Source: Anaerolineae bacterium (GTDB lineage Bacteria; Chloroflexota; Anaerolineae; Aggregatilineales; Phototrophicaceae). From it: a stretch of 64,000 nucleotides of DNA. How positions within the stretch are numbered: the first letter of the stretch is position 1; each line of letters begins with the position of its first letter. The notes beneath the pieces are model-generated. The model searched no databases. It saw only the letters and a list, made by a program, of their open reading frames with translations, and was not told the DNA's origin. The stretch covers positions 33,739 through 97,738 of the forward strand of contig JALHOR010000005.1 of assembly GCA_022842885.1 (NCBI GenBank). The letters are read 5' to 3'. Shown here piece after piece: positions 1 to 64,000 of this stretch. The position numbers were made by a program, and so were the translations under genes.

Positions 1-1
1 G

Positions 2-3000
2 CGCTTCACATATACGCCTGTTAGTAACCAAACATTAACATTGCGGCTCACATCATCTGCTTCCAGTGGCACTACACTGGTTTATCTAGATAATGTTGAA
101 GTTACCGAAGGTGGTTTGTGGCAGACCGAAATGGCTTATTATGTCTATTACGGAAATTCTGTCACCCGTAGCAAAACACAAGGTGCCGAAGCCAATTTTG
201 AATTCACTGGAACAGGTTATAGCATTGCCACACTGATTGATGCGCGTGGTGGTGAAACCGAAATTTGCTATGGAACAGCAACCCCCAACACTTGCCTGAC
301 ATATCAAAATGAGTATGTGATCTACGCTGCTACCGTAACTCGCACTGTTGTTGGCTTACCCAACAATACTTATAAAGTGCGTATTCGGGATGTGGAAGAT
401 GGTTATTCCGATACCATTTACACCTACACAGATACAGCTATTCGCTCTAGTCTGTATGCATTTGGCAGCATTGCTGTAGATTATGTCCAAATCTTCAATG
501 AAACATTGCCGCCTCTTATCACAGCATCAATCGAAGCCAATGACGATTACAGTGTAGCAGGTAAGCCGGCACTGCAACTGCTACCCGAGAATCGCTGGCG
601 CACCTTTAGCGGCGGTGAAGCTTATGGGTACAGCAATAGTTCGTATGTGGGTACCATTACAGCCTACAATGCGCTTAGTTACTATGATGCTGGTGCCAAT
701 ACACTTCTCAATCTCAATTTAGGGGCAGCCGGTTCTGCTACAGACGAAGCGACAATTATTGTACAGACTGGACCATTGTATTACCTAAACAGCCGAGATT
801 TGTTGGCATGTGTAGATGGTGCCGATGGGCAGGTGGTATATACAGCCGCTACACTCAAGCACTCGCTTATCAACAGTACTCGCTGTACTCTTACGAATGG
901 GTTATTCACTGCGCCCCAAGTGGCATTCAATAAAAACAACCTCCCCTTGTTAGAAAATACAACGGGTGGTGCTGTCAACCGGACTTTCAGCCTAACTACC
1001 CTAACACCTGGCTATTTCATCGTAGACGGCTACCAAGTAATTTATGGTGATCAACTCATCGAAGGCTACTACGAAGACACCATTGGCAACGGTATCCTGC
1101 AACAAACTGGGAGTTGGGCAACCGATAATTTCTATTATCACAGTGGTGGGACCGCATTGGTCGGTACAGGGGCTGCCACCATGACCTTCCGTATTCGCAA
1201 TAGCACTGGTTTCTCACTATTGACGGCTTTTGATTATTTGGGTGGTAACATCAATATCCGTGTTCAAGGTGAAGGAACACTAGCAGGTTATGACGAATCC
1301 TACGGCATGGATACATTTGATTATGGCGCTCGCTATCAATCGCCGTTTACGGTGGCTGGTCTCAAGCAAGGCGATTACACCATCACAATTTCGCCCGTTG
1401 GTCCACAACCGCCTAGCCGGGTTGTCATTGATGCTATCCAAGTCTATGGCACACTCGGTAGCTTAGGAAGTCTGTATGATGATGCAGCAGTAGATACCAA
1501 CGATAAATTGTTGCTGACCTATGGTCCCAAGAATAATTTCACTTGGACAGCAGTCAAAGGCGATTATTCACACCTGTATCAAACTTATCATGTGACCGCT
1601 ACCGCAGGGGCAACAGTATCCTTTGAGGTGGGCGCAACTGAGCCAGCTACAGGCATCATCATCTATAATGGGTTTTATACCAATACCAATGTGCGAGTAT
1701 GCTGGACGAAACTCACGGGTACGCCTGTTGAACCATTCTGCACAACCGAAAATTTGATTGGGTCAACATCTACTACGCGGGAAGTCAATGCACCCGCAAG
1801 TGCCCCCTATGTTGATGTCAATGGTCACTATAACGTCACCATCACTAATCTGACACATTTCGGCTCGCTATATCTAGATGCTATCCAAGTACGTGAGGGA
1901 GCAAATTTGGTTGAAGGTATCTATGAAGCAACCAAACTGTTCGGGTTAGACCCAACCTCTGCCGTAAACCTTAATGGTACTTGGTCAACGCCACTCAATT
2001 ATTCCAATATCACCTCTGGCAATGGTGGAGCATCCATTGAATTTACTATCGAAGGGGCGCGTGGTTTCAGCATTTTGCTGACTGAATTGTATTATTCGAC
2101 TACCGCAACCTATAGCTTGTGCGTCAATACAGGCGCGACTGCTGGGACAGTTGGTAGCCCGCAATGTAACACCATCAATGGGGGTTCAACAACAACGCCA
2201 CTGGCGCTAACACGGTCGGATATTGCTTTGGGTGACTATGCAATAACCTATGTCGGCTTAAACCCAACCAATCTATATACCATCCGGTTACAGAACACGT
2301 CGGCACCAGCACTAAGTACGCCCCTAACCTTGAAATCAATACATGTTCTGGGCAATAAACCTAACCTACAAATCACTGACTTGGAACGAGTTGAAAATAC
2401 TGACCCGCGCATCCGCTTTTTGCCATTTAGCGGCATGACGTTTATTACCGACGGTTTTGCCTCTGATATGAGCGAAAGCTATGGATACATTCGCGGCAGT
2501 GGTGTTTACTTCGAGTTTCGTGGTAAGGGCTTTGAATATGGTCGTTTAGCTTATCTAACCTATGCCGATGTAGATATCTGCTATGGGGCATTAAACACAC
2601 CTAGCAACAATCCGACCGCTTGTATTCCAGTAGACGCAGTTGGTTTGTATGTTCACCAAACGACCCATCCGGTTGACACTAATGATGCTGTTTGCGATAC
2701 GGTCAATGGTTGTTGGGTAACAATTCGTAATCGTGACCAAGCCTTGCCGATGACAATGGATTTCATTCGCTTATTTGATCCCAGCGCACCTCTCAGTGCT
2801 GGTGTCTATGAAGAGAATTATCCTGGTCTGCGAAACTTTAGTGGCACAGCCGCAACTGGTGGCACTTACACGCTCGATCCAGCAGCCCTCAATGTTAACC
2901 CGGCACTGGTGGATTATTATGCGTCAGGTTATGCCAACCGTTCTTATATTGATCAAGCCCCTAACTCAGCTAAATTTGGGGGGATGTTCTTCCGTATGAC

Positions 3001-6000
3001 CGGTACAGGCTTCTCAGTCGGCTTTACCCGCGATTACTCCACCGATGCTATCCAGATTTGTTACCAGCAAAACGCAACAACTCCGCAGCAAGTTATGAAT
3101 CAAGCCGGTGGCGGGGCGAATGGTTGCCAAACATTTGAGAACAACTATCAAGGTTATATTGGTAAAAGCCAACGCAGTATCCTTGGACTACCTACTGGCG
3201 CTTATGGGGTAACAGTCCAGATGTTAGGGGATAATGGCTTACCCATTCCCCATCAATATCCGTGGGAACTACCAATCACCATGAAGATTGATACTGTGGC
3301 GGTTTACGATGAGGAATGGTTCGCGCCTGCCAATACTAATTGGACAACACCCAACCTAGAAGCCTTGGAAGTTCTGACGCTCGGCACTCGTTATGAGGCA
3401 AACTATAATAATCGTGAAGCAGATAACCGTTTCAATTACTTTGGAACATGGGCAACTGTCACCGATTACTATGCATCCAATTTCAATTATGATTTGACCA
3501 GCAAGGCGGGTTCCGGTGTTGTTTTCCGCACCAATGGCGTTAACAGTTTGATTTTGTATACCACAGTGAGTTTCAGTAACTCGCCCATTGTGGTTTGCGC
3601 CCGTGCCGTGAATGTACCTTTGACACAGGAACTTGCTCCCAATTGTCAAACCCTTTCTACAACAGGAACAATTGGGTATCAGCAACCGGTGAGTTTTAAG
3701 TTCCATCCATCCAACATCGGGGAATATGTTGTCTCAATTACCACTTTGGACGATGGGGCATTCTATTTTGATGCTTTGGAATTTGTGAATACAACCGCGC
3801 CATTGACTGCCGGTGTATATGAAGCCACTAGCCCACGCATCAACTACGATACAGACTATGTTAATCTGATAAACAACGGCACAATGGAAAGTGCAACCAA
3901 TTGGACAGCCGCAAATGGGGCATCTATCGTCCAGAGTTATTGGCCCGTCTATGATGGTTACTTCTCTTACAGTGTCACTACAACAAACCCCAATCAAGGG
4001 ATTGAGAGTGCCAGCTTTAATCTAACTGCCGGCAAATCATATGTCGTCAAGGCACGAGTGTACCTTAATTATGGTGAGGTCAAGATGCGCTTGGCGACAC
4101 CTAATGGTATGCTGGAATCAAACCAAAACAATCTCTATAATTGGTACACCTTCTACCAAGTCTTTACGCCTAGCTTAAGCGGTGCTAACACGCTGCAATT
4201 TATCGGTAACGGTGCCAGCAATTTCTATGTGGATTCGGTATCGTTAAGCGAATTAGGCAAAGGTAATTGGGAGACATCCTATTTCTATTACTACACCAAT
4301 GGCAGCGCCCGACGAAGTTTGACCCCCGGTGCGGGTGCTACCTTCGATTTTATCGGAACGGGTTTTGAGATTGGGATGCCACGCGATCCATTTGCTGGTG
4401 AAGCCGAAATCTGCTATGGGTTAAAAGCAACGTTCCCAGTGGGTGCCAACTGCTTTACCTACCAGCAGGAATACATTGGCTATGATTATGATATTCGCCG
4501 GATGGTGGTGGGTTTGCCGCTAAATACCTATACCGTGCGCGTCCGTGATGCCGAAGATGGTTTCACAACCACCCGTTATGCTGTTGCTTCAGCCCCCAGA
4601 CCTTCTTATACGGGATTGAATACGGGCATTCTGGTAGACTATGTGCAAATCTTTAACGAACCAGTTGCGCTGACAACACCGCCCGGTTTCTACAATGAAA
4701 ATGAGGCAGTGGGTGGCACACGCTATATTCAAACTTATCCGGCAGATCGTTGGTCAGATTACACTTTCCCTATCACAGGCTATTACTCGGAACAAACCTA
4801 CAGTGCCGCCGTTGACCAATACGGTTTCATGAATTATTACGGTGCAGGGCATACTGCTTTGCTGAATGTTGAAGTTCAAACGGGCGAACCTCTGACTGTT
4901 ATTCTGTATAGTGGTTTGCAGTATTACTACCAGAGTAACCAACTACTCATCTGCGTAGGACCACAAGCCACAGGTGTTAAAATATCCGGCAATATCATCT
5001 GGACGGGCTTCCAATTTGAAATTGACTCGTCTACAGACTGCGTATTGAAAAACATGGCAGCAGGTGAACAGGTCGCTGTGAACAGCAGTGAATTGCCAGA
5101 ATTAGCGGTGCCGGGTCTCAAGACCATCATGTTTACGACCTTAACTCCGGGAACATTCTACCTAGATGGTTTCCAAGTGGTCGGCGGCAGCAAACTCACA
5201 CCTGGGGTTTATGACAGTTTCTTGCCGGATGGAGTCTTAAACTTCAACAACAATGTAGGCGCAGGTCAAGTCGAAAACGATTATTACTGCGACAAGACCG
5301 TCGGTTGGTGCCAACAATATACGTTTGGTTCGTTAGGCAATTACACCGCAGCCACTTCGCAATCGGGCGCATCTTTGAACTTCAGTATTGAAGGCACAGG
5401 TTTCTCTGTCGTCACTGCGACTGACTATTATGGAGGAGATATTCGGATTTGCTTTAAACCTACCACCAGTCTTGAGACATTTCCATCTGCGGGCGACTTG
5501 ACATATTATGAAGGAAATCCGCCGAATAAGAACGATGTATGGTGTGACACTGTGACTACCAACACCTTATCATGGGATGTTCTCAATGCTGACCGTATTA
5601 ATCCATGGTTTGGCTATCAATATGGCTTCTCCTATTATGGGATGCCCTACGGTGAATATATCGTGGATATTCGTGTGGTAGATACTGCTTTGCTCTCTTA
5701 CGAATCAGTGCAGATTGACGGCATTGTCGTCTTTGATCAAGCTACCAATGTTTTGATGCCCGGTGTGTATGATAATACAGCTACAGAATTGTTATATGAG
5801 CCACCTTCTGCATGGGCATCCACAACATCTTTCTATGGCTTACCTTACGGTCCAATGAACAAGACAGTTCATACTACCACCAAAGCCGGGAGTATTGTTC
5901 AATTGATTGTCAGTGGCAATGCCATGACGTTGTTCCAAACAACGGGTTACAACAGCCGTGATGTGCGCTTGTGCTTGGTGGTAGCAGGCGAAAATGTGCC

Positions 6001-6184
6001 GTGCGAATTGTCTACCAATGATGATTTGGCATTTGCCATCACCAACTTCAGCCAGTATGGCTACTCGTCTTACGGTGTACCAGTGATGATTTACGGCATG
6101 GGTGGGGGTGAACATTTCCTCATTCTTGAACAGCGGGATCACGCTTTGGGTATGACTGTGGATGCATTCTATATTCAAGAATAA
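2..6184 (+). CDS. giant secreted modular repeat protein (C-terminal part, open at left edge)
   Basis: The reading frame is open from base 2, so the start lies outside the window; the first possible start, a TTG at 41, is internal. At least 2060 residues are visible. About 12 modules of 130-200 residues can be seen, most opening with G-[VFIY]-Y-[DE] (near nt 1060, 1914, 2800, 3808, 4680, 5200, 5758) and containing a strand-rich core such as FEFTGTGYSI followed by a Cys-containing strand (ETEICYG). One CBM4/9-like domain lies at about nt 3870-4250 (NGTMESATNW to FYVDSVSL), and the window opens in the tail of an equivalent domain (LVYLDNVEV). The composition is Tyr, Asn, Thr and Gly rich with very few Lys, as in exported proteins. 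No C-terminal anchor or sorting signal is seen. A surface or sheath glycan-binding role is inferred only from the modules. A strong terminator follows the stop. Confidence 0.85.
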   Translation, partial: RFTYTPVSNQTLTLRLTSSASSGTTLVYLDNVEVTEGGLWQTEMAYYVYYGNSVTRSKTQGAEANFEFTGTGYSIATLIDARGGETEICYGTATPNTCLTYQNEYVIYAATVTRTVVGLPNNTYKVRIRDVEDGYSDTIYTYTDTAIRSSLYAFGSIAVDYVQIFNETLPPLITASIEANDDYSVAGKPALQLLPENRWRTFSGGEAYGYSNSSYVGTITAYNALSYYDAGANTLLNLNLGAAGSATDEATIIVQTGPLYYLNSRDLLACVDGADGQVVYTAATLKHSLINSTRCTLTNGLFTAPQVAFNKNNLPLLENTTGGAVNRTFSLTTLTPGYFIVDGYQVIYGDQLIEGYYEDTIGNGILQQTGSWATDNFYYHSGGTALVGTGAATMTFRIRNSTGFSLLTAFDYLGGNINIRVQGEGTLAGYDESYGMDTFDYGARYQSPFTVAGLKQGDYTITISPVGPQPPSRVVIDAIQVYGTLGSLGSLYDDAAVDTNDKLLLTYGPKNNFTWTAVKGDYSHLYQTYHVTATAGATVSFEVGATEPATGIIIYNGFYTNTNVRVCWTKLTGTPVEPFCTTENLIGSTSTTREVNAPASAPYVDVNGHYNVTITNLTHFGSLYLDAIQVREGANLVEGIYEATKLFGLDPTSAVNLNGTWSTPLNYSNITSGNGGASIEFTIEGARGFSILLTELYYSTTATYSLCVNTGATAGTVGSPQCNTINGGSTTTPLALTRSDIALGDYAITYVGLNPTNLYTIRLQNTSAPALSTPLTLKSIHVLGNKPNLQITDLERVENTDPRIRFLPFSGMTFITDGFASDMSESYGYIRGSGVYFEFRGKGFEYGRLAYLTYADVDICYGALNTPSNNPTACIPVDAVGLYVHQTTHPVDTNDAVCDTVNGCWVTIRNRDQALPMTMDFIRLFDPSAPLSAGVYEENYPGLRNFSGTAATGGTYTLDPAALNVNPALVDYYASGYANRSYIDQAPNSAKFGGMFFRMTGTGFSVGFTRDYSTDAIQICYQQNATTPQQVMNQAGGGANGCQTFENNYQGYIGKSQRSILGLPTGAYGVTVQMLGDNGLPIPHQYPWELPITMKIDTVAVYDEEWFAPANTNWTTPNLEALEVLTLGTRYEANYNNREADNRFNYFGTWATVTDYYASNFNYDLTSKAGSGVVFRTNGVNSLILYTTVSFSNSPIVVCARAVNVPLTQELAPNCQTLSTTGTIGYQQPVSFKFHPSNIGEYVVSITTLDDGAFYFDALEFVNTTAPLTAGVYEATSPRINYDTDYVNLINNGTMESATNWTAANGASIVQSYWPVYDGYFSYSVTTTNPNQGIESASFNLTAGKSYVVKARVYLNYGEVKMRLATPNGMLESNQNNLYNWYTFYQVFTPSLSGANTLQFIGNGASNFYVDSVSLSELGKGNWETSYFYYYTNGSARRSLTPGAGATFDFIGTGFEIGMPRDPFAGEAEICYGLKATFPVGANCFTYQQEYIGYDYDIRRMVVGLPLNTYTVRVRDAEDGFTTTRYAVASAPRPSYTGLNTGILVDYVQIFNEPVALTTPPGFYNENEAVGGTRYIQTYPADRWSDYTFPITGYYSEQTYSAAVDQYGFMNYYGAGHTALLNVEVQTGEPLTVILYSGLQYYYQSNQLLICVGPQATGVKISGNIIWTGFQFEIDSSTDCVLKNMAAGEQVAVNSSELPELAVPGLKTIMFTTLTPGTFYLDGFQVVGGSKLTPGVYDSFLPDGVLNFNNNVGAGQVENDYYCDKTVGWCQQYTFGSLGNYTAATSQSGASLNFSIEGTGFSVVTATDYYGGDIRICFKPTTSLETFPSAGDLTYYEGNPPNKNDVWCDTVTTNTLSWDVLNADRINPWFGYQYGFSYYGMPYGEYIVDIRVVDTALLSYESVQIDGIVVFDQATNVLMPGVYDNTATELLYEPPSAWASTTSFYGLPYGPMNKTVHTTTKAGSIVQLIVSGNAMTLFQTTGYNSRDVRLCLVVAGENVPCELSTNDDLAFAITNFSQYGYSSYGVPVMIYGMGGGEHFLILEQRDHALGMTVDAFYIQE

Positions 6185-6209
6185 ACGTCTGTAGTGATGG
6201 ACTCAGTTT

Positions 6210-6246
6210 ACCGCCCACTGCTAACACAGTGGGCGGTTTTATTTTT
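6210..6246 (+). terminator. intrinsic terminator after the giant repeat gene
   Basis: Perfect 10-bp stem CCGCCCACTG / CAGTGGGCGG (6211-6220 with 6227-6236), 6-nt loop, followed by a T-rich run. It separates the giant gene from psuG. Confidence 0.92.
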
Positions 6247-6293
6247 GCCACTTGTCGCTACAATAATTTGCCAATTCATTCATTTATCATCCC

Positions 6294-7223
6294 GTGAGAG
6301 AATTTCACTTGAAAACACAGCTAAAAATTGCGCCTGATGTGGCGGATGCCCTAGCCCAAAATCGTCCCATAGTGGCGCTTGAATCCACGTTGATTACGCA
6401 TGGTTTACCGTATCCTGCCAACCGAGATACAGCACTGGCAATGGAAGCGGCAGTTCGCAGCGGTGGGGCAGTTCCCGCAACAATTGCCATTCTCAGCGGC
6501 ACAATCACAGTCGGCTTATCACATGACGACATTGAACGTTTGGCACAAACCCAACCCGGTAGTGTGCGTAAATGCAGCCGCCGCGATATTCCGATAGCCG
6601 TTGGCTTAAAGGAAAATGCTGCGACCACTGTTGCAGGAACCATGATTGTGGCACATCAAGCCGGGATTCGCGTTTTTGCGACGGGCGGTATTGGCGGTGT
6701 TCATCGTGGTCATCCTTTTGATGTTTCGGCAGATTTAATCGAATTAGGGCGTACTCCAGTTGCGGTGGTCTGTTCCGGCGCAAAATCTATTTTGGATTTG
6801 CCGCTAACACTGGAAGTGTTAGAGACGCAAGGTGTTCCGATTTTGGGTATGAACACCGCTACATTACCGGCGTTTTATACCCGCAGCAGTGGTTTAGCAG
6901 TAGATGTGTGCATTGAATCCGCGCAGCAAGCAGCCCAGATAATCAGGGCTGCCCACGAATTAAACGCGCAACATGGCATTCTCATCGCTGTGCCAGTGCC
7001 ACAAGCGGAGGCGTTGCCCGACGAAATTGCTGAATCCGCCATCCAACAAGCGGCTGCCGAAGCTGATAAACAAAGTATTCATGGCAAAGCCCTCACGCCG
7101 TTTTTACTGGCACGCATCGCCGAAATCACCGGAGAACAGTCTATAAAAGCTAATCGTGCCTTGCTGATTAACAATGCGCGGGTTGCTGCAGACATTGCCG
7201 GGGCATTAGCTGAAATAAAATAA
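6294..7223 (+). CDS. psuG: pseudouridine-5'-phosphate glycosidase
   Basis: Cytosolic enzyme that reversibly splits pseudouridine 5'-phosphate into uracil and ribose 5-phosphate during pseudouridine salvage. The 309-residue protein has the usual family length. Hallmarks are ALESTLITHGLPYP near residue 30, SRRDIPIAVG near 100, ATTVAGTMIVAHQAGI near 115, ATGGIGGVHRG near 130 and the C-terminal GKALTPFLL segment. The GTG at 6294 is the first in-frame start; a TTG at 6309 is an alternative, and neither has a convincing Shine-Dalgarno sequence. No pseudouridine kinase (psuK) lies beside it, so the kinase is elsewhere or absent. It stands alone between a terminator and the convergent glmS. Confidence 0.95.
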   Translation: MREFHLKTQLKIAPDVADALAQNRPIVALESTLITHGLPYPANRDTALAMEAAVRSGGAVPATIAILSGTITVGLSHDDIERLAQTQPGSVRKCSRRDIPIAVGLKENAATTVAGTMIVAHQAGIRVFATGGIGGVHRGHPFDVSADLIELGRTPVAVVCSGAKSILDLPLTLEVLETQGVPILGMNTATLPAFYTRSSGLAVDVCIESAQQAAQIIRAAHELNAQHGILIAVPVPQAEALPDEIAESAIQQAAAEADKQSIHGKALTPFLLARIAEITGEQSIKANRALLINNARVAADIAGALAEIK

Positions 7224-7244
7224 CGGCTATTTTAGATTGAAAAT

Positions 7245-7284
7245 AACCGCCAACGCTTTTTCAAAAGGCGACATGGCGGTTTTA
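7245..7284. terminator. bidirectional hairpin between psuG and glmS
   Basis: Stem AACCGCCA (7245-7252) with TGGCGGTT (7274-7281); an inner CGCTTTTT / AAAAGGCG pairing with one bulge lengthens it. T follows on the plus strand and T-rich sequence follows on the minus strand, so it can end both convergent genes. Confidence 0.75.
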
Positions 7285-7301
7285 AACATGATTGGTTCGT
7301 T

Positions 7302-9143
7302 TTATTCTACCGTGACGCTCTTGGCTAAATTGCGCGGTTGGTCAACATCTGCGCCACGCAATAATGCGCTATGATACGCCAGTAATTGCAACGGAATCAC
7401 GCTGGCAACCGGGCTTAATAACGGCGGCATGGGCGGCAAATAAATGACATCATCTGCCCGCGAAGCAATAAATTTATCGCCTTGTGTCGCCAACGCAATG
7501 ACGCGCCCCCCGCGTGCCTTTGCTTGCTCAATTTGGCTAATCATCTTCTCGTAAAGTGAATCCTGCAAAGCGATGGCTAAAACAGGCATTTTGGCATCAA
7601 TCAGCGCGATAGGACCATGTTTCATCTCGCCTGCTGGATAGCCTTCTGCATGAATATAGCTGATTTCTTTGAGTTTTAACGCACCTTCCAGCGCAATCGG
7701 ATATTGAATGCCTCGCCCTACAAACAAGAAATTGACAGCATCACCATATTTTTCAGCGATGTGTTGTACGACTTTTTCCTGTTCCAATGCCTCACTAATC
7801 AGATTGGGCAATTGGGCAGCATCCTGAATATAGTGTCGTAATTGTGCCGATGATACTGTACCGCGTAATTGCGCCAGATACAACGCCAGCAAATATTGGT
7901 CAACGATACTCGTGGTGAATGCTTTAGTCGAGGCGACGCCAATTTCGGGTCCCGCGTTCATGCTAATATAGCCATCAGCAACGCGCATCGCTTGACTGCC
8001 AATGGCATTCACAATGCTCCAAACGAGGGTATTTTTGGTGTGGGCTTCTTCAATCGCTGCCAGCGTATCCACTGTTTCGCCGCTTTGCGTGATGGCAAGC
8101 AAGGCAGTCGTATTATCAATTAAGGGGTCACGATAGCGAAATTCACTGGCATAATCCACTTCAACATGCAACCGCGCCAATTGTTCAACATAAAATTTAC
8201 CTACCAAGGCACTGTAATAACTCGTGCCGCACGCCACCGTCACCAACCGCGAAATAGATTGGGCGCGTTCCGGTGTCAGATTTAAATCTGGCAAGATGAC
8301 CCGCCCATGCTCAAAATCTATGCGTCCACCCAGCGTATCGGTGATGCTGCGGGGTTGCTCATAAATTTCCTTTTGCATAAAGTGGCGATATTCACCCTTT
8401 GCTGCACTTACGGGGTCATGGGGAATCACATGAATTTCCGGCACAATGCTATCGCCATCCAACGTTTTGATGGTGTAGCCGTGGGCGGTGATGGTTGCAA
8501 TTTGCCGATGCTCCAGAAAAATCATCTGGTCAGTATAATCCAGAATAGCGGGCATATCCGACGCAACAAAATATTCGTTTTCGCCAATCCCAATCGCAAT
8601 GCCACCGGCATTCCCAATGCGAAGTGCCACTAATCTATCTGGTTGCGATTTGCTCATCAACACAATCGCATGAGCGCCACGCAATTGTTGGACAACACAC
8701 TGTGCCAACTCAGTTAAATCGGTGATGCCGAGCCGCGCCAATTGCTCAATCAACTGCACAATCACTTCGGTATCCGTTTCCGATTGAAATGTTACACCGG
8801 CGGTAGTTAATTCAGCACGCAAGGACAAATAATTTTCAACAATGCCATTATGGACGACCACGAATTGCCCATTCATGCTGATATGGGGATGGGCATTGTG
8901 TTCGGCGGGGACACCATGTGTCGCCCAGCGTGTATGCCCGATACCTAATGTGCCATTAACCGGATTTTCGGCTAAACGTTGGCGCAAATTATGCAGTTTG
9001 CCCACATCGCGCCGGATATGTATTTTGCCATTCAAAACTGCCAAACCCGCCGAATCGTAGCCGCGATATTCTAGGCGCGTTAGCCCATCCACAATAATCG
9101 GCGCGGCTTCCCGCTGCCCAATATACCCCACAATACCACACAT
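7302..9143 (-). CDS. glmS: glutamine--fructose-6-phosphate aminotransferase (isomerizing)
   Basis: Makes glucosamine 6-phosphate from fructose 6-phosphate and glutamine, the entry step to UDP-GlcNAc for peptidoglycan and surface glycans. The 613-residue length is typical. The N-terminal Ntn amidotransferase starts MCGIVGYIGQ with the catalytic Cys2 and carries GHTRWATHG and the VHNGIVENY strand. Two SIS domains follow, with VACGTSYYSA near residue 310 and TQSGETVDTLAA near 355, and the protein ends in the conserved DQPRNLAKSVTVE tail. A Shine-Dalgarno sequence GAGGAGAG sits 5-8 nt before the ATG. The 5' leader carries a self-cleaving glmS ribozyme (separate entry), so expression should fall when the product GlcN6P accumulates. 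Confidence 0.98.
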   Translation of the reverse strand: MCGIVGYIGQREAAPIIVDGLTRLEYRGYDSAGLAVLNGKIHIRRDVGKLHNLRQRLAENPVNGTLGIGHTRWATHGVPAEHNAHPHISMNGQFVVVHNGIVENYLSLRAELTTAGVTFQSETDTEVIVQLIEQLARLGITDLTELAQCVVQQLRGAHAIVLMSKSQPDRLVALRIGNAGGIAIGIGENEYFVASDMPAILDYTDQMIFLEHRQIATITAHGYTIKTLDGDSIVPEIHVIPHDPVSAAKGEYRHFMQKEIYEQPRSITDTLGGRIDFEHGRVILPDLNLTPERAQSISRLVTVACGTSYYSALVGKFYVEQLARLHVEVDYASEFRYRDPLIDNTTALLAITQSGETVDTLAAIEEAHTKNTLVWSIVNAIGSQAMRVADGYISMNAGPEIGVASTKAFTTSIVDQYLLALYLAQLRGTVSSAQLRHYIQDAAQLPNLISEALEQEKVVQHIAEKYGDAVNFLFVGRGIQYPIALEGALKLKEISYIHAEGYPAGEMKHGPIALIDAKMPVLAIALQDSLYEKMISQIEQAKARGGRVIALATQGDKFIASRADDVIYLPPMPPLLSPVASVIPLQLLAYHSALLRGADVDQPRNLAKSVTVE

Positions 9144-9588
9144 AAGACTCTCTCCTCGCTGGAATCCAATGCATCAGAACGTTGGATACCACCGCACAGA
9201 GACGCAAAAAAAGCATCCAGATGGGTGGCAATCCAAAATATTGATATGAAAATTACGGGCGTCACAAGTGGCTGTTTTACTGCCAACGTTACCGCTGGTG
9301 TTTGTCGGCACACTTTAAAACTGAGGAGAGATAGAGAAGGGTGGTGAACTGCACCCTGACGGCATCCGCCGAATAATTCGATTTTCCCCGTTATTACGGG
9401 TTAGCCCTGTGTTTGCACAGAGAACCGTCACCTCGTCAGCCGGATAAGTTCCGGCACTGGCGCTTGTTAAACTCTCTCCACAAGATAATTTTGGTTAGTC
9501 ACTCCTTTTTTATCATGAACCATAGACCACTATAAAACCGAATGAGGGCAGCGACAAGAGGAAATTTTCACAAATAGGGAATAAAATT
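9144..9588 (-). other. 445-bp gene-free stretch: glmS 5' leader
   Basis: No credible gene. It holds the glmS ribozyme (9280-9464); a hairpin just before the ribosome binding site with arms ATCCAA (9164-9169) and TTGGAT (9182-9187); and a fragment CGCACAGAGACGC near 9193 that resembles the CACAGAG repeats at 37992-38026. I see no convincing -35/-10 pair upstream of the cleavage site. Confidence 0.7.
9280..9464 (-). ncRNA. glmS self-cleaving ribozyme in the glmS 5' leader
   Basis: Read on the minus strand, the leader matches the glmS ribozyme core in order: AAGCGCCAG with predicted cleavage between A9464 and G9463; a P1 hairpin closing into CTGACGAGG; P2 TGACGG pairing with CCGTCA; ATCGAATTATTCGGCGGATG; P3 GGGTG / CACCC around TGCAGTTCAC (near 9339-9356); and a P4-like hairpin CCAGCG-GTAA-CGTTGG (9283-9298) capped by a GNRA tetraloop. 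The RNA uses GlcN6P as cofactor to cleave the mRNA upstream of glmS. An insertion of about 38 nt with two hairpins (CTGTG-CAAA-CACAG and CCCG-TAATAA-CGGG) sits between the P2 5' strand and the AUCGA segment. Motif identification is strong; the exact 3' limit is approximate. Confidence 0.95.
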
Positions 9589-10320
9589 TTAGACAAACAT
9601 AATCGTTTCTGTAGTGGCATTGGCGATAGTTTGATATTCGCCACGATAACGCCCATACTCGTCAGGAATTGCCAACGCCAGTTGATACATCGCTTCCTGC
9701 ATCATTTGTTCCCGTAATTCACGATTCAGGCGTTGGTTGGCGGGCAGCTTAAAGCGAAAAGCTCTGCCAAAATGCACCCGCGAATATACCCGCCGGAAAC
9801 GCAGGAGACGCTTGAACCAATCATCTGACCCTACGACGGCTACCGGCACAATCACCACATCAGCTTTGGCGGCGATGTAGGCAATGCCTTCACGCGGCTG
9901 TTTCAAACCGTCGCGGTTGCGGGTACCTTCTGGCGCAATTAACACGATTTGTCCGTGTTGCAACAGTTCTATCGAACTATTCAGGGCAAAGCGGTCTACT
10001 TCACCCCGCTTCACCACAAAATTGCCCCACAACCCATTAAAAAACCACACCACCGGATTTTTGAGCGTCTCAACTTTCGCCATCGTAATCACATAGCGAT
10101 GGGTGATGAGGCGCGTGCAAATCACCGGGTCAATGGCAGTGGCATGATTCATCATCAGAATCACGCCACCGGATTTTGGGATATGCTCTAACCCAGTCAC
10201 ATCGCCGCGCCATAACAACCAAAATAAAAAGCGCAAGCCGGCGTGCAATACATAACGCAGACGGTCATATAGGGGTTGTCGCGCAATAAATTGAGCTACG
10301 GCAGTTTGCTGGATACTCAT
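9589..10320 (-). CDS. plsC: 1-acyl-glycerol-3-phosphate acyltransferase-like (PlsC family)
   Basis: Probable membrane-associated acyltransferase that adds the second acyl chain to lysophosphatidic acid in phospholipid synthesis. The 243-residue protein shows the HX4D active site as NHATAID near residue 80, the glycerophosphate-binding APEGTRNRDG near 153, and a basic VPVAVVGSDDWFK strand. A hydrophobic stretch near 28-40 (FLFWLLW) may insert in the membrane. It begins 8 nt after the stop of the upstream pseudouridine synthase, so both are probably cotranscribed. Acyl-chain and substrate specificity cannot be read from sequence. Confidence 0.85.
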   Translation of the reverse strand: MSIQQTAVAQFIARQPLYDRLRYVLHAGLRFLFWLLWRGDVTGLEHIPKSGGVILMMNHATAIDPVICTRLITHRYVITMAKVETLKNPVVWFFNGLWGNFVVKRGEVDRFALNSSIELLQHGQIVLIAPEGTRNRDGLKQPREGIAYIAAKADVVIVPVAVVGSDDWFKRLLRFRRVYSRVHFGRAFRFKLPANQRLNRELREQMMQEAMYQLALAIPDEYGRYRGEYQTIANATTETIMFV

Positions 10321-10328
10321 AAAATAGA

Positions 10329-11393
10329 CTAGGCTGGGCGTTTAGGCGTCTTCCGAACACGAATTTTACCTGATGGGCGGCTTTTGCCACCCGGACGACT
10401 ACCACCGGAGGAACGAGTTTTCCCCATTGGGCGATTTTTATCAGATGGACGTTTCTTTATAGAGGGACGTTTTTTCTCAGTAGTCGGACGCCCTTCTATC
10501 ATCAAATCAGAATTGGCAACGGGTTTGCGTTTGCTGCCCGGACGCGATGGGATGGGGGCAATGGTACCGGGTCGGGTCGGTTTTATCCCAGTGGCACGTT
10601 CTATCATCGGCGTATGGTCTGCCTCTAAATTCACGCGTGGACGCCGATTGCGCCGCCGCAAATATTGTACTTCCGTCGCAGGCAGTTTCATCACTTCGAC
10701 TTCTTTTTGGCTTAGTTCATACCAAGCCCCTTTTTCCAGCGTGCCGATGCCAAGTTGCCCAATGTGTGTGCGTAACAACCGTTTCACCGGATGCCCTAAC
10801 ATCATGGCAATGCGCCGAATCTGGCGTTTGCGCCCTTCAATCATCACAATCCGTAAAATGGTGTGATTGGTTTGTCTTTCCATGACTTTGATATAACATG
10901 GCGCGGTTTTGCTGCCATCCAGCCAAACCCCCCGTTCCCACTGCTGCAAGGTTGCTTCTGAGGGATGCCCATCTACCGTGACTTTATAGGTCTTGGTATG
11001 TTCATAACGGGGATGCGAGAGCCGATTCGCCAATTCGCCATCATTGGTCAGAATCATCATGCCTTCGCTGTCCAAATCCAAGCGCCCAATCATGAACAAA
11101 TGGTCGTCGGTTGGGATGGAGTCGCGCACAGTGGGACGGTCATCGCCTTCTTCTGTCTCTGTAGCGGAAAGCATAAAGCGCGGCTTATTGACCACAAAGT
11201 AGCGTAAGCGCCGCGCCTCCAGTTTCAGGCGTTCTCCATCCACAGTAATGACATCTTTTTTAGGGTCGGCTTTATCGCCCAGTTGAGCAATTTTGCCATT
11301 AACCAATACTCGATTCGCTTGAATCAACTCTTCGCAGGCACGGCGTGAACCGATATTTGCCTGCGCCATCAATTTTTGAATACGTTCTTCCAT
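10329..11393 (-). CDS. rluB: RluB-type pseudouridine synthase with basic C-terminal tail
   Basis: Likely converts a uridine of 23S rRNA to pseudouridine. An S4 RNA-binding domain occupies residues 1-60 (IGSRRACEELIQANRVLVNG). The RsuA/RluB catalytic motif GRLDLDSEGMMILTNDGEL near 103 contains the catalytic Asp, and EGRKRQIRRI near 185 completes the fold. The enzyme body ends near residue 245; the remaining 110 residues are a lysine/arginine/proline/serine tail with repeated K-R-P-S and G-G-K-S-R-P units that probably contacts RNA and is longer than usual for the family. RluB, RluE and RsuA cannot be separated with certainty; RluB fits best. Confidence 0.88.
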   Translation of the reverse strand: MEERIQKLMAQANIGSRRACEELIQANRVLVNGKIAQLGDKADPKKDVITVDGERLKLEARRLRYFVVNKPRFMLSATETEEGDDRPTVRDSIPTDDHLFMIGRLDLDSEGMMILTNDGELANRLSHPRYEHTKTYKVTVDGHPSEATLQQWERGVWLDGSKTAPCYIKVMERQTNHTILRIVMIEGRKRQIRRIAMMLGHPVKRLLRTHIGQLGIGTLEKGAWYELSQKEVEVMKLPATEVQYLRRRNRRPRVNLEADHTPMIERATGIKPTRPGTIAPIPSRPGSKRKPVANSDLMIEGRPTTEKKRPSIKKRPSDKNRPMGKTRSSGGSRPGGKSRPSGKIRVRKTPKRPA

Positions 11394-11493
11394 GGTGATT
11401 TTTTAACCTATGAGGAAACTCGCTGCGTCATCCCGACGCATCGCGGGTTATGATACGCGATAGGCAGGCAAAAATACAGAGAGAATCCCCCAA

Positions 11494-13176
11494 TTAAATC
11501 TTCTTCGATACTCTAAATTGCAAGGGAATCCCTAGTAAAAGGCGAGTCTGCGCGGTAATCGTCGGCAGTGCCAACACAAACACACTCAAAACAGGCAATA
11601 ACGGAAAACTCAGCAGCGTCCACAATAGCTCGCGCAATGTCATCGGTTTGGTACGTTCCGGGCGCGTTGCTACATCCTGAAACCAGAACACCATGCCCAT
11701 CACCACTACCGTCGCGGAGGCAATCGCAATGATAATCCAAGCGGGGGTATAGACAACATTTTGTGCAGCATTTTGCAATTCCAATGCCGGATTCACCAGA
11801 AAACGTGCCAAATCAAACGGCGCAATGTTGGGATGTAGCAGCACGGGTAGTTGTGAACCAATCGTTATCAACACCCAGCCCGCCCCCGCCAGCAAAATAT
11901 CTTGCATAATTCGCAGCAGCAACCGCAATGCGGGCAAAAATTCCACATCAGGATGGTCAATCATGCGGGCAAGCATATAGCCCACTTCTTTGCTACCCCA
12001 CGCATGGCGCAACGTTTGCAAATAACGTTCTTTGAGTTCAATATAGAGCGATTCGCCAATCGTCGCATCCGCGATAAAGGGCAGCAAAATCGGCTTAAGC
12101 GAGACTTTGCCTTGCCGTGCAAAATAGGCTTTGATGAACATGTGCCATTCATCCGCAATCACATCGCCATCCCAATAGCCGCTGGCATCCAATAACTTCA
12201 GACTCAGCGAATAGGAGGACATGGGCATGGCTTTCCACCAAGGCGATGCCAAATATGCCAATTCCATTGCGCTTGCATAGGCATTCACCAAACGCAGCAT
12301 GGGGTTAATATCCCAGATGTTGCCATGATAGCGTATCGGTGCTTGCCAAAAACGCAAATGCCGGTCTGCATCCAGTGCGAAATGGCTGGTGAGGGCGTAA
12401 AAATACTGCGGATGCCAGCGCGTATCAGCATCCATTGTGGTGACACACAAGGTATCCATGCTGTAGCCCAATTCATCCACGAGTTTACGCTTAATCCAGC
12501 GTGCCGCCCATGCCTCATTCGCCGATTTACACTGCATCTCGCCCGGCAGCCCACGCGGATGAACCGTAAAATAAAGATGATGAAATCGGCTGGCATATTC
12601 GCGTAGCAATTCTTCGGCTTTTTGTACACAATCAGCTTCGCCTGCTTCCATCGCCAGCACAATGATCAGCCGCTGTTGCGCCTCATATTGTTGACTGAGG
12701 TTATCTAATGTGCGCCGCAACACCGCCATAGGTTCTTTATAATTGGGGATAATGACAATATGGCGAACTTCTTGCCAAGGGAGCGCGGTTGCGTTACGTT
12801 CTCGCTGATAATAGGCAACCCAATCGGTTTTTTCCCAACGGCGAATTGCCCGCAGCCCAACACCGTTAAAGACTGCCGCCAAAAAAAAGCGTACCGCCGA
12901 ATATAAGCCAACTAAGCCAGCAATCAGGAGCAAGGTACGTGGAAATGCCACAGCACTCGCAATGCTGAATAACAACGTCAGCCAAACCAGAAAGCCCGGG
13001 ATGCCATCTAACACGCGCTCCGGGATAGGGGTCGGCGGCATACCGCCCCAGGTTGACCAGCCCGCGCCAATCTGCACTTTGCTGCGGCGCTCATCGCTTG
13101 AACGGTATGGCACAAATCCATCCACTTTAGGGGTGTGGGCTACAGTATTCAGGCGGGGCATGATAGCATAGCCCAT
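11494..13176 (-). CDS. membrane GT2-like glycosyltransferase
   Basis: A 560-residue integral membrane protein with two N-terminal membrane segments (about 61-105), a GT-A catalytic domain (about 135-400) and three C-terminal segments (about 425-550). Visible catalytic features are VIIPNYKEP for nucleotide binding, MDADTRWHP as the metal-binding DxD motif, ADEWHMF as the acidic base region and RYLQTLRHAWG, which corresponds to the Q/RxxRW box of processive enzymes. It may polymerise or add sugars to a surface polysaccharide; donor and product are unknown. It stands alone and ends about 100 nt before the pseudouridine synthase start. It is divergent from the response regulator gene, with a 109-bp intergenic region. 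Confidence 0.8.
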   Translation of the reverse strand: MGYAIMPRLNTVAHTPKVDGFVPYRSSDERRSKVQIGAGWSTWGGMPPTPIPERVLDGIPGFLVWLTLLFSIASAVAFPRTLLLIAGLVGLYSAVRFFLAAVFNGVGLRAIRRWEKTDWVAYYQRERNATALPWQEVRHIVIIPNYKEPMAVLRRTLDNLSQQYEAQQRLIIVLAMEAGEADCVQKAEELLREYASRFHHLYFTVHPRGLPGEMQCKSANEAWAARWIKRKLVDELGYSMDTLCVTTMDADTRWHPQYFYALTSHFALDADRHLRFWQAPIRYHGNIWDINPMLRLVNAYASAMELAYLASPWWKAMPMSSYSLSLKLLDASGYWDGDVIADEWHMFIKAYFARQGKVSLKPILLPFIADATIGESLYIELKERYLQTLRHAWGSKEVGYMLARMIDHPDVEFLPALRLLLRIMQDILLAGAGWVLITIGSQLPVLLHPNIAPFDLARFLVNPALELQNAAQNVVYTPAWIIIAIASATVVVMGMVFWFQDVATRPERTKPMTLRELLWTLLSFPLLPVLSVFVLALPTITAQTRLLLGIPLQFRVSKKI

Positions 13177-13285
13177 TAGCAGAATCTACCCAACACAAAC
13201 CCTTCTGCGAATTTTTTAGTCTAATGTTAAAATAAGAGTGCTTTTGTATTTGGTAACATTTTTATGCCCATGACAGGATAGCATT

Positions 13286-13990
13286 ATGAATCCGCGTATC
13301 TTGATAATCGAAGATGATGAAGAACTAGCACGGTTGCTGCAACTGGATTTACAGCGGCATCATTTTGAAGTCACTGTTCGCAAAACTGGTTTAGATGGAT
13401 TACGCACTTTTCAAGATACCCGCCATGACTTGGTGGTGCTGGATGTGGCGCTGCCTATCATGGACGGGCTAACCATTTGTGAGCGTATCCGCGAAATTTC
13501 CAATGTGCCGATTTTGATGATGACCGGACATGCCATCAGCGAACACGAAATTGCTGAAGGGCTGAATCGCGGGGCGGACGAATACATGATTAAGCCCATT
13601 GGCAAGATTGAATTTCATGCTCGCATCAAGGCACTCTTGCGCCGCGCCCGCATCCAAGAAGAAGCCACCGAAACCATCACGCGCTTTGATGATGGCTACC
13701 TAACAGTAGATTTGAAGGCACGGCGTGTCCACATCAAAAATGAAGAAATTCGGCTAACCCCCACTGAGTTTAAATTGTTGGCAACTTTCGTGCGGAAACC
13801 GGGCGAAGTGTTGAGTTTTCAGCAGTTATTGGAGTGGGTCTGGGGACCCGAATATACGAGTGAGCATCATTACCCACGCATTTATGTATCGCATTTGCGC
13901 CGCAAGGTAGAACCAGACATCAAAAATCCCACGTATATTCATAATGAATATGGTGTGGGCTATCGGTTTGTGGGCGAAAGCACCAAATAA
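13286..13990 (+). CDS. OmpR/PhoB-family response regulator (orphan)
   Basis: DNA-binding two-component regulator of 234 residues. The receiver domain (1-120) has the acidic pair in EDDEE, the phospho-acceptor Asp53 in VVLDVALP, the conserved Thr in MMTGH and Lys in MIKPIGK. The winged-helix effector domain (about 130-230) shows LTPTEFKLLATFVRKPGEVLS and the C-terminal hairpin VGYRFVGE. AGGA lies about 7 nt before the ATG. No histidine kinase is encoded nearby, so it is an orphan within this window; the divergent glycosyltransferase is a possible target by position only. A terminator follows the stop immediately. Confidence 0.93.
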   Translation: MNPRILIIEDDEELARLLQLDLQRHHFEVTVRKTGLDGLRTFQDTRHDLVVLDVALPIMDGLTICERIREISNVPILMMTGHAISEHEIAEGLNRGADEYMIKPIGKIEFHARIKALLRRARIQEEATETITRFDDGYLTVDLKARRVHIKNEEIRLTPTEFKLLATFVRKPGEVLSFQQLLEWVWGPEYTSEHHYPRIYVSHLRRKVEPDIKNPTYIHNEYGVGYRFVGESTK

Positions 13991-13999
13991 ACCCGTTTT

Positions 14000-14027
14000 C
14001 AGGCGTCTATCTTGACGCCTGTTTATT
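14000..14027 (+). terminator. intrinsic terminator after the response regulator
   Basis: Stem CAGGCGTC (14000-14007) and GACGCCTG (14014-14021) with a 6-nt loop and TTTATT tail. It overlaps the first bases of the convergent lipoprotein stop region at 14023. Confidence 0.85.
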
Positions 14028-15189
14028 CATCCAAAATCGCGTAGCGCAGTCGAAAATCGCCGCTGGTAGAGCCTTGTACTTGGCGAAAACGGGTGGCAAC
14101 AATCGTATATTGCCCGGCTGCTGGTAATTGAAATTCGCGGATATAAGCATCGCGCCCGCTGCCTTGTGGGTCATCATCATTTTCGATAAGGACAGTCCCC
14201 GCTGCATCTAAGACCAGCAAATAAGCATCCAAATTGCCGGAAAGTGCCGTTAATTCAATTTCGATGGTAGCAGCGGCGGCTACTTCAATTGTAAATTCAG
14301 CCGTTGGGTTATCATCATCTATCGTACCTTCTACAATAGTATCCGCACCTATGTTTGGCACGCCTTCGATTGCGGTTGGTTGCTCTGTTACCTCAGCACT
14401 GGCTTCAGCCTGCGAAACCATCAGCGTAAAATCCCCAGTGGTGCTACCTTGCTCACGTCGAAAACGGCTGGCAATAATCATATAGTTGCCCGTTACAGGC
14501 ACTACAAAATCACCGATAAAGGCATCGCGCCCACTGCCTTGCGGGTCATCGTCATTCTCAATGAGGATTTCGCCACTTTCATCCAACAGCAACAAATACG
14601 GGTCTAAATCGCCGGATTCGGCTATCATTTGAATGTTTATCACTGTGCCTTGTTCGCCAACAAACACGAAAGCAAATTCCACATTGCGGCGGTCAATCGT
14701 GCCAGAATAGGCAAAGTTATTGACATCCTCAATTTCAATCAGTGTCGCGGGCAAAGTCACAATCGCCTGAATAGATGGTAGTTCAGTGGCGGGCAGTGTG
14801 GCAAGGCTGGTGAGTATCAATTGAACAGTGGGTGAAACCGATGTAAACAGCGAGCGCGAGGTGGGCGTTAGCGGTGGGATACGGCTTGGTGTGAGAATAA
14901 CAGCGTCGGTTGTCGTTGCTCTAACAGTCATGGTATTCGTGATAATCGGCGTGGCAGTTGCCGTAGGTGTGATAGGTGTCACAGTGAAGGTTGGCGTGCG
15001 GGAGGGTGTATACGTCGCTGTAGGAGTTTCGGTTGGAATACGAGTGGGTACAACAGCACCGCGCAAGGTAGCAGTGGGGGTTTGGGGCGCAAGGGTATCG
15101 CAGCTTGCCAATAGCAGCATCCCCATCAAAAACATCATCACCCACACGACTCGCCTCACCAATGCCCAAACTCCCTGACTATATATCAT
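14023..15189 (-). CDS. lipoprotein with two tandem PPC-like domains
   Basis: An exported protein of 388 residues. The N-terminal signal ends in a lipobox LLLASC with Cys30 as the probable lipidation site. A Thr-Pro-rich linker (about 35-100) follows, then two copies of a bacterial pre-peptidase C-terminal (PPC) type beta-sandwich at about 155-265 and 285-388. The copies are close paralogs: both contain DPYLLLLD or DAYLLVLD, then ENDDDPQGSGRDA, and end STTGDF or STSGDF. PPC domains usually accompany secreted hydrolases; here there is no catalytic domain, so it may be a binding or accessory protein. It starts 17 nt after ddl stops on the same strand and is probably cotranscribed with it. Confidence 0.85.
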   Translation of the reverse strand: MIYSQGVWALVRRVVWVMMFLMGMLLLASCDTLAPQTPTATLRGAVVPTRIPTETPTATYTPSRTPTFTVTPITPTATATPIITNTMTVRATTTDAVILTPSRIPPLTPTSRSLFTSVSPTVQLILTSLATLPATELPSIQAIVTLPATLIEIEDVNNFAYSGTIDRRNVEFAFVFVGEQGTVINIQMIAESGDLDPYLLLLDESGEILIENDDDPQGSGRDAFIGDFVVPVTGNYMIIASRFRREQGSTTGDFTLMVSQAEASAEVTEQPTAIEGVPNIGADTIVEGTIDDDNPTAEFTIEVAAAATIEIELTALSGNLDAYLLVLDAAGTVLIENDDDPQGSGRDAYIREFQLPAAGQYTIVATRFRQVQGSTSGDFRLRYAILDE

Positions 15190-15206
15190 TCTATTGTAGA
15201 CGAATT

Positions 15207-16466
15207 CTAAGCAATGGGTGTTTTGGTGACACCATTCCCCAACGCTTTTACGCCGCCTTTCGTACCTTTAAGTCCCCGACCTGCCGCCACCGCTATCAAA
15301 TTCGTCTTGTAATCATACACATTGCGGCGTTTATCAGCATGGGCAGTGCGGGCTAATCTGACCAATTTTTCGACCACTTGCGTGGGCGACATACCCCCGG
15401 CTTGCCACAAATAAAATGCCAGTGACCCCGGCATGGTGTTCAATTCATTGACATGTACTTCGTCATGTTCCGGCTTGACCAAGAAATCAATCCGCACAAT
15501 GCCACGACCATCTACAGCTTTAAAAGCCGCCATTGCCATGTTTTGAATACGGGTTGTGAGTTCCGGTGAAAGCGGCGCAGGAATAATTCTATCGGCACTT
15601 TTCATACCATCGCCGCCGCGCAAATACTTATCTTCGTAGGATAAAAAAGCATCCCACGAAATTGGTTGTTCCAATACCGAGGCTTGCACCTCATCTTCAT
15701 ATCCCATGACCGCACAATTGATTTCTATCCCACCCGTGATGGCTTTTTCTACCAAAATGCGGCGGTCAAAATTGGCGGCGATGTCAATGGCATAACGCAG
15801 CATGTCATCCGTATCAGCACGTCCTACGCCAATACTAGAACCAAGCGTCGCTGGTTTCACAAAGACGGGATACTCCAGCGTTGCTTTGATTTGTGCCAAA
15901 ATATCATCGGGTTTGTCTAACCAATCGAGACGGGTAAATGCTACTTCTGGCACAACAGCAATGCCATGTTGGCGCAAAATATGTTTGGTCATCACTTTGT
16001 CGTTGGTCAGTGCCGACCCTAACGTGGCAAACCCCACATACGGAATATCTGCTAATTCAAATAAGCCCTGCAATGTACCGTCTTCGCCATGCGAGCCGTG
16101 AATCGCTGGAAAGACCACATCAAGGCGCATAATCTCGCTCTTGCTAAAACGCCCTGCCAATGGATTTATAATTAAGCCATGATGCCGGGTATCAGGGGAT
16201 AGGACAACGGATTGAAGTTCTTTGTTCTGCAATAAGCGGGCTTCATCTTTGAAGGTATCCATTTGCCGCAAAGGAGCGCCTGTCAGCCATTTGCCGTCAC
16301 GGGTGATATAAATCGGCACAACCTCATACAATGCCGGGTTAAATGCCTGCATAATCTGCTGCCCAGTGACCACTGATACATCATGCTCCACGCTGCGCCC
16401 ACCAAAGATAACCGCGATAGTGGTTTTTCGTCCGCTGCTACTCATGTCTACAACCTCCGTCATCAA
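15207..16466 (-). CDS. ddl: D-alanine--D-alanine ligase
   Basis: ATP-grasp ligase that forms D-Ala-D-Ala for peptidoglycan stems. Key features are IAVIFGGRSVEHDVS near residue 15, FPAIHGSHGEDGTLQGLFEL near 105, KPATLGSSIGVG near 188 for ATP binding, and the Mg-binding RIDFLVKPE and EVHVNELNTMPGS near 330. At 419 residues it is longer than a typical Ddl, with about 25 extra basic/glycine residues at the C-terminus. A D-Ala-D-Lac variant cannot be excluded from sequence alone. Together with the membrane-anchored MurF-like ligase at 19.4 kb it indicates that the organism makes peptidoglycan precursors. Confidence 0.93.
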   Translation of the reverse strand: MMTEVVDMSSSGRKTTIAVIFGGRSVEHDVSVVTGQQIMQAFNPALYEVVPIYITRDGKWLTGAPLRQMDTFKDEARLLQNKELQSVVLSPDTRHHGLIINPLAGRFSKSEIMRLDVVFPAIHGSHGEDGTLQGLFELADIPYVGFATLGSALTNDKVMTKHILRQHGIAVVPEVAFTRLDWLDKPDDILAQIKATLEYPVFVKPATLGSSIGVGRADTDDMLRYAIDIAANFDRRILVEKAITGGIEINCAVMGYEDEVQASVLEQPISWDAFLSYEDKYLRGGDGMKSADRIIPAPLSPELTTRIQNMAMAAFKAVDGRGIVRIDFLVKPEHDEVHVNELNTMPGSLAFYLWQAGGMSPTQVVEKLVRLARTAHADKRRNVYDYKTNLIAVAAGRGLKGTKGGVKALGNGVTKTPIA

Positions 16467-16546
16467 AACGACGGCAAGAATAGCGCAATCAAGCTAGGAT
16501 ACAAGAGAGAACACTGCATGATGAGGATAACGAGAGGCAAATTTGC

Positions 16547-16568
16547 GGGGCTTGGCGCAGCAAACCCC
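16547..16568. repeat. imperfect palindrome of the GGGTTTGGC family
   Basis: GGGG-CTTGGCGCAGCAAA-CCCC, just downstream of the minus-strand fusion gene. It resembles the perfect palindrome at 60523-60542 and could be a member of the same short interspersed family or simply a hairpin at a transcript end. Confidence 0.4.
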
Positions 16569-16589
16569 TAGATTTTGGGAGACATCACT

Positions 16590-17795
16590 TTAAGCACGCG
16601 CAGCAGCAATAGCATCTTGAATTTGTCTAAAATGGTTGCGGGTATGCAGCGGAAACCCATGAAACTCAAACGCCACCCACCACAAATTGCTCTTACGGTC
16701 TAATGCCGCTGCCGGAAAATGACGAATAACCGCGACTGTTTCCGCCATCGTGCGCTGAAAAGCATCTAACATAGCGTCTTTGGTATTATAAATCGTCGTG
16801 ACGGCTTGAATCCGCGCATCAGTATTCCCAGTGAATCCAGTAATTTCGGGTCCTTGTAAAAGTCCACCCAGCCAATTTTGTAACCAGCGTTCTGTTAATA
16901 TCAAATGGGCGACCACTTCATTGGCGCTCCATTCGTTAGCGGCAGGTTTTTTGCTGGCAACATCTTCCGCAACATCGGCAAATAACGCTCTAATATCCGT
17001 ATTGATGTCGGCATATAAGTTTTCTAATTCGGCAGCAAAAGCGGCAAAATCAGCCGGAATAGCAGGTAATGGATAGCCTTTTAATTCCATTGCGGCAGCA
17101 TGTTTTTCGCTACCACGATAATATTCCACTTCGATTTTATCGCCGGGTTTATTCTCAGCGACCAGCATATTCATGGGCGTTTCCGATGTGACCTCATGCC
17201 CATTCATTTTGACAATCACATCATCCACTTGTAATCCGGCTTTTTCGGCGCTGAAATCGGGGACAAGCCCCGTCACCAGCGTCCCATCTTCCACCGGAAC
17301 ACCCAAACTCTGAGCTTTTTCTTTGCTCAGGGCATCGGGATAAATGCCAATAATGACCCGGTTGGCGATGCGTAAGTCTGCGCCAGTTTCCAGAAACGAC
17401 ACCAAGTTGTTCAGGCTTTTGTTCCAGCGTTTTTCTAGGGCAGCCGCATCTTCAAAATCGCCGCTATGCCGCAGCACAATTTTGATACCCCCATCTGCCT
17501 CCTCGATTTCGACTTCAACATCGGTTTCTTCGCGGTCAGGTTCGCGCCAAGTGAACGCAATGAACTGGTTTTTATCCAGCGCGGTGAATTTACCTGTCAC
17601 AAAACTGCGGGGAACTACCCAACTGAGCAGCAAGTGTCCACCAACTTCACCACGCACGTTGGCATCATCACACAGCCAATAATACAACGTATCCCGCGCT
17701 AAAAAGGCATTATAGACTTGCTCAACTGGGGCATGAATGATGCGTTCAAAAGTAAGGGTTTGTGTTTCAAGAACAGGTGCTAAAACCATTATCAT
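16590..17795 (-). CDS. SRPBCC (AHSA1) - PDZ - DinB three-domain fusion
   Basis: Three folds in 401 residues. Residues 8-140 form an AHSA1-like SRPBCC lipid-binding fold (TFERIIHAPVEQVYNAF, then FTWREPDREETDVEVEIEE). Residues 145-245 form a PDZ domain (GTLVTGLVPDFSAEKAGLQ, DDVIVKMNGHEV). Residues 255-400 form a DinB/YfiT-like four-helix bundle (ANEWSANEVVAHLILTERWL, then HTRNHFRQIQDAI). The His residues that bind metal in DinB proteins are plausible at HLILTE and HTRNHF. There is no signal peptide, so it is probably cytosolic. GAGGAG precedes the first ATG at the right spacing. The combination suggests a stress or small-molecule binding role, but function is not predictable. The promoter region is shared with the divergent hydrolase. 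Confidence 0.85.
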   Translation of the reverse strand: MIMVLAPVLETQTLTFERIIHAPVEQVYNAFLARDTLYYWLCDDANVRGEVGGHLLLSWVVPRSFVTGKFTALDKNQFIAFTWREPDREETDVEVEIEEADGGIKIVLRHSGDFEDAAALEKRWNKSLNNLVSFLETGADLRIANRVIIGIYPDALSKEKAQSLGVPVEDGTLVTGLVPDFSAEKAGLQVDDVIVKMNGHEVTSETPMNMLVAENKPGDKIEVEYYRGSEKHAAAMELKGYPLPAIPADFAAFAAELENLYADINTDIRALFADVAEDVASKKPAANEWSANEVVAHLILTERWLQNWLGGLLQGPEITGFTGNTDARIQAVTTIYNTKDAMLDAFQRTMAETVAVIRHFPAAALDRKSNLWWVAFEFHGFPLHTRNHFRQIQDAIAAARA

Positions 17796-17810
17796 TTCTC
17801 CTCATTAAAT

Positions 17811-17913
17811 TTATGCAATTATGCTCTAAATCGGTTTATGCGTTTAACCGCATAATTAGCATAAATTCTAAAACAAAAACGAGTGTTCTGTCAACTATGC
17901 TATAATCGGCATA
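17811..17913. promoter_or_regulatory. array of TTATGC/GCATAA half-sites between divergent genes
   Basis: TTATGC occurs at 17811, 17819 and 17836 and its complement GCATAA at 17850 and 17859. The central pair forms a perfect 7-bp inverted repeat TTATGCG-TTTAAC-CGCATAA (17836-17855). A further TATGC / GCATA pair (17896-17900 and 17909-17913) brackets the TATAAT of the rightward promoter. This looks like a multi-site operator controlling both divergent genes. Confidence 0.6.
17898..17906 (+). promoter_or_regulatory. extended -10 promoter of the hydrolase gene
   Basis: TGCTATAAT, a consensus extended -10 element with the TATAAT at 17901-17906 and no recognisable -35. It lies 23 nt before the GTG start at 17929. 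Confidence 0.6.
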
Positions 17914-17928
17914 CTGGGTGAAACGCGG

Positions 17929-18744
17929 GTGAATTTTATTATCGTCAAAGAGGGCAGTGTGGAAATTCCCTATCAATCCATTCAATTACAACACTTAAAT
18001 ATCCAGCAGGCGATTATCGGCAATGGACAACCGCTGGTTTTATTGCATGGTTGGGGCGCGAATATCAAACTGGTATATTCATTGGCAGAACGGCTTGTGC
18101 CATTGGGCTATTGCGTTTATATGCTGGATTTGCCGGGCTTTGGGCAAAGTGACCCGCCACCGCAGGCATGGTCAGTGTTTGATTATGCCGACTTTGTGCG
18201 AGCATATTTGGATTATCACCAATTGGAACGTTGTTATTTATTTGGGCATTCGTTTGGCGGCAGACTAGGGCTGATATTGGGCGCGGAACATGGACAACGC
18301 ATTATTAAGATGGCGTTGGCGGATAGCGCCGGAATCGTGCCAAAAACGCCGCTGCTCAAAGCTCTTCGACTGACAAGCTATAAGTGGGTACGGGATAGTT
18401 TGTATGGCTTTGGGGCAACCAACCTAGCCAATCAACTGCGCGATACCTATAACAAACGCTATGGTTCTAGCGATTTACAGCAGGTTTCAGGCATCATGCG
18501 CGAGACGTTTATCAAAGTGGTGAATCAGGATTTGCTGGCGTATGCCGCCCGCGTGACCGTGCCAACGATTCTATTCTGGGGCGAAAAAGACGAAGATACC
18601 CCCTTATGGTATGGGCAACTTTTTGAAAAGACGATACCGGACGCTGGACTCATCGTTCATGCTGGTGCAGGGCATTATAGCTATTTGGACAACCTATCAG
18701 AAACCGTGCGAATTATGGATTTCTTCTTTAAGCAATCAACGTAA
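17929..18744 (+). CDS. alpha/beta hydrolase
   Basis: A 271-residue cytosolic alpha/beta-hydrolase. Visible features are the oxyanion-hole LLHGWG near residue 38, the nucleophile elbow GHSFGG near 107, the acid region FWGEKDEDTPL near 211 and the C-terminal catalytic His in GAGHYSY near 247. Substrate is unknown. Two starts are possible: GTG at 17929, or GTG at 17959, which is preceded by GAGGG at short spacing and gives a tighter N-terminus (VEIPYQSIQ). It is transcribed away from the SRPBCC-PDZ-DinB gene through a region full of repeated half-sites, suggesting shared control. Confidence 0.85.
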   Translation: MNFIIVKEGSVEIPYQSIQLQHLNIQQAIIGNGQPLVLLHGWGANIKLVYSLAERLVPLGYCVYMLDLPGFGQSDPPPQAWSVFDYADFVRAYLDYHQLERCYLFGHSFGGRLGLILGAEHGQRIIKMALADSAGIVPKTPLLKALRLTSYKWVRDSLYGFGATNLANQLRDTYNKRYGSSDLQQVSGIMRETFIKVVNQDLLAYAARVTVPTILFWGEKDEDTPLWYGQLFEKTIPDAGLIVHAGAGHYSYLDNLSETVRIMDFFFKQST

Positions 18745-18843
18745 CGGTGTTTTTAAGTGTCGTTTTCAGGCTGTCTTTATGTTATATTTAGGTTAGAAAT
18801 CCCCTTTTTCTTGGTTTAGACCTTACCAAAGAGGAAACACATC

Positions 18844-19278
18844 ATGGCACGAATTGAAAAAAGCATTCTCATTAATGCCGATACACAGACGATTGACCAA
18901 TACGCCATCAATGCCCATACCTATCCCCAGTGGTTCGCAGGTGTTGAATCAGTGGAAGTGGATGGGACTTTTCCCGAAGCAGGTGGACAAGTCAAAGCGC
19001 AATATAAAGCTGCTGGGGTCACCTTTGAACTGCTCATGACCACCCGCGAAATTGTGCATGGCAGCCATATCCTTTTTGATATGGAAGGCATGATTACGGG
19101 CGCACAGCATTGGTCGTATGCCCCGGCAGGCAGTGGCACACAAGTGACGTGCGTGTTTGATTACGATATGCCCGGCGGCGCACTCGGTGCCATTGCCGAT
19201 AAACTCATCGTAGAACGCATGAATAACGGCAATATTGAAAACAGCCTCGCCAATTTGAAAAAAATTGTTGAAGGATAA
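18844..19278 (+). CDS. SRPBCC/CoxG-like family protein
   Basis: A 144-residue single-domain START-like protein of the polyketide cyclase / CoxG type. It starts with the usual EKSILINADTQTIDQYA strand-helix, has YPQWFAGVESVEV near residue 30 and ends in a long helix ENSLANLKKIVEG that covers a hydrophobic cavity. Such proteins bind lipids or small hydrophobic ligands in the cytosol. GAGGAAA stands upstream of the ATG. An intrinsic terminator follows. No ligand can be named. Confidence 0.8.
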   Translation: MARIEKSILINADTQTIDQYAINAHTYPQWFAGVESVEVDGTFPEAGGQVKAQYKAAGVTFELLMTTREIVHGSHILFDMEGMITGAQHWSYAPAGSGTQVTCVFDYDMPGGALGAIADKLIVERMNNGNIENSLANLKKIVEG

Positions 19279-19285
19279 AAAGTTA

Positions 19286-19320
19286 TTAGGGGCGCTTATC
19301 AAAAAGCGCCCTATTTTCCC
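19286..19320 (+). terminator. intrinsic terminator after the CoxG-like gene
   Basis: Stem TAGGGGCGCTT with AAGCGCCCTA (one bulged G), 6-nt loop ATCAAA, followed by TTTTC. Confidence 0.85.
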
Positions 19321-19393
19321 CTGTTTTTTCAATAATCCCCCCTATAATGACATTGGCTTAACCAGTTTTCAGCAAACGGATTAACACACTTCA

Positions 19394-21037
19394 ATGGCAA
19401 ATCTGCTCCTATTGTTGCTCATCTGCACTTGGCTCATCGGGTCATGGCTTCGGATTTATCGGCAAGCGCGTTTTTACCAAATCGAAGAATACATGAGTCC
19501 GCGCTATGCACGTTGGTTGCTCAAAGACCGGGAACGCTATGTGCCAACCAAACCGCTGATGGCGTGGTTTATTGGGTCAGCCGTTGGTATCTTTTTGGGT
19601 GAAGCACCCGGTAGCGTGCTGCCTCACCTCATCGGACTCATAGCGGCAGTAATTGCGGTTATCCCGCCAGATGAGGGCGAAATCAAGAAAAAATTTGTCC
19701 GCACGCAGCGGGCAACGCGCCTGCTGGCAGCCGCATTTGCCCTCGCCAGCATTGTGATATTGAGTTTATTCGCGTTGGCACAAACCATCGGCAACCAAGT
19801 TGAAGATGCACGAGTGCCGTTGGTCACACTCGCTGGATTAATCGTATTTTTAGCTGCACCCGTATTTTTGATGTTGGGCAATCTAATGATGATTCCGGTG
19901 GAAGCCTTTTTCCGGCAGCGGTTCATCAATCAAGCCAAGCAGGTGATGTCTGCCATTCACCCCAAAGTCATCGGCATCACGGGCAGCTATGGTAAAACCA
20001 CGACCAAAAATTTCCTGCGCGATATTTTGAATGGACGCTATAAAACCTACGCGACACCCAAGAGCTATAACACGATGATGGGCATATGCCTTGCTATCAA
20101 TAATGATATGGCAAATGATTACAGCATTGAATATATGATTAGCGAGATGGGCGCCTATATCCCCGGCGAAATTGAACGCATTTGCGGCTTAACACCGCCA
20201 GAAATCAGCATGGTGGTTGAAGTGGGTCCACAGCATTTAGAGCGTTTCGGCAGTTTGGAAAATATCGCCATCGCCAAATATGAAATTATCAAAGCACTCC
20301 CGCCGCATGGCTTGGGCATCTTCAACGTGGATAACCCCTATATCCGCGATATGTACCAGCGCGACTATCCGCAAAACCGCATTGGCGTGAGTAAAAATCT
20401 TCCGCCGGAAACAACATCGCCTGACCAAGCCCGATTTATTGCCTCGAATATCACCGAAACACTCAATGGATTATCGTTTGCCGTGACTGATACATTGGCG
20501 GGGACAAACGAATTTTTTACGACACCGGTGGTTGGCGAACATAACATCATCAATATTTTGCTGGCGACGGCGGTGGCGGTTCATGAAGGAATGCCACTGA
20601 AAGAAGTGGCGCGGCGCGTGCGTGTATTGCAACCTGCTGAAAGTCGTTTGGTGCGACAAATGACCGATACAGGCATCACCATTATCAATGATGCCTACAG
20701 TGCGAATCCCGCCGGGGTCGTCAGCGCCCTGAAAGTCTTAGCATTGCATACTAGCGGCAGGCGCTTATTGATTACACCCGGCATGGTGGAATTAGGCGAA
20801 CTGCATGAACCAGAAAATCATAAATTAGGCACATTGGCGGCACAAATCGCTACCGATGTAATTTTGATTGGCAAACAACAAACCGCGCCAATCCAAGCGG
20901 GTTTAACCAGCGCCAATTTTCCATTAGACCATTTACAAGTGATGGAAACATTAAGTGACGCCATTAACTGGTATAAAAATCATCTGAAAACAGGAGATAC
21001 GGTTTTATTCCTGAATGATTTGCCCGATACTTATTAA
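19394..21037 (+). CDS. membrane-anchored MurF-like Mur ligase
   Basis: A 547-residue Mur ligase with a hydrophobic N-terminal region of about 180 residues (segments near 1-18, 57-91, 108-130 and 140-165) before the ATP-binding P-loop ITGSYGKTTTKNF near 195. Other Mur features are ISEMGAYIPGEIERI near 255, a VVEVGPQHLERFG strand near 280, INDAYSANPAG near 435 and the closing LNDLPDTY. The family reaction is ATP-dependent addition of D-Ala-D-Ala to the UDP-MurNAc stem. Canonical MurF is soluble, so the membrane part suggests a dedicated wall-associated or paralogous amide ligase. Ddl is 3 kb away. Confidence 0.85.
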   Translation: MANLLLLLLICTWLIGSWLRIYRQARFYQIEEYMSPRYARWLLKDRERYVPTKPLMAWFIGSAVGIFLGEAPGSVLPHLIGLIAAVIAVIPPDEGEIKKKFVRTQRATRLLAAAFALASIVILSLFALAQTIGNQVEDARVPLVTLAGLIVFLAAPVFLMLGNLMMIPVEAFFRQRFINQAKQVMSAIHPKVIGITGSYGKTTTKNFLRDILNGRYKTYATPKSYNTMMGICLAINNDMANDYSIEYMISEMGAYIPGEIERICGLTPPEISMVVEVGPQHLERFGSLENIAIAKYEIIKALPPHGLGIFNVDNPYIRDMYQRDYPQNRIGVSKNLPPETTSPDQARFIASNITETLNGLSFAVTDTLAGTNEFFTTPVVGEHNIINILLATAVAVHEGMPLKEVARRVRVLQPAESRLVRQMTDTGITIINDAYSANPAGVVSALKVLALHTSGRRLLITPGMVELGELHEPENHKLGTLAAQIATDVILIGKQQTAPIQAGLTSANFPLDHLQVMETLSDAINWYKNHLKTGDTVLFLNDLPDTY

Positions 21038-21089
21038 CAACCAATCCGGGAAACATCAGAAATATAACGCTAAGGGCAACCACAGCATC

Positions 21090-22364
21090 ATGGAACTTGT
21101 TATCCTCACTGTTTTGATTATCTTCAACGGCATTTTTTCACTGCCAGAGGCGGCGCTGCTTTCTTCGCGGCGGGCGCGTTTGCAAAACCTGGCAGATGAA
21201 GGCGATGTCGGGGCAAAAGCGGCACTCAAACTGATGGATGACCCCAATCGTTTTTTATCCACAGTACAAATTGGGATTACCCTCATCGGCACAATTGCCG
21301 GGGTATTTGGCGGTTCAACCTTGGCAGAAGATATTGCTGAAAATATCCGGCGCGATCTTCCGGCATTGGCAGAATATGCCGAAGCCATTGGTGTGGCACT
21401 GATTGTCGGGCTAACAACCTATTTATCCTTGGTGATTGGTGAACTTGCGCCTAAACGATTGGCACTGCAAAGCCCGGAGCGCATTGCCATCATTATGGCA
21501 GCACCCATGAGTCTTTTATCCACATTAGCCACACCGTTGGTGGCAATTTTGGGTGTTTCTACTACACTGGTGATTCGTCTACTAGGGGTCAAACCATCGG
21601 ATAATCCAGAAGTGACCGAAACCGAAGTGCTGTCTATGATTGAGCAAGGCATAGACATTGGTATTTTTGCCAGCAATGAACAAGCCATGGTGCAAGGTGT
21701 TTTTGATTTGGATGCAACGTTAGTCCGCGAAATCATCACCCCCCGCCCGGATATTGTGTGGTTTGATGTGATGGACAGCCGTGAAGAAATCAGCCGAAAA
21801 ATTGCCGAGCATACTTTTTCGACCTACCCTGTCTGCCGCGAAGATATTGACGATGTGATTGGCATTGTGCGGGCTAAGGATTTGCTGCTGCATTTACTAA
21901 CAGATAATCGCTTGGATTTGCAGTCAATGATCCAAAAACCCCTCTTTATCCCGGAAACGGTGCGCGTGTCCGATGTGCTGCGCCGCTTTAAAGAATCGGG
22001 CATCCACATGGCGCTGATTTTGGGCGAATATGGCGGTGTGGAAGGTTTGGTGACACTGAATGACATCGTAGAAGAAGTCGTGGGTGATGTTGACCGCGAA
22101 GACCCACAAATTACCAAACGCGAAGATGGCTCATGGTTGATAGACGGCTATACATCCATTAATCGCCTAGAAGAACTGCTGCCCGATTTTGACATTCCCG
22201 AAGACGAGTATGGCGATTATCAATCGTTAGCGGGCTTCATCCTCAAACGTTTAGGGCGCATCCCTGAACCCGCCGATCACTTCACTTGGCATGATTATTA
22301 TTTTGAAGTTGTGGATATGGACAATGTGCGTGTGGATAAAGTCTTGGTGAAGCATGTCATATAA
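21090..22364 (+). CDS. CNNM/CorC-type hemolysin-family transporter
   Basis: A 424-residue membrane protein of the CNNM/HlyC-CorC family, linked to Mg or Co efflux. The DUF21 membrane domain (1-190) has FNGIFSLPEAALLSSRRARL and LVIGELAPKRLAL. Two CBS domains (about 205-330) contain VREIITPRPDIVWFD and HMALILGEYGGVEGLVTLND, followed by a CorC_HlyC domain (about 340-424, EDGSWLIDGYTSINRLEELL). A longer frame exists upstream from 21015, but it overlaps the MurF-like gene and lacks hydrophobic character; the ATG at 21090 starts the first membrane helix. Its 3' end overlaps the next gene by 11 nt. Confidence 0.92.
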   Translation: MELVILTVLIIFNGIFSLPEAALLSSRRARLQNLADEGDVGAKAALKLMDDPNRFLSTVQIGITLIGTIAGVFGGSTLAEDIAENIRRDLPALAEYAEAIGVALIVGLTTYLSLVIGELAPKRLALQSPERIAIIMAAPMSLLSTLATPLVAILGVSTTLVIRLLGVKPSDNPEVTETEVLSMIEQGIDIGIFASNEQAMVQGVFDLDATLVREIITPRPDIVWFDVMDSREEISRKIAEHTFSTYPVCREDIDDVIGIVRAKDLLLHLLTDNRLDLQSMIQKPLFIPETVRVSDVLRRFKESGIHMALILGEYGGVEGLVTLNDIVEEVVGDVDREDPQITKREDGSWLIDGYTSINRLEELLPDFDIPEDEYGDYQSLAGFILKRLGRIPEPADHFTWHDYYFEVVDMDNVRVDKVLVKHVI

Positions 22365-23451
22365 CCTTCGCTTTTTCCGATTCAGTTTCTTCGTCCTGTT
22401 GTTATGCTGCTTTTTCCCGCTGATGCTGGCACAAGCTGATGAACCATCTTCTGTTATTTCTGCCGAAAATAGCCATCAATTGCAATCGGTGGCACGATTG
22501 GATTTTGCAGATATACCTGCTGATTTTGGCACTTTTAACGCAGGCTGGTTCGCACTGAGTGATGCAGGAAAGCGAATCGCTATCATCAATGCCGAAGGCA
22601 GTTTCGTCACAGCAAGTATAGAGGGTGAAATAGAACGTGTTGATTCACCGATGGAGAATGACGATTTACCTGCCAGAGGTATCGCCGCCGTTGTAAGCGA
22701 TGATAACCCAAATGATGATATTTTTGTTTTTAGCGCGGGCAGTGGCTATTCCATCAAGTATGCCGATACAGGAACATTATCTTTCCAATCGCAAAACACG
22801 CCGCAAAGTGTATGGCGCGATAGTGACCACCTCTATCTTGAATTGCTTCCGGCGGCAGTGCTGCAACTCCCTGACCGATTTATGATGCCAGACGACCCAA
22901 ATCATGCCCGTGAAGCCGATTATCCGGTTATCGCATATGCCCCGGCAATTGACCTAGATGCTGTGGTACGAATCGGGCGCATTGAACCGCCGTATGTGGT
23001 GACTTCTTCCGCACATGGGGTCATTCGCTTATGGGATATTCAACAAGGCGACTTATTAGTGGTAACGCACAATGGCACCGGCAAACCATCAGTTTTTGGC
23101 AACATCAACGCCAATGCGACTCATCTGGTTTGGCGCGATGAATTGAGCGAAAGCCTCTATTTGCTCAATTTCCAAACGGGTGAAAATCGCAAAATTGCCG
23201 ATTTAAACGGCAAATATGTTCAATGGTTTTTTCTAAGTCATGACGCCAGCGTGATTTTAGGCATCAATATGGATTTTGAACCCAATATCATCGCGTGGGA
23301 CACAACAACGGGTGAAAAAACGATTTTAGGCGAATATCGCCAATGCAATCGTCCCCAACCAGATATGGCACGCCTAAGCCGAGATGGCACAACATTGGTC
23401 ATCGGTTGTGATACGGGGTTAGATGTATGGCGTGTTCAAGATTTGCCTTAA
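22354..23451 (+). CDS. secreted beta-propeller-like protein
   Basis: A 365-residue exported protein. It has a signal peptide with hydrophobic core FFVLLLCCFFPLMLA and a probable cleavage after AQA near residue 29. The rest resembles a WD40/YVTN-like propeller with irregular blades, e.g. HGVIRLWDIQQGDLLVV, YLLNFQTGENRKIADLNG, IIAWDTTTGEKTILGEY and DTGLDVWRVQD. There is no enzymatic motif. Its start overlaps the transporter gene by 11 nt, so translational coupling is likely. Its UAA stop shares TTAA with the convergent phosphoesterase stop. Confidence 0.8.
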   Translation: MSYNLRFFRFSFFVLLLCCFFPLMLAQADEPSSVISAENSHQLQSVARLDFADIPADFGTFNAGWFALSDAGKRIAIINAEGSFVTASIEGEIERVDSPMENDDLPARGIAAVVSDDNPNDDIFVFSAGSGYSIKYADTGTLSFQSQNTPQSVWRDSDHLYLELLPAAVLQLPDRFMMPDDPNHAREADYPVIAYAPAIDLDAVVRIGRIEPPYVVTSSAHGVIRLWDIQQGDLLVVTHNGTGKPSVFGNINANATHLVWRDELSESLYLLNFQTGENRKIADLNGKYVQWFFLSHDASVILGINMDFEPNIIAWDTTTGEKTILGEYRQCNRPQPDMARLSRDGTTLVIGCDTGLDVWRVQDLP

Positions 23452-24233
23452 TCATCCGGCAGGCGATACACAAAGCCTTTGCCACCATGACCCACTGCAC
23501 CATCTACATTGACGCATAAATTTTCGGCATATACCAATGGCGATAATATATAGTCTGGTTGCTGTTCCGTCATGGTTTGAATTGTCGTATGCCCATGAAT
23601 GATTTGAGTACCGCCAAACACGCGCAAAAATTCGCGGGCTTGGTGTGTGCCATCTTCGCCCCAAAATGCCAAATGTCCGGCAAAATCGCGCAACCAATTG
23701 GAAAACACCAGTGGGTCATAACTTCGCATGAGCGTTTCAAAACGTTGATTCACACCTTCGATTGATGTGCCATACTGCAAATAAAAGGGTGCATCAGCAT
23801 GGAGAACGAGCCGATTTCGTAATAAAACCATCGCGGGCAAATGTGTCAACCATGCGATATGCTCCGGCGTCATCTCACGAAGATCGTTTTCTGCACCCAA
23901 CTCGCGCCAATCGTCGTAAAACGATTTGCCTATGTTTGGGTCATGACGATTGCCGAACCGCTGCGCCGCCAATAACACTACCTCATGATTGCCAAGCAGC
24001 GGGATAATTTTGCCGCCGCCTTCCAGATGTTGGACTTGGAGTTCTAGGCTGATAATGTAATCCATGACGGTGATGCCTTTTTCGCCACGATTTACATAAT
24101 CGCCCACGAAACACACCGTAGCATCTGCGCCACACCACACCAAATTAGAGCGAATCAAGCCAGCATCACGCAGCAAAATAAGCAACCTATCATAATGCCC
24201 GTGAATATCACCGATGATGAAAATAGGAGACAT
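23448..24233 (-). CDS. calcineurin-like metallophosphoesterase (PPP/Shelphs type)
   Basis: A 261-residue two-metal phosphoesterase. The ordered signatures are GDIHGHYDRL near residue 8, GDYVNRGEKG near 43, LLGNHEVVLL near 80, a LHADAPF strand near 145 and IIHGHTTIQT near 215. This spacing is that of serine/threonine phosphatase-like bacterial enzymes. Substrates may be phosphoproteins or nucleotides. It begins 2 nt after the stop codon of the EamA-family gene would be reached in the same transcript order, so the two minus-strand genes are packed and probably cotranscribed. Confidence 0.88.
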   Translation of the reverse strand: MSPIFIIGDIHGHYDRLLILLRDAGLIRSNLVWCGADATVCFVGDYVNRGEKGITVMDYIISLELQVQHLEGGGKIIPLLGNHEVVLLAAQRFGNRHDPNIGKSFYDDWRELGAENDLREMTPEHIAWLTHLPAMVLLRNRLVLHADAPFYLQYGTSIEGVNQRFETLMRSYDPLVFSNWLRDFAGHLAFWGEDGTHQAREFLRVFGGTQIIHGHTTIQTMTEQQPDYILSPLVYAENLCVNVDGAVGHGGKGFVYRLPDD

Positions 24234-24234
24234 G

Positions 24235-25104
24235 TTATTGACTCCTCAGCGACAGCAAAACACCCAAAACAATGAGGGCGCTGCCTATCCATAAGCCAGT
24301 GGTCATCGGTTGATTTAAAAAGATAGCGCCCAACAATGCGCCGGTAAGGGGCTGCGCGAAGAAAAATAATGACGCTATCGAAGCATCCACCAGCGCAAAT
24401 GCCCGATTCCATAACCACATCGCCGCTGCCGTCGAAATAACGCCCAAATACAAAATGCCCAAAATCGTCCCCGCATCAATCACCCCAATAGGACGCTGCG
24501 TAAGTTCTATTGCCGCCGCTGGAAGGGTTAAACACAAGCCGCCGATGAACGCTCCGGCGGTAATGACTAATGTATCCGTTTTTTGTCCCCGGCTCACCCA
24601 CCGCACCAACACCGAATATAAGCCCCACGTCAGTGCTGCTACTGCCAAAAACATATCGCCAGCAAAAGTATCCGAGCCAAAATCGGCATTTGCCGGGTCT
24701 ACAATGATAATCACGCCAATGGTTGCCAATACGACTGCGGCAATGCGCCAAAAAGTCAATTTTTCGCGCAGGATGAGCCATGCGAAAAAAACGATAAAGG
24801 CGGGCGAAGCACTGGTCACTAACGCGCCATTCACCGCCGTAGATAAATCCGTGCCTAAAAATTGCGCTCCCAAACTCAGCCCAAAACCCACCAACCCTAC
24901 GCCCATTAAGCGAAAAAACTGGCGGCGTTCCGGGAATTTAAGCTGCTGAAATTGGATAATCGCCACTAAAATCACCAACCCCAAAATGATACGAATATTG
25001 AGCAGTATAAATGGTGGAATCACGCGCAGCACCACATCACTGACCACATACATACCACCCCAGATTGCCGCCGCTGTAATGCCGTAAATCGCGCCCCTCA
25101 GCAT
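24235..25104 (-). CDS. EamA/DMT-family transporter
   Basis: A 289-residue membrane protein with two EamA repeats and about 10 helices. Repeat 1 begins IYGITAAAIWGGMYVVSDVVLR and includes QFLGTDLSTAVNGALVTSASP; repeat 2 begins FLAVAALTWGLYSVLVRW and includes GVISTAAAMWLWNRAFALVD. The ATG at 25104 is chosen because AGGAAA lies 5 nt upstream; a longer frame from 25164 would add 20 unrelated residues. Members export amino acids, nucleotides or drugs; the substrate is unknown. Confidence 0.9.
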   Translation of the reverse strand: MLRGAIYGITAAAIWGGMYVVSDVVLRVIPPFILLNIRIILGLVILVAIIQFQQLKFPERRQFFRLMGVGLVGFGLSLGAQFLGTDLSTAVNGALVTSASPAFIVFFAWLILREKLTFWRIAAVVLATIGVIIIVDPANADFGSDTFAGDMFLAVAALTWGLYSVLVRWVSRGQKTDTLVITAGAFIGGLCLTLPAAAIELTQRPIGVIDAGTILGILYLGVISTAAAMWLWNRAFALVDASIASLFFFAQPLTGALLGAIFLNQPMTTGLWIGSALIVLGVLLSLRSQ

Positions 25105-25190
25105 AAAGATTTCCTGTTGTATGATAATTTGCGGAAAATAAGAGCAGAAGAAAATAATACCCATAAGCCCACTTTACCGAAAGGTGAGCC

Positions 25191-25835
25191 ATGCGTCTCT
25201 TGATAGAAGGTGTCCTGCGTGACTTTGTACCTATCAAACAATTTCGGCAGCAGCAGCAACTACCCGATGATTTTGGTGTGGCATGGTTTGAACCCAAAGA
25301 TTTTTCTGGGTTAGCCGCGCTAGACCAAGCGGGGACGGCATTAAATCATCTGCGCCAACAACTATTGGCAGCACTGCCCAATCCTATCAAATTGGCACAA
25401 TTACCGATAATTCTAGCGGCGTTGCAGCAGCAATTTCAATCAGGATTAATCGCTATCAATGACCAAGTGGGCTTAAAAGAAGTCGAAATTGAATATGCGG
25501 TGGCAGGCTTTGCCGATGTGAATCAAGCCTTGTTATATGACCTCTTGCGCCACCGACACGCGCCTAAAAAACTTGATTTTGCTACGATTTATTATACTTG
25601 GCTCAATCATTCGGTGCGTGTATCCAGCACCTTGCATGATGTCGTTCACAATGACCGCCGATGGTTAATTCAAATTGTGAACCATGCCTATGGTCGTGTC
25701 GGCTTCATCATCCACATGGAAGATAAAACGACGCATTATGTGCAGGATACTGTTTACACCTGCCCGGCAGAAGGCTTCATGTTCACGCTATTATCGGAAC
25801 TTGCCAGCAACATTATCGCTGGCATAGACCATTAA
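25191..25835 (+). CDS. hypothetical protein, 214 aa
   Basis: No family recognised. The protein is soluble and rich in Leu, Gln, His and Tyr, with a likely helical N-terminal half (QQLLAALPNPIKLAQLPIIL, LAALQQQFQSGL) and a more strand-like C-terminal half ending DKTTHYVQDTVYTCP and a helix. There is no signal peptide and no membrane segment. It is divergent from the EamA gene with an 86-bp gap and convergent with the methyltransferase, with which it shares the last four bases TTAA. Reading-frame length, clean start and compact packing support a real gene. Confidence 0.7.
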   Translation: MRLLIEGVLRDFVPIKQFRQQQQLPDDFGVAWFEPKDFSGLAALDQAGTALNHLRQQLLAALPNPIKLAQLPIILAALQQQFQSGLIAINDQVGLKEVEIEYAVAGFADVNQALLYDLLRHRHAPKKLDFATIYYTWLNHSVRVSSTLHDVVHNDRRWLIQIVNHAYGRVGFIIHMEDKTTHYVQDTVYTCPAEGFMFTLLSELASNIIAGIDH

Positions 25836-26614
25836 CTTAGCATGGCAGAAAACACCGCGCCATAAATCATAAACTCAAATTCATCGCTATGGATAGCGGT
25901 TGGCAGATGAAAATACGATTTTATTTCAGCAGGTGCGCCCGTCATCAAAGCACGGATAGCACTGGCATATATAGGGGGTGTGGCAATGCGCTGCAACCAC
26001 TGACCAAAATGCAGTGGAATATCAAACTCATGCACCACTTCGGCGGCAAATCCGGCTGTGTGCAGCATATTCAACCATTGAGCCATACTATGGTCACGCA
26101 CATGCGAAGGGTCACGCAGGAGTTCTAGCGCCTGCAAAAAAGTATCCGCCGTGTAATCGCTTGGGGCAATCACATCGCTCAGAATAAATTGCCCGCCGGG
26201 TTTAAGAACTCGTGCAAATTCAGCCAATGCCTTTTCCGGCTGTACCCAATGATGGGCACTATAACGGGAAACGACTATATCAAATTCAGCATCGGCAAAT
26301 GGCAAATGCTCTACATCCCCCAAGCGCGTTTCAATATGGGTGATGCCGCGTGCCTGCGCCAATAATCGCACTTGTTCGAGCATTGGCGGCGTCAAATCAT
26401 AAGCAATGACTTGGGCAGCGTGGGGCGCGAATGCTAGTGCCGTATGCCCGGCACCACACCCTGCATCCAGCACACGGGCAGCAGGCGCTAAATGAGCATA
26501 CTCAACCATCTTTTGCAAATCCACGCCGCTGGCATGGACGCTGCTTGTACTGTAATTGGCGGCAACATTGCCGAACTGCTGCTGAACAGCCTGTTTTATC
26601 CCATCGCCCGACAT
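25832..26614 (-). CDS. class I SAM-dependent methyltransferase
   Basis: A 260-residue Rossmann-fold methyltransferase of the Methyltransf_11 / YcgJ / UbiE-like type. Motif I is VLDAGCGAGHTALAF near residue 47, the acidic end of strand 2 is AYDLTPPM near 74, motif II-like GDVEHLPFADAEFDIV near 98 and post-motif LAEFARVLKPGGQFILSDV near 130. The C-terminal 80 residues probably form the acceptor lid. The substrate cannot be deduced. It is a single-gene unit. Confidence 0.85.
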   Translation of the reverse strand: MSGDGIKQAVQQQFGNVAANYSTSSVHASGVDLQKMVEYAHLAPAARVLDAGCGAGHTALAFAPHAAQVIAYDLTPPMLEQVRLLAQARGITHIETRLGDVEHLPFADAEFDIVVSRYSAHHWVQPEKALAEFARVLKPGGQFILSDVIAPSDYTADTFLQALELLRDPSHVRDHSMAQWLNMLHTAGFAAEVVHEFDIPLHFGQWLQRIATPPIYASAIRALMTGAPAEIKSYFHLPTAIHSDEFEFMIYGAVFSAMLS

Positions 26615-26641
26615 CGTTATTCCCTTTTATTTCACTATATG

Positions 26642-26735
26642 TTGATATTTTAATCAATATTGACAATATTTCAAGCATAAGTTGAGAGATTAGACATACG
26701 TTGTATGTTTGGATTAGGCATAAACTGTGTATAAT
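26642..26735 (+). promoter_or_regulatory. AT-rich promoter region of the hexose phosphomutase gene
   Basis: A TATAAT (26730-26735) precedes the ATG at 26774 by 38 nt. Upstream lie inverted repeats TTGAT-ATTTTA-ATCAA (26642-26657) and ACATAC-GTT-GTATGT (26694-26708). The latter overlaps the -35 region and may be an operator. Confidence 0.5.
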
Positions 26736-26773
26736 ATTGACGATTTTTACGCTCACTATTCGAACTATTTTGC

Positions 26774-28156
26774 ATGACTATTCCTACAAGCATTTTCAAG
26801 AAATATGATATTCGCGGCAAAGCGTCTGGTGATAGTATCACACTGACGACAGATGTTGCCTATCAAGTGGGGCAAGGCATCGCCACCTATTTTTCGCGGA
26901 TGGAACAAGTGGAACACGTCGTCGTTGGGCGCGATAACCGCCACAGTTCTTTTGCCTTGCAAGAAGGGCTGACGGACGGACTCCAACGGGGCAGCATGAA
27001 AATCACCGATATTGGGTTGGTCAGCACGCCATTGGTGTATTGGCACGCAGTTCAACGCGGCAATATCGGCGGCGTTATGGTGACAGGCAGCCATCTGGAA
27101 CCTGATTACAACGGCTTTAAAATTTGTGTGGGCAGCCGCAATATTTATGATGCGGGTATTCGCATTATTGCCCGCTTTATTGCCGATAAAAATCTTGCTT
27201 ATGGGGGTGGCAGCGTTACCACCGATAACAGCGCCTACAGCCAATATATTCATGATGTCGCCAAGCGCATTCAAATTTCCCGTAAATTCAAAGTCGTGAT
27301 TGACCCCGGCAACGGCACCGGAGGGATTTTTGCGCCGCGTCTGTTGCAATTGTGGGGGCAAGAAGCTATTGGCATTTTTATCGAACCCGATGGCGATTAC
27401 CCCAATCATCAACCTGACCCGCAAGATGCCCATAATCTGACGACATTGGCGGCAAAAGTCCGTGAGAACAACGCGGATATTGGTATTGCCTTTGATGGCG
27501 ACGTAGACCGCATTGGTGTTGTAGATGAAAAAGGCAACCCCATCGCCGCTGACCGTATTCTGGCGCTGCTGGCACAAGATATGTTACAGCGCAAACCCGG
27601 AGCAGTGGTAGTGGGGGATGTTTTATGCAGCCAAGTTGTTTTTGATACCATCAAACGCGCTGGTGGCATTCCCTATATGGCAGCCAGCGGGCATTCAATC
27701 GTCAAAGATACCATGCGTGAACAAGAGGCGTTACTTGGCGGCGAAATGAGTGGACACATCTTTTTAGGTGAAGATTATTTCGGCTTTGATGATGGCTATA
27801 TGGCGATGGGTCGCTTGCTGCAAGTGTTGGCGAACAGCAGTCACACCATGTCGGAATTAGATAATAGCTTGCCGCGCTTATACAGTACGCCTGAATATCG
27901 TCCCCATTGCCCAGAAGACGCTAAAGACCGCGTGATTTATGCCGTTCAACAGGCATTGTTAGGCAAAGGCATCATCACTGATGTAGATGGCATTCGCGTC
28001 CAATTTGAACACGGTTGGGGATTACTGCGTGCCAGCAATACCGAACCCGTGTTATCGCTGCGTTTTGAAGCCACGACGCAAGCAGCGGCACATGCGTACC
28101 GTGATTTATTTGCGGCAGCACTAGCGAAGTTCCCAGAAGTTGAAAAAATCATTTAA
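26774..28156 (+). CDS. phosphomannomutase/phosphoglucomutase (alpha-D-phosphohexomutase)
   Basis: Interconverts hexose 1- and 6-phosphates (mannose or glucose), feeding nucleotide-sugar synthesis. The 460-residue protein opens with the typical SIFKKYDIRGKA. The phospho-serine loop is VTGSHLEPDYNGFKI near residue 98, so TGSH replaces the more common TASH while the Ser-His core is kept. The Mg loop is FDGDVDRIGVVD near 242, the sugar loop GEMSGHIFLGEDY near 325 and the phosphate-binding loop RASNTEPVLSLRFE near 420. PMM, PGM and phosphoglucosamine specificity is not certain, but the sugar loop fits PMM/PGM. It leads a cluster with the CNBD, small membrane and vWA genes. Confidence 0.92.
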   Translation: MTIPTSIFKKYDIRGKASGDSITLTTDVAYQVGQGIATYFSRMEQVEHVVVGRDNRHSSFALQEGLTDGLQRGSMKITDIGLVSTPLVYWHAVQRGNIGGVMVTGSHLEPDYNGFKICVGSRNIYDAGIRIIARFIADKNLAYGGGSVTTDNSAYSQYIHDVAKRIQISRKFKVVIDPGNGTGGIFAPRLLQLWGQEAIGIFIEPDGDYPNHQPDPQDAHNLTTLAAKVRENNADIGIAFDGDVDRIGVVDEKGNPIAADRILALLAQDMLQRKPGAVVVGDVLCSQVVFDTIKRAGGIPYMAASGHSIVKDTMREQEALLGGEMSGHIFLGEDYFGFDDGYMAMGRLLQVLANSSHTMSELDNSLPRLYSTPEYRPHCPEDAKDRVIYAVQQALLGKGIITDVDGIRVQFEHGWGLLRASNTEPVLSLRFEATTQAAAHAYRDLFAAALAKFPEVEKII

Positions 28157-28173
28157 GTCATTAGGAAACCACC

Positions 28174-28713
28174 ATGCGAAAAGCTCTCTACATTCTGGGC
28201 ATTCTAAGCGATAGTGATGTGCAATGGCTGTTGGAAGTCGGTGAAAAACGCCAGCTTGCCCCCAATGATATTTTGATACGCGAAGGACGTACCGCCGAAG
28301 GATTATTCATTCTGCTCAGTGGCACATTATCCGTCGTCAGCCTGTTCGGCAAAGAAATTACGCATTTAGAACGCGGCGAGATGGTCGGTGAAATGTCGTT
28401 TATTGAGGCACGCCCGCCGTCAGTGGCGGTTAAAACTGTCACCGCTGCCCAAGTGCTGATGATTCCACGATATCGGTTGCAAAAACGCTTAGAACAAAAC
28501 GAAGGCTTTGCCGCCCGCTTTTATCGGGCAATCGCTTTATTCCTCTCGGAGCGACTGCGCGGCACCACTGCCAGTTTGGGCTATGGCGATACCCGCGCTA
28601 CAGATAATCCCTCCCCTGACCCAGATGAATTGGATGATAATGTGCTAGACGGATTATATTTAGCAGGCACACGCTTTGAGATGATTTTAAATCGCTTGCA
28701 GGAAGGCAAATAA
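28174..28713 (+). CDS. cyclic nucleotide-binding domain protein without DNA-binding domain
   Basis: A 179-residue protein with a single Crp-type cyclic nucleotide-binding beta-barrel (about 10-115): NDILIREGRTAEGLFILLSG, then LERGEMVGEMSFIEARPPS, where the GEMSF plus Arg region corresponds to the phosphate-binding cassette. A C-terminal helix with ERLRGTTASLGYG follows, without a helix-turn-helix, so it is unlikely to bind DNA itself. It may sense a nucleotide or act as a regulatory subunit. It starts 17 nt after the phosphomutase stop and is probably in one operon with it and the small membrane protein. Confidence 0.88.
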   Translation: MRKALYILGILSDSDVQWLLEVGEKRQLAPNDILIREGRTAEGLFILLSGTLSVVSLFGKEITHLERGEMVGEMSFIEARPPSVAVKTVTAAQVLMIPRYRLQKRLEQNEGFAARFYRAIALFLSERLRGTTASLGYGDTRATDNPSPDPDELDDNVLDGLYLAGTRFEMILNRLQEGK

Positions 28714-28717
28714 CCCC

Positions 28718-28912
28718 ATGCTTCCTGTTATTCCGGCGCATGGGGCGTTAGGCAACCTCGACGAAGTGGTTTTCCTGCTCATTGGGCTGATATTTTTGGG
28801 TATGATGGGGGTGAGTTGGTTTCGCAGCCAGCGTCTCCCTGATGAAAATAATACAGAAAACAAACAAAATCATCCTGATGCATCCCAAGCAGACCATTTT
28901 GAATTAAAATAA
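28718..28912 (+). CDS. small single-pass membrane protein, 64 aa
   Basis: Residues 17-36 (VVFLLIGLIFLGMMGVSW) form one hydrophobic helix, followed by a basic boundary (FRSQR) and an acidic/Asn-rich tail. It begins 4 nt after the CNBD gene, which supports translation as part of that operon. The family is not recognised. The short N-terminus outside and the longer hydrophilic tail inside is the topology predicted by the positive-inside rule. Confidence 0.65.
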   Translation: MLPVIPAHGALGNLDEVVFLLIGLIFLGMMGVSWFRSQRLPDENNTENKQNHPDASQADHFELK

Positions 28913-28923
28913 CACCATCGTCC

Positions 28924-28959
28924 TGCCAGAATGTTTAAGAAAAAGTCGCAATTCTGGCA
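28924..28959. repeat. 9-bp inverted repeat upstream of the vWA gene
   Basis: TGCCAGAAT (28924-28932) and ATTCTGGCA (28951-28959), 18-nt loop, no T-run after either arm. It could be an operator or a transcript-end hairpin. Confidence 0.45.
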
Positions 28960-29029
28960 AGAAATGTTAATATCTAAATAGTAAATTAGCAGTTGCTTTA
29001 TTTAATGCCTTTTGCGAGGAAGCAGGCTT

Positions 29030-32000
29030 ATGAGAAAACGCTGGCTTTTTTTACTCGCGGTTTTGTTATTGTTCCCGGTGTGGCGGGCGCTGACGCAAGA
29101 TACCCCTACATTAGATATTACTGGCGTCAATGCTACTCAGATGCCAGAAATCACCATTACCACCACTGTAACTGACAATACAGGGCGTTTTGTGCCGGGA
29201 CTCACAACCGCTGATTTTACATTGACCGGTTCATTAGCAGAGCGAGCGCGTATCGTCCGCGTCGAAAATATCACGTCGGATAACTTAGCTTTCGCTAGTG
29301 TGCTAGTGATTGATACGAGCAGCAGTATGGCAGGAGAACCGTTTGCGAAAGCACTCGAAGCCGCCCGGTTGTTCGTTAATTCAGTTGGGGCGAATGACCC
29401 CATTGCCATTATCACATTTAACACCGATGTACATGTGGTTTTGCCGTTTACGACTGATAAATCGGTGTTGTTAAGCACGATTGACCAACTGCGTTTTGGG
29501 GGCAAAACCGCCCTCTACGAAGCAACCGTCACCGGGATTGAAACAGCAGCCAGTTCCGATTTGCCGCGCCGTGCTGTTGTCTTGTTGAGCGATGGTGCTG
29601 AATTTGGCGGTACGAGCAATGCTGCCCGCGAAGATGCCTTAGAACGCGCAACCGCATTAGGTGTCTCGGTCTATACGATTGGGCTTGGCTTTGGCAATGA
29701 CCGGACATATTTGGACCAACTGTCCACAGGGACGAATGCCCGTTTTTACGAATCGCCGATGGCAGACCAATTAACGACCATTTATGGCGAACTGGCAGCA
29801 TTATTCCGCAGTCAATATGTCGTTACTTTAGCGTTTGATGTGTACGATGTGCGCGGCGATGCTGGCGCAGAATATGATTTAACTTTGCAGGCAAATACAC
29901 CGCAGGGTGCCACCAATGCTGATAGTGCCAATGTACGCATTCCTGCACCAGTACCCGTCATTAAACTGCCGGATGGTCTATTGGATGCACCGCTATCGGA
30001 ACCAGTGACAGTCGTGCCGGATATTCTGGCAGATGATGGGATTGCTTCGACCACATTTACCATTGGTGATACCACTACAACTGGCGACAATTTGACGATT
30101 GTTCCAGCAACGCTGCAACCCGGTGACTACACGCTGACGATTACTAGCACGGATAACAGCGGCGATTCCACTACGTTGGATGCTGATTTTACGATTGCGG
30201 CGCTGCCCTCCGATGTGATTATCAACTGGACACCGGGCGATACACCCGTGACAGAACCACAAACCGTCACCATTACAACTTCTGGGCAAACAACCACTAG
30301 CAGCGCCACGTATACAGTGGGCAGCACAACCGAAACCAGCACAGATGCCACCACTGGTTTTGCTTTTACCTTTGACCCCTTCACGCTGCCGCCGGGTGAT
30401 GCCACATTGACCGTAGATGTTTTAAATGCCGGGGGTGTGACCACAACAGTTGAACAAGCATTTGTTGTGGGGGCAGTTGCGCCCCAAATTACCAGCATCA
30501 CGGGCATCAGCGATGGGCAAGTGATTGATGTTCCGGTTACAGTTGGCGTAGAAGCCACGACCCAACCGGGAGCATTGGTGAACAGCACCGCTGTTTCGGT
30601 TAATGGTACACCCTTAAGTGGGCTGGAAATTGACCCGGCAGCTATTTCACCCGGTGGTGCAACGGTAACAATTGCTATCACCGATTCGGCGGGGCAAGTA
30701 ACCGAGCAGACGATTGATGTTGTAATTGCTGCGTTGCCACCTATCATCACGATTCAAAACTTAGATGGGGCTGAATTAAGCACTTCAACAGAAGTCGGGC
30801 TAAGTTTTGAGAGCCAAACGCCGCTTACAACCATCACCTATGTTTTTGATGAAGGCGCACCCACAGAAATTGCAGCAGGTGCTTCAACCTTTATCACTGT
30901 GCCTGTGAATGTGGATGGGTTGGGCGATGGCACCCATACAATGACCGTGACTGCCAATAATGAAGGCGGTCAATCCGGTACGGCACAAGCCACATTCAGC
31001 GTGAAATTGCCAACACCGACACCCACCAATACCTTTACGCCGTCGCCTACCGCGACCAACACACCTTCACCGACCTTTACGCCATCCCCAACCGTAGATC
31101 GCACGGGGACTGCTGAAGCGGCGGCTTTGATTGTTCAATCTACAGCCCGCGCCGAAGCAACCGACAATGCCAATGCAACAGCGAATGCCGAAGCAACAGG
31201 TGCGGCGCAAGCCACAGCCGATGCCCAAACAACCAGCAATGCTCAAGCAACGACTGATTCAGAAGCGACAACCGCGGCTGAAGCTACGAATAATGCTCAA
31301 GCCACTGCCGATACCTTGGCAACCACCCAAGCACAGGCAACGAGTGATATTCAAGCCACTGGCACAGCCCTTGCAGAAGAAACTGCGGTATTCATTTTGA
31401 CCGAAACACTGGCAGTAGATGCGGCTTTAGATGCCGAAGCCACTGCCCGCGCTCAGGAGACCACCAGCGCCCGGTCTACCGCTATCGCCGAAGCCAATTT
31501 GAATGCCCAAGCCACCGCCACTGCGGATGCCCAAGCAACACTAGGCGCTGTTGAAACCGCTACTGCTATCGGTGACAACGCAACAGCAACAGCGGATACC
31601 ATCCTAACCCTCACAGCCGCCGACTTCCAAGATTCTGCGGCATTGGATAGAACGGCAACCGCATTTGTAGCTGAAGTAACCCAAACTGCCGGCGCTCAAT
31701 TGACGCTCACAGCGGCTGCCCTTGATAGAACGGCAACTGCATTTGTGGCAGCCATTACCCAAACCGCACGCGCAGATGCGACAACCGCCAGTGAAGGCAC
31801 ATCAGTCGCTTTGGCAAATATTACTGCGACAGCGATTATTGAAGCCAATGTTGGGGCAGACCAAACCGCTACCGCCCAAGCCGAAGCATCTCAAACGACA
31901 CAAGCAGGCGGCAGTGCCACTGCCAATGCCGAATCCACAGAGATTGCTATTGGCACACAAAATGCTGAGGAAACGCTGGATGCACAAGCGACACTCGATA

Positions 32001-32254
32001 CTCAAGCAACATCTACGAACACGCTTGCGCCCACCGATACCGATGCTGCGGCACCTACTGACGAGGTGACTGCCACCGAAGAAGCCACTTCACAGCCCAC
32101 CTTTACACCGGTAGCTATTGTAGAACTGCCGGATAGTGGTACACCCCCTGCCCAAACCAATCAGACAGTGGTAGTGGCAGTGTTATGTGGTTCACTGGCG
32201 TTGTTGTTCATTTTGGTCTTCTTGTTCTGGTACGCAGGACGCCGCCGCCGTTAA
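29030..32254 (+). CDS. vWA surface protein with Ala-Thr low-complexity stalk and C-terminal anchor
   Basis: A 1074-residue exported protein. A signal peptide (1-23) is followed by a short beta domain and a von Willebrand factor A domain (about 88-270) with intact MIDAS residues in DTSSSMAGE, FGGKTALYEA (the conserved Thr) and LLSDGAEFGG. Several Ig-like repeats (about 300-650) follow. Next come a Thr-Pro linker and about 330 residues of ATA/AQAT-type repeats (nt 31090-32040), probably an extended stalk. The end is LPDSG, a hydrophobic helix of about 23 residues and Arg-Arg-Arg-Arg, the layout of a sortase sorting signal with Ser in place of Thr. The ATG at 29030 is chosen over an upstream TTG because it is preceded by GAGGA and starts the signal peptide. 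Confidence 0.88.
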   Translation: MRKRWLFLLAVLLLFPVWRALTQDTPTLDITGVNATQMPEITITTTVTDNTGRFVPGLTTADFTLTGSLAERARIVRVENITSDNLAFASVLVIDTSSSMAGEPFAKALEAARLFVNSVGANDPIAIITFNTDVHVVLPFTTDKSVLLSTIDQLRFGGKTALYEATVTGIETAASSDLPRRAVVLLSDGAEFGGTSNAAREDALERATALGVSVYTIGLGFGNDRTYLDQLSTGTNARFYESPMADQLTTIYGELAALFRSQYVVTLAFDVYDVRGDAGAEYDLTLQANTPQGATNADSANVRIPAPVPVIKLPDGLLDAPLSEPVTVVPDILADDGIASTTFTIGDTTTTGDNLTIVPATLQPGDYTLTITSTDNSGDSTTLDADFTIAALPSDVIINWTPGDTPVTEPQTVTITTSGQTTTSSATYTVGSTTETSTDATTGFAFTFDPFTLPPGDATLTVDVLNAGGVTTTVEQAFVVGAVAPQITSITGISDGQVIDVPVTVGVEATTQPGALVNSTAVSVNGTPLSGLEIDPAAISPGGATVTIAITDSAGQVTEQTIDVVIAALPPIITIQNLDGAELSTSTEVGLSFESQTPLTTITYVFDEGAPTEIAAGASTFITVPVNVDGLGDGTHTMTVTANNEGGQSGTAQATFSVKLPTPTPTNTFTPSPTATNTPSPTFTPSPTVDRTGTAEAAALIVQSTARAEATDNANATANAEATGAAQATADAQTTSNAQATTDSEATTAAEATNNAQATADTLATTQAQATSDIQATGTALAEETAVFILTETLAVDAALDAEATARAQETTSARSTAIAEANLNAQATATADAQATLGAVETATAIGDNATATADTILTLTAADFQDSAALDRTATAFVAEVTQTAGAQLTLTAAALDRTATAFVAAITQTARADATTASEGTSVALANITATAIIEANVGADQTATAQAEASQTTQAGGSATANAESTEIAIGTQNAEETLDAQATLDTQATSTNTLAPTDTDAAAPTDEVTATEEATSQPTFTPVAIVELPDSGTPPAQTNQTVVVAVLCGSLALLFILVFLFWYAGRRRR
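31090..32040 (+). repeat. Ala-Thr codon repeat tract inside the vWA gene
   Basis: Degenerate GCN-ACN-GCN and CAA-GCN-ACN units encode an ATA/AQATA-like peptide repeat. Two longer near-identical copies of a segment encoding DRTATAFVAxxTQTA lie at about 31648-31692 and 31723-31770. Confidence 0.8.
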
Positions 32255-32280
32255 ACTCAGGCAAATAGCCGTATCATTTT

Positions 32281-32311
32281 CAGGGCGCTCATGAGCGCCC
32301 TGTTTGTTTTT
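32281..32311 (+). terminator. intrinsic terminator after the vWA gene
   Basis: Perfect palindrome of 22 bases, arms CAGGGCGCTC and GAGCGCCCTG with a 2-nt centre (32281-32302), then TTTGTTTTT. Confidence 0.92.
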
Positions 32312-32379
32312 AGACTTAAGCCCTTGCTATGAATACAGTATAATTTACGCCAGAAATTCGTTTACTGGGGAGTCAAGTC

Positions 32380-32850
32380 ATGCGTGTTATCACTCTACCC
32401 GATATTGATGATTTAATCCTCCAAGCCAAAAAATCGGAGCGCAAACGGACGATTTTGCGCTTGCACCAACACGAGGAACCCGTACAGCGCATGATTAACG
32501 CCATTACCCCCGGCAGTTATGTGACGCCACACAAACATGAAAATCCAGATAAAGTCGAATTATTTAGCATCCTCAAAGGACGGGTGGCAGTATTGCACTT
32601 CAACGAGAGAGGCGGTATAGAAGCTATGCATTTATTGGATGATAAAGGTTTAAAGCGAGTGGTTGAAATTCCGCCGCGTATCTATCATACGATTATTGCG
32701 CTCGAACCTTCGGCATTGTTTGAAATTATTCAGGGACCTTATGAGGCTCGCACCCACAAGCAATTCGCCCCTTGGGCACCCCTAGAAGATACACCTCGCG
32801 CTCGTGATTATTTGATGTACCTAGAAGCCATTGTGCATAATTGGAAATAG
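32380..32850 (+). CDS. WbuC-family cupin protein
   Basis: A 156-residue single cupin of the WbuC type. It shows RMINAITPGSYVTPHKHENPD near residue 47, ELFSILKGRVAVLHF near 70 and a IPPRIYHTIIALEP strand near 110, so the His-x-His and distal His metal ligands are present. WbuC proteins are found in O-antigen clusters but their activity is not settled. No polysaccharide genes are adjacent. A TATAAT at 32339-32344 may be its -10 element, 36 nt before the ATG. Confidence 0.82.
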   Translation: MRVITLPDIDDLILQAKKSERKRTILRLHQHEEPVQRMINAITPGSYVTPHKHENPDKVELFSILKGRVAVLHFNERGGIEAMHLLDDKGLKRVVEIPPRIYHTIIALEPSALFEIIQGPYEARTHKQFAPWAPLEDTPRARDYLMYLEAIVHNWK

Positions 32851-32863
32851 TCCAGAATCAAAA

Positions 32864-32882
32864 CCCGGTCATGAAGACCGGG
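32864..32882. terminator. bidirectional terminator hairpin
   Basis: CCCGGTC-ATGAA-GACCGGG between the convergent cupin and 50-aa genes. On the minus strand it is followed by TTTTGATT, on the plus strand by CGAAATTTT. Confidence 0.75.
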
Positions 32883-32902
32883 CGAAATTTTAAGTAGGGA
32901 AT

Positions 32903-33055
32903 TTAGTTGTTGTTGATGCGGACAACGCGGCGGCGCTGTGCAGGTTCGGCATCCTTGAGGCTCGTCAGGCGGCTTTCTTCTGCCTGTTTGATGAGTTCCT
33001 GCTCGCGTAACCGATACGTCATCAGCATCGCATAATCGTTGTTGTAGCTGACCAT
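32903..33055 (-). CDS. hypothetical small protein, 50 aa
   Basis: A very short hydrophilic protein, MVSYNNDYAMLMTYR then LREQELIKQAEESRL and a basic tail RRRVVRINNN, predicted mostly helical. The ATG at 33055 is preceded by AGGAG at 8 nt, and a minus-strand TATAAT stands at 33098-33103; a longer frame starting at 33106 would begin inside that -10, so the short form is preferred. The terminator hairpin downstream also supports a real transcript. The basic end suggests nucleic-acid or membrane contact, but function is unknown. Confidence 0.65.
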   Translation of the reverse strand: MVSYNNDYAMLMTYRLREQELIKQAEESRLTSLKDAEPAQRRRVVRINNN

Positions 33056-33097
33056 ATTGAGGTCTCCTTGTATTCCGCTATTTGTGATACTCTTCAC

Positions 33098-33103
33098 ATT
33101 ATA
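33098..33103 (-). promoter_or_regulatory. -10 element of the 50-aa gene
   Basis: TATAAT on the minus strand, about 43 nt before the chosen ATG; no clear -35. Confidence 0.5.
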
Positions 33104-33319
33104 CAAGTAATTTAGGCAATTTGTACAGTGATTCTCTTAATTCTTCTGGTTGTTTTACACAATATTTATCAAGTTCTCAGCTACGCTCTTGATATTGCAG
33201 TTCACGAAATTTGTTATTAAATCCATTTTTATTCAATATTGAGCCAATACTGAGCCGAGTTCTTAAAACAGTTTAGGCGCAGCATCCATATCATCTGCGC
33301 CCAAAGATAGTGATGCTAT

Positions 33320-34192
33320 TTAAACATAGGCAGTTTGGGTGACGCCGGTGAGTTGTTCGCTGACTTGCCAGAGTTTTTGCCACACGGCGCGGTCATACGA
33401 GGCAGGCGTAGTTTTCTTGGCTTGTTTCTTAGCGAAATATTTACCGGAAACGCCTTTCACTTCGGGCGACATCGCCAGATAAATGCTGGTTTCTGCGCCT
33501 TTTTCTGGCGTGAGCGCGAAGACCTGCATCACACCAATCAAAGTTTTCATGATACCGGGGATATTTTGCCCAAAGCCAGTGCGTACAAAGCCCGGATGCA
33601 GCACATTGGCGGTGACTTTGCTGCCTTGCAAACGTTCAGCTAATTCGTAGGTGAACACTACATTCATTAGTTTGGTATCCCCATATGCGCCAAATCCAGA
33701 GGCATTCGGATTTTTCTCGCGCTGCAAATCATCAAAATTGATTTTGCCTGCCTGATGTGCATCCGACGATACATTGATGATACGTGCTTCACCATCTTTT
33801 GCCGCTGTCGCTTTGAGCGTGTCCAACAGCAGATGCGTCAGCAGAAAATAACTCAGATGATTCAGCGCAAAGGTCATCTCGTAACCATCTACGGATACCT
33901 GTCGCTGCTGAAAAATTGCCCCGGCGTTATTGACCAAGATGTGCAACTGCTGATGTTTCGCCTTAAATTCATCGGCAGTACGGCGAATTTCCGCCAAAGA
34001 CGATAAATCAGCGGCAATATAACTGACGTTTTGATTGCCCGTTTGCGATTGAATATCATGAACGGTTTTTTGGCATTTTTCCGCGCTGCGGCTGATAATG
34101 ACCACTTTTGCGCCAGCGCGGGCTAATTCGCGGGCGGTCATTTCGCCAATCCCATTTGTTGCACCCGTGACAATGACTGTTTTACCCTGCAT
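33320..34192 (-). CDS. short-chain dehydrogenase/reductase (retinol dehydrogenase-like)
   Basis: A 290-residue NAD(P)-dependent SDR. TGATNGIG near residue 10 binds the cofactor, SRSAEKC after strand 2 favours NADP, NNAG near 88 stabilises the sheet, the catalytic Ser is in NVSSDAHQ near 141 and the YxxxK pair is AYGDTK near 170. PGFVRTGF follows. The extended loop after the Ser resembles WWOX/RDH-type SDRs. The physiological substrate is unknown. It is a single-gene unit whose upstream region contains a palindromic repeat element. Confidence 0.9.
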   Translation of the reverse strand: MQGKTVIVTGATNGIGEMTARELARAGAKVVIISRSAEKCQKTVHDIQSQTGNQNVSYIAADLSSLAEIRRTADEFKAKHQQLHILVNNAGAIFQQRQVSVDGYEMTFALNHLSYFLLTHLLLDTLKATAAKDGEARIINVSSDAHQAGKINFDDLQREKNPNASGFGAYGDTKLMNVVFTYELAERLQGSKVTANVLHPGFVRTGFGQNIPGIMKTLIGVMQVFALTPEKGAETSIYLAMSPEVKGVSGKYFAKKQAKKTTPASYDRAVWQKLWQVSEQLTGVTQTAYV

Positions 34193-34229
34193 TCGTCTAT
34201 CCTTATAAATTTAGGCTTTGCACATTTAA

Positions 34230-34314
34230 CTAGAACCTATTTCAAAATCACGTTTGTAGTGACCCGGTATGCCGTGTCACTACCCGGAAAATCGAACTTT
34301 GAAATAACTTCTAG
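34230..34314. repeat. 85-bp palindromic MITE/REP-like element
   Basis: Outer arms CTAGAACCTATTTCAAA (34230-34246) and TTTGAAATAACTTCTAG (34298-34314) match at 15 of 17 positions as inverted repeats. Inside is a second perfect 8-bp stem GTAGTGAC / GTCACTAC (34256-34263 and 34276-34283) around CCGGTATGCC. No target duplication is obvious. It sits between the SDR and MOSC genes. Confidence 0.7.
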
Positions 34315-34402
34315 CAATTGGAACCATTTGGTATCTTACCCATGCAACTTAAACAGCATGTTAGCAGAATATCAAAACTAGCCATTGGTGTAGCTGAGGG
34401 GT

Positions 34403-35050
34403 TTAATCTTCGCCTTGTGCTAGGTATTTGCGCCAACCGGGGGCAAGTGCTTCTATTTGTCCCAATGCATGGGCTTCCTCTGCTTGACGCTTACGATGAT
34501 CCATGACATCATGAGCGCGGCGAATCGTCCATTCTGGGTGTGGACGTTCAATCAGGGTGATAGTATCGCCTGCTTGCACTGTTCCGGTTTGTAAGGTGCG
34601 TAAATACCAACCTGTGCGGCGCGTTACATCTACTTTTTTCTGAATGCCTTCAATACCCAACCGGATAAAAATTTGATTGCAAGGTTGGCGCGGTTGAGAC
34701 ACTTGCAAACGAACCGTATCCCCAATTTGATAAATATCGCCGATGCACGCCGTATCTTCATCCAAACCGTTGACAGTAAAATTTTCTGCGAATGCCCCAT
34801 GTGCTAATGCTTGCCCTAATTCAGCTTGCCAGTGCGGATAATGGGCGGCGCTATACATCAAGACAACTCGGTGTTCACCCCCATGCACGCGCTTGTTGCG
34901 CTGGTCATCGCCTTCAATAGTGAGATTGCCCACAAAGACCGCCTCACTCAGAGGGGTTTTGACGTAGGCACTTGTCCATTCTGTGCCATCGGGTAATTGA
35001 TGCGTCTGCACTTTGCCCACTTGGACTGAAGCTAGCTTCATATCTGCCAT
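34403..35050 (-). CDS. MOSC domain protein (YiiM-like)
   Basis: A 215-residue MOSC-domain protein. The sulfur-carrier motif includes GDDQRNKRVHGGEHRVVLMY near residue 48, ENFTVNGLDEDTACIGDIYQIG near 95 and SQPRQPCNQIFIRLG near 122, whose Cys is the conserved MOSC cysteine. YiiM-type proteins reduce N-hydroxylated substrates or handle molybdenum cofactor sulfur. A longer frame from 35152 exists, but the ATG at 35050 is preceded by GGAGAAA at suitable spacing. It is divergent from the hydrolase at 35130. Confidence 0.85.
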   Translation of the reverse strand: MADMKLASVQVGKVQTHQLPDGTEWTSAYVKTPLSEAVFVGNLTIEGDDQRNKRVHGGEHRVVLMYSAAHYPHWQAELGQALAHGAFAENFTVNGLDEDTACIGDIYQIGDTVRLQVSQPRQPCNQIFIRLGIEGIQKKVDVTRRTGWYLRTLQTGTVQAGDTITLIERPHPEWTIRRAHDVMDHRKRQAEEAHALGQIEALAPGWRKYLAQGED

Positions 35051-35086
35051 AATATGTTTCTCCATGTTTTTCAGGGCGCGGTTTTT

Positions 35087-35092
35087 TATAAT
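35087..35092 (+). promoter_or_regulatory. -10 element of the alpha/beta hydrolase gene
   Basis: TATAAT 38 nt before the ATG at 35130. It rules out the longer upstream frame (from 35013) as the real start. Confidence 0.55.
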
Positions 35093-35129
35093 GGGTTCTT
35101 TTGTTGACGCACTGAAACGAGCGAATCTT

Positions 35130-35894
35130 ATGCCATTTGCCGAAACCACCACAGGGGCAACCTTACATTACGAAGATTTGAATGCGGTTGCTGGTGGTGT
35201 GCCAGTGATTGCGATTCATGGGCGGCTTGGCACTGCCCGCACAGAATTAGGCGCTGTTTTGGATTGGTTAGTGACACAGCAGTATCCTGTTATCGGCTTA
35301 ACCTTGCGCGGTTATGGCGAATCACAGCCCAAACCGCGTGATTTCCCGCCCAATTTTTATCATCGGGATGCCGCCGATGTGATTGCCTTCATGGATGCGC
35401 TCCACATCGAAAAAGCCCATTTGCTTGGTTATTCCGATGGTGGCGAAACCGTTTTGGTGGCAGCAGGCAAAGCCCCAGACCGGATTGCCTCGGTTGCGGC
35501 GTGGGGGGCAGTCGGCAGTTTTGGACCCGAACTACGCCCTATTTTCCAGCGTGCTTATCCCGGCACTTGGATTACCGAAGAAGAAAAATTGCTACATGGC
35601 ATCCCGAATGCTGATGCTTTTGCGGCAGCATGGGTGCGTTCCTGTGTGCAAATGCTGGACGCTGGCGGCGATGTTAGCCTGAGCATGGCACACCATATCA
35701 GCGCCCCGGTGCTAATCATGCTTGGCAAAGACGATACCTTAAATCCCATTCATTACGGGCAAAAATTTATTGACCGTACACCCAATGGCAAATTAGCAGT
35801 CTTTGAGTGTGGTCACGCTATCCACGATGAAAAAACAGATGAATTTTATAAGGTGGTAGGCGACCATTTGAAACATGCCTCTCAGCGCGGATAA
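35130..35894 (+). CDS. alpha/beta hydrolase
   Basis: A 254-residue alpha/beta-hydrolase. The oxyanion segment is VIAIHGRLG near residue 25, the lid precedes GYSDGGE near 101 with Ser as nucleophile, the acid is in LIMLGKDDTLNP near 206 and the catalytic His is in FECGHAIHDE near 233. Sequence pattern (GYGESQ, then HLLGYSDGG) is close to valacyclovir-hydrolase-like and proline-iminopeptidase-like members, but the substrate is not predictable. The last 13 nt overlap the convergent glycosidase gene. Confidence 0.85.
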   Translation: MPFAETTTGATLHYEDLNAVAGGVPVIAIHGRLGTARTELGAVLDWLVTQQYPVIGLTLRGYGESQPKPRDFPPNFYHRDAADVIAFMDALHIEKAHLLGYSDGGETVLVAAGKAPDRIASVAAWGAVGSFGPELRPIFQRAYPGTWITEEEKLLHGIPNADAFAAAWVRSCVQMLDAGGDVSLSMAHHISAPVLIMLGKDDTLNPIHYGQKFIDRTPNGKLAVFECGHAIHDEKTDEFYKVVGDHLKHASQRG

Positions 35895-36691
35895 ACGGCA
35901 ATCACGGCTGGCACGGCATCCAAAGCAGGCAGCATATAATCCATCGCCGCCAGCCACAGCATCGTGGAGCCACCACCATCCAGATTAAAGGCGTTCTGGA
36001 ATGCTATATCAGTCGTCGGCAAATAGGCACTTAAATCTGGGAGACTCAAGCCTAAAAATGGCGTTACCATCAGGATAATGCGCCCACTGGTATCTTGCCC
36101 GATGACGGTGCGGCGGCTGCGGCGAGTATCGCGGGGATTTTGATAGGCGGCAGCCCCATCCAAAACGAGCATCGGGAACGCTTGCGCTGCGTGGTCTAAT
36201 GCCTCTCCCTGATACGGTTCAGCGATATTGGAACGCACGCGGGGAATACCATTTTGTATTGCCAACATGCCACCCCTATCCAAATAGGGTTGTCCATAAA
36301 TATTCCCATCGCTGACCAATAAGCCCAAGATGGTATATTCGGGTGTAAAAAAATTGGCATTGATAATCACGGCGGCATCTGGCAAAACATCGCGCCAAGC
36401 ACTTAAAGTCCGTGGTTCACCGGGGCGATAATGAACGCGAAATGTATAGGTATTGGGGTCAATTCGTACTGCCAATAATTGCGCCACCGCATCGTTATTT
36501 GGCACATATAATCGCTCCTCTAAGCCGGGGGCAATCCCCCGCCACGAGTCCAGTAGCGAATTTTCGGAGACAGGTGTTATGGTAGGTGGCGGTGTAGGGC
36601 TTGGCGGTGGTGTTGCCGTTGGCATTGCAGCCAGCGATAAATTACAAGCACATAACAACACTAAACTCATACCCTGAAAAAGCATTTTCAA
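35882..36691 (-). CDS. phosphodiester glycosidase-family (NAGPA-like) lipoprotein
   Basis: A 269-residue exported protein. A short signal peptide ends in a lipobox-like LLCAC (Cys16), followed by a Pro/Thr linker. The NAGPA domain (about 55-269) shows INANFFTPEYTILGLLVSDG near 110, RRSRRTVIGQD near 190, and the family signature FNLDGGGSTMLW near 236. In eukaryotes this fold uncovers mannose 6-phosphate; bacterial members act on extracellular phosphodiester-linked glycans. The lipobox is imperfect, so a plain signal peptide is possible. A possible promoter (TTGACG, 16 nt, TAGGAT) lies at 36722-36749 on the same strand. Confidence 0.85.
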   Translation of the reverse strand: MKMLFQGMSLVLLCACNLSLAAMPTATPPPSPTPPPTITPVSENSLLDSWRGIAPGLEERLYVPNNDAVAQLLAVRIDPNTYTFRVHYRPGEPRTLSAWRDVLPDAAVIINANFFTPEYTILGLLVSDGNIYGQPYLDRGGMLAIQNGIPRVRSNIAEPYQGEALDHAAQAFPMLVLDGAAAYQNPRDTRRSRRTVIGQDTSGRIILMVTPFLGLSLPDLSAYLPTTDIAFQNAFNLDGGGSTMLWLAAMDYMLPALDAVPAVIAVYPR

Positions 36692-36844
36692 TACTTGGCT
36701 CCAATCGCATCATACACGGCAATCCTAACAGGGTTGCTTTTTGCGTCAAGCCATTGGCAAAAATCGGTGGGCAAACACAGGTTTTGTGCTAGTTGCATGG
36801 GTTTAGCCCGTCCCGCAAAGGCATCTTAAAGAGTATAATACACT

Positions 36845-36874
36845 TTGATTGTGCGAACTTCCAAACTGTATGAT
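36845..36874 (+). promoter_or_regulatory. promoter of the RRM-PHAX-like gene
   Basis: TTGATT (36845-36850), 18-nt spacer, TATGAT (36869-36874). The transcript would have a leader of about 100 nt; nothing structured was recognised in it. Confidence 0.5.
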
Positions 36875-36983
36875 AGCAATACCATTCTGCTGTCTGCCAC
36901 AACCAAAGAAAATGCCAACAATTTAAAGATTATGGGCAGCATAGATTCATAATCAGAGTTGAAATACTTTGCAAGGATTTAAA

Positions 36984-37556
36984 ATGAAAAACAGTCTTTT
37001 TGTCGCCAATTTAGCGTCCGATGTGACGGAAGAAATTTTAAAGGTTGTCTTTGAGCCATACGGCACAGTCGAATCAATCCAATTGGGCAAGGATGAGAAG
37101 CATGACCAAGTTTATGCCCATGTGGTGATGGTCAAAGAAAAAGATGCGACCAAAGCCAGAAACGAACTTAACGGCACACTGGTCAACGCTATGCCCTTGG
37201 CAGTCAGTCCGGCAGATGTGATGAATCGCGGACATCTTAGCACCAAACAGCAAAATGTCGTTGAAACAATTGCCGCCGCGTTGGGCGAAACGGACATTGT
37301 GCCGCTGCGTCAACTGAATAGCATGGTCATGTTGTGCGGTACAAATTTTGCCTTGGCGCTCTTGGAAGAAACAGAACGCATTGAAGCTGATGAGGGCATC
37401 CCAACAGCAGATGGTATGCGTCGCCGCACCAAAGGCGGGGTCTTTTTTTATTTGGCACGTTTTCGGATGGCACAACCCCTCAGGGTGATTATTTACAATC
37501 GCAAAGGCAAATTGCCAGAAGCAGAAACAGAAACTCCTGAACCACAGCAAGCCTAA
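36984..37556 (+). CDS. RRM plus PHAX-like RNA-binding domain protein
   Basis: A 190-residue protein with two apparent RNA-binding modules. Residues 1-78 form an RRM with a good RNP2 (LFVANL) and a degenerate RNP1 (QVYAHVVMV). Residues 88-150 resemble the RNA-binding domain of eukaryotic PHAX, the snRNA export adaptor: helices around ETIAAALGETDIVPLRQLN, LALLEETERIEADEGI, then the hallmark GMRRRTKGGVFFYLAR, where human PHAX has GSRRRTPGGVF. A short acidic tail follows. AAGGA stands 6 nt before the ATG at 36984, so the extra upstream frame is not used. Bacterial cytosolic RNA binding is the reasonable inference; the target RNA is unknown. The next gene starts 12 nt downstream. Confidence 0.85.
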   Translation: MKNSLFVANLASDVTEEILKVVFEPYGTVESIQLGKDEKHDQVYAHVVMVKEKDATKARNELNGTLVNAMPLAVSPADVMNRGHLSTKQQNVVETIAAALGETDIVPLRQLNSMVMLCGTNFALALLEETERIEADEGIPTADGMRRRTKGGVFFYLARFRMAQPLRVIIYNRKGKLPEAETETPEPQQA

Positions 37557-37568
37557 AGGAAGGTGTAT

Positions 37569-37943
37569 ATGTCATTCATTGAATTGACCCTAAAAGTAGA
37601 CCGTCAATACGAATTGTGGATTCAGGTGAGCAAAAAAACATTGGCAGATAGCGATATAGATTGCGACGAGGCACGCCGTTGGTTGGGTTGGTACAAAGAC
37701 CGCAAAAAAGATATTGGCTTGCTCAAGCGCGAAATTCAGTTAGAGATGCGCGGCATCAGAAGTGATTTTAAGGTGAAAATCGCCAGTGTGACGATTTGGG
37801 GTGAAAAAACCAAAATTCGTAATGAGCAAACATTGGCACTCGCCCCTTATGATGACCTCATGGCAAAGCTGGAACGCTTGTTGGTCGAAGGCGATAAGCT
37901 GCAACCAACTTTAGAGCAATTTGTGGCGAAAGATTGTGGTTGA
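37569..37943 (+). CDS. hypothetical 124-aa protein in operon with the RRM-PHAX gene
   Basis: A highly charged soluble protein with many Lys, Asp, Glu and Trp residues. It has a long central helix region (DEARRWLGWYKDRKKDIGLL, KREIQLEMRGIRSDF), a short basic strand segment (KVKIASVTIWGEKTKIR) and a C-terminal helix (YDDLMAKLERLLVEGDKLQ). No known family recognised. The ATG at 37569 is preceded by AAGGAAGG; a GTG two codons upstream would overlap that site. The 12-nt gap to the RRM-PHAX-like gene suggests a functional partnership, perhaps a protein cofactor of the RNA binder. Confidence 0.7.
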   Translation: MSFIELTLKVDRQYELWIQVSKKTLADSDIDCDEARRWLGWYKDRKKDIGLLKREIQLEMRGIRSDFKVKIASVTIWGEKTKIRNEQTLALAPYDDLMAKLERLLVEGDKLQPTLEQFVAKDCG

Positions 37944-38277
37944 TAATTTACGATTAAACCGCAAAAAACAGAGAAATAAAATCAATTTCACCACAGAGTC
38001 ACGAAGCGCACAGAGGTTTCACAGAGAAAACAAGCTATAAATTACCCAATTTTTGAGCCGCCAAAACGCCAAGAATCTATTTTCGATGGAGAAGTGCGAG
38101 TGAAAAGTGGTGTATAAACGGGATGAAAATCAGTACTGTGACCAATAAACAAAAAATGTCGGATTTTTGACTCAGCACTTAGCACTCAGCACTACGTTGA
38201 AAAGAGGCACTGGCATTCTTGCAAAAAATGGATGTTACCTTGCCAACGCCTCTTGAGGTTGCGACTTCTGAATAAAA
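37944..38277. repeat. 334-bp gene-free stretch made of short interspersed repeats
   Basis: No gene. Three CACAGAG units (37992-37998, 38009-38015, 38020-38026) are followed by GCCAAAACGCCAAG, then by the heptamer run CTCAGCA-CTTAGCA-CTCAGCA (38171-38191). The heptamers match, on the other strand, the tract inside the gene at 49491-49553. The stretch reads as a patchwork of short repeats between convergent genes. Confidence 0.65.
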
Positions 38278-39699
38278 TCAGGCTTTGCCGTTAAAGGTTT
38301 CCAGCGCCAAATCATGCAGACAACGCACCGCCAGCGCCATATCTTTTTCCGCAATGACAAACGAGATACTGCATTCGCTTGACCCCTGTGCGATTGCCAA
38401 CACATTCACTTGATGATTGCCAAGCGTCGTAAACACCCGCCCCGCCACCCCCGGACGATGCCGCATCCCAGCACCCACCACTGTGATGATGATAATATCC
38501 TGCCATACGTCCACACTGTCTACGTCTTGTCGCGCAATCTCGGCGGCTAATTCGGATTCGACGGCGTGTTTGACTTGCGGCGCTTTATCATCGGGTATCG
38601 TAAAACAAAAACTCTGCTCCGATGAGGATTGCGAAATCATCAAGATGCTGGCGCCAGCTTTCGCCGTTGCTAAAAACGTGCGTCCAGCGATGCCCGGTAC
38701 ACCTAACATGCCCTTGCCGCTGACCGTCAACATACTCACGCTGCGAATGCTCGTCACGGCTTTGATGATATTCGGGTCAGTTTCCATCTCAGCGCCGATG
38801 AGTGTCCCGGGGTGGTCTGGATTAAACGTATTGCGGACACGCATGGGAATCGCTTTATTGATGATGGGCTGTACGGTTTTGGGATGCAGTACTTTTGCGC
38901 CGTAAAATGCCAATTCGCCCACTTCAGCATAACTGACATACGGTAACACCCGCGCCCGTTTATCCACACGCGGGTCAGTCGTCATCACGCCATCCACATC
39001 CGTCCAGATAATCAGTTCGTCGCTATCGAGATTGGCTGCAAAAATTGCCCCGCTGAAATCACTGCCCCCGCGCCCTAGTGTCGTTACACTGCCATCCGGC
39101 GTTGCGCCGATAAAGCCAGTAATCACAGGTGTAATGCCAGCCTCCAGAACCGGTGTCAATTTTTCACGGATACGCTGTTCGGTAATATCCCAAAGCGGTT
39201 CCGCATTTTGGTATTGTGCATTGGTAACAACAAACAACCCAGCATCAAACGCCAGAGAACGAATACCCCGTTCTTCCAGAATGGCTGCCACCATGCGGGC
39301 GCTCATTCGCTCCCCTAGCGATACCACCGCGTCGGAAATGCGTGGCGTGGCTTCTTCCAAAATATTGATGGCTTCGCACAACTCTTGTTGATGTTGCAGC
39401 ATGGTATGAATGTCGCTCAAAACAGCATTGCGGCGTTCACTAGGCGCGATATGTTGATGAATAGCATCTTCATGTTTATCCCGAATATCATTCGAGAGCG
39501 ATTTATACCCCCATTTGTCGCCCGCTATGGCGGCTTTGACCGATTTTAATAACATATCGGTCACGCCGGACATGGCAGACACTACCACCGCCACCTGATT
39601 GCCTTGTGCGATTTCTCGGCTGACAATGCCGACCACTTTTTCAAGCGCCTCTGGACTGCCAACCGATGTGCCACCAAATTTCATCGTTAAGCGTTTCAT
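38278..39699 (-). CDS. lysC: aspartate kinase
   Basis: Phosphorylates aspartate, the first step to lysine, threonine, methionine and diaminopimelate. The 473-residue monofunctional enzyme has the kinase domain (1-300) with MKFGGTSVG, VVVSAMSGVTD, GRGGSDFSG near 222 and a TDVDGVMTTDPR segment near 245, then two ACT regulatory domains (about 320-395 and 400-470; e.g. GKGMLGVPGIAGRTF, GMRHRPGVAGRVF). It has no fused homoserine dehydrogenase. Its long leader holds a promoter, a Thr/Met-rich peptide and an intrinsic terminator, so it is probably attenuated by threonine and methionine supply in addition to feedback through the ACT domains. Confidence 0.96.
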   Translation of the reverse strand: MKRLTMKFGGTSVGSPEALEKVVGIVSREIAQGNQVAVVVSAMSGVTDMLLKSVKAAIAGDKWGYKSLSNDIRDKHEDAIHQHIAPSERRNAVLSDIHTMLQHQQELCEAINILEEATPRISDAVVSLGERMSARMVAAILEERGIRSLAFDAGLFVVTNAQYQNAEPLWDITEQRIREKLTPVLEAGITPVITGFIGATPDGSVTTLGRGGSDFSGAIFAANLDSDELIIWTDVDGVMTTDPRVDKRARVLPYVSYAEVGELAFYGAKVLHPKTVQPIINKAIPMRVRNTFNPDHPGTLIGAEMETDPNIIKAVTSIRSVSMLTVSGKGMLGVPGIAGRTFLATAKAGASILMISQSSSEQSFCFTIPDDKAPQVKHAVESELAAEIARQDVDSVDVWQDIIIITVVGAGMRHRPGVAGRVFTTLGNHQVNVLAIAQGSSECSISFVIAEKDMALAVRCLHDLALETFNGKA

Positions 39700-39734
39700 A
39701 TGTGCGCTGACCCCTTTGCTACGATGTGATTCAA

Positions 39735-39767
39735 TAAAAAAGGCGCGTGGGGGTTGCCCATGCGCCT
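39735..39767 (-). terminator. attenuator terminator in the aspartokinase leader
   Basis: On the minus strand: AGGCGC-A-TGGG, loop CAACC, CCCA-C-GCGCCT, then TTTTTT, ending 36 nt before the aspartokinase ATG. Its loop and 3' arm contain ACCCCCA (39748-39754), perfectly complementary to TGGGGGT (39813-39819) in the leader peptide reading frame. Confidence 0.85.
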
Positions 39768-39794
39768 GTTGATGACTGTGTGATTTTCATCGTC

Positions 39795-39887
39795 TTATAA
39801 CAAGCAGGTACTACCCCCATAGATGCTGTTCGGCATCATGGTCATCATAGTCGTCGGAGTAGTGGTGATATAATGAACGATGAACAT
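39795..39887 (-). CDS. Thr/Met-rich attenuation leader peptide, 30 aa
   Basis: A 30-codon frame in the aspartokinase leader containing ITTTPTTMMTMMP: six Thr in total and four Met in addition to the initiator, mostly clustered at codons 8-18. This mirrors the layout of the enteric thr leader, where stalling at Thr/Ile codons prevents termination. The last Thr-Met-Met-Pro codons form the 5' arm of hairpin CCATGATGC-CGAACA-GCATCTATGG (39817-39841). If a ribosome stalls before them, TGGGGGT is free to pair with ACCCCCA of the terminator. No clear Shine-Dalgarno is seen, which is the main weakness. Confidence 0.75.
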   Translation of the reverse strand: MFIVHYITTTPTTMMTMMPNSIYGGSTCLL

Positions 39888-39929
39888 TGGGTTTAGAATT
39901 GGGTTGAGATGACAAAATCAATCCAGAAT

Positions 39930-39958
39930 ACAATAACCCTGTCCATAAAAGCTGTCAA
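39930..39958 (-). promoter_or_regulatory. promoter of the aspartokinase leader
   Basis: Consensus TTGACA (39953-39958), 17-nt spacer, TATTGT (39930-39935). Predicted transcription start is about 36 nt before the leader peptide. A small palindrome TGAT-GTGT-ATCA lies immediately upstream (39960-39971). Confidence 0.7.
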
Positions 39959-40001
39959 GTGATGTGTATCATTTTTTAATGAAAATTTTTAAGGCAACCT
40001 C

Positions 40002-41114
40002 GTGACAGAAATTACCTTGGAAAATATCTCGCGCCGCTTCATCGCCAATAACCTGCAAAAGAGCGAAATCATGGCAGTGCGTGATGTGTCCCTCAAAGTT
40101 AAAACAGGTGGCTCATTGGCACTCTTAGGACCGACGGGCTGCGGCAAAACCACTTTACTCCGGCTCATCGCTGGCTTAGACACTCCCACCACTGGCGAAG
40201 TTTTGTATGATGGGCTGCGGTTGGAAGAAGTGCCGATTCAAGAACGCGGCATTGGCATGGTATTTCAGGATTATGCCCTCATTCCGCATTGGGAAGCCGA
40301 AAAGACGATTAGTTTTTTCTTGCGGCTGCGTCACCGTGAGCGCGAAGTGCCAGAACGAGTGCGGCGTGTTTCCAAAATTACGGGCGTCGGCATTGAAACC
40401 CTCATGGACAAACTGCCGCGTCAACTTTCCGGTGGCGAAAAACAGCGCGTAGCGATTGCCCGTGCGTTTGCCCGCGATTTGCAAGTGCTATTATTGGATG
40501 AACCCTTTGCCAGCCTAGATGCCAATTTTCGTGCCAGCGCCCGCATAGAATTAAAACGCTTGTTGCAAGAATTTCCGGTGACAACCATTATGGTCACGCA
40601 TGACCAGCAAGAAGCCGCATCATTAGTAGAACGGATTGCATTAATACGCGAAGGCACTATCGAACAAACGGGACCCTATCGCCATTTATATACCCATCCC
40701 CGCAATATATTTGTCGCGCAATTTATCGGCGTTCCTACGATGAATCGTCTGGAAGGGGTAGCACGCGATGGCAAATGGTACGGCAAGCAGTTTGGTGGCT
40801 ACCCACTGCCGACTGATGTTGCCAATGATACTCCCGTGACCCTTGGCATACGCCCCGATGCGATTCAGCCTCATTTAATAGGGATTTCGGCAAAGATTGA
40901 CCTGATTGAAATGCATTTTGCCGAGCGTTTTACCCTGCTCACCGTTTCTAAGGGTGACGAACATTGGCAAATACAAACAGAACTGACTCCTAATTACAAA
41001 GTAGGTGATACGATTCAGTGCCAATTGAATCATGCCCATGCGCTGTTTTTCAACACACATACAGGCGAATATCTGAGTCCGTTTTTGCATGATGAAGATA
41101 TGCCACTGAATTAG
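40002..41114 (+). CDS. ABC transporter ATP-binding protein (CUT1/MalK-like)
   Basis: A 370-residue ATPase subunit. Walker A is LLGPTGCGKTTLLRL near residue 43, Q-loop VFQDYALIPHW near 88, signature LSGGEKQRVAIARAFARD near 146, Walker B LLLDEPFASLD near 165 and switch His in VTHDQQEAAS near 202. A C-terminal TOBE-like regulatory domain (about 245-365) contains LGIRPDAIQPH. The closest family is sugar or polyol uptake ATPases (MalK/UgpC); permease and binding protein genes are not adjacent, so it is an orphan that may serve several transporters. It starts with GTG. Confidence 0.9.
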   Translation: MTEITLENISRRFIANNLQKSEIMAVRDVSLKVKTGGSLALLGPTGCGKTTLLRLIAGLDTPTTGEVLYDGLRLEEVPIQERGIGMVFQDYALIPHWEAEKTISFFLRLRHREREVPERVRRVSKITGVGIETLMDKLPRQLSGGEKQRVAIARAFARDLQVLLLDEPFASLDANFRASARIELKRLLQEFPVTTIMVTHDQQEAASLVERIALIREGTIEQTGPYRHLYTHPRNIFVAQFIGVPTMNRLEGVARDGKWYGKQFGGYPLPTDVANDTPVTLGIRPDAIQPHLIGISAKIDLIEMHFAERFTLLTVSKGDEHWQIQTELTPNYKVGDTIQCQLNHAHALFFNTHTGEYLSPFLHDEDMPLN

Positions 41115-41122
41115 AAGTGCAT

Positions 41123-41719
41123 TTATTCAAACGAAATCAGCGATGCCAGTTCTTCCAGCGTGGCGGGTCCAATGCCGGGTACTTCGTCCAAATCTTCGAT
41201 ACTCGCAAAATTACCGTTTGCCTCACGGTAATCCAGAATATCTTGCGCGGTTTTTTCGCCAATGCCCGGCAGGGTCATCAATTCTTCCAGCGTGGCAGTA
41301 TTGATATAAATCACTTCTCCGCCAGAGGGGGTTGGCAAAATAATTTCAGCCTCAGCAGTGACTTCTATCAATGATGGTACATGGATTTGGTCGCCATCGC
41401 GTACAATGTCTGCCAGATTCACCCGTTGCAAATCGGCATCTTCAGTAGTACCCCCGGCTGCTTCTAGCACATCTTGGACACGACTGCCAACCGGAACAAG
41501 CACAATCGTTTCTGGTTGAGCAACAGCCCCCGTCACATAGATCTGTAATGGACTCGGCGTGTTGGTGGGCAAGGGTGTTGCAGTCGGCAGAGGCGGATTA
41601 ATTGTAATTTGAACAGGCTGTGGACGCGATGCCAATAGCAGCACCGCACCACCAACAATCAGGATAATTACAATCACAAAACCAATAATGGTTGTACGGG
41701 GTGATGCTTCATTTTGCAT
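41123..41719 (-). CDS. comEA: ComEA-like DNA-binding competence protein
   Basis: A 198-residue membrane-anchored protein. One N-terminal helix (about 9-30), a Pro/Thr linker, an SLBB-type domain (about 58-115; IYVTGAVAQPETIVLVPVGS, RVQDVLEAAGG, LADIVRDGDQIHVP) and a helix-hairpin-helix pair (about 138-198; INTATLEELMTLPGIGEKTA, SIEDLDEVPGIGPATLEEL). ComEA binds incoming DNA at the cell surface during transformation. No comEC is in the window. Uptake competence is inference. Confidence 0.9.
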   Translation of the reverse strand: MQNEASPRTTIIGFVIVIILIVGGAVLLLASRPQPVQITINPPLPTATPLPTNTPSPLQIYVTGAVAQPETIVLVPVGSRVQDVLEAAGGTTEDADLQRVNLADIVRDGDQIHVPSLIEVTAEAEIILPTPSGGEVIYINTATLEELMTLPGIGEKTAQDILDYREANGNFASIEDLDEVPGIGPATLEELASLISFE

Positions 41720-41754
41720 AATCGTTCCATCTTCACTTGATAGCCTTCACCAGA

Positions 41755-42801
41755 ATGATTATAGTTACCAATACTGTGATTTCGCAACCTGTCGGAAAGT
41801 TTTTAGTGATTACCCGCAAACTCAACGAAAAAAATCTGCCGTTTCCCACCAATTGGTCTGAATTATTCGGTGCAGACCGCCCGCTGATTGTCGAAATCGG
41901 GTTTGGCAATGCCGATTATTTGCTGCACCTTGCCCAAACGCGCCCAGAATATAACATCGTCGGGCTGGAAATTTCCAATCAATCGATGGAGAAGGCAGAG
42001 CGCAAAATCCAAAAAGCCGGGCTGCATCATGTCTGCGCGATTCATACGCGGGCAGAAACCGCCTTGCATCACCTGCTTGAACCCGCCAGCGTGAGCGAAT
42101 TTCACATCAATAATCCTGACCCTTGGTTCAAAAAACGGCACAGTCGGCGGCGCTTGATGCAGCGCGATACGCTGGATGCGCTGGTGAGTCGCTTGCTGCC
42201 GGACGGGTTCTTGTATCTGGCAACCGATGTTTTGGCATATGCCGAGATGAGCCATGAACTGCTTGCCGAGACACCCGGATTAGAGAATACGCTAGATGCG
42301 CCTTGGGTTGATTCATTACCGGGGCGGATTGTAACCAAGTACGAAGCGCGGGGTATCCGCGAAGGCAACCCGGCTAAATTTTTTCGTTATCGGCGCAATC
42401 ATCAACCTGCACCGGATATTCCTACATTAAGAGAGTTACCTGTGCCACATCTTGTCCTACAAACCCCCCTCACCGCGTCCGATATTCAGGCGCAATTTGC
42501 CCCCATGACACATCAGGCGGGCAATGAAATTTTCGTGACATATCTAAACGCTTTTTTCAACCAGCGGCAGAATGTACTGCTGATAGAAGTTACCATTACC
42601 GAACCCACGATTGAACAACATATCGCGCTGATGCTGTTCCCGCGGGAAGAACCCGGCACGTTTACGCTCAAATACGGCACGTTGGGCAGTCCCCGCATTA
42701 CGCTTGGGCTGCATCGCGCAACGGCATTTTTGGGCGATTGGCTCGTCAATTTACATCCTGACTCGCGTATTTTACGGGCATCATTACAAACAGAACGCTA
42801 A
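41755..42801 (+). CDS. trmB: tRNA (guanine-N7-)-methyltransferase with C-terminal extension
   Basis: Methylates G46 of tRNA with SAM. The catalytic part (about 40-225) has VEIGFGNADYLLHLA for SAM binding, VGLEISNQSMEKAERK, and the TrmB signature NNPDPWFKKRHSRRRLMQ near residue 120, plus VTKYEARGIREGNPAKFFRY. Usual TrmB proteins are about 210-240 residues; this one is 348, with a C-terminal domain of some 120 residues (LVLQTPLTASDIQAQFAP onward) that I cannot assign. The ATG at 41755 is preferred over an upstream TTG at 41737. Confidence 0.9.
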   Translation: MIIVTNTVISQPVGKFLVITRKLNEKNLPFPTNWSELFGADRPLIVEIGFGNADYLLHLAQTRPEYNIVGLEISNQSMEKAERKIQKAGLHHVCAIHTRAETALHHLLEPASVSEFHINNPDPWFKKRHSRRRLMQRDTLDALVSRLLPDGFLYLATDVLAYAEMSHELLAETPGLENTLDAPWVDSLPGRIVTKYEARGIREGNPAKFFRYRRNHQPAPDIPTLRELPVPHLVLQTPLTASDIQAQFAPMTHQAGNEIFVTYLNAFFNQRQNVLLIEVTITEPTIEQHIALMLFPREEPGTFTLKYGTLGSPRITLGLHRATAFLGDWLVNLHPDSRILRASLQTER

Positions 42802-42889
42802 AAATGTCGCCTCAAAATAAGTAATTTTCGCCCATAGCCGCCGTTTTCTGCTATGCTAAAACGCAAAAGCACAGGAGAAAAAAGATAAC

Positions 42890-43585
42890 ATGAAACTGGG
42901 CAATTATGTCGAACTGCTCCTGCCGACCGATGATGTGGCAAGGTCTGTCATATTCTATGATCGTTTGGGGTTCCAAAAATTGGCAGACGACGTGCTGACC
43001 GATGGTTGTTTTAATCTGCACTTGGCTGATGACAAGAGTCCTTTACCTGCCCTAGAGTATTCTGGCAGTGATGTTGAAGGCATTCGCTCACAATTTAACC
43101 CGGACAAACAAAAACGCAAAGGCACGCCTCCTGCTGGTGGCGAATTTAAAGATACATCTGGGCGGTTGCGAATCAGCGTCAACACGGCTGAAAGCCCGCT
43201 GCCGATGCCTGCTGGAAGCGCCACTACGCGCCAATTTATTTCCAAATTGGGCAAATTGGCGGAAATCACCCTGCCCGTCCCTGATTTAGCCGATGCGGTC
43301 TTATTCTGGACAAAATTCGGCTTTGAGGCGCTGCATACTGCGAAAATTCCGCATCATTATGCCATTGTATCGGATAGCCTCATCGTTTTGGGCTTGCATG
43401 AAAGTCATCAGCCCGCCATCAGCCTCACGTATTTTGCGCCGGACATGTCAGAACGTATTGCTGGGCTAAAGGCAACCGGAGTCACGATTCGCGCTATCGA
43501 ATCGGGTACAGATGGCACGGTGAAAAGCGGCTCATTGCTATCGCCAGAAGGCATGTTGTTTTTCTTGTTTACGGGTAATTTTTAA
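42890..43585 (+). CDS. VOC (glyoxalase/bleomycin resistance) superfamily protein, two modules
   Basis: A 231-residue protein with two VOC half-domains: the first opens YVELLLPTDDVARSVIFYDRLGF, the second LAEITLPVPDLADAVLFWTKFGF. The first repeat seems to have lost part of its end, as a linker rich in charged and Pro/Gly residues (KQKRKGTPPAGGEF) intervenes. Metal-ligand positions are not clearly conserved, so it may be a binding protein rather than an enzyme. AGGAG precedes the ATG. Confidence 0.8.
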   Translation: MKLGNYVELLLPTDDVARSVIFYDRLGFQKLADDVLTDGCFNLHLADDKSPLPALEYSGSDVEGIRSQFNPDKQKRKGTPPAGGEFKDTSGRLRISVNTAESPLPMPAGSATTRQFISKLGKLAEITLPVPDLADAVLFWTKFGFEALHTAKIPHHYAIVSDSLIVLGLHESHQPAISLTYFAPDMSERIAGLKATGVTIRAIESGTDGTVKSGSLLSPEGMLFFLFTGNF

Positions 43586-43661
43586 ATTTTAGTGGGTGCA
43601 AAAAATCAAAAACTCCTTATAATGTTCATAAGAGAACAAATGGTCTATTAGGAGTTATCGC

Positions 43662-44828
43662 ATGTCGTATTCTGGAATCAACCCATTTACTGCCACTATT
43701 CAGCAGGTTTTAACAGCACAAGGCGTCCACAACCCAGCCACCAACACACCTTTTTCAGAGGCGATGCTTTTGGGAATCGGCGGCGGCTTGGGTGCGGGGT
43801 ATATCTTGTGGGAGTTCAAAGCACATGACTCGGCTAATATTGTGATGGGCTTTGGCTATCGTTGGAATTATCCTGTGGAAGTGATGACGCAGCTTTGCCA
43901 GCGGTTGAATGTAACAACAACGTTTACCGAAACAGCGGGCAAAAAACAAGCAGAGGAACATTTGCAGGCGGCGTTAAAAACAGGCAAGCCGTTTATTGCA
44001 TGGGTAGATAAAGCGCACATGCCCCATTTGCACCTGCCAGAAGAACTTAAAGGGTATGGCATACACGTCGTCACCGTCCTCAGCGAAAACGAGCAAGGAG
44101 TTCAGATTGCTGATTTGAGCGACCATGTTTACACCGTCCCTAAAGAAATTTTTGTGTCTGCCCGCGCTCAAATTCCGAGCGATAAAAACCGCTTATTACA
44201 ATTAACACCCAACGGAAACATTGACCTTGTGGCGGCTATCAAAGCGGGCATTGCTGATTGTATTGACCACCTCAGTAAACCGTCTGAATCGTTTTCGCTG
44301 CCTGTTTTGACGAAATGGGCGAAATTGATGACGCATCCTAAAGATAAGAAAAGCTGGCTGATTGTTTTCAAAGAGCGCAAAGGGTTATATAGGACGTTGC
44401 GAAGTGTTTATGAGGGCATTATGCTGGATAGTGGTGGTTCACTGCGCCCAGTGTATGCTGATTTTTTGGCGCAGGCAGAACCGATACTCGCGCAACCCGC
44501 GTTAAAAACTGCTTCCAGCGCCTATCATCAGGTCGCCGGACTGTGGCGCGACTTGGCGAATGCGGCTTTGCCGGATGATGTACCTGCCTTCAAAGAAACT
44601 AAACAGTTGATGCAAGAACGCTATCGGCTGACCGCAGCGAATGATATGGCAGGATTGGCTCTGGTCATGGCGAAATTGCGCGAGATGGAAAAAACATATA
44701 ATGGCGCTGGTTTCCCATTGGACGATGCTGGCACAACCCAATTGTTTGAGTCGCTTCAGCATGGGCTGAACACTGTATACGATGGCGAAGTAGCGGCGTT
44801 GGCAACGCTTAAAGCGGCGCAGGTATAA
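43662..44828 (+). CDS. BtrH N-terminal / DUF4872 domain protein
   Basis: A 388-residue cytosolic protein. The N-terminal half matches the BtrH-N (peptidase-like acyltransferase) family: PFSEAMLLGIGGGLGAGY near residue 31, MGFGYR near 62, then GKPFIAWVDKAHMPHLHLP near 110 and HVVTVL near 135. The C-terminal half resembles DUF4872, with RLRSVY-type helices (GLYRTLRSVYEGIMLDSGG). The His-Cys normally found near residue 10-15 in active members appears replaced (NPFTATIQQ), so catalysis is doubtful. AGGAG precedes the ATG and TATAAT lies at 43618-43623. Function is unknown. Confidence 0.78.
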   Translation: MSYSGINPFTATIQQVLTAQGVHNPATNTPFSEAMLLGIGGGLGAGYILWEFKAHDSANIVMGFGYRWNYPVEVMTQLCQRLNVTTTFTETAGKKQAEEHLQAALKTGKPFIAWVDKAHMPHLHLPEELKGYGIHVVTVLSENEQGVQIADLSDHVYTVPKEIFVSARAQIPSDKNRLLQLTPNGNIDLVAAIKAGIADCIDHLSKPSESFSLPVLTKWAKLMTHPKDKKSWLIVFKERKGLYRTLRSVYEGIMLDSGGSLRPVYADFLAQAEPILAQPALKTASSAYHQVAGLWRDLANAALPDDVPAFKETKQLMQERYRLTAANDMAGLALVMAKLREMEKTYNGAGFPLDDAGTTQLFESLQHGLNTVYDGEVAALATLKAAQV

Positions 44829-44842
44829 TTTTTCTGGTCGAA

Positions 44843-44881
44843 AAGTGCCAAAGACCCTTTTATTTTCTTTGGCGCTTTTGC
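44843..44881 (+). terminator. hairpin terminator after the BtrH-like gene
   Basis: AAAGTGCCAAAG (44843-44854) pairs with CTTTGGCGCTTT (44868-44879) with one T-G wobble; large T-rich loop, TTTT at the end of the stem. Confidence 0.6.
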
Positions 44882-44962
44882 CACTTTGTCGCTGAATTTG
44901 GCGGGCATAGACTGGTTAAAATCCTGTTTTTGCCATGCCAATGATTGAAAGTGATTTTCAAG

Positions 44963-45487
44963 ATGACCGCGCAAATCGTGATATTTACCGCCGCAGATGT
45001 GCAATCGTATTTGGGCGACCTCGTGACGCTGTTGCAGGATGCAGTGGATACAGGGGCTTCGGTGGGATTTATGCCGCCGATGAGCGCCGCCGAAGCTGAA
45101 GATTTTTGGCATGGCATCAGCGCCGACCTGCGTGCCGGAACTCGCGTTATGTTGGCGGCATTGGTAGAGGGTGTAGTTGCTGGCAGCGTACAATTAGGCT
45201 TGGCACAAAGACCGAACTCGCTGCATCGCGCTGAAGTGCAAAAATTACTCGTCCACAATCGTTATCGGCGGCGTGGCATAGGCAAACACTTGATGCTGGC
45301 GCTGGAAGACGCTGCACGGGAATATCATCGCACCTTGCTCGTTTTGGATACAATAAAGGGCGATACTGCCGAACAACTGTATCCCAAAATCGGTTATATC
45401 CGCGTGGGAGAAATTCCACAGTTTGCCATGATTGCCGATAGGTCACTTGAAGCCACTGTTTTGTTTTATAAGATTTTGAGCGCGTAG
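44963..45487 (+). CDS. GNAT-family N-acetyltransferase
   Basis: A 174-residue acetyltransferase. The acetyl-CoA-binding motif A is QKLLVHNRYRRRGIGKHLML near residue 93 (R-x-x-G-I-G), preceded by the VAGSVQLGL strand and followed by LLVLDTIKGDTAEQLYPKIGY, the usual motif B. The acceptor is unknown. The start is uncertain: ATG at 44963 is chosen; a TTG at 44945 would add six residues. It ends 4 nt before the LysM lipoprotein gene, so both are probably one operon. Confidence 0.88.
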   Translation: MTAQIVIFTAADVQSYLGDLVTLLQDAVDTGASVGFMPPMSAAEAEDFWHGISADLRAGTRVMLAALVEGVVAGSVQLGLAQRPNSLHRAEVQKLLVHNRYRRRGIGKHLMLALEDAAREYHRTLLVLDTIKGDTAEQLYPKIGYIRVGEIPQFAMIADRSLEATVLFYKILSA

Positions 45488-45491
45488 GCAT

Positions 45492-46511
45492 ATGTTAAAA
45501 GAATTGCGACAAGCAATCCTGTTTTTTATTATCAGCATAGTTCTTGTCGCCTGCACGCCAAGCGCCACAACCCCTACGCCTACACCAGACATGACTTGCG
45601 GCGGGTATGCCTTTTCGGATGCAATGCTGTTATGTGTGGTACAGCCCAATGGCATGTTAATTCAGACACCGTTAGAAACGCAAATCGCGCTGAGTGGGGC
45701 AGAGAACACGCTGACCATCAAAGGCACGGCATATGTGCATCAAGATAATGAGGCGTTAGCGCAGGTGATAATAGCATTAGAAGGCGCAGTCATTGTCAGC
45801 GCACGCGGCAATACACGCATTTTGTCGCCGGGGTCGCAAGTGACATTATCTTTTTCCCAAGATGGGCGTATAAGCAATGTATCGGCGCTGCCTGTCCCCA
45901 TCAATCTGCTGCTGCTTGCCGATGTTTCGTTTGCCGAATTAACGCGGGCTGTGCCGCTGCCTGCGCCGATTGCGCCGCCACCGGGGTTTACGCCGCCGCC
46001 CACCATGACTTTTACGCCAACACCCATATCGCTGACGCAGCTTGCAACGGGCATTCCCACGCCACGTCCGGCAGGTTGTGTGGTGCGTGCCGATTGGACG
46101 GATAATTACACGGTTAGCACCGGGGATAATATTTCACGGATTGCAGTCCGATTTGGCGTGAGTCCATCTGAATTGGCAGAAGGCAACTGTTTGAGCAACC
46201 CGGATAAAATTCGCATTGGGCAGAATTTGCGCGTGCCGGTTTTGCCAACCGCTACACCGACTATCGCGCCGACCTTTACGCCGAGTGCGGTAGCCTTTCG
46301 GGCGGATAGCGACACGCTCAAGACAGGCGACTGCACAGTAATTCGCTGGGATGTTTTAAATGTGAGTGCCGTCTTTTTTGAGGAAGAAACGACTACAGGC
46401 AGCAATATTCAGCAGGTTTGCCCGGCTGCCACCACCACCTACACGCTGCGGGTAATTTACCCCGATGGCAGCCAGACGACGCATCAAGTGACGATTACGA
46501 TTGAAAATTAA
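45492..46511 (+). CDS. LysM-domain lipoprotein
   Basis: A 339-residue exported lipoprotein. The signal peptide ends in lipobox LVAC (Cys21). A N-terminal domain (about 30-150) has FecR/cupin-like strands ([30 protein letters not shown]). After a Pro/Thr linker a LysM domain (about 205-255; [29 protein letters not shown]) should bind peptidoglycan or chitin-type glycan. A C-terminal Ig-like domain (about 270-339; [20 protein letters not shown]) follows. Its UAA stop shares TTAA with rocD. Confidence 0.87.
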
Positions 46512-47728
46512 TCCATCATCAGCACGCGCTCAATGCGGTCTATCGCCCAATCAATTTCTTGGCGCGTGATAATCAACGGCGGTGCAAAGCGAATCACATG
46601 GTCATGCGTCTCTTTGCAGAGCAAGCCTTCGTCTTTGAGCGCCTCGCAAAAACGGCGTGCGCCGCCCGCTTCTGGGTACAATTCCACGCCAATGAGCAAG
46701 CCACGTCCACGCACTTCTTTGATATGCGTGCTTTCGATGCGTTGTAAGCGCCCGATGAGGTAATCGCCTTGTTCGCGGGCATTGTCAATCATATCTTCTT
46801 CGACCAAGACTTTGAGTGCCTCTCGTGCTACTGCCGCCCCTAATGGATTGCCACCAAATGTTGAGCCATGATCACCCGGTTTAAACATGCTCATGATAGC
46901 GTTATCTGCCAGCACCGCCGATACCGGATAGAATCCACCCGATAACGCCTTGCCCAGTGTCACAATATCGGCGCGAATATTTTCATGTTGGGATGCCAAG
47001 AGTTTGCCCGTGCGTCCTAACCCGGTTTGAATTTCATCGGCAATCAACAAGACATTGTGCCGCGTACAAATCTCGCGCACGCGCTGCAAATAGCCCGCCG
47101 GAGGCATAATAATGCCGCCTTCGCCCTGAATTGGCTCAACCGAAAATGCCACCGTGTTAGGGGTAATCGCAGCTTCTAAAGCATCGGCATCACCAAAAGG
47201 CACTGTTTTGAAACCGGGCGTGAATGGCGCAAAACCATCGCGGTATTGCGGTTCATCGCTGAAACTGATGATGCTAATCGTGCGCCCTTGAAAATTGCCC
47301 GTGCAAGCAATGATTTCCGCTTGACCGTCAGCAACACCTTTGACTTTATAGCCCCATTTGCGTGCCAATTTTAATGCTGTTTCGACCGCTTCCGCGCCGG
47401 TATTCATCGGCAGCATTCTCTCATAGCCCGTTAGTTCGCACAGTTCTTGTGCCAATAACGGCAGTTGGTCATTGCGGAATGCCCGCGATGTGAGAGGCAA
47501 TTTTTGCGCTTGGTCAATTAATGCTTGCAAAATACGCGGATGAGCATGACCTTGATTCACTGCTGAATAGGCACTCAAAAAATCCAGATAGCGTCTGCCA
47601 TCTACATCCCATACCCAGATGCCTTCGCCGCGTTCCAGCACCACATCCAGTGGCTTGTAATTTTTCGCACCGTAGCGATTTTCCAGTTCGATATAATCTG
47701 TTGTCATGATTGTGTTTGTGTCAAACAT
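46508..47728 (-). CDS. rocD: ornithine--oxo-acid aminotransferase
   Basis: PLP enzyme that converts ornithine and 2-oxoglutarate to glutamate semialdehyde and glutamate, linking arginine and proline metabolism. The 406-residue class III aminotransferase shows [18 protein letters not shown] at the N-terminus, a [17 protein letters not shown] segment, [16 protein letters not shown] near 105, EPIQGEGGI near 200, [14 protein letters not shown] near 230 and TLGKALSGG near 255 with the PLP-binding Lys. A longer frame starts at 47821; the ATG at 47728 is preferred because AGGGG precedes it and the family N-terminus begins there. Confidence 0.93.
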
Positions 47729-47908
47729 ACTGACGATCCCCTCATGATAAGTCACCGTAAACATTACAGCATGATGATATTTTGCAATATGATTTCTTAT
47801 TTTATTTAAGCATCTGTGCAAAATAACTGCTATCGGTAACTTTTCCGAATATAACGCGGCATGGGTGTTTTAGGCAGAATGCATAAAAAGCTTGATTGTG
47901 CGGGGCAT

Positions 47909-47932
47909 GAGGTGAGTGATAAAACTCACCTC
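47909..47932. repeat. perfect hairpin GAGGTGAGT / ACTCACCTC
   Basis: Nine-bp arms with a 6-nt loop GATAAA between rocD and the PspA-like gene. No T-run follows on either strand, so it is more likely a short interspersed palindrome than a terminator. Confidence 0.55.
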
Positions 47933-47947
47933 GACATAACTGGAAGG

Positions 47948-48682
47948 TTATGATTCATCATTAGAGGGTTTTGCCAAACGCGAGATACGTTTCGCCATAT
48001 CCTCATCCACTTTTTTGCGATCTACCGGATGCACTGACGGGGGCGGTAGTTCATCCACCAATTCATCCGGTTTGGAGAGAGGTTGACCAGCGCGATTAGC
48101 AATCAGTTCGCCTAATTTCTGGCGCGTCTCATCCAGTTTGGCAGCAATCCCCCCCACTAAAGTTTCGGTTTCATCATCATTTTCCACTTCTACGGGGATA
48201 GAAGCATTGGTTTTGGCGGCGGTTTGCTGGGCGGCTTTTTCCGCCTGTTCGCGTTTTGCCTGTTCGACAACGGCTTCTAGCTGTGCCACTTGCCCCATCA
48301 ACTGCTGTGTGATAGTACGATGTTCGTATAAATCATTTTCCAGTGATGTGATTTCGCGCTGTGTTTGCTGCAACCGACCCAATTTTTGCCGGGCAGTGTC
48401 TTCATTGCCTGCCTGCAATAACGCATCAGCTTCAGCATCCAAATTGGCAATTTCTTGATAGAGTTTATCTACCTGTGCTTGCAATTTGCCCTCAAATTCA
48501 ACTGCTTCGTTCACCCGTTTCCGCAGGGTAACAGCATCGCCTTCTAAGCCTTGCCGCACTTCATGGCGTCCCAGAATGCGGCGCACCACATCGCCTTTGT
48601 TGTCATCATCGCTGCTCATCGGGCTGATGATGTCATTAATTTGTGATTGGACGAGCGTCGTCAATTTTTTAAAGAAACTCAT
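47948..48682 (-). CDS. PspA/IM30-like coiled-coil protein
   Basis: A 244-residue protein starting MSFFKKLTTLVQSQINDIIS, which resembles the amphipathic N-terminal helix of PspA/Vipp1, then a long coiled coil (about 50-170; KLQAQVDKLYQEIANLDAEA, TQREITSLENDLYEHR) and an acidic, less ordered C-terminal region. PspA-like proteins bind stressed membranes from the cytosol. The coiled coil is shorter than in canonical PspA and the tail is unusual, so this is a related rather than orthologous protein. A start at 48730 would add 16 residues (MMYNLFQWVRKLWDDI) that are also amphipathic; the choice is uncertain. Confidence 0.7.
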   Translation of the reverse strand: MSFFKKLTTLVQSQINDIISPMSSDDDNKGDVVRRILGRHEVRQGLEGDAVTLRKRVNEAVEFEGKLQAQVDKLYQEIANLDAEADALLQAGNEDTARQKLGRLQQTQREITSLENDLYEHRTITQQLMGQVAQLEAVVEQAKREQAEKAAQQTAAKTNASIPVEVENDDETETLVGGIAAKLDETRQKLGELIANRAGQPLSKPDELVDELPPPSVHPVDRKKVDEDMAKRISRLAKPSNDES

Positions 48683-48838
48683 GATGTCATCCCATAATTT
48701 GCGAACCCATTGGAATAGATTGTACATCATTCAACACTTTCGATACCCTGACGATTCGGCAGGTTTTTCTGCTTCCATCGTAACAGGTTTTCAGAGGATT
48801 TACATACATTACGCAGAAGCCAAGTGCATTGTCGCAAG

Positions 48839-50476
48839 TCATTCAGCGCACTTTTTATCCCACTCCAACGCATATAAGGTCATATTGGATTCGCCCACTT
48901 GCTGTGTGATGGCGGCATTGGTGGTAAAAATCGGGCATAAACGCGGGTCATGGGGGTCACGCCCCGGAATCTGATCAGGGAACGCCAGCAAATAACGGGC
49001 ATCTTGCTGTTGCAAAAACGCCCAAATTGCTTCTGGTGTTGCCAACAATGGCACCAATTCCGGCGTAATCAAGCCAGCAATATCTATCATGGGACGGGGC
49101 GCAAAATAACCTACAGCGCCAATATCATGAATCGCCAATAATTCATTCGGCGGCACATTGTCCCGAATCCAATGTGCGGCGGCTACCATCTCACCATCAA
49201 TAATTGCCACATCGGTACGATAGACCTGAACACCTGTGATAAAAGCAAACAGCAGATAAATAATCACAATCGCAATTATCCACACTCGTGCAATCACCCG
49301 CCTGAGCATAGAGGAATATTTACGCTGGTTTATTTTTTGTAACAACAACCCTGTTCCTACAACACCTATCAAGACCAATGATGGCAGCGCCGGCAGCACA
49401 TAACGCCCATGTTGATAGCTGGCAGGCAACCGCGCCGCATAGAGCAAAATCAGCGCCAATGCCCATAGAAGTGGGAGAAGAAGTAAAAAGTGCTGAGTGC
49501 TAAGTGCTGATTGCTGAGGGTTAGATGCTGATTGCTGATTGCTGATTGCTGAGATACGGGTGGGCTGGTAGGTTGATAGGCTGACATTCCCCTTCATCAC
49601 CACAAAATACACCACCCCCGGCAGCAATAATGCCTGTCCCCCGGCGATAATCGCTACAAATAACTGCCACACACGCACTGGATACGGCAATGTCAGCAAA
49701 ACGGCATGTTGCTCAAATTTGGCAGCGGCAGTATCCGGCAGTAAGCCCCCGGTCAGTTGCAGATTCAACAACAGATACGGTGTAATAAAGGCAAAAAAGC
49801 CAATCGCAGCGCAAAACATCCACACCAAAAAACGGCGCGAATCATGCATAAAACAATAGAATAACAGCAGCAACCCACTGATACCCGCCAGCAAAATCCC
49901 TTCGGGACGTGCCAGCGTTGTCAAGGCTGCACTGATACCGAATAACCCACCATGAAATACGAGGTAGCGCCATTGTGGTAGCACAGTCTCCAATAGCGGA
50001 TGCGACCACGCTAGAAAAATGACTAGCAGCGTCAACACGCCAAACAACAGCGTTTCCATACCGGAAGCCGCTGCCCACACATGATGCCACGTTAGAAGCA
50101 GCGCCAAGCCGGTGATAAACGGCAAAGATTTGGCATCAGGCAGCAATTTTTGTGTTAGGCGTGCGCCCAACATCGCCGTTAATGCCTGCACCAACGCGCC
50201 TAAACCATGCGTCCATAGTCGAAAATCAATATTCAGACGATAGCCAATGGACAACAAGACGGTATAAAGCGGGGATGTTGACGCCGCCGAGGGTTCGCCG
50301 GGGATAAATGACCACTCGCCATATTGGGCTAAATTACGCGCATAGGTTTGATGAATCCAGCCATCATCTAACGCAAAATTACCACCCCCGGCTGCCACAT
50401 ACAAGAGAACCAAAAAGAGCGCCAAGGACGACAACACAATATCATGTTTACGAGAGAACGGGTGCATATGAAGCAC
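48839..50476 (-). CDS. GT-C-type membrane glycosyltransferase with in-frame repeat insertion
   Basis: A 545-residue protein with about 11 hydrophobic segments and an early external acidic pair (FALDDGWIHQTYARNL near residue 35), the layout of PMT/ArnT-like GT-C enzymes that use polyprenyl-phosphate sugars. The C-terminal soluble domain (about 435-545) contains WIRDNVPPNELLAIHDIGAVGYF. Residues about 308-328 (ISAISNQQSASNPQQSAL) are encoded by a run of 7-bp repeats (49491-49553) lying between membrane segments, apparently inserted in frame. Acceptor and sugar are unknown. Confidence 0.82.
   Translation of the reverse strand: MLHMHPFSRKHDIVLSSLALFLVLLYVAAGGGNFALDDGWIHQTYARNLAQYGEWSFIPGEPSAASTSPLYTVLLSIGYRLNIDFRLWTHGLGALVQALTAMLGARLTQKLLPDAKSLPFITGLALLLTWHHVWAAASGMETLLFGVLTLLVIFLAWSHPLLETVLPQWRYLVFHGGLFGISAALTTLARPEGILLAGISGLLLLFYCFMHDSRRFLVWMFCAAIGFFAFITPYLLLNLQLTGGLLPDTAAAKFEQHAVLLTLPYPVRVWQLFVAIIAGGQALLLPGVVYFVVMKGNVSLSTYQPTRISAISNQQSASNPQQSALSTQHFLLLLPLLWALALILLYAARLPASYQHGRYVLPALPSLVLIGVVGTGLLLQKINQRKYSSMLRRVIARVWIIAIVIIYLLFAFITGVQVYRTDVAIIDGEMVAAAHWIRDNVPPNELLAIHDIGAVGYFAPRPMIDIAGLITPELVPLLATPEAIWAFLQQQDARYLLAFPDQIPGRDPHDPRLCPIFTTNAAITQQVGESNMTLYALEWDKKCAE
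49491..49553. repeat. nine tandem heptamers inside the GT-C gene
   Basis: TGCTGAG, TGCTAAG, TGCTGAT, TGCTGAG, GGTTAGA, TGCTGAT, TGCTGAT, TGCTGAT, TGCTGAG. The total is 63 bp, so the frame is kept. The first three units match the intergenic run at 38171-38191 (opposite strand). Confidence 0.9.
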
Positions 50477-50481
50477 TATTA

Positions 50482-50892
50482 TCAGGAAGAAATTTCCTGA
50501 AGCATTTCAGCGCGAATACCGATGAGGCGGCAGGCTTCCGATACATTATTCACCAAACGCAGCGGCACATGGGCATCAGGGTGACCATGTTTATAAAAAC
50601 GAATCGCATTTTGATACATTTGGACAATCGCTTTGGATGTGACTACCACCACCACTAAGCGTACATTACGGGGGCGCGATTGTAGTGCATTGCGGGTGTG
50701 GGTCAATAACCCAACCGGAAATGTGGTGACATCATGCAAATCGGCAATCACCTGAACTGTATGCCCCACTTGTTCAATCCAACGGTTCGCCCGTTCTAAG
50801 GCGGTATAGTAATTATCTAATGTCCAGTGATTGTAGAAACGGATATATAACACCGTTTTTTCTGTGTTGAGCCATTGTACTTGGATAGACAT
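50482..50892 (-). CDS. STAS/SpoIIAA-like small protein (paralog 1)
   Basis: A 136-residue protein with alternating strands and helices: VQWLNTEKTVLYIRFYNHW, a helix DNYYTALERANRWIEQVG, VQVIADLHDVTTFP, a helix NALQSRP, VRLVVVVVTSKAIVQMY and VNNVSEACRLIG. It shares the order W..V, LHDV/FDIE, a PxxxG-W strand and EA..L with the proteins at 52068 and 62869. A STAS-like fold is inferred; no phosphorylatable Ser is evident. ATG at 50892 is preferred to a TTG at 50898 because AGGG lies at correct spacing. Confidence 0.65.
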   Translation of the reverse strand: MSIQVQWLNTEKTVLYIRFYNHWTLDNYYTALERANRWIEQVGHTVQVIADLHDVTTFPVGLLTHTRNALQSRPRNVRLVVVVVTSKAIVQMYQNAIRFYKHGHPDAHVPLRLVNNVSEACRLIGIRAEMLQEISS

Positions 50893-50991
50893 CGCCAACC
50901 CTATTGTAATGACTGTTAATTACGAATGAAATTATGATATTTTTCATTATAGTCGGGAAAGGGGATTGGCAACAGTAAACAATCGCAAAAG

Positions 50992-51423
50992 TTATGATAT
51001 TGAAAGGTAGTGTTTGAAAGCTGTTATATTGTATTGTGTAATTAGAGATAAAGGCTGTGGCAAGGTTGCCAGCGTAAACCAACCGATGGCAGCGCATTTT
51101 TCGGGTTCAAGGATTTGCGGTATGCCCGTTGCAAGGCGCGTGATATAGGTGGTAGCAACCCAGTGTTGCTTTTCATCCGGCAAGATGTGGTCATCTGTCG
51201 CCAAAAAGCGTTCAATTGCGATGGTGATGCCAAATTCTTCTAAAATTTCGCGCACAATGGCGGCTTGCAACGTTTCACCATATTCGACTCTGCCACCCGG
51301 AAATTCCCAGCACCCGCGTTCATTACGGGCTTTTTGCCCGCGTTGGGACATAAAAAATTCATCGCGCTCATTCAAAATGATTGCGCCAACTGAAACACCA
51401 ATGTAATCAATACCGGGCTGCAT
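50992..51423 (-). CDS. Nudix hydrolase
   Basis: A 143-residue Nudix protein. The box GGRVEYGETLQAAIVREI plus LEEFGI near residue 42 contains all the metal-binding Glu residues. It resembles MutT/NTP pyrophosphohydrolase-like members: ILNERDEFFMSQRGQKA upstream and GWFTLATLPQPLS downstream. It probably hydrolyses a nucleoside diphosphate derivative; specificity is open. It is a single gene between a STAS-like gene and a phosphodiesterase gene. Confidence 0.9.
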   Translation of the reverse strand: MQPGIDYIGVSVGAIILNERDEFFMSQRGQKARNERGCWEFPGGRVEYGETLQAAIVREILEEFGITIAIERFLATDDHILPDEKQHWVATTYITRLATGIPQILEPEKCAAIGWFTLATLPQPLSLITQYNITAFKHYLSIS

Positions 51424-51447
51424 CCAACAAGCCTTTCCAAACAGGTT

Positions 51448-52071
51448 TTAGGAAATAATGGCACTCACCATGCGTAATGTATCAGTCCGCAAATCGTAAA
51501 CCTGAAACAGTAAATCTGGCAGCGTAAGCACAGCACAGGTAGCATTTTCTTCTGTAAATTCACTCCAGACCGCGCCGGGATTATAAATATGCGTTTGACC
51601 CACTTGCATATGGGCTGCGAGATGAGTATGTCCCACAATCACAACATCGGCATTGGCAGCGGTTGCGGTTTGTTGGAGATAATCTTTGTTGCGAAAGTAC
51701 AAGCCGTTTAACAAACTACCGGGACTGGCATGAGTCATATATAGTCGCAATCCTGCCCATTCAGTACGCCATTCCAATGGGAGGGATTCCAAGTAGGTTT
51801 TATCTTCGGATGGTAAATACAACCGATGATGTGGTGGCAAGGGCGCTTGCTGCTCAGTTTCCAACCACCACGCATCATGATTGCCTTTCACACAAGGAAT
51901 TTGGCGTGTTCGCAAAACTTCAATGACCTCATGTGCAGCTTTTTGGGTATGAAAATCCACCAAATCACCGGCACATAGGATATGGTCAACTGAGAGACGC
52001 TCAAATAACGCCAGTGCTTGTTTAAATGCCTGTGTATGCCCATGAATATCAGAAATTAGCCCAATCTTCAC
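51448..52071 (-). CDS. YfcE-type metallophosphoesterase
   Basis: A 207-residue calcineurin-fold phosphodiesterase. Signatures are LISDIHGHTQAF at the N-terminus, CAGDLVDF near 35, VKGNHDAWWL near 63, an MTHASPGSL strand near 115 and VIVGHTHLAAH near 145. The size and order match YfcE/MJ0936-type enzymes that cut phosphodiesters. It begins with GTG, and its start overlaps the TGA of the upstream STAS-like gene as GTGA, which implies translational coupling with that gene. Confidence 0.9.
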   Translation of the reverse strand: MKIGLISDIHGHTQAFKQALALFERLSVDHILCAGDLVDFHTQKAAHEVIEVLRTRQIPCVKGNHDAWWLETEQQAPLPPHHRLYLPSEDKTYLESLPLEWRTEWAGLRLYMTHASPGSLLNGLYFRNKDYLQQTATAANADVVIVGHTHLAAHMQVGQTHIYNPGAVWSEFTEENATCAVLTLPDLLFQVYDLRTDTLRMVSAIIS

Positions 52072-52451
52072 ACATCATCTCGCAGGGTGGGGTCTATGTT
52101 TTGCAAGATTTGCATCGCTTCCTCAATACTTTCAGCAGTCTTGAATTTTGCCCCGGTGATGCCGCCCACAATATTGGCAACAACATTCAGAACCTGACCA
52201 CCGCCGACCATGATACTCCACCCCATGTTGGGATGTTTCAAAAAGTCCAGCGCCGCCGGAATTTTGAAAGCATTGATGTTGATATTCACTGCACGGGTCA
52301 CATCGCTGATGTAATGCACTGGGGCAACCCCAACATCTAACATCGGTGTGATGTCGCTACTAAGGGCTGCGACCAATTCAGTCGTAATGTCGCCCTCTAC
52401 TTGCACCAACATGACGCGCTTTTCAACTTGCCATTTGCTGATATGTCCCAT
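52068..52451 (-). CDS. STAS/SpoIIAA-like small protein (paralog 2)
   Basis: A 127-residue protein: WQVEKRVMLVQVEGDITTEL, DVGVAPVHYISDVTRAVN, a helix PAALDFLKHPNMGW and SIMVGGGQVLNVVANIV, then FKTAESIEEAMQILQNIDP. The HPNMGW/VHxIxD pattern is shared with the copy at 62869 (HPSMGW, VHLIIDIFD). AAAGG precedes the ATG. Its stop overlaps the GTG of the phosphodiesterase gene by four nt, suggesting that the pair works together. A regulatory or protein-interaction role is inferred from the fold only. Confidence 0.7.
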   Translation of the reverse strand: MGHISKWQVEKRVMLVQVEGDITTELVAALSSDITPMLDVGVAPVHYISDVTRAVNININAFKIPAALDFLKHPNMGWSIMVGGGQVLNVVANIVGGITGAKFKTAESIEEAMQILQNIDPTLRDDV

Positions 52452-52490
52452 GATATGATTTGCCTTTCATCATAAAAAAGAATCGTGCGT

Positions 52491-53519
52491 TTACTCGGTC
52501 ATGCGTTCAGAGACCAACTGGCGCAATTCTAGCCCCTTGGGATGCTGTGGATTAAGACGCAAAGCATTTTCAACCACATCTAAGGCAGATTGGATATTGG
52601 CTTTTTCCAGATAATATTCTGCCAATTTTAGCCATTTTTGCGCTGCCATGCGGGGGTTATCATGCTGCTCGTATGCCTGCGCTAATTTGATTTGCCAATC
52701 CGTATCCGTGGTACGAATGCTAGCAACCTGTTCCCATTCCGATAACATCGCTTTGGGATTCCCCAAATGTTCATGCAATGCCGCTAACTGAAGATGGGCA
52801 TTAACGGCATCCTCCAAACGGCGCAATTTTTTATAAATGCGTGCCAATTTTTCCAACGGTTTCGGGTCATTTGGCGATAACTCATGGGCGCGGAGTGCCA
52901 ATTGTAATTCTTCATCAGCACCGGGTTTTGCCTCTTTGGGCGCGGTAATGTCCCCATTGAAAGCGGTCATCGCCACTTCGACACCCTGTTCGAGCCACAG
53001 TTCAATCGCATCGGCAGTTTTTTCACGGACTTGCTGCGCCAAAATCGCCTCATCTTTGCCGAAAGGCTGCAACACATACGCTGCCGGATCCATTTTACCC
53101 GGTGGACGGCTGACACCCATTTTAATCCGAGCAAAATCTTGGGTACTCACATGCTGAATAATGCTCCTTAGCCCATTTTGCCCACCATGACTACCGGTGT
53201 GTCGCAGGCGCAGCGTGCCTAACGGAATATCAATATCATCACAGGCAACGATAATGCGGTCTATAGGAATTTTGTAAAAATCCATCAATCCACGCACTGC
53301 CTCGCCACTAAGATTCATATAGGTTTGTGGCTTTGCTAAGATGACACTTTTGCCATTGATGCTGCCATCCAGCACCAACGCTTTTTTCTCTTTTTTTGCA
53401 CCCGTTAAAGCGTACCGTTTTGCCAACTCATCAATCATTTGAAAACCAAAATTATGACGGTCTTTTTCGTGGTCACGTCCCGGATTGCCTAAGCCAACGA
53501 CAAGATATTTGTCTGCCAT
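52491..53519 (-). CDS. pth: peptidyl-tRNA hydrolase fused to TPR repeats
   Basis: The N-terminal 190 residues are a complete Pth, which releases tRNA from prematurely terminated peptides: VVGLGNPGRDHEKDRHNFGF (catalytic Asn and His), AKPQTYMNLSGEAV near 60, CDDIDIPLGTLRLR near 90 and GSHGGQNGLRSI near 109. The C-terminal 130 residues hold about four TPR-like helix pairs (e.g. DPKPLEKLARIYKKLRRLED, IQSALDVVENALRLNPQHP). Normal Pth ends near 190-200 residues. The ATG at 53519 starts the conserved domain; an upstream extension from 53600 is not supported. Confidence 0.9.
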   Translation of the reverse strand: MADKYLVVGLGNPGRDHEKDRHNFGFQMIDELAKRYALTGAKKEKKALVLDGSINGKSVILAKPQTYMNLSGEAVRGLMDFYKIPIDRIIVACDDIDIPLGTLRLRHTGSHGGQNGLRSIIQHVSTQDFARIKMGVSRPPGKMDPAAYVLQPFGKDEAILAQQVREKTADAIELWLEQGVEVAMTAFNGDITAPKEAKPGADEELQLALRAHELSPNDPKPLEKLARIYKKLRRLEDAVNAHLQLAALHEHLGNPKAMLSEWEQVASIRTTDTDWQIKLAQAYEQHDNPRMAAQKWLKLAEYYLEKANIQSALDVVENALRLNPQHPKGLELRQLVSERMTE

Positions 53520-53635
53520 GTGGTTCCTGAAATTTGATAATATGTATTGGATGTTAAGGGCAAGGTAAATTTCTGCTCTATCAAACCCGCTTGACCTCAT
53601 TATAATGCCGTGTTCGGCAAACGGAATGAGTTTTT

Positions 53636-55279
53636 ATGTCACGACCTATTTTTCTTTTGGGCATGATTTGCCTCGCGGCGTTGATAGTGCGCTTGGCACT
53701 ATTGCCCTCTGTGCCGCACCCCGGTATCGCCGACCCCAATCATTATTATCAAGTGGGGCAATCACTGGTAGCTGGGCGCGGTTTCACCATAGATTTCATT
53801 TGGCAATATAACAATCCACCAGCAGACATTGTACATGAGATGGATTATTGGAATCCGCTGGCGGCGGTCATCACGGCTGCCGGGTTTAAGCTATTTGGAG
53901 TCAATGTTGCCGCAGGTGTTTTGCCTTTTGCAATACTGGGCGCATTTTTGCCGATTGTCACTTTTTTTGCGGCTCGCCAACTGAAGCTAGAAAATGAGAG
54001 CGCCTTGTTTGCAGCGGCGTGTACGGCATTTTTACCAGAACTTATGCTGCATTCGCTCCGCACTGAGACGACGATTCCGGCGGCGCTATTGCAATGTGCC
54101 ACGATTTTATTGGTCGTTCATGGTCTGCGGTCACAAACATTATGGGCGTGGCTTTTGGCAGGCATATGTGGCGGTTTGGCTTATCTCGTCAGAAGTGATG
54201 CGGCGCTACTGCTGCCGATGTTAGTAGTCACATTGGGTATTTATAAAATCATCAACGTTATCCTCCAACCCCCGGTTCATTCTGACCTCACCCCCCAACC
54301 CCCTCTCCAAACGCGACCTCACCCCCCGACCCCCTCTCCAAACATGGAGAGGGGGAGTAAAATTTTAGTGTTTGCGCTTTTAAGCATTGTTGTTGCTGGC
54401 ATGGTGATAACCCCTTGGCTTATACGCAATCAGCAGCTTTTCGGCACGCCTACCACGCCGCACCTGAGCTACATGTTTTTCCTCACCCATCATGACGACC
54501 ATTTTGCCTATGATGATGGTTTTACGCTGGAAACATTGTTCGCTAGTCAAACACTAGGGCAAATTGTGGGCAAGCGTCTGTTTGAATTGGCAGCCGCGTT
54601 CAAAGTCATGGTCACATCGTTGGATAATTTTTTGCCGATTGCGGTTTGGGGCGGGTTACTGCTGCTCATTGTTCGCCGCGAAAAAGAACGTTTATTGACC
54701 TTAGCACCCACACTGATTCTGTTATTAGGCTTGCTGGTGTTTTATCCGGTGCTTGTCCCCATGAAAGCGCAAGGTGGTAGTTTCAAAAAAGCCTATCTGG
54801 CACTGATTCCCGTATTGCTGCCCTTGGCGGGGTATGCGCTGGAAATAGCTATTCAGGATAAACGCTTGCGGCGCGGTATCATGATTTTGGTCGTGCTGAT
54901 GATCGCCATTTTTAGCATTGACGCCGTGCGCTTGGACATGCAATTTGTTCGTGATTATCTGGCATACACGGAAAATATTTTGGATACAGTGGATGATTTG
55001 CCCGATGTCACCGGCGATGGTATGGTACGGTTGATGAACCAAGACCCATTCATGATGAGTTTTTATGGCGTGCAATCGGTGATGACCCCGCGTGATGACC
55101 GCGATGCTGTTTTCGCAGTGGCGCAAAAATATCAGATAGATTATTTGCTCGTGCCAACCGCCCGCCCAGAATTAGATGCTGTCGTTTGGTTTCAGACCGA
55201 GACCGATTCACGGTTTCAGCATGTTATCAATGTGCCGCGTTCCAACTTGCAGATTTACACTTTCGTTCTTAACCCATAA
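53636..55279 (+). CDS. GT-C (GT39-like) membrane glycosyltransferase with in-frame repeat insertion
   Basis: A 547-residue protein with about 11 membrane segments. The first external loop has HPGIADPNHYYQVGQSLVAG, the Asp and Tyr-Tyr pattern of ArnT/PMT-type enzymes. Between membrane helices near residues 215-240 it reads DLTPQPPLQTRPHPP and TPSPNMERGS, encoded by two tandem 29-bp repeats and a hairpin (54284-54355) that look inserted. The C-terminal soluble domain follows the last helix. It is cotranscribed with the next gene, whose ATG follows the stop directly. Confidence 0.82.
   Translation: MSRPIFLLGMICLAALIVRLALLPSVPHPGIADPNHYYQVGQSLVAGRGFTIDFIWQYNNPPADIVHEMDYWNPLAAVITAAGFKLFGVNVAAGVLPFAILGAFLPIVTFFAARQLKLENESALFAAACTAFLPELMLHSLRTETTIPAALLQCATILLVVHGLRSQTLWAWLLAGICGGLAYLVRSDAALLLPMLVVTLGIYKIINVILQPPVHSDLTPQPPLQTRPHPPTPSPNMERGSKILVFALLSIVVAGMVITPWLIRNQQLFGTPTTPHLSYMFFLTHHDDHFAYDDGFTLETLFASQTLGQIVGKRLFELAAAFKVMVTSLDNFLPIAVWGGLLLLIVRREKERLLTLAPTLILLLGLLVFYPVLVPMKAQGGSFKKAYLALIPVLLPLAGYALEIAIQDKRLRRGIMILVVLMIAIFSIDAVRLDMQFVRDYLAYTENILDTVDDLPDVTGDGMVRLMNQDPFMMSFYGVQSVMTPRDDRDAVFAVAQKYQIDYLLVPTARPELDAVVWFQTETDSRFQHVINVPRSNLQIYTFVLNP
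54284..54355. repeat. in-frame GC-rich repeat plus 10-bp hairpin
   Basis: Two copies of a 29-bp unit beginning GACCTCACCCCCC and ending CCCTCTCCAAAC (54284-54312 and 54315-54343) differ at one base. The second copy runs into a perfect stem CCCCCTCTCC / GGAGAGGGGG (54330-54339 with 54346-54355). The element keeps the reading frame open. Confidence 0.88.
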
Positions 55280-56635
55280 ATGCCGGACAGTGTGATGTCT
55301 TTTTTTCAGTCGCATCGTTGGTTGTTATTGATTTTGCTAGTGGCGCTTGGGCTGCGGTTGTATGTTGCCGCCGGACGCGATATACAAACCGCGTTTATGG
55401 TAGGCGGTGGTGGTGATGAAGTGTGGTACATGAACAACGGTTGGGGGTTGGTGAGTGGGCAAATACGCGGCGTCATTCGTGGGCAAGCCTTTGAAATCGA
55501 AGCATTGCCTTCCCCACCTGTTTATTTGCTCATCGTTGGCATTCCCCAATTTCTGCTGCCAGAACATGACGCGGCACGATTCGTATTGATTTTACAAACT
55601 ATCATGGGAACAACGATTTGTTTTTTCGCTTATGGCATTGCCCACCGTATCGCCAATGATAATAGAGCAGGTCTCATCGCGGCGGCAGCATTGGCAATTT
55701 CTCCAGCTTTCATCATCACCGGAACTTATTTACTGACGGAAACGACAGCCATTTTTTTCTTGTCCGCTGGCTTATGGGCATATACCGAGTGGGTCAATAA
55801 AAATTTATCCACTGATTATAGGGGAGAATTTCGACACTCTCTCCTCCTAATTGCTGGCATTCTTTTGGGGCTGGCGACACTTACCCGTGCGGCATTTATC
55901 TTGTTTCCGGCACTGGTGGCGCTGCATCTGGTATGGATTTATCGGCGGCAGTGGCGGCGTGGGATACTATTGGCGCTGCTTCTTTTGCTCGTATATGGTG
56001 CAACCATTTCGACATGGACAGCTTATAATTTTGTGCGCTTCAATCGGTTTATCGTTGTCAGCAATCAATTCATGCCTGCTGTGTGGCGCGGTGCAGTCGC
56101 AGACGACGCTAGTACACCACAAGAAATGGATGCCATGCTGCTGCCAGATTGCACCGAAAATTGTTCGCAGCCCTTGGCAGATGAGATTTACAGCCAGCAA
56201 GTTACCACCACTATCACAGCAGATTTAGCGGGTTATATCCAACGACGCCTCAATGAGATGCTGAATGCTAGTTCGATTCCATATGGCACACAAGAAATGC
56301 CCGGCGAAAGTTTGCGCGAATTATTGCGGCTATGGCTGACAGAAGATTTTAGCTGGCAAGGATTTTTGCGTTTGGTGAATGGCGATTATTTCTGGCTGAA
56401 ATTAGCCATGTACGGGTTTCACTACGGGGGTATTCTTTTTGGATTAGTGGGTTTATGGCATCTGCGTCGCCGCCCCGATTTGTGGATGATTCCCATGAGC
56501 TTGATTATTTACACACATGGCATTCATTTGGTGTTGTTGGCACTGCCGCGCTATTTATTCCCGACACAAGTCTGCTGGTGGCTTTTGGCGGCAGTGGGGA
56601 TAAAACACCTGTTATATCGTAGAAGCAATCTTTAA
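55280..56635 (+). CDS. GT-C (GT39-like) membrane glycosyltransferase
   Basis: A 451-residue polytopic protein with about 10 helices. The first external loop contains GGGGDEVWYMNNGWGLVSGQ, including the acidic pair typical of GT-C catalysis. It shares the general order of segments with the preceding gene but lacks the C-terminal soluble domain and ends in short basic residues. It begins immediately after the stop codon of the preceding gene, so the two probably act on the same lipid-linked sugar pathway. Its UAA stop lies in TTAA shared with the convergent TIR gene. Confidence 0.83.
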   Translation: MPDSVMSFFQSHRWLLLILLVALGLRLYVAAGRDIQTAFMVGGGGDEVWYMNNGWGLVSGQIRGVIRGQAFEIEALPSPPVYLLIVGIPQFLLPEHDAARFVLILQTIMGTTICFFAYGIAHRIANDNRAGLIAAAALAISPAFIITGTYLLTETTAIFFLSAGLWAYTEWVNKNLSTDYRGEFRHSLLLIAGILLGLATLTRAAFILFPALVALHLVWIYRRQWRRGILLALLLLLVYGATISTWTAYNFVRFNRFIVVSNQFMPAVWRGAVADDASTPQEMDAMLLPDCTENCSQPLADEIYSQQVTTTITADLAGYIQRRLNEMLNASSIPYGTQEMPGESLRELLRLWLTEDFSWQGFLRLVNGDYFWLKLAMYGFHYGGILFGLVGLWHLRRRPDLWMIPMSLIIYTHGIHLVLLALPRYLFPTQVCWWLLAAVGIKHLLYRRSNL

Positions 56636-57297
56636 GCACTCAGCACATTCAACATTTGGCGCAACGCTGTTTTGTAATCTGCCGTAAAATCGTAGCGTGG
56701 GCTACGCCGAATCATATCCGGTGGTTCGGCGTTGGCAACTTGGGCAATGATGATGGGCTTGCGATTCTGTTTAAAGAATTGCCACGCGGCTGTCACTTTG
56801 GCATCCGCGCGTGCTTGGGGTGATAAAACCAGCACCATCCGCGCACATTCACGCAATGCTGGATGCACGCCGCCCGTCCACAAGGCATCACTGGTTGAAA
56901 TATCATGTAACCAAACTGCCAAACCAGCGCGAGTCAAATCCACCGCCAATTGTCTAGCTGCTACCGAATCATCTTCTGTAAAATTAACATAAACCGTATC
57001 GCGTGCTAACTGCGGACGATTGCGTTTGTCTTTTTCTTCAGCGACCACCACTGCCGACGGGCGCGATTTTTCCTGATGCAAATCAGTTTTGCCTAAGCGG
57101 AAAACCGACCCGCCGCACATCGGACATTCGCCCTGTGTTGCCGGCTGCCCTTTGCGCGTCCAAACCGGGTGCGGGTCGTCCATCGTAATCGTTTCACGGC
57201 AGCGCACACAATACGCTTCAACCTCAATCGGTTCGGGGTCATCGTCAAACATGCCAGAATCAATATCAGAAAAAGAATCATGGTCTCTATTCATCAT
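56632..57297 (-). CDS. zinc-ribbon (DUF5679-like) plus TIR domain protein
   Basis: A 221-residue protein. Residues 29-70 form a treble-clef-like zinc module with AYCVRCRETITMDDP and GECPMCGGSVFRLG, matching the DUF5679 pattern. Residues about 100-215 form a TIR domain: VYVNFTEDDSVAARQLAVDL, LTRAGLAVWLHD, ALRECARMVLVLSP and KPIIIAQV. In NADase TIRs the segment after LSP carries the catalytic Glu; here it reads DAKVTAAWQFFKQ, with Ala at the expected position, so NAD cleavage is doubtful and a binding or scaffold role is more likely. No antiphage partner gene is adjacent. Confidence 0.82.
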   Translation of the reverse strand: MMNRDHDSFSDIDSGMFDDDPEPIEVEAYCVRCRETITMDDPHPVWTRKGQPATQGECPMCGGSVFRLGKTDLHQEKSRPSAVVVAEEKDKRNRPQLARDTVYVNFTEDDSVAARQLAVDLTRAGLAVWLHDISTSDALWTGGVHPALRECARMVLVLSPQARADAKVTAAWQFFKQNRKPIIIAQVANAEPPDMIRRSPRYDFTADYKTALRQMLNVLSA

Positions 57298-57397
57298 CGT
57301 CGCCCACTCACTTTATCGCTAAACATTACCCATTGTAGAACAAATTTACCATCTCGCCCATAGGATTATCTTGAATATGTCATTTGGAAAATATTTC

Positions 57398-58561
57398 TCA
57401 GGGATTTTGGATAACGGTAAATCGCTTCAAGACTGCCCCCTGTGGGAAATATAAGCCGACTTCGCCCCCTGCTCGTGAAAGATAAGGTAGATCTATGATG
57501 CCCATCGTCTGCCCATTGATGCTCACCGTTACGGTTTGCTCGTTCACATCAATCACCATCGTAGTTTCGCTGGTTAAAACCATATTCGGTGACCAAACCA
57601 CATAAGGTTGGATGTTTGGTGCGGGGGAGAACGGTTGCACCTGCACACGAGTAATTTTTAATGCCTCCGTCAGAAACCACACTTCTTCAGTGTACTCAAA
57701 TTGATTTTCAAACCCAATCCGATACCAAGCAAGATTGGATAACGATGGGATAAACGTTATTTGTATTTGATAATTCCCGCCAATGATTTGCGTGCTATAA
57801 AGAGAATTTGTCGGCATATCCTCGTCATTCGGATTGGTCGCTTCAATTCCATTTTCGACGCTTCGCCAAGTATCGGAAAAACGCCAGATTTGCGGATTAA
57901 TGCCTGTGTTGAAATCATCATCTATGAAGATGCGCGAGGTAGCACCCGTGGCTGAAGGTTGGATGAAGAGCAGCGGTGTACTGGTCGCTGTTGGCACGCT
58001 AGTTGGGCGATTTTCGGTGGCGCTATTGGAATTGTTTAAGGCAGCACGGGTCGCCTGAAAATTCAGTTCGACTTCGGTGGCATTTTGTTGTAATTGTGAT
58101 TGCGTTGCGGCGTAATTAAGCGCGACTTGCGTCCTCTCCTCAGCGTTCAAAACGGCATTGGCTGTTTGCGTGGCGATGATGTTGCGGGCTAACTGGGTCG
58201 CTGTTTGGTTCAAGAGAACCGCCGCATTATCCAAAGCAACTTGCGTACTTTGCACCGCGTTAGCTTGTGCCTGCTGCGTATTTGCGGCTGCCACTGCCAA
58301 TTGGGTTGCCTGCGCGATGCTGGCTTCGTTGGTGACATTGATGACAAAGCCAAAGCCCGCCAATGCGGTATTCGTTGCGGCGGCTTGCTGCCAAATCATC
58401 GTCTCAGTCGCTTTAAAATTCAGCACTTGCGGCAGAAAAAAAGTAGTGCCTGCCACACCTGCCAATAAGCCAATCGTGAGCATAAACACGGTGAGCAAAC
58501 AACCGCGCCCGGTGATAATAATGTTGAACGCCGATGCATTTTTGCGTTTATCTTGTTGCAT
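57398..58561 (-). CDS. membrane-anchored protein with Gln/Ala/Thr stalk and concanavalin-like domain
   Basis: A 387-residue protein. One helix near residues 20-45 (CLLTVFMLTIGLLAGVAGTT) anchors it. A stalk of Ala, Thr, Gln and Asn-rich helical repeats (about 55-180; AATQSQLQQNATEVELNF) follows, then a Thr/Pro linker and a beta-rich domain (about 208-387; FIDDDFNTGINPQIWRFSDTW, YQIQITFIPSLS, GGEVGLYFPQGAVLKRFTV) resembling LamG/concanavalin-type sandwiches that bind glycans. No enzymatic motif is seen. The overall plan echoes the vWA protein at 29-32 kb. Confidence 0.75.
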   Translation of the reverse strand: MQQDKRKNASAFNIIITGRGCLLTVFMLTIGLLAGVAGTTFFLPQVLNFKATETMIWQQAAATNTALAGFGFVINVTNEASIAQATQLAVAAANTQQAQANAVQSTQVALDNAAVLLNQTATQLARNIIATQTANAVLNAEERTQVALNYAATQSQLQQNATEVELNFQATRAALNNSNSATENRPTSVPTATSTPLLFIQPSATGATSRIFIDDDFNTGINPQIWRFSDTWRSVENGIEATNPNDEDMPTNSLYSTQIIGGNYQIQITFIPSLSNLAWYRIGFENQFEYTEEVWFLTEALKITRVQVQPFSPAPNIQPYVVWSPNMVLTSETTMVIDVNEQTVTVSINGQTMGIIDLPYLSRAGGEVGLYFPQGAVLKRFTVIQNP

Positions 58562-58665
58562 TGTGTTGTCCTCTTGTTTGCGCCGATAAAATTATTATGC
58601 CGCACAAACCCCAAAAATACTGTTTGCAATTTGATTCTTGATACAATCTCTAGTGATTTTTATCG

Positions 58666-58689
58666 TTATCTGTGATAAAGGATTATAAT
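58666..58689 (+). promoter_or_regulatory. -10 element with overlapping inverted repeat
   Basis: TATAAT (58684-58689) 50 nt before the ATG of the next gene; a TTATC-TGT-GATAA inverted repeat (58666-58678) lies in the spacer position. Confidence 0.45.
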
Positions 58690-58738
58690 CGGATTTAATC
58701 AAACCCTTTTTGGTTTTCAGGCAACGGAGACAAATAGC

Positions 58739-59659
58739 ATGGCAATACGGTGGACAATTACCGAGGAGATGAATCGCGTACATCTGACGCAGGTTTTTTC
58801 CGGTGGCGCATGTAATATCTTGGATGAACAAGGAAAATTGCTGCGGAATAATGAGCGTGACCGCATCAATGATTGGATTACCACTAAACGAGTCATTTTC
58901 TTTGACCCACAAATTCATCCCGATACGCATGGGTATGAGTACGATTATCTAAAACACCATCCCCTAGAAATTGCCGCCCGCAATGCTGCCAAAGTCAACT
59001 TATATGAAATTTCGCCGCGCAGTTTTTGCGGCATCACATCGCTAGAAATTGCCACCGACCATTTTTTGAATCGGGAACCTACTGTGATTTATTATTCGGA
59101 TGGCAACCCAGAAAAAGATGCGCTGCCCGTGCATAACCTATGGGGACACCCGTTGTTTGAGCCACTAGGCATCCGCGATAATCAAGAAGGAATGCAAGCC
59201 CATTACCGAGAATTCATGAAAAACGGAACAAATATGCGCCTGCATTTGATTCATCAAGCGCGGAAATTAGATACTTTGACCGTAACATTTAATGGCGAAA
59301 TCCGCAAAAATGATGTGGTGATTACACCCTACCGGATGCACGCAGTGGATATGTTTACGGCATTATCGCGGGCAGCAGGCGGGGAACGCATTTTTGTTTA
59401 TTTTTCCGGTGGTCCCGAAACTCGTGATGCCAAAGGCAATCCGCGCTTTGTGCTGCCGGAAAATCCCGCCGATGTTGAGCTGAATGCACTGCTTGACCAA
59501 TATGTGGATGAAGGCAATGAATTACGGCGTGCCATCATAGATTTGGTGGAAATTAGCGTCTTTTTGCGCGTGGTCTATACGCAAGCCGCCGCAATTCAGG
59601 CATTAGATGAGTTATTCAAAGTAGCGGGTGTAGCACTCAACAGCGAAACTCAATCATAG
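58739..59659 (+). CDS. hypothetical 306-aa protein
   Basis: Not assigned to a known family with confidence. The N-terminal half reads like a Rossmann-type nucleotide/sugar-processing fold: VFSGGACNILDEQGKLL near residue 19, VIFFDPQIHPDTHGYEYDYL near 51, LEIAARNAAKVNLYEISPRS near 76 and TSLEIATDHF near 99. Compare nucleoside 2-deoxyribosyltransferases, which have similar DPQ/HG and E-x-A elements; this is only a suggestion. The C-terminal half is helical with ELRRAIIDLVEIS. A TATAAT lies upstream at 58684. It is followed 18 nt later by the glutaminyl cyclase gene. Confidence 0.6.
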   Translation: MAIRWTITEEMNRVHLTQVFSGGACNILDEQGKLLRNNERDRINDWITTKRVIFFDPQIHPDTHGYEYDYLKHHPLEIAARNAAKVNLYEISPRSFCGITSLEIATDHFLNREPTVIYYSDGNPEKDALPVHNLWGHPLFEPLGIRDNQEGMQAHYREFMKNGTNMRLHLIHQARKLDTLTVTFNGEIRKNDVVITPYRMHAVDMFTALSRAAGGERIFVYFSGGPETRDAKGNPRFVLPENPADVELNALLDQYVDEGNELRRAIIDLVEISVFLRVVYTQAAAIQALDELFKVAGVALNSETQS

Positions 59660-59677
59660 CGAGATGGATTATTGTTT

Positions 59678-60511
59678 ATGCGCCACCAGTATCGTATCGG
59701 ATTTATCGCACTATTGTTGCTATTGAGCCTGAATTCAAGCCTGTGGGCGCAAGAGTCAGCGCCCGTGCCAACTCTTATCCCGGAAATTATCAATGTTTTT
59801 CCACATGATGGTGCAGCATTTACACAAGGCTTGCTCTATTTCGATGGCTTGCTCTACGAAAGTACCGGGCTGCGCGGCGAATCATCTTTGCGCGAAGTTG
59901 ATCCGACCACAGGCGAAGTGCTGCGAATTTTGCCCATCAATCGCCCAGCAGAACAGCTAACCGGGGAAACACCACAGCAAGATTATTTTGCCGAAGGGCT
60001 AGAGCGCGTTGATAATCGGCTGATTCAACTAACGTGGACAGAAGGCGAAGCCTTTGTCTATGATTTAGCCACTTTTGAGCGCCTGAACACGTTCAATTAT
60101 GAAGGTGAAGGTTGGGGATTGTGTTACGATGGGCGCTACTTATTCATGAGCGATAGCACCAGTTATTTATCGCTGCGGGATGCTGAAACGTTTGACCTTA
60201 TCGTTAAATTTTTAGTGACGATTGAAGGGCAACCGCTGCGTCCGCAACTGCTCAACGAGTTGGAATGCGTTGACGAGCATGTTTACGCCAATCTATGGAA
60301 TTCCAATTTTATTGCCCAGATTGATAAATATACCGGGCAAATTATCGCCCTCATTGACGCATCATCGCTGTTGACGCCCGAAGAACAGACACTGTTAGAT
60401 TCAAGTCAGGTATTGAACGGCATCGCTTATAACCCAGATACCGAGACATTTTTTATCACGGGCAAGCAATGGACAAAGCTATTTGAAGTGCGCTTTGTGC
60501 CGAAGTCATAA
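59678..60511 (+). CDS. glutaminyl-peptide cyclotransferase (secreted)
   Basis: A 277-residue exported five-bladed propeller of the bacterial/plant QC type, which converts N-terminal Gln to pyroglutamate. A signal peptide (1-25) precedes the core. Signatures are FPHDGAAFTQGLLYFDGLLY, ESTGLRGESSLREVD, FAEGLERVDNRL, NYEGEGWGLCYDG and LNGIAYNPDTETFFITGKQW. The TTG at 59672 gives two extra residues; the ATG at 59678 is preferred. It could cap exported proteins and is the only clear post-translational exported enzyme in the window. Confidence 0.9.
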   Translation: MRHQYRIGFIALLLLLSLNSSLWAQESAPVPTLIPEIINVFPHDGAAFTQGLLYFDGLLYESTGLRGESSLREVDPTTGEVLRILPINRPAEQLTGETPQQDYFAEGLERVDNRLIQLTWTEGEAFVYDLATFERLNTFNYEGEGWGLCYDGRYLFMSDSTSYLSLRDAETFDLIVKFLVTIEGQPLRPQLLNELECVDEHVYANLWNSNFIAQIDKYTGQIIALIDASSLLTPEEQTLLDSSQVLNGIAYNPDTETFFITGKQWTKLFEVRFVPKS

Positions 60512-60522
60512 TTAACATGATT

Positions 60523-60542
60523 GGGTTTGGCACGCCAAACCC
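60523..60542. repeat. perfect 20-bp palindromic hairpin
   Basis: GGGTTTGGC-AC-GCCAAACCC right after the glutaminyl cyclase gene. No T-run follows on the plus strand. It resembles 16547-16568 and may be an interspersed palindrome rather than a classic terminator. Confidence 0.55.
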
Positions 60543-60582
60543 TACTATATCGAATTGCAATTATTTTTAAGAGAAAACACTT

Positions 60583-62853
60583 ATGCCACAAAAAAATAGA
60601 CCTCGTTTTACTATCGGCGCTGCCTTGCGATTGATAGGGGCGGCATTGCTTGTGTTCCTGTGTACTATCACTACCATATTGGCATTTTTACCTGTGCCAG
60701 AAGATGTCATTATCCCATTGGCACAGCAAGGCGGCGGCGCACGCCAGAATGACTCTGGTGTGACTGGGTTGCAATTGGTGTGGGAAGAATTGCCCACCGT
60801 GAATTCAGCCCATGCCGAATTGGGTAAATTGTTATTTTACGACCCTGTCCTCTCTGCCGATAATGATATGTCATGCGCGACATGTCATCATCCTGATTTG
60901 GGTTTCAGCGATGGACGACAAGTGGCATTAGGCTCACATGGTGATTTGCGGCGCAATTCGTCATCATTGTGGAATGTTGCCTATGCCAGTTCGTTATTCT
61001 GGGATGGGCGGGCAAAATCGCTGGAAGAACAGATGCTTATCCCCCTCACCAATCCCGATGAAATGGGCGCGGATATTGAGGCAATGATTACCGAGTTGCA
61101 AGCTATCCCAGAATATAGCGAACAATTTGATACGGCATTTAACGATGGTATCACGCTGGATAACGTTGTAGCCGCGATTGCGGCATTTCAACGCACTCTT
61201 ATCAGCAACAATGCCCCATTTGACCGCTATGCCGCTGGCGATTTTAATGCGCTCACGCCTGCCCAACGACGTGGCTTTGAAATTTTTAGAAGCGCCGAGA
61301 CACGTTGTTTTGAATGTCATGCTTGGCCCACTTTCACGCACGATACATTTCATGTGTTGGGCGTGCCAGACATCAACCCGGATAATCCTGATTTAGGACA
61401 AATTGAAGTTGTGAATGCGCCGGATGCCGAGCGTGGTTTTCGCATTCCCGGTTTACGCAATGTCGCGCTGAGTGCGCCGTATATGCACAATGGCGTTTTT
61501 GCTACTTTGGAAGAAGTGATTGATTTTTATGCGGATGGCGGCGGCAAAGCGCACCATATCGACAATGTGGATGAAAAAGTGCGCGGCTTTGATGTGACTG
61601 AACAGGAAATCAGTGATTTGGTGGCATTTTTGCACGCGCTGACCGATGAACCCACCGCCTTAATCACTATTCCAGACAGTGTTCCTTCGGGTTTGCCTAT
61701 CATTGCCCCAATGGAAAATCCAGCGCGGGCAGTCGTGGAAAATTCAACAGTCGCCCCATCACAACTCGGCAACCGCGAACCCCAAACAATTACGGTTAAA
61801 TCCGGTGAGAGTATCCAAGCCGCGATAGACAAAGCGCAACCGGGCGATACGATTCTGGTCGAACCCGGCACTTATTATGAATCAGTCTATATTGATATGC
61901 CCCAAATCACCGTGCGCGGCATCATCACAGATGAGGAACGCCCTTGGCTGGATGGTGAAAATCAGCGCAGTGATGGGTTTAATACTACAGGCGATGATTT
62001 CTTGATTGAAGGTTTTGGTTTTCGTGGGTATATCGGCAATGCCATTTTAACGACAGGTGCGGAACGGGTTGTCTTCCGTGACCTGATTATCGAAGGCACT
62101 TATGATGAAGGTGTCGAAACCATTTATGGCATTTATCCGGTAGAATGCACTGGTATTTTGATTGAAAATACCATCGTCACCGGCATTGCCGATGCCGCCA
62201 TCTATGTCGGGCAAAGCCGTGGTCCTATCATCGTGCGGAACAATGTTGTGCATGGCAATGTGACAGGTATTGAAATCGAAAATAGCACGTACGCCGAAGT
62301 GTATGATAACCATGCTTATAACAACACTGCCGGTATTTTGGTCTTTTTGCTACCGAATAATCCGTCTAAAGTAGGCTACGGTACGCGAGTCTATAACAAT
62401 CTGGTGGAAGACAATAATCATCCCAATTTTGGGGCTGCCGGGTCAGTAGTCGCCATGGTGCCGCCGGGAACTGGCGTGATGTTGATGACTGCCGATAACA
62501 CCGAAATTTTCAACAATACCATTCGCAATAACCAAACTGCTGGGCTGATTGTCACCAGCCTGTATATTTTATATGAGCGTGATACGGTGTTTGATTTGGG
62601 ACCGCTGCCAGAGAACAATTATGTTTATGGCAATACATGGGAAAACAACGGCTACTCTCCCGCAGGCATGGCAGCCGAAATTGGCATTCCGGGGGCAGAT
62701 ATTATCTGGACAGGCGAAGGCTGGAATAATGCCTTTGACGAACCCACTGCCAGCAAAATGCCCCCCCTCTTGCCGGAACGTGGTTGGATAGACCCTGCCA
62801 AACGCTTGGTATGGCAGCTTTATGATCGCCTCTTTGCACTTTTGCTTAGTTAG
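60583..62853 (+). CDS. diheme cytochrome c peroxidase/MauG-like protein fused to a parallel beta-helix
   Basis: A 756-residue exported protein with one N-terminal membrane segment (about 11-36). Residues 75-365 form a CCP/MauG-like diheme domain: SCATCHHPDLGFSDGR near 104 and RCFECHAW near 241 are CxxCH sites, with APYMHNGVFATLEE near 300 providing the usual axial and loop residues. Residues about 395-640 form a right-handed parallel beta-helix: SGESIQAAIDKAQPGDTILV, GTYYESVYI, then many NNTAGI- and YGNTW-type turns. It likely oxidises an organic substrate outside the cell and binds or cleaves a polysaccharide; both roles are inferred from domains. A terminator overlaps the convergent gene end. 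Confidence 0.88.
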   Translation: MPQKNRPRFTIGAALRLIGAALLVFLCTITTILAFLPVPEDVIIPLAQQGGGARQNDSGVTGLQLVWEELPTVNSAHAELGKLLFYDPVLSADNDMSCATCHHPDLGFSDGRQVALGSHGDLRRNSSSLWNVAYASSLFWDGRAKSLEEQMLIPLTNPDEMGADIEAMITELQAIPEYSEQFDTAFNDGITLDNVVAAIAAFQRTLISNNAPFDRYAAGDFNALTPAQRRGFEIFRSAETRCFECHAWPTFTHDTFHVLGVPDINPDNPDLGQIEVVNAPDAERGFRIPGLRNVALSAPYMHNGVFATLEEVIDFYADGGGKAHHIDNVDEKVRGFDVTEQEISDLVAFLHALTDEPTALITIPDSVPSGLPIIAPMENPARAVVENSTVAPSQLGNREPQTITVKSGESIQAAIDKAQPGDTILVEPGTYYESVYIDMPQITVRGIITDEERPWLDGENQRSDGFNTTGDDFLIEGFGFRGYIGNAILTTGAERVVFRDLIIEGTYDEGVETIYGIYPVECTGILIENTIVTGIADAAIYVGQSRGPIIVRNNVVHGNVTGIEIENSTYAEVYDNHAYNNTAGILVFLLPNNPSKVGYGTRVYNNLVEDNNHPNFGAAGSVVAMVPPGTGVMLMTADNTEIFNNTIRNNQTAGLIVTSLYILYERDTVFDLGPLPENNYVYGNTWENNGYSPAGMAAEIGIPGADIIWTGEGWNNAFDEPTASKMPPLLPERGWIDPAKRLVWQLYDRLFALLLS

Positions 62854-62862
62854 TTACAAATG

Positions 62863-62895
62863 ATACCGTTAGCCTTGGCTAGCGGTATTATTTTC
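62863..62895 (+). terminator. intrinsic terminator inside the end of the convergent gene
   Basis: ATACCGTTAGCC pairs with GGCTAGCGGTAT (62863-62874 and 62877-62888) with one T-G wobble and TT loop, then TATTTTCC. It overlaps the last codons of the STAS-like gene. Confidence 0.75.
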
Positions 62896-63276
62896 CAACA
62901 TGCGAATATCCACTTTGTTTAACGAATCAATCGCTTCTTCCATTGTGGCAGCAAAACGAAAACTCAACCCAAAGATTTGCAAATTAATATTAGCGATAAA
63001 GCGCGTGAGAGGATTGTTGAAGCCAACTAGAATTACCCAGCCCATACTGGGATGTTGTTGGAAAATGCTCACCGCTTTTTGAATCACGGCAATATTGCGG
63101 GGATATTCTTCAATATCAAAAATATCAATGATAAGGTGAACGGGGGCTTTGCCTGCTGGCAAATAGTTGTCCCGAATCTTTTCTGGATATTCAAACATTT
63201 CTTCTTCGCTGAATTTACCCGTAATTTTGACGTGCATCACAAGTTCGGGTCTATACCAAGATAATGTGTAAGGCAT
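62869..63276 (-). CDS. STAS/SpoIIAA-like small protein (paralog 3)
   Basis: A 135-residue protein with the same strand-helix order as the genes at 50482 and 52068: YTLSWYRPELVMHVKITGKF, APVHLIIDIFDIEEYP, a helix AVSIFQQHPSMGW and VILVGFNNPLTRFIANINLQ, then FRFAATMEEAIDSLNKVD. The HPSMGW and VHLIID elements are very close to the copy at 52068, so these are true paralogs. GGAG precedes the ATG. A non-catalytic regulatory protein is inferred. Confidence 0.7.
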   Translation of the reverse strand: MPYTLSWYRPELVMHVKITGKFSEEEMFEYPEKIRDNYLPAGKAPVHLIIDIFDIEEYPRNIAVIQKAVSIFQQHPSMGWVILVGFNNPLTRFIANINLQIFGLSFRFAATMEEAIDSLNKVDIRMLENNTASQG

Positions 63277-63360
63277 AATAATCTCTCCTTCAGGTAATTC
63301 TATATCTTATTATAAAAGCAATTTTGTCATTAGAACGCCCCGAAGAATTGAGAAAGATTA

Positions 63361-63402
63361 CAAAAATACAACAAGCGGGCATCTTGCGAGTACCCGCTTG
63401 TT
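63361..63402 (-). terminator. intrinsic terminator after the moeB/moeZ-type gene
   Basis: On the minus strand AACAAGCGGG pairs with CCCGCTTGTT (63370-63402), followed by GTATTTTTG. Confidence 0.88.
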
Positions 63403-63426
63403 GGTAGGTTTTATAATATTGGGCGA

Positions 63427-64000
63427 TTAGTAGGTTGGCATTTTGGGGTCAATCTCTTTTGCCCACGCCAGAATCCCCCCGGCAACGTTATACATCTTGT
63501 CCACATCATAGCCCACTTCTTTCAGGAAGTTGATGCTATCAGCACTGCGTTTGCCGCTACGGCAGTGGACGAGCAGCGTCTTGTCTTTGGGGATTTGCGC
63601 CAAAACTGTTTCTTCGTAGAGTTTGCGCCCAGCGAGTACGGCATTCTTCGCCTGTTGAATATCGCCTTTGGGAATGCGTAGCGTGCCGGGTAGTGCCGCA
63701 ATTTCCCATTCGTGCGGGTCACGCACATCCAACACCACCACATCGCCATTAGCATTTTCCATCTGGGCTTTCAATTCATGCACAGTAATCTCATGCATCC
63801 CGGCATATTCCGGTTCTAAGGTGCTAAAGTTGCTGCGGTCATGGGCAGGCATCCCGCAGAACTGCTCATAATCAATCAGTTCAACTTCATCAGCATGTTT
63901 GCTGCATACTGGGCATTCTGGGTTTTTGCGGACTTTAATCGTATTGAACGACATGTCCAATGCATCGTATAACAACATTTTGCCAATCATCGGCGTGCCA
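63427..64000 (-). CDS. moeZ: C-terminal part of a MoeB/MoeZ-like adenylyltransferase with rhodanese domain (open at right edge)
   Basis: The frame stays open to the right edge and encodes GTPMIGKMLLYDALDMSF before the first Met, so the apparent start at 63990 is internal. This segment, with NPECPVC zinc Cys (two of the four), is the end of a ThiF/MoeB E1-like domain that activates a sulfur-carrier C-terminus. Residues after it form a rhodanese domain: VVVLDVRDPHEWEIAALPG and LVHCRSGKRSADS, with the catalytic Cys in the active loop. The fusion normally transfers sulfur for molybdopterin, thiamine or cysteine synthesis. Gene symbol is tentative since the N-terminal part lies outside. Confidence 0.9.
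   Translation of the reverse strand, partial: GTPMIGKMLLYDALDMSFNTIKVRKNPECPVCSKHADEVELIDYEQFCGMPAHDRSNFSTLEPEYAGMHEITVHELKAQMENANGDVVVLDVRDPHEWEIAALPGTLRIPKGDIQQAKNAVLAGRKLYEETVLAQIPKDKTLLVHCRSGKRSADSINFLKEVGYDVDKMYNVAGGILAWAKEIDPKMPTY

Follow-up and report, generated by a model that had tools for sequence, protein, structure and literature searches.

The window analyzed here, a stretch of 64,000 nucleotides from an Anaerolineae bacterium, carries on its minus strand a ThrA-like, monofunctional aspartokinase gene with ACT domains (38278..39699, ATG at 39699; Pfam AA_kinase and ACT). The best NCBIfam scores of the protein were to PRK06291 and to the aspartokinase part of AK/HSD I, both below the whole-protein cut-offs. 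The gene is preceded by a Shine-Dalgarno-like AAAGGGG (39711..39717), and the divergent neighbor of the leader region is an ABC-transporter ATPase gene starting at 40002 on the plus strand. A sigma-70-type promoter, TTGACA-N17-TATTGT (39930..39958), can be read directly in the sequence and would drive the leader; its -35 box lies at 39958-39953 and, after a 17-base spacer, its -10 box at 39935-39930. From the promoter position, transcription probably starts about 40 bases upstream of the leader ORF, which begins with ATG, has 30 codons (39795..39887) and encodes MFIVHYITTTPTTMMTMMPNSIYGGSTCLL. Codons 8-18 (39834..39866) read TTTPTTMMTMM. A 1:2 or protector hairpin, CCATGATGC/GCATCTATGG (39817..39841), spans from the end of the Thr/Met codons to the start of the antiterminator strand TGGGGGTAGTACCTGCTT (39802..39819), which overlaps the final codons of the leader frame. 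The segment TGGGGGT (39819-39813) of this strand is complementary to ACCCCCA in an intrinsic terminator hairpin, GGCGCATGGGCAACCCCCACGCGCC plus T6 (39736..39766, -17.2 kcal/mol), with the arms GGCGC..GCGCC at 39766-39742 and the T-run at 39741-39736. All these elements, from promoter to terminator, are encoded on the minus strand. A previous sequence-only reading had listed them, and their order and coordinates proved to be correct throughout. Its caveat that a Shine-Dalgarno sequence is missing from the leader was justified as well, since an SD-like string precedes the assumed start in only 11 of the 42 non-redundant leaders that formed our statistics set.

The coding character of the leader is supported by its codon composition and by the pattern of its indels. 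Across the 42 leaders, the leader frame contains 25.2% Thr and 18.8% Met, compared to 7.9% and 2.2% for the window's long ORFs, and the other reading frames show no Thr/Met bias. Ile is not enriched (5.0% vs 6.8% background). The window leader has 10 Thr/Met within 14 codons, a density that was reached by none of 300 dinucleotide shuffles (mean 4.2), and for 34 of the 42 leaders 0 of 300 shuffles attained the observed density in any frame. In the alignment of the relatives, the coding part contains 70 internal gaps, each of 3 or 6 positions, in contrast to spacer gaps of many lengths. Judged from the sequence, a short ORF thus contains a cluster of codons for amino acids made by the regulated pathway, as expected for a ribosome-mediated attenuator.

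Orthologues were collected from 60 related genomes with the aspartokinase as query. The same string of parts precedes the gene in 26 of 29 orthologues fetched from the same family (f1) and is absent from three (L010, L026, L027). TTGACA and a -10 box at a spacing of 16-18 occur at a similar position in nearly all leader-bearing loci of the family. The leader peptides, for example MLYGKAHTTPMTMTTMPEITGDGGCRLP in a genome of the same genus, are variable except for the Thr/Met block and, among members of the family, a C-terminal GxFRLP, whose codons form the antiterminator strand at the RNA level. When GTDB species genomes were scanned for the exact terminator pattern AGCGTGTGGN{3,8}CCACACGCTTTTTT, 37 loci were obtained, 30 of them directly upstream of an aspartokinase. 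Of these 30, all but one have record titles that name Chloroflexi, Anaerolineae or Aggregatilineales. The remaining one (L054) comes from a MAG titled Bacteroidetes, and as its leader and gene resemble the rest, the MAG is probably mislabelled or mixed. Searches with a leader model yielded one strong copy per genome, always upstream of an aspartokinase, and a BLAST search of plasmids with the leader gave no matches. A single-protein scan of genome contigs likewise retrieved no relatives. A weak match of the model in the window (58920-59027) was rejected due to its location inside a coding ORF; matches in G004 C345 and G014 C32 were not attenuators upstream of biosynthetic genes, and a pattern match in the source genome (L109) lacked both a leader and a biosynthetic gene. 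No such leader precedes the second aspartokinase gene of these genomes, which is often located within some 10-25 kb of aroH (G001 C199, G027 C1, G029 C65, G020 C239 and others); its product is about 36% identical.

As in known attenuators, an intrinsic terminator separates the leader ORF from the gene, a mutually exclusive antiterminator can form, and a 1:2 hairpin links the regulatory codons to the antiterminator strand. In the relatives, 98.8% of the alignment cells of the terminator are paired, with changes on both sides in 5 of 9 pairs. The 1:2 hairpin is paired in only 66.5% of the cells and is therefore variable among members, although its covariation score of 0.32 exceeds those of shuffles (0.185) and of slid controls (0.20 or less). 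Within the family, the antiterminator pairs better with its own terminator than with swapped ones (-23.4 vs -21.1 kcal/mol), and none of 20,000 permutations was as good. The corresponding duplex of the window has -21.5 kcal/mol, its own terminator being the second-best of 42. In a fixed-column alignment the antiterminator helix rose only modestly above its shuffles, because the terminator loops vary in length; the column-based count is thus the weaker measure of this element.

The sequence-only reading had proposed a Thr/Met attenuator, expecting covariation in both hairpins and Thr/Met codons maintained in an otherwise variable peptide, and naming loss of the terminator, the complementarity or these codons in close relatives as evidence against it. 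The expected covariation and codon conservation were borne out, the same-genus genome and most family members keep the parts, and the complementarity is specific beyond permutation in f1, with both of its strands replaced jointly in other families. Hence, the comparative evidence, all of it in silico, supports this proposal, and we consider the locus very probably a transcription attenuator of the ribosome-mediated type, with charged tRNA-Thr and tRNA-Met as the sensed molecules.

From the observed parts, their conservation, their complementarity and the coding frame we infer leader translation, stalling, termination and readthrough in the following manner. With threonine and methionine plentiful, the leading ribosome would reach the leader stop codon and cover the antiterminator strand, so that the terminator could fold and transcription would end upstream of the aspartokinase. 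With either amino acid in short supply, the ribosome would stall within TTTPTTMMTMM. This would prevent formation of the 1:2 hairpin and leave the antiterminator strand free to pair with the 5' arm and the loop of the terminator as they exit the polymerase. The terminator would be blocked and transcription would proceed into the aspartokinase gene. Folding of the window leader predicted a terminator probability of 0.98 both without a ribosome and with one that has reached the stop codon, and a median of 0.28 with the ribosome on codons of the Thr/Met block. In most relatives the finished terminator beats the antiterminator at equilibrium even with a stalled ribosome, and the mechanism would therefore depend on the order of folding during transcription. 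Nascent transcripts ending 8 bases before the T-run were modeled for all 42 leaders. With the ribosome stalled, the mean predicted capture of the 5' part of the terminator by upstream RNA was 0.89; it was 0.49 once the ribosome stood at the stop codon and 0.68 without a ribosome. These values agree with antitermination by folding order in this model.

If the switch works at all, the role of Thr is near certain, and that of Met is likely, though less sure than that of Thr. The sensing of methionine is mechanistically awkward, as its shortage would also cut initiation by fMet-tRNA and thereby oppose antitermination. This consideration fits an attenuator that reads only the charging of tRNA-Thr, with the Met codons as passengers, e.g. 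spare start codons. Few Met residues are present in several leaders, and one leader of family f34 (L156) retains ITTTT and has lost the Met run. Against this stands the composition of the leader core, with 19% Met over the 2.2% background, and the interleaving of Met with Thr, recurrent in five families. Furthermore, sister families regulate the same gene by a SAM-I riboswitch, which was found upstream of the orthologous aspartokinase in f4, f27, f33 and f42 (L030, L031, L034, L122, L124, L139). SAM-I is known to control methionine-linked genes, so the gene is under methionine-linked control elsewhere in the class. We therefore regard a Thr-only attenuator as unlikely.

The Thr/Met attenuator is also indicated by more distant families. 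In f3 (L040, L042, L043), a family of the same taxonomic order, the leaders have 14 Thr/Met in the last 30 residues and a different antiterminator/terminator pair (e.g. GCCGGTTGCT vs AGCAACCGGC). Elsewhere in the class Anaerolineae, Thr/Met leaders are present in families f28, f34 and f18, again with other self-complementary strands, in f34 for instance CCGTGAGG vs CCTCACGG. In these other families, antiterminator and terminator are unrelated in sequence to those of f1 and complementary to each other. The motif TTTPHR common to f1 and f28 hints at common descent. Sampled orthologues from outside the class (f60, f69, f79, f81, f87) were preceded neither by a Thr/Met leader nor by SAM-I.

This replacement of strands also bears on the idea of an arrest peptide, in which a small molecule binds to the ribosome and the nascent peptide and the conserved C-terminus GxFRLP causes the stall. 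The C-terminus is indeed well kept within the family. However, the same stretch constitutes the antiterminator strand, and RNA pairing accounts for its conservation. Moreover, unrelated C-termini are found elsewhere (AVASSWM, VRKLCLE, ALALGQR, DVRAFAG) together with other complementary terminators, and the position of the stop codon shifts freely in L012, L014, L017, L021 and L024. Altogether, an arrest peptide appears very improbable. A metabolite riboswitch or T-box that overlaps a short frame by chance is even harder to credit. The occurrence of SAM-I before the orthologous gene in other families lends this idea some plausibility, but neither the window leader nor its relatives matched an Rfam model, no folded domain is conserved on the 5' side of the 1:2 hairpin, and conservation is at the codon level. 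The SAM-I aptamer (RF00162) was absent from the window and the scanned f1 loci, and T-box (RF00230) from the window and the scanned family loci. In another part of the window (9256-9475, minus strand), a glmS ribozyme/riboswitch was detected just above the gathering score (38.3 vs 37). An ordinary terminator next to a chance frame would have been compatible with a single-genome reading, but shuffles, permutations and cross-family conservation all oppose it, as does the position of the terminator, downstream of the gene's own promoter and upstream of its coding sequence, which leaves this explanation with next to no probability.

The best control for the aspartokinase attenuator is a leader upstream of aroH. 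Weak matches of the leader model pointed to leaders with NYYYYFYF, NFYYFYF and YFGFYFYYWG upstream of the chorismate mutase gene aroH, followed by a gene that reads as DAHP synthase. In the source genome (G000 C183; L110, L171) a Phe/Tyr leader, MMNSQPTFYFYYYFKTPLKQV, precedes aroH (TIGR01796), and its GGTGTGAG is complementary to CTCACACC in the terminator. Among 30 aroH loci that were fetched, a crude rule assigned 18 a leader of the Phe/Tyr type, for which no Rfam family exists. Since the architecture is identical and the codons are those for Phe and Tyr, the codons track the pathway. Relatives (L101, L102, L175-L200) likewise combine a Phe/Tyr-rich leader ORF and a matching antiterminator/terminator with aroH and a DAHP-synthase-like gene. 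A Phe-rich leader, MILLMKHFTFSFTRFTTLLGRRK, with the terminator GCGTGTGG..CCACACGC was likewise reached through the weak matches of the model, in L104 (G004 C162); it lies in front of a gene that reads as prephenate dehydratase, which is followed by an aspartate-semialdehyde-dehydrogenase-like gene.

Leader-peptide attenuation is well known in enteric bacteria. Naville and Gautheret (2010, PMC2965389) name Proteobacteria and Actinobacteria as the only groups in which such systems had previously been demonstrated, and add the Firmicutes. A study of Actinobacteria reported no conserved RNA regulatory structure upstream of threonine or methionine operons (PMC1262725), and five Chloroflexi genomes have been analyzed, but only with four Rfam amino acid leader models (PMC3766115). 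Our search of literature accessible without subscription returned no Thr/Met leader, no amino acid attenuator of Chloroflexota and no leader-peptide attenuator that reads methionine, although an earlier prediction in the broad study of Lopatovskaya et al. 2010 (cited in PMC4833913) is possible. Within this scope, the statement of the sequence-only reading that a Thr/Met form before a monofunctional aspartokinase outside Proteobacteria had not been described still stands. As far as the searched literature shows, the phylum Chloroflexota is new for ribosome-mediated attenuation, and so is the Thr/Met codon pair. Our findings extend translation-coupled attenuation to this phylum and suggest that much of the amino acid regulation in the largely uncultured class Anaerolineae may be readable from leader peptides (Thr/Met, Phe/Tyr, Phe). 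On balance, we favor the broader view that this type of control is general and old in Anaerolineae, and that its aspartokinase version is a two-input switch (Thr or Met) and the first leader-peptide attenuator to read Met, which interchanges with SAM-I on the same gene. The locus further offers a natural test of whether methionine, the tRNA synthetase of which also supplies initiation, can be sensed by ribosome stalling.

Among known systems, trp-, his-, phe- and ilv-type attenuators of Proteobacteria, Actinobacteria and Firmicutes work by the same principle with other amino acids and in other phyla. SAM-I (S-box, RF00162) shares the position before the orthologous aspartokinase, but unlike the Thr/Met leader it binds SAM directly without a leader peptide. 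The aspartokinase is a clear case of one gene that some families place under a peptide attenuator and others under a SAM riboswitch. The closest counterpart is thrL of the enteric thrABC operon (Rfam Thr_leader, RF00506), which likewise combines runs of Thr codons, a 1:2 hairpin, an antiterminator and a terminator with an aspartokinase target, and the aspartokinase studied here scores well against the corresponding half of ThrA. At its gathering score the RF00506 model does not match the window, and 12 family loci scanned with a limit of E = 1 had no match to it either. Of the Thr and Ile codons typical of that family, only those for Thr are enriched here. In contrast to thrL, the second amino acid is Met instead of Ile, the target is a monofunctional aspartokinase and apparently a single gene, the phylum is Chloroflexota, and the antiterminator strand lies inside the leader ORF, near its stop codon.
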